Positions 1 through 32,967 of a stretch of DNA of 32,967 bases are shown here, piece after piece. Under the pieces are notes generated by a model. That model did not search any database. It was not told where the DNA came from and worked only from the letters and a program-made list of their open reading frames with translations. Made by a program: the position numbers and the translations under genes. Position 1 is the first letter of the stretch, and every line of letters starts with the position of its first letter. The stretch comes from a virus, in the IMG/VR virus record IMGVR_UViG_3300031673_000290, positions 1 through 32,967 of that record; one strand, written 5' to 3'.

Positions 1-2
1 AT

Positions 3-281
3 AAGTTGTGTATTTTGGATGACGTTCCTACTTTAGTAGATTACAAGACTGGAAAGAAATTCTATAGAAGTATGTTTTATCAAGGAGCATCTTATAAAAA
101 GCTCGTTCAAGAAAACAAACTTGGCAAGGTGAAAGATGTTATGGTTTTGAGATTTGGCAGAAAACCCGAAGAAGGTTTTGAAGTTTGGAAAGCTACCAAA
201 GAAGAAATGAAACTTGCTTGGCAGGTATTTTTAGCTGCCTTGAAGTTATACAAGAAAATAAATGTATTTGAAAAAATGTAA
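3..281 (+). CDS. PD-(D/E)XK nuclease, C-terminal fragment
   Basis: The gene enters from the left edge, so its start and N-terminal half are missing; the first TTG at 6 is just an internal codon. The visible part opens with LDDVPTLVDYKTGKK: a hydrophobic strand ending in D-Y-K, which fits the D/E-x-K part of the PD-(D/E)XK nuclease core, followed by a Q-x-x-x-Y helix (QGASYKKL), as in RecB- and Cas4-like exonucleases. Such enzymes process DNA ends in recombination or replication. The next functional gene downstream is an OB-fold ssDNA-binding-like protein, which fits a replication/recombination module. The subfamily cannot be fixed without the N-terminus. Confidence 0.65.
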   Translation, partial: KLCILDDVPTLVDYKTGKKFYRSMFYQGASYKKLVQENKLGKVKDVMVLRFGRKPEEGFEVWKATKEEMKLAWQVFLAALKLYKKINVFEKM

Positions 282-282
282 A

Positions 283-297
283 GTTTCTCTGCGAAAC
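283..297. repeat. dispersed GTTTC/GAAAC palindrome, copy 1
   Basis: GTTTCTCTGCGAAAC: a 5-bp stem (GTTTC/GAAAC) with a 5-nt loop. It lies just 3' of the nuclease stop codon and directly 5' of the poly-G ribosome binding site of the next gene. Exact copies occur at 7532-7546 and 8461-8475, with variants elsewhere. Confidence 0.8.
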
Positions 298-315
298 AAA
301 GGGGGGGGAAATGAA

Positions 316-522
316 ATGGCTTTAAAAGATTGGGTAACCAACCCACAAGTAGAAGAATTAAAAGAAGAAATTGACGATTTAAAAAAAGAAAATGCTGAAC
401 TAAAAGAAACGATAAAAAACTTAAGAGTTGAAGGCGATGAATACCAAAAAAAGTTAGACAACATAGACTTTCGGGTAATGAATATACAAGATTTAATTAA
501 ACAAATAAGAGAAATGGTTTAA
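316..522 (+). CDS. small coiled-coil protein
   Basis: This 68-residue protein is almost entirely one amphipathic, Glu/Lys-rich helix with heptad spacing (VEELKEEIDDLKKENAELK), typical of a dimeric coiled coil. The ATG at 316 was chosen because a run of eight G lies about 7 nt upstream; an in-frame ATG at 262 would overlap the preceding gene and read through the palindrome at 283-297. Its function is unknown. A second, shorter coiled-coil protein is encoded at 926-1075, so the two could pair, but nothing in the sequence proves it. Confidence 0.75.
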   Translation: MALKDWVTNPQVEELKEEIDDLKKENAELKETIKNLRVEGDEYQKKLDNIDFRVMNIQDLIKQIREMV

Positions 523-535
523 AGGGGGTAAAAAA

Positions 536-922
536 GTGAATAAGATACCGTATTTTGAAACGAAGGTAGTGAAGGTGAAGAAGGAAAAGAAAGAATCTTA
601 TATAGGCAAAAAATATGCTTTATATACCGAATGTAAGTTTTGCGGAGAACCTATATATCACGAATGTAAGAAAACAAATATTGTCAACGGCGAAAATCTC
701 GACAAGATAAAGTTTCCGTGTTTCTGTAGTTATGGAAATAATAGATTGGGGATGATAACTTCTGGCACTCCCACCTATGAAAATTATGAATATATACTTC
801 ACAATATTGGTTCTCAAAGTGGATGTTCGGCGTTGACACGTAGCGGTTCTTTGGGTGGTTTAATTAAAAACCAAAATATCCACATCCTAAAAGGCAAAAT
901 AATATTATTTGAGGAGGAATAG
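536..922 (+). CDS. hypothetical protein with Cys/His cluster
   Basis: 128 residues from a GTG start 7 nt after an AAAGGGGG site. Residues around 33-44 read CKFCGEPIYHEC, and further cysteines follow in FPCFCSYG, so a small zinc-binding fold is likely. The N-terminus is lysine-rich and the C-terminal third contains Gly/Ser-rich turns. I do not recognise the family. It sits in the same tight + strand operon as the coiled-coil proteins on both sides. Confidence 0.65.
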   Translation: MNKIPYFETKVVKVKKEKKESYIGKKYALYTECKFCGEPIYHECKKTNIVNGENLDKIKFPCFCSYGNNRLGMITSGTPTYENYEYILHNIGSQSGCSALTRSGSLGGLIKNQNIHILKGKIILFEEE

Positions 923-925
923 ATT

Positions 926-1075
926 ATGGGACAGTTGGAAGATAAAATAGAAGATTTACAAGATGAGAATACGACATTAAGAGAAGTGAGAGATGATCTA
1001 ATGGATGAGAACGAAAGATTAAGAAAAGAGATTGAATGGCTTAAGAGAAGTATAAAGGAAGAATTAGGAAATTAA
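926..1075 (+). CDS. small coiled-coil protein (49 aa)
   Basis: Short gene with a strong GAGGAGG site 8 nt before the ATG. The product is a single charged helix with leucine heptads (MGQLEDKIEDLQDENTTLRE and onward), similar in style to the 68-residue protein at 316-522. Only 3 nt separate it from the preceding stop codon. Function unknown; a structural adaptor or oligomerisation peptide is possible. Confidence 0.7.
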   Translation: MGQLEDKIEDLQDENTTLREVRDDLMDENERLRKEIEWLKRSIKEELGN

Positions 1076-1095
1076 AAATAAAGGAGGTGAATTAA

Positions 1096-2286
1096 TTGAA
1101 AATAGTTGATGTTAAGAAATTAGATGACGGTGTCAATGGAATTACCATTGAGGGGAAAATTATTAAAACACCGGGAAATCCGAGAGATAGCCAATACGGT
1201 TGGTCGCAAATGGTTGTTCTTAAAGACGATACAGGTGAAATGAGTTCTTGGATTAACATTGAGAGTGCAGAAGATGCTTATAAGGTAGGACAGTATATCA
1301 AAGTTCAAGGTAAGGTCAGCAAATATGTAAAAGGGGGTAAGCCTGGTATCTCTCTTAATAATGGAAAGGTAATAGATGAGATTATACGGAGAGGAGATGG
1401 AGAAGAATATGAAGAAGAAAAAGATAAAGAAGAATCGGTAAAGATAAAAGATGTTTCGCAGGAGAAACAGAAACCTATGGAGAAAACTGGGGAGAAACCT
1501 ATGGAGAAAGAATATACCAATAATGATTACTGGCACGATAAAACCTTACGAGAAATCGAAAACAATAAATGTATCGTAAGAGAGTGTGCTATAAAAGCGT
1601 CTACCGAGTTAATGGTGGCAAAGTATATAAACGAAGAAGCAGATTTTTTTGAACTTGCAGATAAGATAGTAGATTACATCTATGACAAAAAAATAACAAG
1701 TGAAGCCATAACCAAAGAGCTTGGTGGCACAGCGGAAGAAGAGAAACCCAAAGAAAATCCCTATTTACCAGAAGGTTATAAAGAAGAAGTAGAAAAAGCA
1801 CAACGTATCGCTAAAGCTCAAGAAATCGCTAATCCTAATATGGCTACAAAACCACAAAAAGATATGGTAGAAAAAATAATCAAGTCAAGATACATCACTG
1901 AAAAAGAAGTTAAAAATATAGGTGATTTGAACACTCTCACAAAAGTAAACGCCAACAAATACATATCTTACTGGTTTGGAAATGACGGAACAATGGGAGA
2001 ACGAGACAAGAGAGAATTAGAAGCTCAAGAAAAAGAAGGAAGTCCATTTATTACCGAAAAAGAACCAATAGAGAAAGTCGATAAAAATGATGATTCTTCC
2101 CTATCAAAAGACTTACTAATCGAGAAAATTAACAAATTGAGAAAAGAAAATGCTTTGGAAGATGACGCAAAATTCACAAAGGAACTCGGATGTAATGCAA
2201 AGTTTAATCTCTGGACTGAAAAGGAACTAACCAAGTTGAAAGAAAGGTTGGAGATCTACAAACCGCCTTGGGTAACGGAGAAATGA
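1096..2286 (+). CDS. OB-fold single-stranded DNA-binding-like protein
   Basis: 396 residues from a TTG start; AAGGAGGTG at 1081-1088 lies at good spacing, and the GTG nearer the site is followed at once by a stop. Residues 1-95 look like an OB-fold of the RPA/tRNA-anti type: ITIEGKIIK, then GWSQMVVLKDDTGEMSSWI, then VGQYIKVQGKVSKY. A Glu/Lys-rich linker follows with a repeated KPMEK peptide around residues 132-140. A helical module near residues 240-300 (ATKPQKDMVEKIIKSRYI) resembles the C-terminal helical domains seen on phage annealing and ssDNA-binding proteins, and a last Lys-rich helical segment ends the protein. A role in replication or recombination is inferred. Confidence 0.7.
   Translation: MKIVDVKKLDDGVNGITIEGKIIKTPGNPRDSQYGWSQMVVLKDDTGEMSSWINIESAEDAYKVGQYIKVQGKVSKYVKGGKPGISLNNGKVIDEIIRRGDGEEYEEEKDKEESVKIKDVSQEKQKPMEKTGEKPMEKEYTNNDYWHDKTLREIENNKCIVRECAIKASTELMVAKYINEEADFFELADKIVDYIYDKKITSEAITKELGGTAEEEKPKENPYLPEGYKEEVEKAQRIAKAQEIANPNMATKPQKDMVEKIIKSRYITEKEVKNIGDLNTLTKVNANKYISYWFGNDGTMGERDKRELEAQEKEGSPFITEKEPIEKVDKNDDSSLSKDLLIEKINKLRKENALEDDAKFTKELGCNAKFNLWTEKELTKLKERLEIYKPPWVTEK
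1453..1468. repeat. dispersed GTTTC/GAAAC palindrome, copy 2 (intragenic)
   Basis: GTTTCGCAGGAGAAAC, 16 nt, inside the linker of the OB-fold gene, encoding part of VSQEKQ. It is the reverse complement of the 32781-32796 copy. Confidence 0.7.
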
Positions 2287-2432
2287 AAAAAATAGAGAAA
2301 AAAATAGACGATTGTAGGAATTGTCAGTGGTTCGAGAAAGCAAATTATATTAATTTTTGTAACACTAAATGGGGTGTTATTACTTTAAAAAAGGGGTTAT
2401 ATTTTAAATGTCCTTCGTGGGTGAAGAAATGA
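2283..2432 (+). CDS. small CxxC protein
   Basis: 49 residues; ATG overlaps the previous stop codon (ATGA). It carries CRNCQWF, then FCNTKW, then KCPSW: four cysteines and aromatic residues in the spacing typical of small phage zinc-binding proteins. The same C..CxWF...C...CPxW layout recurs at 2429-2575 and more loosely at 26888-27073. Function unknown. Confidence 0.6.
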   Translation: MKKIEKKIDDCRNCQWFEKANYINFCNTKWGVITLKKGLYFKCPSWVKK

Positions 2433-2575
2433 ATAATGAATGTCCTATAATCTGTGGAACGTGTGAATTTTACAATAGCGATACTTGCTTTTGTGATAAG
2501 CACCCAGAATACGGAGAGTTAGTTGAGCAAGATACATGTAGTGATTGGAGTGAAGATGATACCATTCCCGAATAA
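2429..2575 (+). CDS. small Cys-rich protein
   Basis: 48 residues, again starting in an ATGA overlap with the gene before it. Cysteines at CPIICGTCEF, DTCFCD and QDTCSDW suggest zinc binding. The acidic C-terminus (WSEDDTIPE) overlaps the start of the methyltransferase gene. It looks like a paralogue in style of the 2283-2432 protein. Function unknown. Confidence 0.6.
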   Translation: MNNECPIICGTCEFYNSDTCFCDKHPEYGELVEQDTCSDWSEDDTIPE

Positions 2576-3125
2576 GAAATATCAAATAATCTATGCTGAC
2601 CCGCCGTGGGAATATAAAGAAAGTGGCAGTGGCAATAGGGTTGTTAGCTCAAAATATCCCACTATGAATATTGAAGATATTAAAAACCTACCAGTAAACA
2701 ATATATGTGGCGATAATTGTATTTTGTGGTTATGGGTTACTTTCCCACGATTAGAACAAGGATTAGAGGTTATAAGAGCATGGGGTTTTAAATATTATGG
2801 GTTAGGTTTTGACTGGGTTAAAACGACCAAAGATAATAATCTTGCTTGGGGTATGGGATATTACACAAGACAAAATACAGAAGTATGTTTGATAGGTGTA
2901 AAACAAAATAGGATAAAACCAAAGGTAAGAAATGTCTTATCTGTAATTCAATCCCCACGAATGGAACACAGTAAAAAGCCAAAGATTATAAGAGATAAAA
3001 TTGTCGCTATCTGTGGAGACCTACCACGTATAGAATTATTTGCTAGACCACCTAAAGACTTACTCTTTGAAGATGAGAGTTATAAGGGTTGGGATGTATG
3101 GGGGGATGAATGTGAACAAATATAA
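2556..3125 (+). CDS. MT-A70 family adenine-N6 methyltransferase
   Basis: 189 residues. The catalytic DPPW tetrad of the MT-A70 family is at residues 15-18 (IIYADPPWEY), and the end shows the usual LPRIELFARPP ... GWDVWGDE region. Members transfer methyl from S-adenosylmethionine to adenine N6 in DNA or RNA; in phages this often protects the genome from host restriction. The ATG at 2556 follows a GGAG site 5 nt upstream; an open frame extends to a TTG at 2523 but would overlap the preceding gene further. A second methyltransferase-like gene lies at 6089. Target sequence cannot be inferred. Confidence 0.9.
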   Translation: MIPFPNKKYQIIYADPPWEYKESGSGNRVVSSKYPTMNIEDIKNLPVNNICGDNCILWLWVTFPRLEQGLEVIRAWGFKYYGLGFDWVKTTKDNNLAWGMGYYTRQNTEVCLIGVKQNRIKPKVRNVLSVIQSPRMEHSKKPKIIRDKIVAICGDLPRIELFARPPKDLLFEDESYKGWDVWGDECEQI

Positions 3126-3384
3126 CGAAATCGAATTTGATCCCGAACTCTGGGAGTTCTTCGGAATAGATGACGACATTAGAAACGCATGGGATAAGCA
3201 TTTTGGTGAAATAAATGTAAGCCAATGTTTGGTAAGTTTAAGAGAATATCTTAAAAAACGCCCAGATTATCAAGAGAAAATAGACGAATACTATGGCGGA
3301 AATTGGGCAATATTTATATATGATGCTCTTGAAAGAAATGAGAAATGGAGGAAAGAGAATGAGAAAAAGAACGCAACTACCTAA
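3106..3384 (+). CDS. hypothetical acidic protein
   Basis: 92 residues if the ATG at 3106 is used, 90 if the GTG at 3112 is used; the GGGGGG run ending at 3105 sits at better spacing for the GTG. The protein is rich in Glu, Asp and aromatic residues (FDPELWEFFGIDDDIRNAW) and ends in a charged helix. No known domain recognised. It overlaps both neighbours, so it is translated as part of the methyltransferase operon. Confidence 0.6.
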   Translation: MNVNKYNEIEFDPELWEFFGIDDDIRNAWDKHFGEINVSQCLVSLREYLKKRPDYQEKIDEYYGGNWAIFIYDALERNEKWRKENEKKNATT

Positions 3385-3685
3385 AGAATTAATCGATGAC
3401 TTTAAGAATAATGTAAAAATTAGAGACCTCTCTCGTAAATATGAGTTATCTCCTCAAGTTATAAGAAATCAACTTATAAACATGAAATTAGAGGAAAAAA
3501 CCACATGGGGTGGTGCTGGAAGAGGGGGTGGCAGAAAGAAAAAACCACAAAACAATGAACTTGAAAGAATACGAGAAAGAAATGCAAAGATGAGTTTTAC
3601 TAAACAACCGGAAGGAACAAAGGCTAATCCACGTTTTAACGAATGTCGAAAATATAATAACGACTTTTACTCGGGGGGATTTTAA
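3359..3685 (+). CDS. small helix-turn-helix protein
   Basis: 108 residues from the ATG at 3359, which has GGAGG 7 nt upstream; further upstream in-frame starts lie deep in the previous gene. Residues 8-40 (LIDDFKNNVKIRDLSRKYEL then SPQVIRNQLINM) look like a homeodomain/resolvase-type HTH. A Gly/Arg/Lys-rich stretch follows (GGAGRGGGRKKK), likely to touch nucleic acid. Probably DNA-binding; whether it regulates or serves replication is unknown. Confidence 0.6.
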   Translation: MRKRTQLPKELIDDFKNNVKIRDLSRKYELSPQVIRNQLINMKLEEKTTWGGAGRGGGRKKKPQNNELERIRERNAKMSFTKQPEGTKANPRFNECRKYNNDFYSGGF

Positions 3686-4321
3686 ATGTATAAATATCCT
3701 AAAATAGAGACTCTTTTCAAGAGAGATGAAAATTTCAAAATAACTAATGAGATTCGACTACCTGAATTTGAGAATATCAAACAATGGTTAATTACTGAAA
3801 AGATAGATGGGACTAATATAAGAATCATATTTAATAGGGAAGAAGGTTATCTCGTGTTTAGAGGTAGAACAGATAATGCACAAATGCCAACTTTTTTATA
3901 CGAAGCGTTACTGAAGATGTTTTCGATAGAGAAATTTATAGAAATATTCCCCGATGCCAAAGAAGTTTGTCTCTACGGTGAAGGTTATGGGGCAAGGATA
4001 CAAAAAGGTGGCGGTAACTACAATAAAGGCAATTCGTTTAGGTTATTCGATGTTTGGATTGATGGCTGGTGGTTGGAGTGGGATAGCGTTGAGGAAATTG
4101 CAGGAAAATTGGGGATAGGAACTGTGCCAGTCTGGGGATTAATGTCCCCCGAAACAGCAATAACGTATGTAAAAGGCACACCACATTTTTCATCGATAGC
4201 AGAAGAAGAAAATGGTAAGTTTATAACAGCAGAAGGTATTGTGGCAAGGGCTTATCCAATGCTCTTATTCCGAAATGGCACACCTGTTAAATTTAAGCTA
4301 AAGGTTAAAGATTATGAATAA
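3686..4321 (+). CDS. RNA ligase (nucleotidyltransferase superfamily)
   Basis: 211 residues, starting directly after the preceding stop codon. Motif I, with the lysine that forms the AMP adduct, is EKIDGTN (Lys39). Motif III-like YGEGYGARI, motif IIIa-like FRLFDVWIDGWW, motif IV AEGIVAR and motif V KFKLKVKDY follow in the right order. This matches the Rnl2/DRB0094-type RNA ligase core, short because no large C-terminal domain is present. Such enzymes seal RNA nicks, in phages often tRNAs cut by host defence. The tRNA and tRNA-like RNA at 12253-12434 are plausible but unproven substrates. Confidence 0.85.
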   Translation: MYKYPKIETLFKRDENFKITNEIRLPEFENIKQWLITEKIDGTNIRIIFNREEGYLVFRGRTDNAQMPTFLYEALLKMFSIEKFIEIFPDAKEVCLYGEGYGARIQKGGGNYNKGNSFRLFDVWIDGWWLEWDSVEEIAGKLGIGTVPVWGLMSPETAITYVKGTPHFSSIAEEENGKFITAEGIVARAYPMLLFRNGTPVKFKLKVKDYE

Positions 4322-4397
4322 ACACTTAATCATACCATTAATAGGATTAATATGTCTTATTGTGGGAGTTATTAGTTTAATAAGGAGGTTATTATGA
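4314..4397 (+). CDS. tiny single-pass membrane peptide (27 aa)
   Basis: ATG at 4314 lies inside the end of the ligase gene, and the peptide is one hydrophobic stretch (LIIPLIGLICLIVGVISL) with basic ends. Its stop overlaps the next start (ATGA). The upstream ribosome site is weak (AAAGG), so translation would depend on coupling to the ligase gene. Similar tiny membrane peptides occur at 5457, 7724 (- strand) and 10407. Confidence 0.4.
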   Translation: MNKHLIIPLIGLICLIVGVISLIRRLL

Positions 4398-4639
4398 ATA
4401 CGAAAGAAGCGATAAAATATTTAGATGAGTTACAAGATGAAAATTTCGAGCTTCAAGAGGAATACAACAACAAAAGAATATTAGAAGTTATCGACCTACT
4501 CAAGGAAGGTGAAGTATACCGTCAGATGATAGCTAAAATGAAAAATGAAAAATATGATGTCTGGATTTCTTTACCTGGAAGTTTTACTAATCTGCCTGAC
4601 TTTGTGAGGGACGTAGAAAGGGAGGTGACGGGAGAATGA
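4394..4639 (+). CDS. hypothetical protein
   Basis: 81 residues with a strong AAGGAGG site before the ATG. The first half is helical and acidic (AIKYLDELQDENFELQEEY); the second half has a compact WISLPGSFTNLPDFV segment. Not recognised. The stop overlaps the next start. Confidence 0.65.
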   Translation: MNTKEAIKYLDELQDENFELQEEYNNKRILEVIDLLKEGEVYRQMIAKMKNEKYDVWISLPGSFTNLPDFVRDVEREVTGE

Positions 4640-5043
4640 ATAATAATATGAGTCAAGAAGAATTTTTATTAGCACTTAATAAAGAAGGATTATTAATATA
4701 TGGAACTACTTGGTTAGAGAATTTTAAACGTTTACAGGAACTAAAGAAGTATAAAGAGATGTGGGGGGAAATTACCGATTTAGCTGCTAAGACTTGGCAG
4801 ATGTGGGAGGAATTTAAGAAAAAATATAGTGATGATAGTCTTACTACTTTTGATAATATTGGCTATGTTACTCACCGAGTAGAAAATTTTATGGATGAGT
4901 TTGAGCAAAAATACTTCCCGAAGCCAGAAAGTAAATATGGAAGAATAAATAATATATTAGAACAATTAACCCCTCCTGGAGCGGTAATCGATATAAAAGA
5001 ATTAAAGAATTTGCTTATAGAATTAAGAGATGAGAATGTTTAA
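4636..5043 (+). CDS. hypothetical helical protein
   Basis: 135 residues, start in an ATGA overlap with GGGAGGTGACGGGAG upstream; an alternative ATG is at 4648. The sequence is rich in Trp, Lys and Glu (MWGEITDLAAKTWQMWEEF) and predicted mostly helical. No known family recognised. Operon position between RNA ligase and HNH nuclease suggests nucleic-acid metabolism, but this is weak. Confidence 0.65.
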   Translation: MNNNMSQEEFLLALNKEGLLIYGTTWLENFKRLQELKKYKEMWGEITDLAAKTWQMWEEFKKKYSDDSLTTFDNIGYVTHRVENFMDEFEQKYFPKPESKYGRINNILEQLTPPGAVIDIKELKNLLIELRDENV

Positions 5044-5464
5044 AAAAGGTAAATGGCGTAAGGCAGTAAAGAAAGCAAAGACTGAAAGAAAGAAGCTCCG
5101 AGACCAACTCGATAAACTCTGGGCTGAACTTGTTAAACAACGGGCAGATAACGTCTGTGAGTATAAAACTTGTAACAAAGTAGATTACTTAAATAGTCAT
5201 CATATATTTGGAAGAAGTAACTTATCTGTTCGCTGGGATTTAGACAATGGGGCTTGTCTTTGTCCCGGACATCATACCTTTAATAATTACTCTGCTCATA
5301 AAGCTCCTATCTGGTTTATTGAATGGATAAAAAAGAAACGTGGTATTGAGTGGTATGAGGATTTAAAAGTAAAAGCAAATGAAGTAAAGAAATGGACTAT
5401 CGAAGAATTAAAAGCATTAGTCGAGGAATTTAAGAGGGAGATAAGGGAGATTCAATATGAATAG
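5030..5464 (+). CDS. HNH endonuclease
   Basis: 144 residues. The N-terminal 40 residues form a basic helix. The nuclease core has Cys43 and Cys48, the HH pair at 57-58 (NSHHIFGRSN), a central WDLDNG stretch, then CLCPGHHTFNN (Cys76, Cys78, His81, His82). That is the beta-beta-alpha-metal HNH layout with an extra zinc knuckle. It overlaps the upstream gene by 14 nt. In this operon it may act as a replication/recombination nuclease or a free-standing homing enzyme; a second, different HNH protein is at 15037. Confidence 0.85.
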   Translation: MRMFKKGKWRKAVKKAKTERKKLRDQLDKLWAELVKQRADNVCEYKTCNKVDYLNSHHIFGRSNLSVRWDLDNGACLCPGHHTFNNYSAHKAPIWFIEWIKKKRGIEWYEDLKVKANEVKKWTIEELKALVEEFKREIREIQYE

Positions 5465-5606
5465 AATATTTAGTTTAGTATGTGAGTTTTGTTTCTGTAT
5501 ATATTTTTTATGTCTTATACTTTTAAAAAATCCTATTAGTCATCAAGATATTACTATTCTTATCGCTTTAGGATTTTATTCTATCATTAATTCTGTAAGG
5601 AGATAA
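5457..5606 (+). CDS. small two-span membrane protein (49 aa)
   Basis: ATG at 5457 overlaps the end of the HNH gene and follows an AGGGAG site. Two hydrophobic stretches (FCFCIYFLCLILL and ITILIALGFYSII) are split by a short polar loop. It resembles small phage membrane proteins, including holin-like ones, but no lysin neighbours it, so no function is assigned. Confidence 0.55.
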   Translation: MNRIFSLVCEFCFCIYFLCLILLKNPISHQDITILIALGFYSIINSVRR

Positions 5607-5609
5607 ATA

Positions 5610-6092
5610 GTGAATGAAATAACTGAACCAGTCACAGTAGAAGAAGCTCAAGCAAGTTACCGATTAACTCTCCGAATTACAATGGAGATTAAAAAGAACC
5701 TTTGGGACTTAGCTAAGGTCTTAAAAGATTGTCGGGATAGGAAACTGTATAAGTTTTACAACGATAACTTTGAGGAATATTTAGCTAACCCCGAAATAGG
5801 TTTATCGAGATTTTTTATTTATAAGATAATCCGTAACTTAGAGGTCTGGGTAGAAGAGTATAATGTTTCGCAAGAGAAACTTCACGATATAGACCAAGAG
5901 AAATTGTATATTGTAGGAACTATGATTACCGACCAGAAATGTAAACCCGAAGAAGTAGAAGAGAGATTAGAACAAGCAAGAACTCTTTCGAGGTCAGATG
6001 TAAAGCAATTAAAAAGCGGTCATGAATATGAGCCAAGATATAAGATGGTAACGTGTCCTTCTTGTGCGACAGAATTTAAGGTGATGTTATGA
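5610..6092 (+). CDS. hypothetical protein with C-terminal zinc ribbon
   Basis: 160 residues from a GTG start with AAGGAG upstream. The N-terminal region (NLWDLAKVLKDCRDRKLYKF, then FEEYLANPEIGLSR) resembles phage and plasmid proteins of the DUF3102/KorB-like group that sense or bind DNA. The C-terminus contains CPSCATEF, half of a zinc ribbon. Long acidic helices lie between. The stop overlaps the methyltransferase-like start (ATGA). Function unknown. Confidence 0.65.
   Translation: MNEITEPVTVEEAQASYRLTLRITMEIKKNLWDLAKVLKDCRDRKLYKFYNDNFEEYLANPEIGLSRFFIYKIIRNLEVWVEEYNVSQEKLHDIDQEKLYIVGTMITDQKCKPEEVEERLEQARTLSRSDVKQLKSGHEYEPRYKMVTCPSCATEFKVML
5865..5880. repeat. dispersed GTTTC/GAAAC palindrome, copy 3 (intragenic)
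   Basis: GTTTCGCAAGAGAAAC, 16 nt, within the gene at 5610-6092, encoding part of VSQEKL, nearly the same peptide as copy 2 in the OB-fold gene although the proteins are unrelated. Confidence 0.7.
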
Positions 6093-6640
6093 AAATAATA
6101 CTTGATTTATGCGGAGGCACAGGAGCATGGAGTAAACCATATAAAGAGGCGGGTTATGATGTAAGGTTAATTACTTTGCCTGATAATGATGTCAGAACTT
6201 ATATACCGCCTGATAATGTTTATGGCATATTAACAGCCCCGCCTTGTACTATGTTTTCAGTAGCAAGAACAACAGCTAAAACACCGAGAGATATTAAAGG
6301 TGCTTTATCAGTTGTAGACGCTTGTTTAAGAATAATTATAATATCTAAACCTAAATTTTGGGCTTTAGAAAATCCGAGAGGTTATTTAAGAAAATATTTA
6401 GGCAAACCGAAGATAACAATCCAACCGTATTGGTTTGGTGATAATTATTCAAAGCATACTGATTTATGGGGTGATTTTAATATACCAGAATTTTCACCTA
6501 TTAGATTAACACCAGAAGAAGTTACACAAGCAAGAAATCATTCCCGGAAACTACCAAAAATATTAGGGTTAACGCAAGCTGATAAAAGAGCAATAACGCC
6601 GCAAGGTTTTGCAAAAGCATTTTACGAAGTCAATAAATAA
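6089..6640 (+). CDS. C5-cytosine methyltransferase-like protein
   Basis: 183 residues. Motif I for S-adenosylmethionine binding is DLCGGTGAWS (residues 6-15). Motif IV, with the nucleophilic cysteine, is APPC (Cys53), and motif VI is ENP at 94-96. A QPYWFGDNYSKHTDLWG region follows. This is shorter than classical Dcm-type enzymes, with little room for a target-recognition domain, but similar compact versions are common in phages. Likely modifies phage DNA with the MT-A70 enzyme at 2556. It could also act on a modified-base precursor; the sequence does not decide. Confidence 0.75.
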   Translation: MKIILDLCGGTGAWSKPYKEAGYDVRLITLPDNDVRTYIPPDNVYGILTAPPCTMFSVARTTAKTPRDIKGALSVVDACLRIIIISKPKFWALENPRGYLRKYLGKPKITIQPYWFGDNYSKHTDLWGDFNIPEFSPIRLTPEEVTQARNHSRKLPKILGLTQADKRAITPQGFAKAFYEVNK

Positions 6641-6652
6641 TGGAGGAACATA

Positions 6653-6808
6653 ATGAAGAAAATAAAAAAAGAAACAATAGAAGAATCAATGAAAAGAATA
6701 CATGAACAAGATTATATGTGTAGTGAATTTGTACCATCATATTTTGATGAGGAAGCATTGCCAGGAGTTAAGGATTTCAAGTTGAAAGAAAAAAATGAGG
6801 GCAGATAA
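6653..6808 (+). CDS. hypothetical small protein (51 aa)
   Basis: A TGGAGG site 7 nt before the ATG supports this 51-residue gene. It is charged, with a basic N-terminal helix and an acidic middle (FVPSYFDEEALPGVK). No domain recognised. Confidence 0.6.
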   Translation: MKKIKKETIEESMKRIHEQDYMCSEFVPSYFDEEALPGVKDFKLKEKNEGR

Positions 6809-6825
6809 ATAAATAAGGAGTAAAT

Positions 6826-7116
6826 ATGAGTTTACCTTTAGGGTTTAAATATTTGAATAATATGGCGCTCTATCTTTTTACTAGTCTAAGAGAAGCATAC
6901 ATCGAAGATTACGGAATAAATCTTGAAATTCGTTATGATAGAGTTGATCAGACCTTGTATAAAGTAAGGATATTTTGTCTTGATTGCGCTACTTTTAAAA
7001 CTTGTAAAGGTAAATTCTGGAAAGCCTGTCCGAATAGGGCAAAGGCGATGAAAATAATAAGGGGAAGTCCACTCAAATCAAATGGAAAGGAGGAATTAGA
7101 TGATACTAACCAATGA
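6826..7116 (+). CDS. hypothetical Cys-containing protein
   Basis: 96 residues with AAGGAG before the ATG. A four-cysteine cluster (FCLDCATFKTC then KACPNR) near residues 50-70 suggests a zinc knuckle. The first half is a mixed alpha/beta stretch. It overlaps the next gene by 17 nt. Not recognised. Confidence 0.6.
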   Translation: MSLPLGFKYLNNMALYLFTSLREAYIEDYGINLEIRYDRVDQTLYKVRIFCLDCATFKTCKGKFWKACPNRAKAMKIIRGSPLKSNGKEELDDTNQ

Positions 7117-7327
7117 AGATAGAATAGTCAAATCATTAGAAACCATAGCAAGTTGTATGGTCAAATCAAATGAGATGGCAGGAGAGGCATTAAAAAAGAG
7201 TAATGAATTGCACCGGGCAAATATGGCAATGATGAAGGAAAGTCAAATTAAAATAGAGCATATCCCATTTAAGATTGAATTAAATAAAGAACAAGAAGAA
7301 ATACTTGAAGGTTTAGACGGGACATAA
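7100..7327 (+). CDS. hypothetical helical protein, last gene of the left operon
   Basis: 75 residues; GGAAAGGAGG precedes the ATG. Methionine- and lysine-rich helix (MAGEALKKSNELHRANMAMM) with an acidic tail. Unknown function. It ends 4 nt before the terminator hairpin at 7332. Confidence 0.65.
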   Translation: MILTNEDRIVKSLETIASCMVKSNEMAGEALKKSNELHRANMAMMKESQIKIEHIPFKIELNKEQEEILEGLDGT

Positions 7328-7331
7328 AAAA

Positions 7332-7353
7332 AAGGGGAGTTTAACCTCCCCTT
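7332..7353. terminator. convergent (bidirectional) terminator
   Basis: AAGGGGAG / CTCCCCTT, 8-bp perfect stem with a 6-nt loop, lying between the rightward operon and the leftward block. The + strand has a long A run just before the stem, which reads as a T run after the stem on the - strand, so the intrinsic terminator is strongest leftward. The stem overlaps the stop codon of the last leftward gene. Confidence 0.85.
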
Positions 7354-7519
7354 AAATCTCATCCGGAGTCGAGTCTAACTTTTCTTTAACAGCTTTTTCG
7401 ATGTATTGTTTTATACTGATCGTCCTTCCTGTCTTTAAAGTCAGCTCAACGCTTTTCACCCTGACAAAAGACCAGAGTTTATAGTCTATTCTTATATTTT
7501 TATCTTTCTTATCTTTCAT
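7352..7519 (-). CDS. small ribbon-helix-helix-like protein (55 aa)
   Basis: Leftward gene; GGAGGTGATAGA directly precedes the ATG at 7519. The pattern RIDYKLWSFVRVKSVELTLK then ISIKQYIEKAVKEKL looks like a ribbon-helix-helix fold of the CopG/Arc type, with a strand followed by two helices. Such proteins bind operators as dimers and act as repressors or antitoxins. No toxin partner is visible. It could regulate the leftward or late promoters near 9400, which is inference only. Confidence 0.6.
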   Translation of the reverse strand: MKDKKDKNIRIDYKLWSFVRVKSVELTLKTGRTISIKQYIEKAVKEKLDSTPDEI

Positions 7520-7531
7520 TCTATCACCTCC

Positions 7532-7546
7532 GTTTCTCTGCGAAAC
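7532..7546. repeat. dispersed GTTTC/GAAAC palindrome, copy 4
   Basis: Exact GTTTCTCTGCGAAAC flanked by C and G, extending the stem to 6 bp. On the - strand it ends directly next to the GGAGGTG ribosome site of the gene at 7352-7519, as copies 1 and 5 do for their genes. Confidence 0.8.
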
Positions 7547-7548
7547 GT

Positions 7549-7719
7549 TTATATAATTGTATTCTTACATTCTATTTTTTCACTCCAACAATTTTTCCTC
7601 TCCCAATTTCTCTCTTTTAATTGCTCTGCTGTTTTAGTTCTTATTTCTTGTAATGTTTCACCTGTAACAAAAATATCATCTTCGTACTTTCCTTTGTAAA
7701 AAATTTGATATACTAACAT
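7549..7719 (-). CDS. hypothetical small protein (56 aa)
   Basis: Start at 7719 after a GGGGGTGAG site. Begins MLVYQIFYKGKYEDDIFVTG, then a charged helix ending with Cys and Trp residues. The compact beta start is typical of small phage early proteins that bind host targets, but no family is recognised. Confidence 0.6.
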   Translation of the reverse strand: MLVYQIFYKGKYEDDIFVTGETLQEIRTKTAEQLKERNWERKNCWSEKIECKNTII

Positions 7720-7723
7720 AATC

Positions 7724-7798
7724 TCACCCCCTTATCTCCCTTATTAAAATCAAAACTAAAACCAATCCTATAACTACTAAATAGATTGTATTAGCCAT
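7724..7798 (-). CDS. tiny membrane peptide (24 aa)
   Basis: GAGGTG precedes the ATG at 7798. The peptide is one membrane span (TIYLVVIGLVLVLILI) with a short basic tail. Its start lies inside the end of the 7791-7949 gene and its stop is next to the next ribosome site, so all three are likely coupled. Function unknown. Confidence 0.5.
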   Translation of the reverse strand: MANTIYLVVIGLVLVLILIREIRG

Positions 7799-7949
7799 TA
7801 ATGCACCTCTTTTTTACTATCTCAGCCACTGTCTTAAAGAGTGTATTATAGCTCATTTCTTTTATTTCCTCGTGAGATGCCTGGCTAAATTCTTCAACGA
7901 ATCTTCTCAATACTCTCGTTTCTCTATTGATTATCTCAAAATGCTTCAT
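7791..7949 (-). CDS. hypothetical small helical protein (52 aa)
   Basis: The ATG at 7949 has CGGAGG at ideal spacing. The open frame extends to 8123 with a Lys-rich, hydrophobic N-terminus, but that extension overlaps the better-supported gene at 8011-8178 in another frame, so the short form is preferred. Helical and charged (TRVLRRFVEEFSQASHEE). Not recognised. Confidence 0.6.
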   Translation of the reverse strand: MKHFEIINRETRVLRRFVEEFSQASHEEIKEMSYNTLFKTVAEIVKKRCING

Positions 7950-7986
7950 AATAGACCTCCGTAGACGTTCATACAGCGACGAATTG

Positions 7987-8012
7987 AAAGGTACGCTTAT
8001 GATTGTACCTTT
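7987..8012. promoter_or_regulatory. 8-bp hairpin between leftward genes
   Basis: AAAGGTAC / GTACCTTT with a 10-nt loop, in the gap before the gene at 7791-7949 and touching the stop codon of 8011-8178. No T run follows on the - strand. It may be an mRNA-stabilising or attenuating hairpin or an operator. Confidence 0.5.
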
Positions 8013-8178
8013 ATTTTGGTACTCCTTCACAAAAGTTATGCCAATCCCAACGATCTTTATACCAATTAAGCAAATTAATAATTTCATTGATATTTTCTTT
8101 TTCTTCTTTGTGTAATTTTTCAAATCTCTTTAAACATTTTATTGCTTTATTGGTATTGATTGGAGCAGTTAATTTCAT
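8011..8178 (-). CDS. hypothetical small protein (55 aa)
   Basis: AAAGGAGGTTATCTATA precedes the ATG at 8178. Composed of a basic helix (KAIKCLKRFEKLHKEEKENI) and a Trp-rich end (NWYKDRWDWHNFC). Preferred over the overlapping frame for its ribosome site and balanced composition. Function unknown. Confidence 0.6.
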   Translation of the reverse strand: MKLTAPINTNKAIKCLKRFEKLHKEEKENINEIINLLNWYKDRWDWHNFCEGVPK

Positions 8179-8188
8179 TATAGATAAC

Positions 8189-8250
8189 CTCCTTTATAGT
8201 AATTTCTAAGTAACCATAACCCAAGAGATAGAAACCAAGAAAACTATCTC
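8189..8250 (-). promoter_or_regulatory. intergenic cassette A (hairpin + TACTAT + ribosome site)
   Basis: On the - strand: a 7-bp hairpin GAGATAG/CTATCTC (8225-8250), then GGTTACTTAG, then TTACTATAAAGGAGG leading into the gene at 8011-8178. The same order occurs in cassettes B and C. TACTAT resembles a -10 box, but no matching -35 is clear, so promoter function is only suggested. Confidence 0.5.
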
Positions 8251-8265
8251 CTGAGTTCTGACTGC

Positions 8266-8442
8266 TTAATCTACTTCTTCTACTTTATGAATTTCATCAA
8301 TTTCCCAAGTATTATCAGTATGTTCTCTGTCAAAATCTTCATCTTCCCCTTCAATAGCTTTTTCTCTTGCTTCTTTTTGATTGTGAGCTTTTACGTAACT
8401 ATTACCATAATCCGTAGTTTTCCAAGTTATTTTATATAACAC
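8266..8442 (-). CDS. DpnD/PcfM-like small protein (58 aa)
   Basis: GTG start at 8442 behind AAAAGGAGGTGATTAAG. The pattern YKITWKTTDYGNSYVKA, then EAREKAIEGEDEDF, then TWEIDEIHKVEE matches in layout the small DpnD/PcfM-like proteins: a strand, a helix of the EA..kA type and an acidic strand. Family function is not established. Assignment is by pattern only. Confidence 0.5.
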   Translation of the reverse strand: MLYKITWKTTDYGNSYVKAHNQKEAREKAIEGEDEDFDREHTDNTWEIDEIHKVEEVD

Positions 8443-8460
8443 CCTTAATCACCTCCTTTT

Positions 8461-8475
8461 GTTTCTCTGCGAAAC
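8461..8475. repeat. dispersed GTTTC/GAAAC palindrome, copy 5
   Basis: Exact GTTTCTCTGCGAAAC. On the - strand it sits 4 nt before the AGGAGGTG of the gene at 8266-8442 and directly after the stop of 8477-8713. Confidence 0.8.
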
Positions 8476-8476
8476 G

Positions 8477-8713
8477 TTATTTTAGACAATTATAAATCAT
8501 ACTTGATAAACTAAAATCTTGAATGTTATTGGGAACGATATAATACACTCCTCTTTTAACTTGCTCGATATGAAATGATTTTATAAAGTGTCTTTGAACT
8601 ACATCCCGGACCTCGTTATATAAATACTTACCTTCTACATCCCTTCTAATTGTCTTTTTATATGGTGGGCGTATATCTGATAAGTATTTATCGAATATCT
8701 GCCAAATATTCAT
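8477..8713 (-). CDS. hypothetical protein (78 aa)
   Basis: GGAAGGAGGTTAATT precedes the ATG at 8713. A helical N-terminus (IWQIFDKYLSDIRPPYKKTI) is followed by alternating charged and hydrophobic residues (RGVYYIVPNNI). Could be a small winged-helix-like DNA-binding protein, but no motif is decisive. Confidence 0.6.
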   Translation of the reverse strand: MNIWQIFDKYLSDIRPPYKKTIRRDVEGKYLYNEVRDVVQRHFIKSFHIEQVKRGVYYIVPNNIQDFSLSSMIYNCLK

Positions 8714-8718
8714 AATTA

Positions 8719-8774
8719 ACCTCCTTCCTTATAGTAATCTAAATAACCTTAATAGAAGGGTATAAGATATACCC
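8719..8774 (-). promoter_or_regulatory. intergenic cassette B
   Basis: On the - strand: hairpin GGGTATA/TATACCC with a 3-nt loop (8758-8774), then AAGGTTATTTAGATTACTAT, then AAGGAAGGAGG for the gene at 8477-8713. Same order as cassettes A and C. The hairpin could also end transcripts of the preceding gene. Confidence 0.5.
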
Positions 8775-8788
8775 CTCTTTTAAAGCTA

Positions 8789-9082
8789 CTAACAATATCT
8801 TTTGATATAGTTCTTAATAAATCTCAATTCGCCTGGGTAATCCTGTCCGGCTGTGTATCCTTCAGTTGTTAGTCTATTCATTATTCCGCAATTTTTAGGC
8901 AAGTTATCAATGCTCATTCTATTAATAGACTGATAAACCTGTGAGTTAAAATTGCAAGTAGTAAGTAACCATTGTTTTATTATTTCCAAGTGTTTTATTC
9001 TTTCGGCTTTTCTCATATCACGCCAACCCTTTTTTTCGTCAAAAATCCTGTTGCTAATTACATTACTCATTGAAACATACAT
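8789..9082 (-). CDS. hypothetical protein (97 aa)
   Basis: GGAAGGAGGG precedes the ATG at 9082. The middle (MRKAERIKHLEIIKQWLL) is a basic helix and the C-terminus contains LRFIKNYIKRYC. Cys and Asn are frequent. No family recognised. Second gene of the leftward transcript. Confidence 0.6.
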   Translation of the reverse strand: MYVSMSNVISNRIFDEKKGWRDMRKAERIKHLEIIKQWLLTTCNFNSQVYQSINRMSIDNLPKNCGIMNRLTTEGYTAGQDYPGELRFIKNYIKRYC

Positions 9083-9090
9083 TTTAAAAC

Positions 9091-9152
9091 CCTCCTTCCT
9101 TAATAGTAAAACCTAAGTAATCTTATTCCAGGACACTCCGGAGAATGCCCTG
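9091..9152 (-). promoter_or_regulatory. intergenic cassette C
   Basis: On the - strand: an imperfect hairpin (9129-9152, closing CAGG/CCTG with inner pairs), then AAGATTACTTAGGTTTTACT, then TAAGGAAGGAGG for the gene at 8789-9082. It matches cassettes A and B in order and motif. Confidence 0.5.
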
Positions 9153-9164
9153 ATTAAAGACTGC

Positions 9165-9335
9165 TTATTCAGTTAATTTAAAAGTACCTACTTTGTTTCC
9201 ATTAGTATCGAATATACTTGCTTCATCATCAAAATGTTCCAATCTGTCTATAACATACTTTAAGCATCTTATTGTTTCACTTCTCAAGCTATCTTCAAAA
9301 GCAGCGTTTTTAGTTTCTATTCTTAACTTAAACAT
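9165..9335 (-). CDS. small conserved phage protein (56 aa)
   Basis: First gene of the leftward block; GGAGGATCAGAA precedes the ATG at 9335. It reads FKLRIETKNAAFED ... ASIFDTNGNKVGTFKLTE, a pattern I recognise as a widespread small phage/plasmid protein of unknown function: a strand with NAAF, a helix with a basic segment, and a closing DxNGNxVG hairpin. Being first after the promoter, it is probably the most expressed. Confidence 0.65.
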   Translation of the reverse strand: MFKLRIETKNAAFEDSLRSETIRCLKYVIDRLEHFDDEASIFDTNGNKVGTFKLTE

Positions 9336-9367
9336 TTCTGATCCTCCTTTATTATTTTACCTGTCCT

Positions 9368-9396
9368 ACTTTACCACGAAACCACTATAATGTCAA
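9368..9396 (-). promoter_or_regulatory. leftward sigma70-type promoter
   Basis: On the - strand TTGACA (9396-9391), 17-bp spacer, TAAAGT (9373-9368). The start of transcription is expected near 9361, about 26 nt before the first ATG. It drives the block of nine small genes down to the terminator at 7332-7353. Operator palindromes lie upstream of its -35 box. Confidence 0.85.
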
Positions 9397-9418
9397 GCAT
9401 TATTTTAATATATTTTAC

Positions 9419-9447
9419 TTGCTATTAGCAACTTTTGCTATTAACAA
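9419..9447. promoter_or_regulatory. paired palindromic operators
   Basis: TTGCTATTAGCAA (9419-9431, perfect arms) and TTGCTATTAACAA (9435-9447, one change), centres 16 bp apart, between the divergent promoters. A third copy, TTGCTAATAGCAA, is at 15683-15695 just upstream of another promoter, and its ACT...ACT flanks match the first copy. All sites lie upstream of -35 boxes, as activator sites usually do. Confidence 0.75.
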
Positions 9448-9448
9448 C

Positions 9449-9477
9449 TTGATTACCAAAATTAATTAGTTTATAAT
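9449..9477 (+). promoter_or_regulatory. rightward promoter of the terminase small subunit gene
   Basis: TTGATT (9449-9454), 17-bp spacer, TATAAT (9472-9477). The ATG at 9476 lies inside the -10 box, so the message should begin near 9484, practically at the ATG at 9485. This suggests a leaderless transcript. Confidence 0.75.
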
Positions 9478-9484
9478 GTCATCC

Positions 9485-10123
9485 ATGAAAACAAACCCTT
9501 TAGATAAAGCGATAGAAGCAATGAACCAAGCGGTGATCCCGGTTGAAACAGTAATAAATAAAGAAGTAATAGAGATAGAAGATAAGAAAGTAGGCAGACC
9601 TACATTGATGACAGAAGTAATGCAGAAGAAGGTTGTTAGGTTAGCAGAAGAGTTATTTTTTGTCCGGAGTATTGCAGGAGAAGCAGGGATTTCGGTTGAT
9701 ACGATAGAGAGAGAATTGAGAGGGAGAAGTGACGAAAACAGGGAAGGGAATAAAGAATTTGCCCTCTCCTTCGCATACGCACAAAATAAATTCATAGCCT
9801 ACCACCAAAAGAAAATGATGGAATACGCCACAGACAAGAAAACAAAGGATTGGAGAGCAGAAGCCCACATACTAACCTTATGCGATAAGGAGTTCTCCGA
9901 ACGCAAGTACCTAACCGAAGCAGTGGCCAACCAGGACGCTAAGATACTACTGTTAATCAAGGCTGAGCAGTTACTTATAGCCAGTCAAGCAGGTAAGGAA
10001 ATGCTTAAAGAGGTTGATATTACACCATTAAAGGCTGAAAAGATATCTTTATTACCCTTCAATGAAATGAAAGTTAAGGAGTCAGTCAAGAGTAAGAAGA
10101 AGCCAGTCCCTCAAAAGGTGTAA
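9485..10123 (+). CDS. putative terminase small subunit
   Basis: 212 residues from the ATG at 9485; the frame opens 9 nt earlier, but that ATG is part of the -10 box. Residues 36-75 (KVGRPTLMTEVMQKKVVRLA then SIAGEAGISVDTIERELRGR) form a helix-turn-helix with the GRPT lead typical of DNA-recognition subunits of terminases. A long helical region (ALSFAYAQNKFIAYHQKKMM) would serve oligomerisation, and the C-terminus is Lys/Pro-rich. These subunits select the packaging site for the large subunit, whose gene is 3.4 kb downstream. A general HTH regulator is the alternative. Confidence 0.6.
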   Translation: MKTNPLDKAIEAMNQAVIPVETVINKEVIEIEDKKVGRPTLMTEVMQKKVVRLAEELFFVRSIAGEAGISVDTIERELRGRSDENREGNKEFALSFAYAQNKFIAYHQKKMMEYATDKKTKDWRAEAHILTLCDKEFSERKYLTEAVANQDAKILLLIKAEQLLIASQAGKEMLKEVDITPLKAEKISLLPFNEMKVKESVKSKKKPVPQKV

Positions 10124-10406
10124 AACAAAGAGTGAAAAACAAAGGGCAAAATGGCAGTCCTCCACCGTACCGGTAAAGAATATTCATAGTATCCTGGCAA
10201 TATCCGGCATAAGTAGAGTAAAAGAGCATAAAAGCGTGTAAATATCACTGTTACAGCTTGTTAACGTCCCATAATAATAACTATGTAAAGTAGACAAGTA
10301 AGCCAGTCCTTATATTAGTAGGGGGGGGTGGGGGTCTCTCGCCAGGCTGACACGATATATATATATAATACACCATATCCAAAACATAGGCGTAGGGAAA
10401 AATAAT
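10124..10406. other. non-coding region with G tract and AT repeat
   Basis: 283 nt without a convincing gene. It contains G8-T-G5 at 10321-10334, a GCCAGG after it, and a (AT)n run at 10354-10370. AGCCAGTCC recurs in this area (end of the upstream gene and near 10303). Its place directly after the terminase-small-subunit candidate makes it a possible packaging (pac/cos) site; that is inference. Confidence 0.4.
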
Positions 10407-10544
10407 ATGACCATAGAAATAAAATTAAGCAAAGCATTTGTAAAGAGATTAGCTACAGTATATCTAAAAGGACTATACTTTAGAATCTTCTCATTAAATC
10501 TTTATCTCTTTGCTATAACAATTTATATTTGGTTTAAAGTGTAG
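10407..10544 (+). CDS. small membrane protein (45 aa)
   Basis: GTAGGG lies about 10 nt before the ATG. A basic N-terminal half (LSKAFVKRLATVYLKG) leads to a hydrophobic span (FSLNLYLFAITIYIWF). Single-pass membrane protein; function unknown. It is followed by another small membrane protein, so the two could form a unit such as a holin pair, but no lysin is near. Confidence 0.45.
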   Translation: MTIEIKLSKAFVKRLATVYLKGLYFRIFSLNLYLFAITIYIWFKV

Positions 10545-10569
10545 GAAAAAAATGAAAGGAGGTCAAGAT

Positions 10570-10767
10570 ATGGAATTTATAGTGATGTGGTTTATAGCTT
10601 CGTTTGTAGTATTTTATACCAGATTTAGTGCTGTAACAGTATTAGATATTAGTTTCTTTTTAGGAGTGTTGTTTACCGGTTTACTATGGATAATAGGAGT
10701 AACTATAGTTTTTTTTATTCTTATGTGTATTGTAGCAGCCGTAGTAGTAATAATGGAGGATCGTTGA
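10570..10767 (+). CDS. small two-span membrane protein (65 aa)
   Basis: AAGGAGG at 10556-10562 sets the ATG at 10570 rather than the one at 10552. Nearly all of it is hydrophobic: two spans (IVMWFIASFVVFY and GVLFTGLLWIIGVTIVFF) extending to a third hydrophobic stretch and an acidic-basic tail (MEDR). Holin-like in size and shape, but no lysis gene neighbours it. Confidence 0.6.
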   Translation: MEFIVMWFIASFVVFYTRFSAVTVLDISFFLGVLFTGLLWIIGVTIVFFILMCIVAAVVVIMEDR

Positions 10768-10937
10768 GAAAGAAGTCAGATGGATTAGGTTCTCTCAATG
10801 CCAAAAATTTGAAAAATTTATGGGGTAGCTCGTGTGGTTATTATTTCAGATGAAGGACTACTTTAGTTCGTTCTATCAGACTCATTTAAAGGCACTCTAC
10901 GTTTGTCTATGAGGATTTTACTGATTTGGAGGTACAA

Positions 10938-11243
10938 ATGAATAAAATAGATAGTATCCTGTGGGATATTTATATATTGAATATGAAAAAATTCTTTAGA
11001 GGTAAGAAGTGGAACAAGAAACAACGAAAAGAATTAGAGAAGCAAGGGAGTCCACCGTTAGAAATAAATCGATTACCAGAAATGGAGTTTGGAATTATTA
11101 CCGAAGAAATGATCAAAATGCAACGTATATGTAATCTGGAACGAAGTATTTTGCTTCTTATATTAGATTTTAGAGTAAAACGTAAGGAAATTGAGGAGAA
11201 GATTGATAAGTTATGGAAGGAGGTAAGAAATGTTCATAAGTAA
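10938..11243 (+). CDS. hypothetical basic helical protein
   Basis: 101 residues from the ATG at 10938, with GGAGG 5 nt upstream; a TTG at 10926 overlaps the ribosome site and is rejected. Basic N-terminus (KKFFRGKKWNKKQRKELEKQ) and a long charged helix at the end. Not recognised. The 170 nt before it show no gene. Confidence 0.65.
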   Translation: MNKIDSILWDIYILNMKKFFRGKKWNKKQRKELEKQGSPPLEINRLPEMEFGIITEEMIKMQRICNLERSILLLILDFRVKRKEIEEKIDKLWKEVRNVHK

Positions 11244-11490
11244 CAGAGAAAAGGAAAGTATAAGAAGAGATTCAAATAATCTGTGGCACAACTTCAATGC
11301 ATTGGACGCTATAAGACGGGAATTATTTAAAGAAGACCGTCACGGAACGATACGACCCAAAGTAGATATGTTAAATGATTTGTATACTGAACTTGGAATT
11401 CAAGTGTGGAATGCACTTAATGGACTTCAAAAGAGAATTGAGAAATTGGAGAAAGTAAATGAAGGAAACAAAAACCCCAAAAATAAATAA
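11230..11490 (+). CDS. hypothetical helical protein
   Basis: 86 residues, AAGGAGG before the ATG, overlapping both neighbours. Predicted all-helical with a C-terminal coiled-coil-like LQKRIEKLEKVNEG. Unknown function. Confidence 0.65.
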   Translation: MFISNREKESIRRDSNNLWHNFNALDAIRRELFKEDRHGTIRPKVDMLNDLYTELGIQVWNALNGLQKRIEKLEKVNEGNKNPKNK

Positions 11491-11803
11491 ACTTAAAATT
11501 GGTAGCAGTTGGTACGATGTGGAATACGTAGACGATCTTAAAAACGAACAAGACAAACGTCTATTCGGGAGAATTTGGCAAGATAAGAAAATTATTAGAA
11601 TTGATAAAGGTTGTAGTTACGAAACCCAACTTCAGGCTTTACTTCATGAGAATATTCATGGTATCTGCTGGGAATATGCAATCGATGATGATGAAGAATT
11701 AGTCTTGCCAATATCTAATGGTATTTTTGCTTTTATTATTAACAACCCTGGATTTATCAGGGAAATCTTGAAATATACGGAGAAGATTAAGAAATGTTCA
11801 TAG
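11459..11803 (+). CDS. ImmA/IrrE-like zinc metallopeptidase
   Basis: 114 residues. The zinc-binding HExxH motif is HENIH at residues 63-67 (ALLHENIHGICWEYA), preceded by a strand with an IRID stretch and followed by an acidic region with a possible third ligand. That is the minimal ImmA/IrrE layout. In mobile elements such peptidases usually cleave a repressor; no repressor is visible here. Small phage peptidases of this type also occur near structural genes without a known target. Confidence 0.75.
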   Translation: MKETKTPKINKLKIGSSWYDVEYVDDLKNEQDKRLFGRIWQDKKIIRIDKGCSYETQLQALLHENIHGICWEYAIDDDEELVLPISNGIFAFIINNPGFIREILKYTEKIKKCS

Positions 11804-12111
11804 TTCCTATAAATCCAAGTGAAGATTTACTTGAAGCCTTTATGAGTTTGCATCATTTCAGTTTATTTTATGATGAACGCAGATTTGATATTTTATTAAT
11901 TGATAATGAGGACAGGAAAGTATACGCATATCCTCAAAGTAAAAGTATAAGAGACGAAAAACCATGGGCTTTAATAATGATACGTCATATTGTTTCACTG
12001 CGAAACATGAAAAAGGATTGGGGAAAAGAAAAGGATTCTCACAAGAGAAGAAAAATATATAGCAAGATGAATTCTATAAAGGGGGAATTAAATAGATATG
12101 AATTGTCCTAA
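11794..12111 (+). CDS. hypothetical protein
   Basis: 105 residues, overlapping the peptidase gene by 10 nt. The first half is a mixed alpha/beta stretch (FDILLIDNEDRKVYAYPQSK) and the last third is strongly basic (KKDWGKEKDSHKRRKIYSKM). It contains one copy of the dispersed palindrome (11992-12006). No known domain recognised. Confidence 0.65.
   Translation: MFIVPINPSEDLLEAFMSLHHFSLFYDERRFDILLIDNEDRKVYAYPQSKSIRDEKPWALIMIRHIVSLRNMKKDWGKEKDSHKRRKIYSKMNSIKGELNRYELS
11992..12006. repeat. dispersed GTTTC/GAAAC palindrome, copy 6 (intragenic)
   Basis: GTTTCACTGCGAAAC, one base different in the loop from copies 1, 4 and 5, encoding part of VSLRNM. Confidence 0.7.
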
Positions 12112-12253
12112 ATGTAAAAAACCAATAGATTCCTTTCACCATTACTTCATCTATGAAGATAAAGTCATCGAAGTATGTAAGGAGTGTTACAGGAAATTAC
12201 AAGTCCATCGAACAAACGTGAAAGTAAAGGGAAAGACGATTGTAATAGATTAG
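12098..12253 (+). CDS. small zinc-ribbon protein (51 aa)
   Basis: GGGGGAA precedes the ATG by about 10 nt. MNCPKCKKPI and VCKECYRK form a two-knuckle zinc ribbon. The C-terminus is basic (VKVKGKTIVID). Its TAG stop shares one base with the 5' end of the RNA gene at 12253. Could bind RNA or DNA; function unknown. Confidence 0.65.
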   Translation: MNCPKCKKPIDSFHHYFIYEDKVIEVCKECYRKLQVHRTNVKVKGKTIVID

Positions 12254-12357
12254 GGGGCATAAAGGTTTCGATAGCAGAATAACACCGCTAAATGGGAGTA
12301 GGGCAATCCCAACAGGTGCGAAAAGCTACACCGGTTCGATTCCCAGTGCCTCCACCA
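12253..12357 (+). ncRNA. tmRNA-like / atypical tRNA-like RNA (about 102 nt plus CCA)
   Basis: The ends pair as a 7-bp acceptor stem: GGGGGCA (12253-12259) with TGCCTCC (12347-12353), then A and an encoded CCA. The 5' end, GGGGGCATAAAGGTTTCGA, resembles the conserved tmRNA start (GGGGGC, AAAGG, TTCGA), and the 3' part has GGTTCGATTCC and GCCTCCACCA as in tmRNA. No anticodon arm is evident. Instead TAGC/GCTA (12272-12275/12325-12328), CACC/GGTG (12283-12286/12315-12318) and TGGGA/TCCCA (12293-12297/12307-12311) stack into one long arm, as tmRNA helix P2 would. The T stem is imperfect. There is no room for the usual pseudoknots and tag ORF. Alternatives: a decayed tmRNA or an odd tRNA. Confidence 0.5.
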
Positions 12358-12359
12358 AA

Positions 12360-12434
12360 GAGTCGATAGTATTAATGGTAGAACGACTGGCTCCAGACCA
12401 GTAGATGTGGGTTCGATTCCTACTCGATTCGCCA
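12360..12434 (+). tRNA. tRNA-Trp (anticodon CCA)
   Basis: Acceptor GAGTCGA (12360-12366) pairs with TCGATTC (12424-12430), discriminator G, encoded CCA at 12432-12434. The anticodon stem ACTGG/CCAGT holds loop CTCCAGA with anticodon CCA at 12393-12395. T arm GTGGG-TTCGATT-CCTAC is good. The D arm (GTAT ... GAAC around TAATGGTA) is weak, with one mismatch. It reads UGG. It starts 2 nt after the previous RNA's CCA, so both are likely processed from one transcript. Confidence 0.85.
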
Positions 12435-12663
12435 TTTTGTTATATTGAGTATGCAGAAAGCGTCACCACAAGACACTATTTGCAGTTACAGTATAACGTT
12501 ATTCCGTTTCAAAGCGAATTACTGTAAATAATAACAATGAAAGTGACGTTGTAAATAACCTATGCATTTACAAAGATGTGCGGAGGGGTTTACAAAGACG
12601 TGGTCGTAAAGCTATACAGTTATTAAAAAGTGTAAAGAGTCAAGAAAATAAAGGAGATTGATT
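12435..12663 (+). other. structured intergenic region with inverted and direct repeats
   Basis: 229 nt without a gene. An 8-bp inverted repeat TTACAGTA/TACTGTAA (12486-12493/12520-12527), extended inward by ATTC/GAAT, lies inside CGTCAC/GTGACG (12461-12466/12543-12548). Downstream, TTTACAAAGAYGTG occurs twice (12567-12580, 12589-12602), 22 bp apart. This could be a further small RNA of the tRNA transcript plus protein-binding sites. Confidence 0.5.
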
Positions 12664-12873
12664 ATGGGAATAAAGATAAGTAAGAAAAAATTTGTAGCCT
12701 ATATTAAAAATGAAAAAAAAATATGGGATTTGAAAATTTCTAATTCGGATATAAATAGTTGGTTAGAAATGACTGGATTATCCGAAGAAGAACTTTTTTA
12801 TATTTGGAGACATTATGGGACTCTTACCGTAAAATATATTGGGGATGGTGAATATGGAGAACATCCACAATAG
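12664..12873 (+). CDS. hypothetical protein (69 aa)
   Basis: AAAGGAGATTG sets the ATG at 12664. A basic start (KISKKKFVAYIKNEKK) leads to a compact helical part (WLEMTGLSEEELFYIWRHYG). Not recognised. Confidence 0.6.
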   Translation: MGIKISKKKFVAYIKNEKKIWDLKISNSDINSWLEMTGLSEEELFYIWRHYGTLTVKYIGDGEYGEHPQ

Positions 12874-12967
12874 CTCATCTGCCATGTGTAGAATTAGTAA
12901 GTAAGCACCAAAGGACAGTAAGCTAATGGAAATATATATTATTGATATCTGGCTCGAAATATAATAA

Positions 12968-12989
12968 CGTTTCAGCAAACGTTGAAACG
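12968..12989. repeat. longer GTTTC/GAAAC palindrome
   Basis: CGTTTCA (12968-12974) and TGAAACG (12983-12989), 7-bp arms around GCAAACGT, in the gap before the gene at 13018. Shares the arm core with the dispersed palindrome but has a different loop, so kinship is uncertain. Confidence 0.5.
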
Positions 12990-13017
12990 TCTTATAGAGT
13001 GAAAGTGTTAGAGAAAT

Positions 13018-13209
13018 ATGTATACATTAATATACGAAATCAATAATAGAAAACTAAAGAAACCTATCAAAGTCAAAATTACAAAATACTATACGATAGA
13101 AAGTGGGAAATTCTATGAAGAAGGAAATACTGAAAAAGAAGCAATCGAGAAATTTAAAGGTGCTGTTTTGGATATGTATGAAGATATGGATATAGAGTTA
13201 TTCGACTAA
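13018..13209 (+). CDS. HicB-like small protein (63 aa)
   Basis: The segment YYTIESGKFYEEGNTEKEAI followed by EKFKGAVLDMYED has the strand, G-x-T, EA-helix order of HicB-type partial RNase H folds. No HicA toxin lies next to it, so an orphan or simply fold-related protein is likely. The upstream ribosome site is weak (AGTGTTAGAG). The gene's end forms the left arm of an inverted repeat (13202-13245). Confidence 0.5.
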   Translation: MYTLIYEINNRKLKKPIKVKITKYYTIESGKFYEEGNTEKEAIEKFKGAVLDMYEDMDIELFD

Positions 13210-13245
13210 TTATTGTTGTCCTGTATAGAAAGCAACTTTAGTCGA
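13202..13245 (+). promoter_or_regulatory. inverted repeat before the 13281 gene
   Basis: TCGACTAA (13202-13209, includes the stop codon) and TTAGTCGA (13238-13245), 8-bp perfect arms. A second short hairpin TGTCC/GGACA (13250-13254/13264-13268) sits right before the AAAGGAGG of the next gene. No T run. Possibly limits translation or stabilises the mRNA. Confidence 0.45.
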
Positions 13246-13280
13246 TTAGTGTCCTTCATAGGGGGACAAAGGAGGTAAAT

Positions 13281-13541
13281 ATGAATAGTGTAGGTATAGG
13301 AAAGGAACTCGAAACTAAAACTGTATTAAAGGTGACTAAAGAAACTTATAAAGACAGGAATATAAATTTTCGTCAATATGTTAAAAGTTTAATGTCGGCA
13401 ATGTTAAGTAATCATGAATTTAAGACATTGAATTTGAGTTCGGGAATGTACGGTATAGACCTGAAGTTAATTATTGTTCCCGTAGAAATAAAGAATAAAA
13501 TAGTAGTTCCAGAGAAGAAAAAGATAATAGTGGTGAAATGA
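13281..13541 (+). CDS. hypothetical protein upstream of terminase
   Basis: 86 residues, AAAGGAGG before the ATG. Basic start with TKTVLKVTKETYKDRNINFR and a beta-rich end (LKLIIVPVEIKNKIVVPEKK). Not recognised. Its last codons overlap the start region of the large terminase gene. Confidence 0.6.
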   Translation: MNSVGIGKELETKTVLKVTKETYKDRNINFRQYVKSLMSAMLSNHEFKTLNLSSGMYGIDLKLIIVPVEIKNKIVVPEKKKIIVVK

Positions 13542-13560
13542 AAGAGGGTGATTGGGGTTT

Positions 13561-14974
13561 ATGGATCCAAGTAATTATGATTTTATAGCCCAGAAAATAT
13601 AACATCGAGTTTACCGATAAGCAGTTGTTAGCGTTATGGTTGCTTAATCAAGAGTATACCAAAGAATTACTCTATGGCGGAGCTAAGGGTGGTGGCAAAA
13701 GTGTACTCTTGTGTCGGTATGCCTGGTTATATTGTGACATGATTATAGATAAATTTAATCTTCCACCACTAAAGAATCCCATACCAATAGGTTTTATGGG
13801 TAGAATGACGGGTGTAGATTTTGATGACACGACTTTGGAATCATGGAAAATGTTTGTTCCTGAAAATGTTTATACCATCAATTACAAGAATAAAGAAATC
13901 ATTATGAATAAACGTTTAAAAATTCATTATGGCGGACTTGACAGCGAAAAAATAAAGAAGAAATTTAACTCCATGGAAATAGCCTTCTTCTGTCTTGATC
14001 AGGCAGAGGAAATAGAAGAAGATAAATTAACCGAACTTAAACTTGCTTGTAGAAGAACTATCAACGGACAGGCTCTTCCTTATAAATATGTTTATTCAGC
14101 TAATCCAAGAGATTGTTATTTAAAAAAAGCATTTGTTCTAAATAAGAATAAAGACGGAAGAATTTACTTGCCTGCTTTACCATCAGATAATGAATATTTA
14201 CCAAAAGATTATGTAGGAAGAATGGAATATGTTTTAAGGAATAGACCAGCCTTATTGCAGGCTTATAGAGATGGATGTTGGGATGTAATGGCTGGTTCGG
14301 ATCTGGTCGTTCAACTTGCCTGGATTGAAAGAGCTTACGAAACAAGACTCCATAACCCCGTAAGAAAGGTCATTACTTGTGATCCTGCACGTTTTGGAGA
14401 TGATGAAACTGTAATCTATGGTCTAAAAAATACCGATATAGTAGATCATGATATATACGGACAAAGAGATGCAGATTATACCGCTAACCAAATTGAAAAG
14501 ATGGCTCAAAGACTTAGACCTTCTGTAATTGTAATTGATATTATCAATGTAGGTTTGGCTGTAGCTGTTCTTTTAAGACAAAAAATTAAAATGTGGGATT
14601 GGAAATGTCTTCTCGTAGAATTTAACGGTGCTGAAAGACAGAAAGCAGGCGTTCCTGATGCTTTTTATAATAGACGGGCAGAAGCGACATGGCTTGCCGG
14701 AGAAATGTTTGGGGATAATGAAATACAACTAACCTTTAAAGATGAAGAACTTGAAAGAGACCTTAATGCTTATAAGTACGAATTTAAAGGAGACCAGTTA
14801 ATAATCCAACCTAAGAAGGTAATGAAGTTAGCAAAAAATTTAGGTAAATCCCCGGATCATGGAGATGCGTACATAATGGGACTCTGGGCGTTGAGTTATG
14901 CCCGTGAAGAGTACGTAACCAAACATTACTTCAATAAACAAAAGACAAAAAGGCGCAGCTACATGACTGCTTAG
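13561..14974 (+). CDS. terL: terminase large subunit (start disrupted by an apparent +1 frameshift)
   Basis: ATPase and nuclease of the packaging motor. In the frame open from 13589, counting from the TTG at 13625, Walker A is GGAKGGGKS (Lys25), Walker B FFCLDQAEE (Asp125), coupling motif YSANP, then an RNase H-like nuclease with VITCDPARFGDDE, VIVIDIINVG and HGDAYIMG supplying acidic residues. Family N-termini carry an adenine-binding Q motif, here NIEFTDKQ, which lies before the TTG. No usual start codon exists upstream in this frame before a TAG at 13586. The ATG at 13561 starts MDPSNYDFIAQK in another frame and stops at 13600; skipping one A at 13594-13597 joins it to YNIEFTDKQ. So there is either an indel error, a true mutation, or programmed frameshifting. 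Confidence 0.9.
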
Positions 14975-14986
14975 AAACGAACTTGC

Positions 14987-15015
14987 TTGACAAGAAACTC
15001 CTTTTATGCTATACT
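14987..15015 (+). promoter_or_regulatory. sigma70-type promoter of the HNH gene
   Basis: TTGACA (14987-14992), 17-bp spacer, TATACT (15010-15015), near consensus. Transcription should start near 15022, about 15 nt before the ATG, leaving just the AAGGAGG site in the leader. Confidence 0.85.
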
Positions 15016-15036
15016 ATTTGCGAAGGAGGAAACATT

Positions 15037-15672
15037 ATGTCTAATAGAAAAAAATATATGAAACAATGGAGAAAGGATAACTCCGAACACATAAAAGAAT
15101 ACGATAAAAAATGGAAAAAAGACAATCTCGAACATAGAAAAGAATATCAGGAGAAGTGGAATAAGGATAATTTAGAACATATAAAAAAGCGTCGGAGACA
15201 ACGGTATTTAAAAGATCGTGAGAAAGAATTAAAACAAGCAAAACAATGGGCTAAAGACAATCCTGAAAGAATAAAAGAAATTCAACAGCAATATTATTAT
15301 TCCAACCATGAAAGAGAAGTAGAACGAGTAAAGCAATATCGTAAAGATCATCTTGAGGAAAGAAAAGAATACGAAAAGCAATATAAGAAAAATCACACTA
15401 AAGAAATAAAACAACGTCGTAATGGAAAATTGCAATATGTTCAAGACTATAAATTATCAAAAGGTTGTCAAATTTGTGGCTATAATAAGAATCCAGGATT
15501 TTTGGGTTTTCATCATCCTAACGATGACAAAGAATTTAATGTTTCGTATGCCTGTGCTCAAGATTTGAGTCTAGAGAAAATCAAAGAAGAAATGGCAAAA
15601 TGTATAATTCTTTGTGCTAATTGTCACACAAAATTACATTGGAAAGCAACAAAGAAAAATAATCTACCTTGA
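15037..15672 (+). CDS. HNH endonuclease with N-terminal 15-residue repeats
   Basis: 211 residues; CGAAGGAGGAA sets the ATG at 15037, downstream of its own promoter. About eight imperfect 15-residue units (for example YDKKWKKDNLEHRKE, YQEKWNKDNLEHIKK, YEKQYKKNHTKEIKQ) fill residues 5-125 as a long basic helix, probably DNA-binding. The C-terminal HNH domain has CQICGYN, FHHPNDDKEFN and CANCHTKLHW: two zinc knuckles, the HH pair and the final histidine. Standing alone with its own promoter between terminase and portal genes, it looks like a free-standing homing endonuclease that inserted here. Confidence 0.85.
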   Translation: MSNRKKYMKQWRKDNSEHIKEYDKKWKKDNLEHRKEYQEKWNKDNLEHIKKRRRQRYLKDREKELKQAKQWAKDNPERIKEIQQQYYYSNHEREVERVKQYRKDHLEERKEYEKQYKKNHTKEIKQRRNGKLQYVQDYKLSKGCQICGYNKNPGFLGFHHPNDDKEFNVSYACAQDLSLEKIKEEMAKCIILCANCHTKLHWKATKKNNLP

Positions 15673-15682
15673 TAAATTTTAC

Positions 15683-15695
15683 TTGCTAATAGCAA
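15683..15695. promoter_or_regulatory. palindromic operator, third copy
   Basis: TTGCTAATAGCAA, perfect arms. It lies 5 bp upstream of the -35 box of the promoter at 15701, centre near -47, and shares flanking bases with the copy at 9419-9431. Confidence 0.75.
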
Positions 15696-15700
15696 CTACC

Positions 15701-15729
15701 TTGACGAGCAAATTTATTCTTGATATACT
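15701..15729 (+). promoter_or_regulatory. sigma70-type promoter
   Basis: TTGACG (15701-15706), 17-bp spacer, TATACT (15724-15729). Expected start near 15736. It would transcribe two small ORFs and the structured RNA up to the terminator at 16294-16337. Confidence 0.85.
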
Positions 15730-15743
15730 ACAAGAGGTGTATT

Positions 15744-15899
15744 ATCGTAACTAAAATTGATAAAACTTTAGAAAAAATAAATAACCAATTAAGACATATA
15801 TTTGAAGAAAATCCTGACTTTACTGGGAATATAACAATGGATTTCTGTCTCGGTGGTTTAACTGGTTTTAAGAAAATAGAAATAGTAATATACAAATAA
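15744..15899 (+). CDS. small protein with no canonical start codon (51 aa)
   Basis: AAGAGGTG at 15732-15739 is followed by ATT ATC GTA ACT AAA; the frame is then open for a balanced protein (KIDKTLEKINNQLRHIF, then GNITMDFCLGGLTGFKK). The only in-frame TTG (15720) lies in the promoter -10 box, upstream of the expected transcript start. Initiation at ATC (15744) or ATT (15741) would be needed, or a start codon has mutated. It resembles small phage proteins of unknown function with a GNI...CLGGxTGF core, by pattern only. Confidence 0.45.
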   Translation: MVTKIDKTLEKINNQLRHIFEENPDFTGNITMDFCLGGLTGFKKIEIVIYK

Positions 15900-15908
15900 G
15901 GGGGAACA

Positions 15909-16028
15909 ATGTATAAAAAGATTTCTCATAAAAGGCTTTTGGAATTTGATGGTTACTATTTAATAATAGATTTATACCAATATATTTCTGTTCCTGATTA
16001 TGGAGAATGGATTACATTTAGTCTTTAA
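15909..16028 (+). CDS. hypothetical small protein (39 aa)
   Basis: AAGGGGG lies 6 nt before the ATG. Begins with a basic segment, then aromatic-rich (FDGYYLIIDLYQYISVPDYG). Too short to classify. It ends 5 nt before the structured RNA. Confidence 0.5.
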   Translation: MYKKISHKRLLEFDGYYLIIDLYQYISVPDYGEWITFSL

Positions 16029-16032
16029 AAGA

Positions 16033-16337
16033 ACCACTCCAACTACGAATGTAGGCAAGGTGGTGATAACGGGTGCTATACCAAGTGTATAGTAACCCTG
16101 TCAGTCCGAGGGTGCTGTTTAAGTCCTAGGCAAACCCTTCATCGATTGCATCGCAGAGGTTTACTCGAAAAACGTTCCACCCCACTAATAAGAGACCCTG
16201 GTCTCTTCGAGAGATAGGTGGGGTGGTCAAAAAGAATAAATAATTAACAGAGACTGCTCAAAAGAAGTTCCTTTAATAGGAAACCACTCTTATGAAGCTC
16301 TAATGACCGAAAAGGTTGTTAGGGCTTCTTTTTTTTT
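16033..16337 (+). ncRNA. candidate structured RNA between terminase and portal genes
   Basis: About 305 nt with no gene and many stable helices: ACCAC/GTGGT (16033-16037/16060-16064) around CTAC/GTAG (16043-16046/16051-16054); GGGT/ACCC with CTATAC/GTATAG (16071-16098); AGGGT/ACCCT (16109-16113/16134-16138); CGAT/ATCG (16143-16153); a 9-bp CCACCCCAC/GTGGGGTGG (16177-16185/16218-16226) enclosing AAGAGACC/GGTCTCTT (16190-16207); TTCCT/AGGAA (16268-16282); and the terminator. With the promoter at 15701 this looks like a dedicated transcript. I do not recognise the class; possibilities include a packaging RNA, a regulatory RNA or a cis-acting leader of the portal operon. Confidence 0.6.
16294..16337 (+). 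terminator. strong intrinsic terminator before the portal gene
   Basis: GAAGCTCTAA (16294-16303) pairs over 10 positions with TTAGGGCTTC (16319-16328); an inner ACC/GGT adds to it; nine T follow. The portal ribosome site GGAGG begins at the very next base, so portal transcription must read through this terminator or be controlled by it. Confidence 0.9.
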
Positions 16338-16346
16338 GGAGGCGTA

Positions 16347-18158
16347 ATGGATAAAACATCTAAAACGAATAGAGAAAGTAAATTAGCCGAATTCTGGCAA
16401 GACGCTAAAAAAGGTCATCGTATATGGCGACAAGAAGCTATCGAGAACTATGAGTTCGTATGCAACAACCAATGGACTCCTCACGAGAGAGCTTTATTGG
16501 CAGAAGAAGAGAAACCCTGTTTGACATTCAATCATATTTTACCTATCGTAAATCTTTTATCTGGAATGGAGAGACAAAATAGAGCTGATGTAAAAGCCTT
16601 TCCAAGAAAAGGTGGAGTAAGGATTATTGCGGATGCCTTTACATCCCTTACGAAACATTCCATTGATTTATGTCATGGTGAAACTGAACAATCCATGCAA
16701 TTCGTGGATGGCATAATATCGGGAAAAGGTTGGTTAAAATCAGACATATCTTACAAGAAAGATAAGAAGAATGGCGATATTGTCGTAACAAGAAGATCCC
16801 CCTTTGATATGTACGGAGATCCCAATGCCGATAAATATGACTTAAATGAATCAGCAAAATACATTGTTGAATGTTACTGGGGAGACAAAGAACAAATCGA
16901 ACTTCTTTGGGATGAACATAAGGAAGATATAGGGAAGTATATATCCGATCCTCAAGATGAAGATATGATGGATCGTACCGGTAAACTTGTAAAGCAATCA
17001 GACAAAGAGGATAGAGATCCTTCATTATACAATTATCGATTAAAAGAGATATGGTGGAAAAGTTATAAAAAACAATTATATCTCATAGATGGAGCTACAA
17101 TGATTTTTACGCCTATCCACGATTCTCAAAAAGACGTAGCAAAAGTAGTTATAGAAAAAGAAACAAGATTGGCTGAAAGTCAAAATAGGCGACCAAGATA
17201 TTCCATTGTAGAACATATAGACGAAGTCTTACACATAAGTACCATGTTGGGAGATATGGAATTAGAACATATTGAAGATCCCTATCATGGAATGACTTTA
17301 TTTCCCATACAAAGATTTTGCCCTTACTGGTTTGACGGGGTTACTTTTGGAGTAGTCGAGGGACTTAAAGATCCACAAAAAGAAATAAATAAAAGATCTT
17401 CTCAGATGCTTCATATTCTTAATCATACAGCCAATACGGGTTGGATTGTTAATGAAAAAGAAGTAAATACTATAGATCTTTTGAAGGAAGAAGGTTCAAA
17501 GCCTGGAGTTATAGTTACATGGATGAACCATGATCCAAAGAAAATTGAACCAAATAGATTTCCTGAAGGACTTTTCATTCTAAAACAAGATGATGAAGCA
17601 AGTATGAAAAAGATTTCAGGTCTTAATCCGGACATTATGGGTCAAGGAGATAAAAGGACTGATTCAGGAATTGCTATCCTGCGAAGACAACGTCAGGGGG
17701 CAACGATTTCTGAACCGGTTTACGATAATTTTAGACTTTCTCAAAGGATTTTTGGAGAAACATTAATTGAAATGATTAGACATTCTCAAGTCTATTCGCC
17801 AGCCGAAGTTGCTCATATAATGCAAGACGAAAAACAAGAAATTGATATTGAACAACTTTATAAGGCAATGAAATCTTGGGCTGTTGGTCATTATGGATAT
17901 AAGGTCGAGCAACAACCGAATATGCCGACTATAAGAATGGCTAATCTAGAAGTGTTAATGAATTTAGCAAATGCCGGTCTTCCCATACCTATAGATGTAA
18001 TAATCGAAAATTCAGATATACCTAATAAAGAAGAAATTGTCCAAAGAGTTCGGGAGGAAGCGCAACGGGTTGCACAAGAAGAACAACAACAACCTGCAAG
18101 ACAGACGAAAGGAAAGGCTTCTCAACCAAAATTACAATCGATGGTTGGGAAAGTATAA
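16347..18158 (+). CDS. portal protein (P22-like)
   Basis: 603 residues, GGAGG before the ATG. Portal dodecamers form the DNA channel at the capsid vertex and dock the terminase. The N-terminus shows the P22-type signature: a NNQWTPHERALL segment, then EEKPCLTFNHILPIVNLLSG and ERQNRADVKAFP. A central stem/wing region and a GLNPDIMGQGDKRTDSGIAI, then RRQRQGA segment follow; the C-terminus is Gln-rich and helical (EEAQRVAQEEQQQPARQ). Length is near P22 gp1 without its long barrel. Directly followed by scaffold and coat genes. Confidence 0.85.
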   Translation: MDKTSKTNRESKLAEFWQDAKKGHRIWRQEAIENYEFVCNNQWTPHERALLAEEEKPCLTFNHILPIVNLLSGMERQNRADVKAFPRKGGVRIIADAFTSLTKHSIDLCHGETEQSMQFVDGIISGKGWLKSDISYKKDKKNGDIVVTRRSPFDMYGDPNADKYDLNESAKYIVECYWGDKEQIELLWDEHKEDIGKYISDPQDEDMMDRTGKLVKQSDKEDRDPSLYNYRLKEIWWKSYKKQLYLIDGATMIFTPIHDSQKDVAKVVIEKETRLAESQNRRPRYSIVEHIDEVLHISTMLGDMELEHIEDPYHGMTLFPIQRFCPYWFDGVTFGVVEGLKDPQKEINKRSSQMLHILNHTANTGWIVNEKEVNTIDLLKEEGSKPGVIVTWMNHDPKKIEPNRFPEGLFILKQDDEASMKKISGLNPDIMGQGDKRTDSGIAILRRQRQGATISEPVYDNFRLSQRIFGETLIEMIRHSQVYSPAEVAHIMQDEKQEIDIEQLYKAMKSWAVGHYGYKVEQQPNMPTIRMANLEVLMNLANAGLPIPIDVIIENSDIPNKEEIVQRVREEAQRVAQEEQQQPARQTKGKASQPKLQSMVGKV

Positions 18159-18163
18159 AAATA

Positions 18164-18207
18164 CTAACTATTAGTTAGGGTAAAAAACTCCACTGGAAGG
18201 AATCCAG
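18164..18207 (+). promoter_or_regulatory. hairpins in the scaffold gene leader
   Basis: CTAACT/AGTTAG with a 3-nt loop (18164-18178), then CTGGA/TCCAG (18193-18207). A later CTCCAG (about 18220) could compete for the CTGGA arm. No T run; perhaps mRNA processing or translation control between portal and scaffold. Confidence 0.45.
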
Positions 18208-18246
18208 GATTACTCTTACTCCAGAGGTTAGGAAAGGAGAAAACAC

Positions 18247-19011
18247 ATGGATATTAAAGAAGGTAATGTTCAGGAAGAAAAAATCTACACCAAAAAAGAA
18301 TACGAAGGGCTAATTAAGGATGTACAAGGTGAAAGATCAAATCGTCAACAAGCTCAATATGATTTGGATGCAAGCAGGAGAGAATTAGAGTCTCTAAAAA
18401 AAACTGTTGAAGAATTGAAAAATTCTAAACCAGTAGAGCTTGCTTCGGAGAAAATTCAGTTTGAAGGTAAAGACGAAGATTATGCAACCGTCAAAGAAGT
18501 CAAGACGGGATTCAAAAGTCTTGAAAAAGAAGCTACTGCCACATTTAGAAAGGCACAAGAAGCGGCGAAAGCTGCTGCTGATCAAGAAATAGCAAAAGAA
18601 AAATTTGATGAATCTTGTCGGGATGCAGAACTTAAATATTCCAAATTAGCATCTATTGGTTTAGATTATAGAACAGTTTACAATGCAGCAATCAAACGGA
18701 TTGGTGGAAACAAGTATGAGCAAGCAGCTATTTTTCATTCTAAAAATCCAGGCGAAAGGCTCTATGCAGAAGGTTCTAAAGATCCTGAAATAAAAATGAA
18801 ACTTGATTTAGAAGAAAATCAAGAACTCCTTAAATCTATGGAAACTCGCAAGGTAGACAAAGAGAGCTTAACGGGTGGTATCAAGATAAAGAGTGATGAA
18901 TTCTACACACCACAAGAAGTCAAAAATATGACTCCGTTAGAAGCTAAAGATAATCTTCCCAAGATAGAGAAGTCGATGGCTCATTGGGAAGAACTTAGAA
19001 AACAAAAATAA
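18247..19011 (+). CDS. scaffolding protein
   Basis: 254 residues with AAAGGAG before the ATG. Highly charged and helical: QYDLDASRRELESLKKTVEE is a coiled coil, and KSLEKEATATFRKAQEAAKA is a long Ala/Lys helix. The position between portal and coat and the composition are typical of scaffolds, which guide coat assembly and leave before or during packaging. The C-terminus (SMAHWEELRKQK) is basic, as the coat-binding end of P22 scaffold is. Assigned by context and composition, not by a motif. Confidence 0.75.
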   Translation: MDIKEGNVQEEKIYTKKEYEGLIKDVQGERSNRQQAQYDLDASRRELESLKKTVEELKNSKPVELASEKIQFEGKDEDYATVKEVKTGFKSLEKEATATFRKAQEAAKAAADQEIAKEKFDESCRDAELKYSKLASIGLDYRTVYNAAIKRIGGNKYEQAAIFHSKNPGERLYAEGSKDPEIKMKLDLEENQELLKSMETRKVDKESLTGGIKIKSDEFYTPQEVKNMTPLEAKDNLPKIEKSMAHWEELRKQK

Positions 19012-19028
19012 GAAAGGAGTGAAATTTA

Positions 19029-19922
19029 ATGCCACAGACAGGTATGTCATTCGGAAACGAAGAGATAAGAGACGCTGTCCCAATAATATTCGCTGCAAAA
19101 GTTTTAAAGGAAATTGATGACAAATTAGTTTTCGGTAAAATCGCAACAAAAGAATATGAAGGCGAAATAAGCAATGTTGGCGATAGAGTTGTTATCAGAG
19201 GACTCGGAGAAGTTACTATCAGAAAGTATGATCCTAAAGCTGCTAAAGCTGTCCCTGAAGATCCTATTCAGTACGAGACCCCTCAAGATTCAGCTATATT
19301 CTTGGATGTTGACCAGGCTTACTACTACGGTATAAGTATAGGCGACATCAAGAAAAAGCAATCTGACCTTAACCACATGACGAACTATGCTCAAAAAGCT
19401 GGTTACGGATTGGATGTAAAGGTTGATGCTTATATAGCTAGTCTTTACAACAAGGGTGTTGGAGGAGATGTAGCTTATGTCACAGATGCTAGCGTTGACG
19501 CTAAGACTGTTACTTCTGCTATTGGTGAATTATGGGATGCTTTAGAACTTGTCAATATTGATAGGAAATTTATAGTCCTCCCATCTTGGGTTATTTTAAG
19601 ACTATTATATGCTGGAATCATTATGGCACAGGATTTAAAGGCTGAATTAAAGAACGGTTTCATAGGACGGGTACTGAACTTTGACATGTATCAGTCTAAC
19701 AGATGTGCAGAAGTTGACGCTACCAGATGGCATCACGCCATTATGGCTGGAAGTTACGATTCAATAGCATTTGTACAGCAGATGATAGAAACTGAATCCG
19801 TTAGATTAACAAGCGATTTTGTTAGTGCTACCAGAGGTTTGCACGTTTGGGGATCTAGGGTTATTAAACCCAAAGAACTCTATTGGGCTGACTTACAGGG
19901 AGTCGCTGAAACGAATATTTAG
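19029..19922 (+). CDS. major capsid protein
   Basis: 297 residues; AGAAAGGAGTG before the ATG. After a short N-arm the protein shows KVLKEIDDKLVFGKIATKEY, a GDRVVIRGLGEVTIRKYD strand pair and LDVDQAYYYGISIGD, the pattern of HK97-fold coat proteins of the P22/phage-coat type. The C-terminal part has a GSYDSIAFVQQM stretch and a closing beta region (RGLHVWGSRVIKPKELYW). It is shorter than P22 gp5, so it probably lacks the large inserted domain. Followed by a hairpin and decoration-like genes. Confidence 0.85.
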   Translation: MPQTGMSFGNEEIRDAVPIIFAAKVLKEIDDKLVFGKIATKEYEGEISNVGDRVVIRGLGEVTIRKYDPKAAKAVPEDPIQYETPQDSAIFLDVDQAYYYGISIGDIKKKQSDLNHMTNYAQKAGYGLDVKVDAYIASLYNKGVGGDVAYVTDASVDAKTVTSAIGELWDALELVNIDRKFIVLPSWVILRLLYAGIIMAQDLKAELKNGFIGRVLNFDMYQSNRCAEVDATRWHHAIMAGSYDSIAFVQQMIETESVRLTSDFVSATRGLHVWGSRVIKPKELYWADLQGVAETNI

Positions 19923-19930
19923 TAATGTAT

Positions 19931-19950
19931 AGGGGGAGATGTCTCCCCCT
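19931..19950 (+). terminator. GC-rich hairpin after the coat gene
   Basis: AGGGGGAGA/TCTCCCCCT, 9-bp perfect arms with 2 nt between. The following TTGAAATTTC is not a clear T tract, so partial termination or mRNA 3'-end protection, giving more coat message, is likely. Confidence 0.65.
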
Positions 19951-19980
19951 TTGAAATTTCAATGAAAGGAGGAATAAATA

Positions 19981-20688
19981 ATGACTTACTATATAGATGT
20001 TCCTGAAACCAGTAATACGGACTTACTATTAGATGATAAAAAGGTTGTAACGGTCGTCCCTTCTGTCGCTTTAAAAACTTTCACCGACCAAATTATCACT
20101 TTTAGTGTTGCAGCTGGCGATGTTTACACTATGACTGCTTCTAATTTTTCCGCAGATTTATTTGCTGCTGGAGATCGGATAATTGTCAGAGGTTCAGTTG
20201 ATACAAGTGGATTAATAAACAATGATGGTTTATATACTGTTCTCACCAATCCAGCAGGTTCTATTACTGTAAAAGAAATAGTTAAAGCAGTTGCTAGTGT
20301 TGGTACTGTATGTGTAGAAGAATATGATACATTCATACTCCATCCAACTAAAAGAACTGGACAAATTTGTGTCCTTATAGTATTAGGTGCTACCCCATCT
20401 GAAATGGATGTTAGTTTCGTACCTGGTGGATATTGGGCTTCTAAACCTTTAGTGAAAACAGCTGGAAAGAGCAATCTACCTGCATATCAAGGAGAAACTC
20501 TATTAGCAAACAAGACATATTTTGTTCAAGTAGAAACTGCACCATACTTACAGACAGAAGAAGAAGATTTATACACAGATGCAGTTACTACCATAGATAA
20601 AAAAGGAACAATGCTAATGAGATTATTTCCTAAGAAAAGCGAAGCATTAACTGTCGAAGTGGATGTAGCATTAGTTCAGTTAGCTTAA
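19981..20688 (+). CDS. head-associated structural protein with beta-barrel module
   Basis: 235 residues; AAAGGAGG before the ATG. Beta-rich throughout. Residues 35-90 contain DQIITFSVAAGDVY ... FAAGDRIIVRGS ... NNDGLYTVLTNPAGSITVKE, a module of the type 'I.F...GD.I.V.GS..N.G.Y.V......I.V' seen again in the tail protein at 23276-24592. A virion decoration or head-tail protein is likely from position and composition. No catalytic motif. Confidence 0.6.
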   Translation: MTYYIDVPETSNTDLLLDDKKVVTVVPSVALKTFTDQIITFSVAAGDVYTMTASNFSADLFAAGDRIIVRGSVDTSGLINNDGLYTVLTNPAGSITVKEIVKAVASVGTVCVEEYDTFILHPTKRTGQICVLIVLGATPSEMDVSFVPGGYWASKPLVKTAGKSNLPAYQGETLLANKTYFVQVETAPYLQTEEEDLYTDAVTTIDKKGTMLMRLFPKKSEALTVEVDVALVQLA

Positions 20689-20695
20689 AGAAATG

Positions 20696-20758
20696 GAAAT
20701 AGTAGGTCTCTGAATCCTTTTTAGTACCCCCTTTGAGGAGGATGAGGTCTGCTATTTC
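20696..20758 (+). promoter_or_regulatory. long stem-loop in the leader of the 20776 gene
   Basis: GAAATAGTAGGTCTC (20696-20710) pairs with GAGGTCTGCTATTTC (20744-20758) through 15 positions including G-T wobbles; inside, ATCC/GGAT and CCT/AGG continue the stack. It ends 6 nt before the GGAGAG ribosome site. It could be an RNase III-type processing site, a translation control element or a partial terminator. Confidence 0.6.
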
Positions 20759-20775
20759 TATGTAAGGAGAGAGTT

Positions 20776-21048
20776 ATGAAGTTTTTTAGTAAAAACAAAG
20801 ATACCTTATCAGTCATAAGTAAAGTAGCAAAGAAACGAATTGCTTTATTTGTGAATGGAGAATTTGAGACTGATAACCTAGAACTAATTGAAAAGTTGAA
20901 ACTGCATTTTAGATATGAGGAAAGTCCTAAAGTTATGTCTGGTTTAGCAGGTTTCTTAAAATTGAAAAAGGAAGCAATTTCAAAAGGGGTTTATAAAAAA
21001 GGAATGAAGAAAAAAGACATAGAAGAAATATTGAAAAATCTTAAATAA
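20776..21048 (+). CDS. small structural-region protein
   Basis: 90 residues. KRIALFVNGEFETDNLELIE resembles small proteins found after phage coat genes (strand, F-x-x-G-x-F-x-T-D, helix). The C-terminal part, SKGVYKKGMKKKDIEEILKN, looks like a Rho-N/SAP-type helical extension that could bind DNA. Probably a minor head or connector protein; by position only. Confidence 0.55.
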   Translation: MKFFSKNKDTLSVISKVAKKRIALFVNGEFETDNLELIEKLKLHFRYEESPKVMSGLAGFLKLKKEAISKGVYKKGMKKKDIEEILKNLK

Positions 21049-21062
21049 AAGAGGTGAAAAAA

Positions 21063-21764
21063 ATGCAAAATAAAGTAAGATACTTATTTGCTGACAAAGA
21101 AACTCCAATTACTAAACCGATATATATTAAAACTATAAACTCAACTGTAATGGCCATTGGAAAGTCAGCCTTACACGTTACCAGTTCTGTACCAAGTACG
21201 AAATTTATTAGCATATATGCCGATATCACAGCAACTAGTGGTGATAATAGAGGGATTTATAATCGACTTTACTTTACCGTAACTAATTCTGGTGGTGGTG
21301 AATCTCTACGTTCCTATACTGAAATAGGAAAGAATGTTACTGTTGCAACTGCTCATGGAGCACATATATCTTTGGGAATGGGTGAAAGTACCGATATTGG
21401 TAAAATTACTGGACTTGGTGCAGCAGTAAGATGTACTCTTGGGATTCCGAATGGTGCTTTATTGGGTGGAACTTACGCTGCTTTAATGGCTGAAATCTAC
21501 TCATTCGGTACTTTAAGTGATGCAAGTGGAGTCACGAGTTTATCAGTTTTACGAGCTGTTAATGATGGAGCAACTGCTGGGAAAGATATTGTTGACGATA
21601 AAGCAGTTTTAATCAGTCTAGCTGGATTTGCTTCAGCAACTGGTAGTTTAGTTTATACCCACGCTGTAACAACTCCTGGAGCTGCTACTGGTTCGCTTAA
21701 AATCTATATTGAAGGTGTTGGAAATAAATTTCTATATTATTGGGATACCGAAGGTGCTACTTAA
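21063..21764 (+). CDS. beta-rich structural protein
   Basis: 233 residues from the ATG at 21063, 6 nt after GAGGTG; a GTG at 21054 is part of that site. Gly, Ser, Thr and Ala dominate (GAHISLGMGESTDIGKITGL and similar), with many short strands and a region LYFTVTNSGGGES. Typical of capsid decoration or fibre-like virion proteins. No enzyme motif. Confidence 0.55.
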   Translation: MQNKVRYLFADKETPITKPIYIKTINSTVMAIGKSALHVTSSVPSTKFISIYADITATSGDNRGIYNRLYFTVTNSGGGESLRSYTEIGKNVTVATAHGAHISLGMGESTDIGKITGLGAAVRCTLGIPNGALLGGTYAALMAEIYSFGTLSDASGVTSLSVLRAVNDGATAGKDIVDDKAVLISLAGFASATGSLVYTHAVTTPGAATGSLKIYIEGVGNKFLYYWDTEGAT

Positions 21765-21779
21765 TAATTAAAAATCTTC

Positions 21780-21804
21780 GAGGGGTGGTATAGATAAACC
21801 CCTC
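21780..21804 (+). terminator. hairpin in the 21765-21829 gap
   Basis: GAGGGGT/ACCCCTC, 7-bp arms, 11-nt loop, followed by AATCC rather than a T run. Similar in role to the hairpin after the coat gene. Confidence 0.5.
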
Positions 21805-21829
21805 AATCCTATGAAAGGGGGATAAATAA

Positions 21830-22153
21830 ATGAGAAAACTTAAACTTGAAAATTACACAGTCTCACTTAGAAATGAACAAGGAAAACTCAATGACATACC
21901 TTATGATTTTAAGGATGCGATTATCAATTTAATGTTTCACCCTAATTTAAGATTATCAGGCACTAAACTTTTAGAAACTAATATTATAGCTGAAAAGATT
22001 ATGGAAGCTGATAAAGAAATAATACTTGAAGAAGAAGAATACAACAAAGTTAAAAGTGCTATAGATAGTTTTAATGGCTTTACCAGAAACGAAGTTGAAT
22101 TAGTCAAAAGAGTTTCAGAATGTCCGAAAATTGATGTTAAGGAAAAGAAATAA
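21830..22153 (+). CDS. hypothetical structural-region protein
   Basis: 107 residues; AAAGGGGG before the ATG. Begins with a beta hairpin (LKLENYTVSLRNEQGKLNDI), then helical and acidic (EADKEIILEEEEYNKVKSAI). The pattern 'YDFKDAIINLMFHP' recurs in small proteins placed before adaptor genes in phages. Possibly a tail or head chaperone. Confidence 0.55.
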   Translation: MRKLKLENYTVSLRNEQGKLNDIPYDFKDAIINLMFHPNLRLSGTKLLETNIIAEKIMEADKEIILEEEEYNKVKSAIDSFNGFTRNEVELVKRVSECPKIDVKEKK

Positions 22154-22165
22154 GAAGGGAAAGAA

Positions 22166-22813
22166 ATGACAATACTAAAAGCGGAACTTATTGCAGTAGT
22201 TAATAAAACTTTAAATAGGGGATATGCTACTGACGGAACAGCGTTAGATGAAAAGATTACTTCTGTATTGAAAGACCTTTCTCAATTAGGAAATTTCTTA
22301 CAGGATGAATTCAAAAGAGAAACGATTGCTGATCCTATTACAGATTATTATAGTTTACCTGATAATTTCAAAGATTTATTATTTGTTGGAATGAAAAGTC
22401 ATGATGACACTATAATATACAAACCATTAGTATATGAGAGATTTGAAATGTATCAGAGGAATATCTACTACTCCTCAACTCCGGGAACTCCCACACGTTA
22501 TACCTGGCAAAGTGGATATATGTATCCGAGACCAATCCCAGATGCTATTTATAATATGTACTTGTGGTATTCATACTATCATTCTGAAACATTCGTAATA
22601 GAAGAGGAAACGGTTAAAGCCTGTGATAACATCCTCTTTACTGATATCTACCGAAAAGCTATCGAAATGGGACTTTGTTATGAAGTGGCTTTAGGACTTA
22701 CTTTAGATAATGATGCTAAAAAGTTTAAAGCTCTTTATTTTGAACAGGTAAGTATCCGAAAAGCTAATTTAAAAGAACCAATAAAAATCGCAGCCTATCG
22801 GGATGGATTTTAA
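22166..22813 (+). CDS. head-tail adaptor-like protein
   Basis: 215 residues. It opens with a helical TDGTALDEKITSVLKDLSQL segment, then IADPITDYYSLPDNFKDLLF, then a beta region with TPGTPTRYTWQSGYMYPRPI, and ends in helices. This layout matches the adaptor (DUF6682-like/gp4-analogous) proteins that bind under the portal in short-tailed phages. The position after head proteins and before tail proteins agrees. Confidence 0.65.
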   Translation: MTILKAELIAVVNKTLNRGYATDGTALDEKITSVLKDLSQLGNFLQDEFKRETIADPITDYYSLPDNFKDLLFVGMKSHDDTIIYKPLVYERFEMYQRNIYYSSTPGTPTRYTWQSGYMYPRPIPDAIYNMYLWYSYYHSETFVIEEETVKACDNILFTDIYRKAIEMGLCYEVALGLTLDNDAKKFKALYFEQVSIRKANLKEPIKIAAYRDGF

Positions 22814-23283
22814 TGAAAACATTAGTCTTAATATTACTTTTAATAGCTTTGACAGGTTGTGGAATACTTAACGGTTTTATAATGCCTGATGACCCTGAAT
22901 TTCTTGCTGTGGTAGAAAGTTTAGATACACCAGCGAAGATTTGCGAGTATATGAAGGAGAATTTCGAGTATGAATATCACATGCTTGGGACTGACCCTTA
23001 TACACTTTGGAAAACACGAAAAGGCGATTGTAGTGATCTTGCTCAATTTGCAGGATTTATAGCGAACTATCATGGGTATGAAACCTATAAGATAAACATA
23101 TATTTTAAAAATGCTCTGGTAGGACACGCTTTGGCAGTTTATAAGGAAAATGGTAAATATACTTATTCAAGTAATAAAAATTATCATCCAATAGGTGTGG
23201 ACACTTTTGAAGAAATTGTATCAGATTACATCGATAAATACGGTGGGGAATTATTTTATTTTAAGGTTGTGAGTAATGGATAA
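22813..23283 (+). CDS. lipoprotein with transglutaminase-like Cys-His core
   Basis: 156 residues, start in a TAATG overlap with the adaptor gene. Residues 1-16 are a signal peptide with lipobox LTGC (Cys16). Residues 70-110 show RKGDCSDLAQFAGFIANYHG and VGHALAVY: Cys73 and His105 fit the catalytic pair of transglutaminase-like cysteine peptidases; SSNKNY may give the third residue. It would be exported and lipid-anchored in the host. Lying inside the virion operon, it may act at the host envelope late in infection, or be a virion protein. No stop or frameshift damages it. Confidence 0.7.
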   Translation: MKTLVLILLLIALTGCGILNGFIMPDDPEFLAVVESLDTPAKICEYMKENFEYEYHMLGTDPYTLWKTRKGDCSDLAQFAGFIANYHGYETYKINIYFKNALVGHALAVYKENGKYTYSSNKNYHPIGVDTFEEIVSDYIDKYGGELFYFKVVSNG

Positions 23284-24592
23284 ACAGACTTTCGGTATCT
23301 TTAATATTCAAAATGAATTAGTAAAGAACATCCCAAAAATACTACTTAATAAAGTTTTATTACCTGATTCGGAAAATGTCTTACTGAAAGACGGAAAGAT
23401 AATTCGTAGAAAGATGCGAGAGAAAGACTTACTTACCGCCGAAGGAGTAAAAGTCCAAACTCCGGATGGAAATCCTATTATTCATTATCATAAATTTATA
23501 AAACGTTCAACAGGAACACAATATTTACTTGCCTTCACAAAAGCACATATTTATCATTGGAATTTTCCAAGTCTCGACTTAAAGTGGACTAATCATAATA
23601 TAACTGCAACTACTATCGCTTTTAACGATAATGGTGCAAGTGCCGATACTATAACTGACTCTGGAGCAGGTTTTGTTACTGCTGGATTTGTAGACGGAGA
23701 TAAAATCACAGTTACAGGTGATAGTGAGAATAACGGAGAGTATACCATTGATACAGTTGTTGCAGCGACCATTACCCTTATTGCCACAGATGTATTAACC
23801 ACAGAGATAGCAGGAGATTCAGTTACTATCGTTGCTAATTGCGATAATTGGGAAACGGAGAGTTACAACGATAAGGTCATTGCAACTAATGGTATAGATT
23901 TTGTTTTGGCTTGGGATACAACCGGGAATTTTGTAGCTTTAGATGAGACGACTGGTATCGAATACGATACAGGGAAATTTTTAACTAAATGCAAATATTT
24001 AATTACTTATGAGAGTTATCTAATCTTGGGACACACCTATGAAGATGGCACGTGGTATCCCCAGAGAATGCGTTGGAACTCTATCGGAGAAGAGGCAAAC
24101 TGGCTAACGGGAACTAAAGGAAGCACAGAAGTAGGAAAAGCCGATTTCATTACTGGTTTCGGTTTGTATCGAGGATATCTAATTGTCTTTAAGCAAACGA
24201 GTCATTTTAAATATTGGTTAGTTGCTTCTACCTACATATTCAACGGAGCATTTATTTCAATGACAGTAGGTTGTCAATGTGGTGGTTCGATTGTTAATGA
24301 CAATAAAGGAAGATTGTATTGGTATGCTTCTGACGGAACGATTAAAGAAATGTCAGTAGGAACTATCTCTCAACCTATTCAGACAGAAATTATAGATAAA
24401 ATTTATCAAAGTTCCATAGACCTTATTAAGAGTAAATTTATTGATGAAACAGAGGAAACTTGTTGGAGTATTCCATTCGGGAATGCTCTAAATAATAAAA
24501 TAGTAACCCTTAAAGAAGATGAACAAGGAAACAGAATATGGGGACAAATAGATTTGGCTATCCCAGCGTTTGGCGAATACTATGAGGCTTAA
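23276..24592 (+). CDS. tail protein (gp10-like), with inserted beta module
   Basis: 438 residues, overlapping the lipoprotein gene by 8 nt. The N-terminal part (SENVLLKDGKIIRRKMREKD) and the repeated blades (CDNWETESYNDKVIATNG, QRMRWNSIGEEANW, GLYRGYLIVFKQTSHFKYW) resemble the propeller-like DNA-stabilisation/tail hub proteins of short-tailed phages. Residues 105-185 hold a module with ADTITDSGAGFVTAGFVDGD then KITVTGDSENNGEYTID, like the one in the head protein at 19981. Assignment is by fold pattern and position. Confidence 0.6.
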   Translation: MDKQTFGIFNIQNELVKNIPKILLNKVLLPDSENVLLKDGKIIRRKMREKDLLTAEGVKVQTPDGNPIIHYHKFIKRSTGTQYLLAFTKAHIYHWNFPSLDLKWTNHNITATTIAFNDNGASADTITDSGAGFVTAGFVDGDKITVTGDSENNGEYTIDTVVAATITLIATDVLTTEIAGDSVTIVANCDNWETESYNDKVIATNGIDFVLAWDTTGNFVALDETTGIEYDTGKFLTKCKYLITYESYLILGHTYEDGTWYPQRMRWNSIGEEANWLTGTKGSTEVGKADFITGFGLYRGYLIVFKQTSHFKYWLVASTYIFNGAFISMTVGCQCGGSIVNDNKGRLYWYASDGTIKEMSVGTISQPIQTEIIDKIYQSSIDLIKSKFIDETEETCWSIPFGNALNNKIVTLKEDEQGNRIWGQIDLAIPAFGEYYEA

Positions 24593-24630
24593 TTTTCGAT
24601 TTTATTCATATTGTAGTCATAGACTTCACA

Positions 24631-25104
24631 CTATCCTTTAATAAAAATAGTAGTTCCCGAAGCGGAATCAAAATAACCTGATACACTAAAAGTTTGTGTC
24701 CAATTTCCACTTCCAGAGATACCATTAACAATAGTACCTTCAAAATAAATTATAGTGGATACGGTTCTACCATAGATATTGATGTAGCTGCCACTAATAT
24801 TTGCAGTAATAATAGGATTGTTAAATGTTCCGTAACCTGTGTTCCAGTTGATATATTCTGAACCGACAATATGACAACCATAAATAGTAAGTGAACCAGA
24901 ACTATCAGCAATATTGCATTTTGAAGTTGTAACTGCACCAACATCAAAAAATGGCGTAGTAGTTGTTGTGGTGGTATTGGTCATTGTCCAATTACCAGAT
25001 AAATTAGTTGATGGTGTAGTAACTCCACCACAACCTGATAAAAAGATAGTAAAAATTAGAAATAAAATGAAAATTTTGAGAATTTTACTCAAAACGATTT
25101 TCAT
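24631..25104 (-). CDS. lipoprotein moron on the opposite strand
   Basis: 157 residues from the ATG at 25104, with TGGAGG 9 nt upstream; an in-frame ATG at 25134 is less likely. The signal peptide (KIFILFLIFTIFLSGCGG) has a lipobox at Cys25. The mature part is beta-rich with GNWTMTN, a run of threonines, and repeated GSGNW/SGYFDS features, like small host-type surface lipoproteins. It is the only leftward gene in the structural operon and has its own promoter, so it is probably expressed apart from the late genes and may change the host surface. Confidence 0.75.
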   Translation of the reverse strand: MKIVLSKILKIFILFLIFTIFLSGCGGVTTPSTNLSGNWTMTNTTTTTTTPFFDVGAVTTSKCNIADSSGSLTIYGCHIVGSEYINWNTGYGTFNNPIITANISGSYINIYGRTVSTIIYFEGTIVNGISGSGNWTQTFSVSGYFDSASGTTIFIKG

Positions 25105-25124
25105 ACTAACCACCTCCATAATTG

Positions 25125-25153
25125 AAGATAGCACAAAATTGAGAAAAAGTCAA
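25125..25153 (-). promoter_or_regulatory. promoter of the lipoprotein moron
   Basis: On the - strand TTGACT (25153-25148), 17-bp spacer, TATCTT (25130-25125). Transcript start expected near 25118, just before the ribosome site. Confidence 0.7.
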
Positions 25154-25171
25154 TAAGAAAGGAAATAATAA

Positions 25172-26722
25172 ATGGCAGAAGATTTAATTTTAAGACCAAA
25201 TGCTACGGGAGATTATTCACAAGGCAGTCCTTCGGGATACGATAAAGTTGATGAAGTAACTCCCGATGAAGATTCTACTTATGTTCAAGCCACAGGTAGT
25301 GATACTGGGGTAACAGCCAAAGAACTTTATAATTTACCTAATCCTGAAGTAGGTGGTTCTATTAATAGCGTAACTTTATATGTTAGAGGTAGAATCGGTG
25401 CGACAAGTCAGAATAATTTTTCTCATTGTTACGGTGCGGCAAAAATAAATGGTACATATTATTGGACGGATTTATTAGACCCACACGCCCTAACTTACGC
25501 AACACAATCAAAAGTTTGGACTCTTAATCCTACAACAGGTATTGCTTGGACTTGGAGTGATATAAACCAATTACAGGTTGGAGTAAGGCTTTATGCTTGG
25601 AATGGTGGTGTTTCTGGAACTTTTTATGCACGTTGCACTCAAGTCTATGTGGTAGTAAATTACAATCCACTATATGCTCCTACCGTTACCACTACTTCAC
25701 CAATCGAAGATATATTATCAACTACTGCCACAGGGAGAGGAAACATAACCGCTACAGGTGGTGCAAATGCCACTCGTAGAGGTTTTTGTTACATGGTAGG
25801 GACTTCTGGCGACCCTACTATAGCGAATAGTGTAGCATATACTGATGGTTCATTCGGAATAGGTGTATACACTAAAGGACTTACAGGATTATCTCCAGGT
25901 ATAACTTATAGGGTCAGGGCTTATGCAGTAAATTCAGCGGGAGTGGGATACGGCACTACTGTCCAATTTACCACCCTTACAGCAGCTCCCACTGTTACCA
26001 CTCAAGACCCTACTCCTGCTTACATCCTGACAACTTCAGTAAGAGGAAATGGAACTATTACAGCCACTGGTGGGGAAGATTGTTCTGAACGTGGTTTTCA
26101 ATATGGTTTAACTCAAACTCCCACCTGGACGAAGAAAGTAACAGAAGGCGGATATGTAGCAGGGGCATTTTACTTAACGATAAATGGTTTACAACCAAAT
26201 ACCGAATACTGGTATAGGGCTTTTGCTAAAAATACGGTAGACCCTTATTACGGTTACGGTGCATGGGTAAAATTTCAAACTGCTGCTGCCGGAACTACAC
26301 CGACAGGAACGAAGATAAGTATATGTTCTGATTATTCAGGTTATACATATATATTAAATGAATCTTTAACAGATGACGGAAATACTTACAAATCTCACTT
26401 TACAATTTCTACCGACCTGGCAGATAAACAAGGACTTCATTCTAAGAAAAGACTTGAGGATTTATATTCATATTTTGAAAAGAAAGATGGAACATGCAAA
26501 ATCTATATCAAAAGAGACTCCGAAACAACCTGGCAATATTGTGGTGAGATTTCTATGACTGGGGAAGATGATATTGTAGTGCCTCATCTTCCAAGTGAAA
26601 ATCAGGATAGTAGCGGAGATGTGGATTGGTTAGCGAAGCATTTTCTTATAAGATTTGAATTTGAAAATGATTTCAGTTTTATAGGACTTATAACTGAGGC
26701 TGTTCCGATCGGAGTGAGATAA
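25172..26722 (+). CDS. tail fibre-like protein with FN3-like repeats
   Basis: 516 residues. The N-terminal 165 residues form a beta-sandwich-like region (GSINSVTLYVRGRIGATSQN, then WTLNPTTGIAWTWSD). Two FN3-like units follow, about residues 170-270 and 272-370, each with a GNITATGG / GTITATGG core, an RRGFCY or ERGFQYG strand, and a closing LxPxxxYxxRAxAxN (LSPGITYRVRAYAVN; LQPNTEYWYRAFAKN). A separate C-terminal domain (about 385-516) may bind the receptor. Fibre or host-recognition role inferred. Confidence 0.7.
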   Translation: MAEDLILRPNATGDYSQGSPSGYDKVDEVTPDEDSTYVQATGSDTGVTAKELYNLPNPEVGGSINSVTLYVRGRIGATSQNNFSHCYGAAKINGTYYWTDLLDPHALTYATQSKVWTLNPTTGIAWTWSDINQLQVGVRLYAWNGGVSGTFYARCTQVYVVVNYNPLYAPTVTTTSPIEDILSTTATGRGNITATGGANATRRGFCYMVGTSGDPTIANSVAYTDGSFGIGVYTKGLTGLSPGITYRVRAYAVNSAGVGYGTTVQFTTLTAAPTVTTQDPTPAYILTTSVRGNGTITATGGEDCSERGFQYGLTQTPTWTKKVTEGGYVAGAFYLTINGLQPNTEYWYRAFAKNTVDPYYGYGAWVKFQTAAAGTTPTGTKISICSDYSGYTYILNESLTDDGNTYKSHFTISTDLADKQGLHSKKRLEDLYSYFEKKDGTCKIYIKRDSETTWQYCGEISMTGEDDIVVPHLPSENQDSSGDVDWLAKHFLIRFEFENDFSFIGLITEAVPIGVR

Positions 26723-26895
26723 TGCCAGAACAATTAAAAACACCGCCAAGTTTATTTCTACCGGATATAGAAAATGTAGAAGACGAAAAAATAAAAAGAA
26801 TATTTGAGGAATATAACAAAGCTATAGAAGAATTTGTAACTGCTGTATATTCGGATATTACTCGTCTTCACGAAAGAACAGAAGCACTTGAATAG
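26722..26895 (+). CDS. small helical protein (57 aa)
   Basis: TAATG overlap with the fibre-like gene and GGAG upstream. TPPSLFLPDIENVEDEKI then a long acidic helix (FEEYNKAIEEFVTAVYSDIT). Possibly a fibre or tail attachment peptide; function unknown. Confidence 0.6.
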   Translation: MPEQLKTPPSLFLPDIENVEDEKIKRIFEEYNKAIEEFVTAVYSDITRLHERTEALE

Positions 26896-27073
26896 ACTAT
26901 ATCAAAGAGAACTAAAATGTTGTAACTATCGTTGTCCTCTCTGGGTTGATGATAGAACAACCTGGAGTCAAGAAATGTTTTGTCTAAAATCAAAACGCAA
27001 AATTGAAAAAGATGATAAGCCATTTCCATTATGGTGTAAATTAGAGGAGGTAAAAAATGGAAAGAATAATTAA
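26888..27073 (+). CDS. small Cys-rich protein (TTG start)
   Basis: 61 residues from a TTG overlapping the end of the gene before it. Contains KCCNYRCPLW, MFCLKSKRK and WCKLEE: a Cys/Trp pattern like the small proteins at 2283 and 2429. No strong ribosome site, so coupling is likely. It overlaps the GNAT-like gene. Confidence 0.5.
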   Translation: MNRLYQRELKCCNYRCPLWVDDRTTWSQEMFCLKSKRKIEKDDKPFPLWCKLEEVKNGKNN

Positions 27074-27491
27074 TGAAATTTACTTTGCTTCTACTTACGA
27101 AGAGTTTATGGAGATATGCAGTAAGTTAAAAGAAGTAAAAGATTGTGAATTAACAGAAGAGAAATTATTTAATTATATGTATGAAGGTTTGCGAACCAAA
27201 AGAACTTTTTCTTTTGTTAGTTATGACGGTGAAATGAACGGTTGTCTTGTGCTGACCGTAGGAAAGAATTTAATCGATGATTTAGCTGTGTATGTGATTT
27301 TCATTTGGATAGACAAACACTATCCTAAATTATGGTTAAAATATATGAAATTTACAGAAGATGTTGCGAGAGCATTTAAGGCAAAAAAAATAATCGGCAG
27401 TACCAAAAGAAATGCCGAAGCTATTGATAGAAAATTAGAGAAATATGGTTATAAGGTAACTTATAACATAATCGAAAAGGAAATTAATTAA
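27057..27491 (+). CDS. GNAT-like acyltransferase-fold protein
   Basis: 144 residues; GAGGAGG before the ATG. Central strands FSFVSYDGEMNGCLVLTVGK and LAVYVIFIWIDKHYP, then helix DVARAFKAKKIIGSTK and YGYKVTYNII, follow the GNAT fold order, but the acetyl-CoA loop (Q/RxxGxG/A) is not clear. Similar proteins sit among internal-virion genes of short-tailed phages. It may be a fold relative without catalysis. Confidence 0.55.
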   Translation: MERIINEIYFASTYEEFMEICSKLKEVKDCELTEEKLFNYMYEGLRTKRTFSFVSYDGEMNGCLVLTVGKNLIDDLAVYVIFIWIDKHYPKLWLKYMKFTEDVARAFKAKKIIGSTKRNAEAIDRKLEKYGYKVTYNIIEKEIN

Positions 27492-27549
27492 TGCCCGCTA
27501 AAGAATATCTAAAAAATATAATAAAATTTTGAAAGGAGTTGAATAGAAG

Positions 27550-28323
27550 ATGCCAGGAAAACAAGTGAAAGACCCAGAACCAGAACTACTTACAACTGAA
27601 TACTCCGATGAGGCGTTAGCAGGTTTAGAAGAATTAGCTTATGGGGAATTACCAACCTTACCGACAGTTGATTTGCCAGGGATATCAGGTCAGGAAAGTC
27701 AATTACTGAATATGGGAATGGGTTTAATCGAGAATATGATGAGTGGACAAATGCCAGAAGCCTTCACTTTGGGAATGGAAAAAATCAAGAGTGTATTAGC
27801 TGGAGAGTATGATCCCACAAAAGGTGATTATTATAAGGGATTAAAAGAAGAAGCTGGGGTTCTGACAGAAGAAGGAATAAGTGGAATTAGACAGGCAGGT
27901 CAATTAGGTGGAATGCTTTACTCTGAACCCAGAATAGGTGAAGAGAGTAGATTACGTGGTCAGATAGGGACTGGTCTAACTAAAGAATTGGGTCGGTTAT
28001 TTGAATCAAACATCAACAGGGAAGCGAGTATGATACCACAATTATTAAACTATTCAGGACAAGAGATTGGTAAGCAGGGAATGGCTATGTCGGGAATATC
28101 AAGTTTAGCTCCATTAGCAGGAAAGAGTGGAGATATAGCCAGAGAACAAGAGATGATAAATCAAAGGATAGGAAGTCAACAAGCAATGCTTCCTTATGTT
28201 GCTCAAGCCCCAATAATGGAATCTCTTGCTAATTGGGGGACTTGGAGTCAACCAACGAGTCATTATCAACCTGGATTACTTGATTATGCTCTACCGATTG
28301 CAGGAGCAGGTATAGGTAAATAA
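27550..28323 (+). CDS. internal virion / DNA ejection-like protein
   Basis: 257 residues with GAAAGGAG before the ATG. Gly-, Ala- and Met-rich, low in aromatic residues, helical (GISGIRQAGQLGGMLYSEPR). This matches ejection proteins of short-tailed phages, which leave the capsid with DNA and form a channel across the host envelope. Assigned by composition and position. Confidence 0.6.
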   Translation: MPGKQVKDPEPELLTTEYSDEALAGLEELAYGELPTLPTVDLPGISGQESQLLNMGMGLIENMMSGQMPEAFTLGMEKIKSVLAGEYDPTKGDYYKGLKEEAGVLTEEGISGIRQAGQLGGMLYSEPRIGEESRLRGQIGTGLTKELGRLFESNINREASMIPQLLNYSGQEIGKQGMAMSGISSLAPLAGKSGDIAREQEMINQRIGSQQAMLPYVAQAPIMESLANWGTWSQPTSHYQPGLLDYALPIAGAGIGK

Positions 28324-28340
28324 GAGGAGATGATTTTGAT

Positions 28341-29645
28341 ATGCAAGTTTTAAACTTTCCGAGTCCTTATCGTCAGGGAGAAGCTCCTTATGATATTTTT
28401 AAGGACAGAATGGCAGCCATCACCCAGATAGTACAGGGGATTAAGGGAAGAATTTTAAATAAATATACCAAAGGTTTACTTGACACAACTATAGACCAAA
28501 TTAATAAATCACTTACTCAAGACCAAGCGACCGAAACAATTAATTTATTAAATGCAGACCCAGGAGAAGATATCTATCCCGATGAAGAAAAATTAAATAC
28601 AATGGCAGGTCAATTTGTAGATACCTTTAATGTGATGGGAAAGTTAGCACAAAAAGAGTCAACAATGGGAGGTATGCGTTCTATGCAGGGTATTCCTCCT
28701 ACTCAAGGTATGCCTCCAACTTCAGAAGTAATGTTACCTAAAGGTGATAAAGCTCAACTCTTAAACGCAATAATGAGTATGCCTGAAGGACAGATGGACT
28801 TTGCACCTATTTTAAATTATATGAAAGAAAATAGACCCAAAATGATGGGGTCTTTCTCTCCTATGGAAGAGTGGGCTTTGAATCAGGCTATGGGACAAAT
28901 CGGTGATCAAAAGGAAGAATTAGGTAAGGGTTTAGATTTAGCTAAAAAATATTCTGAATTTTTTAAAGAACCACAGAAAGCAAGAATAACCAATGAAATA
29001 GAATTTGCACGAGAAGACCCTGAAGGATATAGGAATTTCTTACAACAAAAAGAAACTCTTGATATTACTACAAAAGAAAAAGATACACAAATGTATATCG
29101 GAATGTATAACAGAGAAGAGATTAGTAGAGATGAACTCATGAAACTATTAGGAGGTTATGTTGCAGAGGAAAAATTATCTGATTTTGAAAAGAAATGGAA
29201 TATGTTCATAAAGGTATATGAAGATAATAACATGGAAATTCCATTAGATAATGCACTAAAAATATTAGGTGCTTATGTAGGTGAAGAAGGAACTGGGGGA
29301 TTGAAAGCACCTACTTATACTACTGCTGAAAATATAGAAAAAGGATTTATGGAAAAGGTAGAAACGGTTCAAGACTTTGGAAGTGAATTAAAGAGACTAC
29401 AAGGATTAGGTATTGACACTAAAACATTTGAGACCACAGAATATTTTGCTGGATTAATGGAAAAGAAATATGAAGAAGCGTTAAGCGTTATTCAGTATTG
29501 TACACAAGGAATACAGTCTGGTGAAGAAGCTGATAAAGATGGACTTAACTATAGAGATACTTATAAAGAATGGTGGGAAAAAGCCAATAACTACGACCAG
29601 CAATATTTCAATATAACTAGTAAGCGTTTATTGACGGGGGAATAA
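28341..29645 (+). CDS. internal virion-like protein
   Basis: 434 residues, AGAGGAG before the ATG. Long helical regions with Gln, Met and Pro (GMRSMQGIPPTQGMPPT), and no enzyme motif. It sits between another ejection-like protein and the giant last gene, as in P22 (gp7, gp20, gp16 order). Function inferred from context. Confidence 0.6.
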   Translation: MQVLNFPSPYRQGEAPYDIFKDRMAAITQIVQGIKGRILNKYTKGLLDTTIDQINKSLTQDQATETINLLNADPGEDIYPDEEKLNTMAGQFVDTFNVMGKLAQKESTMGGMRSMQGIPPTQGMPPTSEVMLPKGDKAQLLNAIMSMPEGQMDFAPILNYMKENRPKMMGSFSPMEEWALNQAMGQIGDQKEELGKGLDLAKKYSEFFKEPQKARITNEIEFAREDPEGYRNFLQQKETLDITTKEKDTQMYIGMYNREEISRDELMKLLGGYVAEEKLSDFEKKWNMFIKVYEDNNMEIPLDNALKILGAYVGEEGTGGLKAPTYTTAENIEKGFMEKVETVQDFGSELKRLQGLGIDTKTFETTEYFAGLMEKKYEEALSVIQYCTQGIQSGEEADKDGLNYRDTYKEWWEKANNYDQQYFNITSKRLLTGE

Positions 29646-32600
29646 ATGAATATTTGGGAATTTTTAGATGTTAAAGAAGAAAAAAAAGAACAAAAAGTAG
29701 ACAAACAGGTTTCAGGTGGGGGTGGTAGTGCAGGAGCATTAACCGAAGAGAAAGAAGAAGAAAATCCATTAGATGTCTTGAATGAATCTATCGAAAAGAA
29801 CTACAAGGAATATCTTAAACTTGAAAAAACTCTTACCGAATTTGACACTACTTTATCTGAAATACCTCTCGCTATACAACCTACTATCATCGCTAATTAT
29901 AATAAAGGAGTTAATAAGTTTAATTCCTTAATTAATACATTACAAACAGACATCGGCAAAAGAGATCAGATTATGTCTCTTCAAAAACAAGAATTTGAAA
30001 AAGAGAAACTTGCAACCGAACAAAAGATGAGTCCACTTACCCAAAATCTTTTAAGTGGACGTGTTTCTAAAGCAAAAGAAAGTGATATAAAAGACATAGC
30101 TGATGCCTTTAAATTGGGTGGAAGTAGAATTATACAACAAAGCAAAGATTATTTTACAAGTGCTTTACCTAATATGATTTTTGCACCCCTCAAATCTAAT
30201 CAATTATATGGAGTAAATATAACTGACGAACAAAAAGAGAAAATAAATGCTGATAATAAAAAGAAGTTAGAAAAATATGATGGAGCATACCTCAGAAGTC
30301 AAGAAAATTATTACAAATGGTTAGAAGATAACCCTCAATTACAACCCCGTAAAGAATGGGCAGAGGGAGTTATCGCAAGTGTTAAGAAAGACCCCTGGAT
30401 TCTAACTGATCCTGCTTATTGGGGTTATGTAGCGGCAGATAGTGCAGCTTTTACTATAGGTGTAATGGGAACTGCTTACGGTGTTACCGCTGCAACGGGT
30501 AATCCCTTACTTGGTATGGCAGCAGGTGTAGTTGTAGCAACGCCCATGCAAACTCAAGACCTTTATGAAGATTTAATCGCAAGTGGTGCAACCCCTGAAC
30601 AGGCAGCGAGATTATCTGCTCCCGTTGGTGCATTAATTGCTTCTGTCGAAGTCATGGGAGATTTACCTATTCTTGCTTCTATATCTAAACCATTTAAAAA
30701 AATGTTATTTGGAAAGGTAAAAAAGACGGTAGCAAATAAAGTAGCTGCTTATTTACTTAAAAATCCTATCACAACTTTCGCTACGATTGAAGCATCGGAA
30801 ACATTGGAAGAGATAGTACAGGCTGGTCTTCAAGATGCCTGTGTTATGACTGTAGATGAAAATAGAAAATTCTTAGGAGATTTAGCGGAAATTGCAGTAG
30901 CGACCCCCATGGCAACTCTTCCTTTTGCATTATTCGGAGTAAGTGCGGATATAAACACACAGAATAAAGTAAAAGCTCAAGTCAAGACTCAAATAGACAA
31001 ACTCATAAATGATAGAAATTTCAGAGATGCTGTAAGAATACAATTAGAAGAACAGGGTTTTATTCCAAGAATGGAAGCAGAAGCTTTCGCTTATAAAGCA
31101 GAAGAAGAACCTACACCTAAAGTAGAACCCAAAGAACCTTCTGAAATTGAGTTTATAGAGAATATAAAGAAAGATTTAGAAAGACGTGCAGAAAAAATAG
31201 AACAACCTCATTTAGATGAATTAAATAAAATTAATAAGCAATTATTAAATATTAATGTAGTAATTGACCAAGGTGTATGGTTTGAAAGTCAAAACAAGGC
31301 AACCCCAAAAGATATAGCACTTATGAAGGAAGAATTGCCTAAAGTAGAAAAAAAGAAATTAGATATTGAAAATCAACTAAAAGAAATTGAAAAAGAAAAT
31401 AAAAAATATAATAAGGAACAAATATCTAAAGTAAAAGAAGAACTAAAGACAAAACCCAAACCCCCCACCACACTAGAAGAACTCGAAGCTAAACGTGAGG
31501 TTTTACGTGAACATGGAGTGAAAGAGGAATTACTTACTGATGAATTTGTTAAGAAAGCCAAGATTACTGAACTACCCAAAGCTGATGTTACACAAGAAAC
31601 TGTAAGTGAAAAAACTATTAAGAAATTAGAAGCATTAATTGGTAAAGAAACTACACCAAAAGAAGTATTGAAGAAAATTGAAGAGAAGATTGCACCGAAA
31701 GAGGAATTGAAGGCAGAAGTTAAAGAACCAATAATAACGGGGACATTAGAAGGATTAAAAAATGCTATTAAAAATGCTGATGATATACTTGCAGATAAAA
31801 AAAATCTCAATGTTCCACGAATAGAAGCTGCTATAGAATATTTAAAGGATAGTATAGTTAATGTTGCACCTACACCAAAACTTATTGGAAGTTATACATA
31901 TACTTTATCCGCATTAGAAGACGCTAAAGATAAATTATTAGTATTAGAAGAAGGGAAAATAAAAACAAAGCCCAAAGAACCTACTGTACCCAAAGAGCTT
32001 GAAGGGCTGGTAGAGGAAGCGAAACCAAACGTTATATATAGCGGAGAAGGTGTGTCTTTATTAACTGACAAAGATAAAAAACTTATCCCTGAAAAAAGTT
32101 TACCAAAAAGTATTGTTTTTCGTGGAGTGAATAGTCGTGAATTTTCTAATATTATAGAAACAGGGAAAATTGAATCTGCACAAGAATATAACTTAACAGG
32201 GGAAGAAGGAAGAACACTATTTGCTGATAATTATGAAACAGCGAAACATTATGCAAGTGGATTTTTACCAAGTAAATATCGTGATGAGTTCTTTAAACAA
32301 GGAGAAATTAATTATGTCTTAGAAATTATAAATAGTCCAGAGACAGGATTAGGGAAAAACAAAGAGAAATTGCACGACCCTACATCAAGAAATCTTAGTA
32401 GTGATTATGCAACAACAGAAGATATTTCAATAAACAACATAAAATCAATCACTGAATTAAAAGCAGATTCAGAAGGGAATGTAGTTGAACGTAAATTGCC
32501 ATTACCTGAAATAGAAGCAATATTAGGTTCTTCGTATAAACCGATTACAGAGGAGGCAAAAGAATATAAAATACGTCTCCTTAAAGATAAAAAAGGAAAA

Positions 32601-32967
32601 ATCTGGTATGAAGAACTTGGAGATAAAGGCGAACCAACTGGATTATTTAGAAATAGTGATGGGGATGGTATAAATTATAATAGAATGTTGCCAGAACAAA
32701 TAGAGAGAACATTTGAAAAAGGTATGAAAACTGTAACTATTGCCACCCAAGCAACTACCGAAAAAGCGAAGGTTGAAAAGGTTTCTCCTGCGAAACAAGT
32801 AGAAGAACCACCCAAAGAAGTGGCATTAGAAGAAGAACCTGAATTTCCCAAAGATGTGAAGATTAAAGATGTCTACACCGAAGGAGAAGAATTAACTCCT
32901 AAACAAGTAAAGGGTAAAGTCAGAGAAGTTACAGGACAGACCAAAGGCGAGAAGATAGAACTTTACG
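29646..32967 (+). CDS. giant virion protein (partial), ADP-ribosyltransferase/polyvalent-like domain
   Basis: The ATG directly follows the previous stop; the frame is open for 1107 codons to the window end with no stop, so the gene continues outside. Residues 1-150 are charged helices. About 255-340 and 405-435 are Ala/Gly-rich hydrophobic stretches (AAFTIGVMGTAYGVTAATG) that could insert in a membrane. Charged, Pro/Lys/Glu-rich linkers (EEEPTPKVEPKEP) separate domains. Around residues 820-960, KSIVFRGVNSREFSNIIETG (Arg826), then EEGRTLFADNYETAKHYASG, then YVLEII look like a mono-ADP-ribosyltransferase-like domain of the kind found in phage polyvalent proteins. Likely injected with DNA. Enzyme activity is unproven. 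Confidence 0.7.
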   Translation, partial: MNIWEFLDVKEEKKEQKVDKQVSGGGGSAGALTEEKEEENPLDVLNESIEKNYKEYLKLEKTLTEFDTTLSEIPLAIQPTIIANYNKGVNKFNSLINTLQTDIGKRDQIMSLQKQEFEKEKLATEQKMSPLTQNLLSGRVSKAKESDIKDIADAFKLGGSRIIQQSKDYFTSALPNMIFAPLKSNQLYGVNITDEQKEKINADNKKKLEKYDGAYLRSQENYYKWLEDNPQLQPRKEWAEGVIASVKKDPWILTDPAYWGYVAADSAAFTIGVMGTAYGVTAATGNPLLGMAAGVVVATPMQTQDLYEDLIASGATPEQAARLSAPVGALIASVEVMGDLPILASISKPFKKMLFGKVKKTVANKVAAYLLKNPITTFATIEASETLEEIVQAGLQDACVMTVDENRKFLGDLAEIAVATPMATLPFALFGVSADINTQNKVKAQVKTQIDKLINDRNFRDAVRIQLEEQGFIPRMEAEAFAYKAEEEPTPKVEPKEPSEIEFIENIKKDLERRAEKIEQPHLDELNKINKQLLNINVVIDQGVWFESQNKATPKDIALMKEELPKVEKKKLDIENQLKEIEKENKKYNKEQISKVKEELKTKPKPPTTLEELEAKREVLREHGVKEELLTDEFVKKAKITELPKADVTQETVSEKTIKKLEALIGKETTPKEVLKKIEEKIAPKEELKAEVKEPIITGTLEGLKNAIKNADDILADKKNLNVPRIEAAIEYLKDSIVNVAPTPKLIGSYTYTLSALEDAKDKLLVLEEGKIKTKPKEPTVPKELEGLVEEAKPNVIYSGEGVSLLTDKDKKLIPEKSLPKSIVFRGVNSREFSNIIETGKIESAQEYNLTGEEGRTLFADNYETAKHYASGFLPSKYRDEFFKQGEINYVLEIINSPETGLGKNKEKLHDPTSRNLSSDYATTEDISINNIKSITELKADSEGNVVERKLPLPEIEAILGSSYKPITEEAKEYKIRLLKDKKGKIWYEELGDKGEPTGLFRNSDGDGINYNRMLPEQIERTFEKGMKTVTIATQATTEKAKVEKVSPAKQVEEPPKEVALEEEPEFPKDVKIKDVYTEGEELTPKQVKGKVREVTGQTKGEKIELY
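32781..32796. repeat. dispersed GTTTC/GAAAC palindrome, copy 7 (intragenic)
   Basis: GTTTCTCCTGCGAAAC, 16 nt, inside the giant gene, encoding part of VSPAKQ. It is the exact reverse complement of copy 2, more than 31 kb away. Confidence 0.7.

Follow-up and report, generated by a model that had tools for sequence, protein, structure and literature searches.

A phage contig carries the two ends of a transfer-messenger RNA (tmRNA) so close together that a tag frame has no room between them, and the locus raises the question of what a tmRNA without its message could be. The window, by which we mean the whole stretch of 32,967 bases analysed here, is a virus record whose 603-aa ORF matches phage portal proteins. 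The element lies on its plus strand and reads, in order, GGGGGCA-TAAAGGTTTCGA-TAGC...GCTA-CACCGG-TTCGATT-CCCAG-TGCCTCC-ACCA. A sequence-only reading of this DNA had described tmRNA-like ends, a 7-bp acceptor stem and an encoded CCA; all are present at 12253-12357 as claimed (the stem is GGGGGCA/TGCCTCC), and the observation of a short RNA with tmRNA ends is confirmed (Table 1). The length of 102 nt given there holds up to A73, and the full RNA measures 105 nt with its CCA. The features of a tRNA-like domain are found, namely an alanine-type acceptor with G3.U70, the GGnUUCGA motif (with the tmRNA-specific GGUUUCGA in the D-loop), the CCA and a T-arm, whose stem is only partly formed.

Table 1. 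Features of the mini-tmRNA locus (coordinates of the window).
Feature	Position	Strand	Basis or remark
Small ORF, 51 aa, MNCPKCKK...KTIVID	12098..12253	+	Translation; the last base of its TAG stop is also the first G of the RNA
Tag-less mini-tmRNA, tRNA-like domain only, encoded CCA	12253..12357	+	RF00023 full-length match, held-out R1 score, syntenic L008 and L009
Acceptor 5' strand GGGGGCA	12253..12259	+	Pairs with 12347-12353, including G3.U70 (G3.T70 in DNA)
tmRNA-type D-loop region TAAAGGTTTCGA	12260..12271	+	Fits RF00023 GGnUUCGA
P2 5' strand TAGC	12272..12275	+	Pairs with GCTA 12325-12328; covaries across relatives
P2 loop	12276..12324	+	CACC/GGTG and TGGGA/TCCCA can pair (minimum-energy fold); no tag frame
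P2 3' strand GCTA	12325..12328	+	Covariation, as for the 5' strand
T-arm CACCGG TTCGATT CCCAG	12329..12346	+	Loop intact; two G-C stem pairs kept
Acceptor 3' strand TGCCTCC, discriminator A and encoded CCA	12347..12357	+	Sequence; RF00023 alignment
tRNA-Trp (CCA anticodon)	12360..12434	+	ARAGORN and Rfam; 2 nt downstream of the mini-RNA

The small ORF upstream is probably co-transcribed with the mini-RNA, and the junction between the two, ...GATTAG/GGGGCG, also precedes the copy of a sister phage (L009, see below). No sigma-70-like promoter (plus strand) or terminator-like site was found near the RNA. When the site was compared with the Rfam tmRNA model, cmscan matched RF00023 positions 1-374 at 20.8 bits (E 9.2e-7 for 281 bases) and the whole-contig search gave 29.3 bits (E 6.3e-12), both below the curated gathering score of 47 bits. 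This is the sole RF00023 match on the contig at E <= 0.001 and it spans the full model; the pair of end motifs is expected by chance about 1.6e-13 times in the window. Ordinary tRNAs also give low RF00023 scores, and the raw score alone is thus not decisive: it is the relatives that decide.

Two sister contigs, L008 and L009, were found through a terminase search that was independent of the RNA motif, and their proteins match those of the window in largely conserved order. L008 carries a syntenic RNA of 89 nt that scores 53.7 bits with RF00023, above the cut-off. The syntenic RNA of L009 (81 nt, 21.6 bits) is diverged with small deletions and lies near a tRNA-Trp of its own, a gene absent from the L008 stretch examined. 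For the window-L008 pair, to which the identity figures apply, the RNA ends are about 89% identical (18/20 of the first nucleotides; 21/24); identity is 73% in the conserved ORF next to them and 39-45% in flanking sequence. The acceptor pair A7-U66 of the window is G-C in L008, in L009 and in L004, a contig with no detected shared proteins with the window. The portal protein led to no additional contig covering the RNA, the exact 5' motif had no match in viral contigs, and in a blastn of the window region against phage records the strongest rows were tRNA matches, with no homologue among the matches listed.

We then scanned for both tmRNA ends separated by a short spacer. Tag-less copies were found in 77 other viral contigs and in one Bacteroidetes MAG contig; with the window included and two Microvirga matches left out, the class counts 79 contigs and 58 distinct sequences of 62-137 nt, or 47 after clustering. 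It spans about 30 groups without shared proteins, a group being defined by two or more shared proteins in the stretches examined. The RF00023 cut-off was exceeded by 48 of the 50 records searched, and many copies sit in phage tRNA clusters. Neither the window contig nor these 50 records, which are partial contigs, encodes a recognised SmpB; therefore any SmpB that the RNAs use would be that of the host. Full-length tmRNAs are also present in the collection and are more numerous (at least 120 in one 31-nt length bin). The two Microvirga motif matches were rejected as mini-RNAs, an explanation that covers only these two: they are permuted tmRNAs of one Microvirga lenta genome (L006:2187-2535 and L007:6535-6883) with an identical tag peptide, ANDNVDMGAVRLAA. 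Separately, a second short RF00023 match (38 bits) was seen at L105:1501-1577, in the MAG that holds L005, and may be a tRNA or another mini-tmRNA. When two other mini-RNAs were compared with phage records by blastn, the matches were a full-length tmRNA (Mosig) and att sites (Milly, Validus), and no mini-RNA was seen in the six cultured-phage stretches inspected, cultured phages being sampled by blastn only.

The class is easy to overlook: at the scanned loci ARAGORN identified none of the copies as a mini-RNA, and a few it miscalled. One such call is a 324-nt tmRNA with tag AWDYNPMWVQCSA at L033:5905-6228 and L069:11650-11973 (both minus strand); its 3' end is an 82-nt mini-tmRNA complete alone, and the longer call, which has no GGGG...TTCGA start, looks like an error. 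Another is a tRNA-Glu at L040:8486-8576 (minus strand) that contains a 67-nt mini-tmRNA at 8486-8552 and is likely a misannotation.

The sequence-only reading had seen no room for a tag ORF, and indeed the window RNA has no mRNA-like domain with a tag frame. A short frame, GCT AAA TGG GAG TAG (AKWE), had been suspected to be a chance one. This suspicion was borne out, since alanine-start frames of at least three codons and a stop occur in 11 of the 58 member loops against a mean of 11.06 in shuffled loops, and none has a tag-like end.

We next examined whether the predicted helices are kept across the class, using 40 sequences from which the window, L008 and L009 were excluded. Acceptor, P2 and T-stem positions pair in 94.0% of cells (67.1% when shuffled, 48.9-57.9% when slid), double-change cells number 210 against 60.7 +/- 6.5 in shuffles, and the covariation score is 0.671, compared with 0.07-0.135 for slid controls. 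Because the search pattern had already fixed acceptor pairs 1-4 and the two inner pairs of the T-stem, these count for nothing as covariation evidence, which rests on the other pairs. Both strands of P2 change, with TAGC/GCTA in the window, TAGGA/TCCTA in L008, TTAAGC/GCTTAA in L009 and TAAGG/CCTTA in L004. By the same logic the invariance of G3.U70 and of the loop motifs is not independent evidence in the pattern-found set, because they are part of the pattern; the terminase-found L008 and L009 do provide independent evidence on them. A model built from the 40 other-phage mini-RNAs (R1) gave the three held-out RNAs 66.6 bits (L008), 45.9 bits (window, E about 1.7e-8) and 45.5 bits (L009), compared with 26.7 bits for the tRNA-Trp of the window and 20-33 bits for the inspected cultured-phage stretches and L105. 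Comparison with relatives thus predicts a fold made of the acceptor, a short P2 and the T-arm, with CCA. The one long arm proposed earlier appears only when minimum-energy folding is left unconstrained (z -2.3 to -2.4), and the P2 covariation favours the tRNA-like-domain fold instead.

Two structural variants were observed within the class. Nine related contigs (L024, L036, L042, L045, L048, L050, L055, L063 and L064) have the acceptor GGGGTGG/CACCTCC, in which pairs 5 and 6 are unformed in the standard register; this group may use a shifted acceptor register. In the 78-83-nt members of alignment A1 (e.g. L063, L062 and L024) a small hairpin such as AAAGCC-TGCAA-GGGCA is frequent within the P2 loop; its 5' flank is rich in A, its C/G stem is short, and it may be a shared functional element.

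The window copy itself departs from the class members found here by a P2 loop longer than in most of them and by a damaged T-stem. The latter is 2 nt short on its 5' side (cmscan shows a 2-nt deletion), and among 47 non-redundant members the window alone has its outer T-stem positions unpaired, the other 46 pairing there. An intact 5-bp T-stem, which the window lacks, is usual in the mini-RNA set but lies outside the published definition of the CDS-less standard-form tmRNA. The damage lowers our confidence that this copy works, and other members represent the class better. The change may be a real lesion, an altered fold or an assembly error, three causes that look alike here, and the copy may be decaying, diverged or misassembled. 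That it is a degenerating mini-tmRNA which has ceased to function, regardless of what other members of the class do, is a minority reading that we take seriously; the unique T-stem lesion, the score under the gathering cut-off and the deviant sister RNA of L009 (21.6 bits) all speak for it. However, the RNA ends have stayed closer to L008 than the adjacent ORF and flanks have, acceptor and P2 pairs have changed jointly, and the picture would be no different if the assembly were wrong here or if the lesion had arisen recently. Loss of the paired bases in relatives, which had been named beforehand as the mark of decayed sequence, was not what we saw: they are kept, with compensatory changes.

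What could such an RNA do? A tmRNA of this kind is already known in mycobacteriophage DS6A, which encodes a tRNA-like domain only, in standard order and without a tag frame (PMC4131195, PMC11915505). As PMC4131195 and PMC11915505 summarise the work of Mao et al. 2009, a molecule similar to that of DS6A strongly inhibits tmRNA in E. coli, perhaps by titrating SmpB. The window RNA likewise has tmRNA ends and P2 in one short, tag-less phage molecule, and shares with its DS6A counterpart the phage origin, the standard order and the restriction to the tRNA-like domain; this comparison is by description only, and the window contig looks unrelated. The best reading, to which we give about an even chance, is a phage-encoded tmRNA cut to its tRNA-like domain and acting as a tmRNA/SmpB antagonist. 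It agrees with the earlier proposal, which was a miniature tmRNA or else a decoy acting on SmpB or on alanyl-tRNA synthetase; the evidence favours that proposal, and neither of its two refuting conditions, a tRNA match and loss of the paired bases in relatives, was found. Observed are the sequence, the covariation-supported fold, the recurrence in many phages, and contigs on which neither a tag nor SmpB was found; we infer transcription, processing, charging, SmpB binding and, by analogy with the DS6A-like molecule, inhibition. One transcript would cover the RNA, the small ORF beside it and tRNA-Trp, and host tRNA-processing enzymes would then trim the RNA. It would offer an alanine-type acceptor (G3.U70) together with the D/T elbow of tmRNA, which is recognised by SmpB and EF-Tu. 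Having no resume codon or tag, it could draw SmpB and non-stop ribosomes away from host tmRNA. Were it charged with alanine and delivered, it would take the nascent chain and then stop, the net result being that trans-translation is damped during infection.

Some phages require host tmRNA, so inhibition is not obviously beneficial. The main functional rival, which we consider unlikely, is tag-less rescue: the mini-tmRNA and host SmpB would enter stalled ribosomes and help recycling without a degradation tag, which would rescue phage translation while keeping phage proteins from being proteolysed. Such rescue has been suggested for mitochondrial tmRNAs without a tag frame, which co-occur with targeted SmpB, and two plastid tmRNAs also lack the frame (PMC11915505). 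L008 and L009, found without the use of these features, keep G3.U70 and the encoded CCA, and therefore their predicted chargeability; the location of many copies in tRNA clusters fits as well. Against this rival, the similar molecule, as described in PMC4131195, inhibited tmRNA, and the mini-RNA provides no stop codon for release.

It is very improbable that the window RNA is an aberrant or decayed tRNA. The adjacent tRNA-Trp and the low RF00023 scores of ordinary tRNAs could suggest it, but the tRNA model and ARAGORN, which both detect that tRNA-Trp, gave no match at the mini-RNA site, the D-loop is of the tmRNA-specific type, and R1 separates the site from its neighbour. The Infernal check proposed in the sequence-only reading thus yielded a full-length tmRNA match under the cut-off and no tRNA match with an anticodon arm. 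Hardly any weight is left to an attP fragment of the host ssrA gene in a temperate phage, an arrangement known from mycobacteriophages Validus and Milly, as both RNA ends are present and paired, P2 covaries, the element is flanked by small genes and a tRNA, and inspection by eye of the ORF list of the window showed no integrase next to it. In Validus (L098:401-432) and Milly (L103:401-430), ssrA 3'-end sequence lies closely upstream of the gene for a tyrosine integrase, which fits an attP site within ssrA.

Set against the other tmRNA forms, the window RNA is like the standard one-piece tmRNA (ssrA, RF00023) in its G3.U70 acceptor, GGnUUCGA D-loop, P2, T-loop and encoded CCA, whereas the standard form is about 350 nt long and the window RNA, at about 105, has no tag frame or room for pseudoknots. 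Mitochondrial tmRNA (RF02544) also lacks a tag frame, but is usually a permuted organellar gene, and the window site gave no reported match to RF02544. The acceptor piece of permuted two-piece tmRNA shares the T-arm and CCA; its gene, however, places the CCA end before the 5' piece, while the order in the window is standard and continuous. The 2025 tmRNA database holds nine 'standard, no CDS' sequences in all and names one phage example (PMC11915505). In the open-access literature we found no described phage example besides DS6A, and a later description could have been missed.

The kind is thus already known from DS6A, and what is new is the window member and the breadth of the class. Its 58 distinct sequences in about 30 contig groups point to repeated phage selection for the tRNA-like half without the message half, and the finding of mini-RNAs in a further 77 viral contigs suggests their repeated use by phages to interfere with, or bypass, host ribosome rescue. 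We hold in roughly equal belief and doubt that tag-less tmRNAs are a widespread, recurrent phage RNA class directed at host ribosome rescue, attacking or rewiring it: a counter to trans-translation that consists of RNA and is missed by standard annotation. The breadth of the class makes it testable why phages would interfere with ribosome rescue.

Follow-up and report, generated by a model that had tools for sequence, protein, structure and literature searches.

In the gap that separates terL (13625-14974), the gene for the terminase large subunit, from the P22-like portal gene (16347-18158), this phage carries a moron-like transcription unit, whose small ORFs and mosaic of folded RNA modules lie between a conserved promoter and a conserved terminator. 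One of these modules, module A, is firmly identified as a DUF3800-associated RNA that has kept its structure in phages with no DUF3800 gene. We propose, at a probability of roughly 0.5, that module A may act as a phage-borne decoy or antitoxin-mimic RNA against a putative DUF3800-type defence. Below, "the window" is the whole 32,967-nt stretch analyzed, i.e., the viral record IMGVR_UViG_3300031673_000290.

A structured RNA framed by a promoter and a terminator

Both flanks of the gap are clear, the upstream one matching the PHROG terminase large subunit (8e-21) and the downstream one the Pfam P22-like portal (9.6e-94). An earlier note on this DNA had placed a structured RNA between these two motor genes; terL and the portal gene do flank it, while the HNH endonuclease gene that also lies in the gap (Table 1) had been overlooked. 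This gene varies among relatives, being present in L025 and L033 and missing from the gap in L002, L006, L008, and L009. A second near-consensus promoter (14987-15015; TTGACA-17-TATACT, extended TG) sits just upstream of it.

Table 1. Features of the terL-portal gap (window positions) and module-A-like RNAs of locus L015 (positions in L015)
Feature	Positions	Strand	Remarks
HNH endonuclease gene	15037-15672	+	PHROG HNH endonuclease, 1.3e-21; between terL and the RNA unit
Sigma70-type promoter of the RNA unit	15701-15729	+	TTGACG-17-TATACT, extended TG
50-aa small ORF	15747-15899	+	Homologues with 41-98% identity in relatives
39-aa variable ORF	15909-16028	+	Unrelated ORF takes its place in L006
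Module B	16033-16140	+	Three predicted hairpins; z -3.1; nearly identical in L006, partly common to L003
Module A, orphan DUF3800-associated three-way-junction RNA	16167-16233	+	16177-16186 pairs with 16217-16226 as outer stem; score of 81.3 bits against model R1, a member's score since the window copy belongs to R1's members
Conserved 3' element	16249-16293	+	GCTC-NAAAGAAG, hairpin, CTCT; in nine relatives, hairpin covaries
Intrinsic terminator	16294-16337	+	15-bp stem, 5-nt loop, nine T; covarying in relatives
Module-A-like RNAs of L015	2884-3346, 4398-4467, 5420-5489		

The promoter and the two small ORFs that had been claimed are all present. In eight relatives (L002, L003, L006, L008, L009, L020, L025, and L033), the 50-aa ORF family likewise lies downstream of a promoter with a 17-nt spacer; the TTGAC/TATAAT-like pair is kept and the spacer sequences have diverged. 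We count the promoter at 15701 as real because it is conserved despite these differing spacers. The 50-aa ORF family was found in nine records, matches no Pfam family, and has no standard start codon in its window copy.

The claim of a highly structured RNA of ~300 nt is borne out by folding. The segment 16020-16345 has a minimum free energy of -112.6 kcal/mol, against -81.8 ± 5.6 for dinucleotide shuffles (z -5.5), and none of 100 shuffles is equally stable. This supports a discrete RNA that has a promoter and a terminator of its own. The search of Rfam that the earlier note had suggested returned no family for the structured region even at E ≤ 5, packaging RNA (pRNA) included, the single weak match falling inside the portal gene; a tRNA scan of the RNA region found none. 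As for the terminator, described as a 10-bp stem with nine T, the nine T are there and the stem is longer (15 bp). Both the terminator and the hairpin of the 3' element show compensatory changes among relatives. The 3' element, which somewhat resembles a boxA-hairpin antitermination site directly before a terminator, repeats GAYTGCTCTRAAGAAG in the window, L020, and L033, each copy being followed by a hairpin. Matches to its pattern in L021-L024, L026, L028, L029, and L031 are apparently due to chance, lying in coding sequence of other phages.

Module A is a covarying RNA related to DUF3800-IX

The first lead to relatives of module A was a BLAST match in Mycobacterium phage Nebkiss (E 3e-6). 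Copies were then found in Gordonia phages Kenna and Lutum, Corynebacterium phage phi16, further viral contigs, and bacterial genomes. A covariance model (R1) built from 13 copies detected module A in Actinomycetota (6 of 396 genomes), Pseudomonadota (11 of 398), and Corynebacterium (16 of 201), samples that include genomes of model members. A Pseudomonadota-type query detected no copy in E. coli genomes, and a match to the module A pattern in L017 proved to be a chance one in coding sequence.

The covariation test that had been proposed for this region gives a strong signal in module A. Using alignments fitted to R1, which hence lean towards the structure although slid controls nonetheless collapse, two-sided changes are seen in 14 of 18 pairs among 29 copies, with 91.9% of cells pairing and no shuffle as high; covariation is similar in a 43-copy alignment. 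The phage orphan copies alone (n = 11) show two-sided changes in nine pairs (21 cells; 0/500 shuffles). Moreover, 30 of 43 copies share a U-G wobble at one position, and their loops are repeatedly GNRA-like. Since wobble pairs are conserved and these loops are recurrent, selection at the RNA level is favored, which points to module A being selected as an RNA rather than as a DNA hairpin.

Module A is best read as a sister of DUF3800-IX (RF02968), the window copy itself being outside the Rfam threshold (no match at the gathering score or at E ≤ 5). This is because Rfam recognizes as DUF3800-IX a convergent copy beside a second DUF3800 gene in L064 (53.4 bits), while the copies in L015 and L057 score just under the RF02968 cutoff. 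The two families share a three-way junction, the order of stems, similar junction nucleotides, and a convergent location beside DUF3800. L015 copies aligned to the Rfam model display an outer stem, a junction, and two inner hairpins, and the window copy folds alike. In contrast to DUF3800-IX, module A has a longer conserved 5' AAA[GC]GTTCCACC and a GAYAAGAG signature, and it occurs as an orphan in phages.

Module A converges on DUF3800 genes

Adjacency to a DUF3800 gene characterizes the module A family, unlike its orphan copy in the window. The first copies examined, bacterial and from Gordonia phage (L012, L015, L016, and L018), all adjoin a DUF3800 gene at its 3' end. All 20 module A-DUF3800 pairs measured are convergent, with the gene ending -6 to +25 nt from the end of the motif, and L082 is an additional convergent case. 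In the next 15 loci, from two phyla, DUF3800 is found in 10, as a C-terminal fragment in L073. The other five consist of one locus at a contig edge, three weak matches, and L070, where an ORF read as an IS21-type transposase fragment occupies the position expected for DUF3800. In Corynebacterium, DUF3800 is next to module A in 6 of 15 new loci; by eye, L091 and L101 contain apparent DUF3800 remnants, and L099 is a prophage-like orphan adjoining tRNA-Trp. Some bacterial copies are also without DUF3800, such as Corynebacterium L100 and L102, whose neighbors resemble, by eye, DUF262-type proteins and, in L102, also PIN-domain proteins. In the gammaproteobacterial locus L015, module-A-like RNAs are clustered in tandem next to a single DUF3800 gene, and weaker copies occur close to lipase genes.

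Retron type VII systems use DUF3800 effectors, and the PADLOC model name agrees. DUF3800 has a predicted RNase H fold and is a known neighbor of non-coding RNAs (PMC10910872). A PDB sequence search with DUF3800 gave nothing convincing, and in the literature beyond their original description we found no function for the DUF3800-associated RNAs listed in Rfam. We infer that DUF3800 and its RNA form a putative defence or toxin-antitoxin pair.

Phage copies of module A without DUF3800

A DUF3800 gene is absent from the window, L003, L006, L014, L025, L081, L083, L084, L085, L087, Nebkiss, and phi16, most of these phage records being fragments, with Nebkiss and phi16 complete genomes; L006 belongs to the window family and has no module A. 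The orphans occur in two settings. In the window family and L014, they are part of promoter-terminator units, and the L084 copy begins just past a promoter-like sequence at the contig end. In Nebkiss, phi16, L087, and L085, they lie in tRNA arrays; phi16 has two copies, the motif stopping where tRNA-Asn or tRNA-Arg begins, and RNase P is predicted to release these copies from the tRNA precursors. A stretch of 58 nt in the Nebkiss orphan is identical to the L018 copy, which is linked to DUF3800, and the flanks of the two are unrelated.

The L014 unit consists of a consensus promoter (TTGACA-18-TATAAT), an abiF motif, module A, and a terminator, the abiF motif scoring 35.9 bits (E 3.8e-7), just under the Rfam cutoff of 37 bits. 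It is reminiscent of abiF RNA (RF03085/RCd22), which binds the toxin AbiF directly and neutralizes it in trans (PMC12373285), since an abiF-like motif and module A are coupled in one unit. Unlike abiF RNA, no Abi_2 gene was found in L014 or the window-family records searched, and the window has no abiF motif.

Other RNA-related genes were seen in these phages. L003 carries an 89-nt tmRNA-like gene (1649-1737; 53.7 bits, above the Rfam cutoff), in which the tRNA-like ends are kept and the tag-coding part is replaced by only ~29 nt. The window encodes an RNA ligase (3686-4321; PF09414, 4.6e-20) and a tRNA-Trp (12360-12434), as expected of a phage confronting RNA-cleaving defences.

A possible RNA decoy

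Phage module A as a decoy is suggested, short of proof, by the fact that the phage carries the RNA without a DUF3800 gene. The host DUF3800 protein would be a nuclease effector held or guided by its RNA. An infecting phage would make its own copy of module A, which would bind the host protein and keep it inactive or load it with a useless partner, so that the defence would fail. The remaining RNA modules might be analogous putative baits for other RNA-dependent effectors. This reading draws on two precedents, abiF RNA (PMC12373285) and pseudo-ToxI (PMC3475682), a mimic of a type III antitoxin by which phage TE evades ToxIN. As in phage TE, a phage-borne RNA resembles the RNA partner of a bacterial protein and the gene for the protein is missing; however, the RNA family and the protein are different, suppression by the window RNA is a prediction, and the tandem repeats of type III toxin-antitoxin RNAs are not seen, as the window has a single copy of module A.

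We count in favor of the decoy the convergent pairing, the covariation including that of orphans, the 58-nt identity between Nebkiss and L018, the occupied and empty sites described below, and the L014 parallel. Against it, we count the bacterial copies without DUF3800 (L100 and L102), the sub-cutoff abiF match, and the mostly fragmentary phage records.

The same orphans could have the opposite effect. Phage module A might be a cofactor that arms DUF3800 from the host or a co-resident prophage, e.g., to exclude competing phages, which would fit with the RNA and DUF3800 being carried together in some phages and viral contigs (Kenna and L082). We consider this unlikely, since orphan copies sit in records without any DUF3800 and would have to rely on a host gene that is carried with its RNA by only a minority of the genomes sampled.

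The scattered distribution of copies, their tandem arrangement in L015, the empty and occupied sites, and the 58-nt identity across unrelated flanks would also be compatible with a mobile or selfish element, in which DUF3800 would treat the hairpin as a transposase treats its ends, the phage copies being non-autonomous insertions. The conserved wobble (30/43 copies) and the GNRA-like loops favor RNA-level selection instead, while phage copies are in sense orientation within transcribed units or directly 5' of tRNAs, and inspection by eye showed no insertion flanks in common. This origin therefore appears rather improbable.

The slot upstream of the portal gene is a mosaic cargo site

Homologous terL-portal gaps were gathered by portal, TerL, and 3'-element searches. 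While the 50-aa ORF and the 3' element with its terminator are kept in every relative compared, RNA modules are not. Module A is carried by the window, L003, and L025; module B by the window, L006, and L003; module C by L003 and L009; module D by L006; and module E by L008. There is no RNA module in L020, L027, L033, and L034, so that L025 represents an occupied site, and L033 and L020 empty ones. Because the slot just 5' of the portal gene is empty or holds different RNA modules in relatives, it is a site of mosaic cargo. Searches for modules B, C, and D in phages, plasmids, 398 Pseudomonadota, and IMG/VR, the collections covered varying with the module, returned only the same phage group or chance matches, such as L080 for the module B pattern. 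In addition, the stretch 12867-13017 of the window, which is possibly a second RNA cargo site, contains a 23-nt near match (22 of 23) to the start of the L008 module E, directly after another small ORF and followed by further predicted hairpin sequence.

This variability bears on whether the RNA controls portal gene expression as a leader or attenuator, with the modules incidental; a portal leader had also been considered in the earlier note. In favor of such a role, the ribosome-binding site of the portal gene comes right after the terminator, and the relatives compared have all kept the 3' element. Nevertheless, modules A to E differ or are missing beside the same portal, and module A occurs in unrelated contexts, which makes such a role doubtful for the unit as a whole and possible for the 3' element only. 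Finally, the suggested analogy with phi29 packaging RNA, based on a structured phage RNA lying by the motor genes (terL and portal), is rejected as very improbable, since the RNA has no pRNA match in sequence, structure, or Rfam, the modules are replaced by others or missing in relatives with the same motor genes and thus no constant part of the locus, the motor consists of a TerL terminase and a P22-like portal, and module A lies at a distance from the packaging genes of other phages and next to DUF3800 in bacteria.

Returning to the decoy, that orphan copies are under selection in several phages of unrelated kinds suggests that phage and host are in conflict over module A. More tentatively, at a little below even odds, such promoter-terminator units, placed at fixed positions within structural operons or within tRNA arrays, may be dedicated RNA anti-defence islands with exchangeable baits. 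On the same tentative footing, these baits may be RNA partners of DUF3800, AbiF, and other putative effectors (modules B to E), which are gained, lost, and recombined. If true, exchangeable non-coding RNAs would be a phage counter to RNA-dependent defence, and unknown modules in such sites would offer a route to unknown RNA-guided or RNA-inhibited defence systems.
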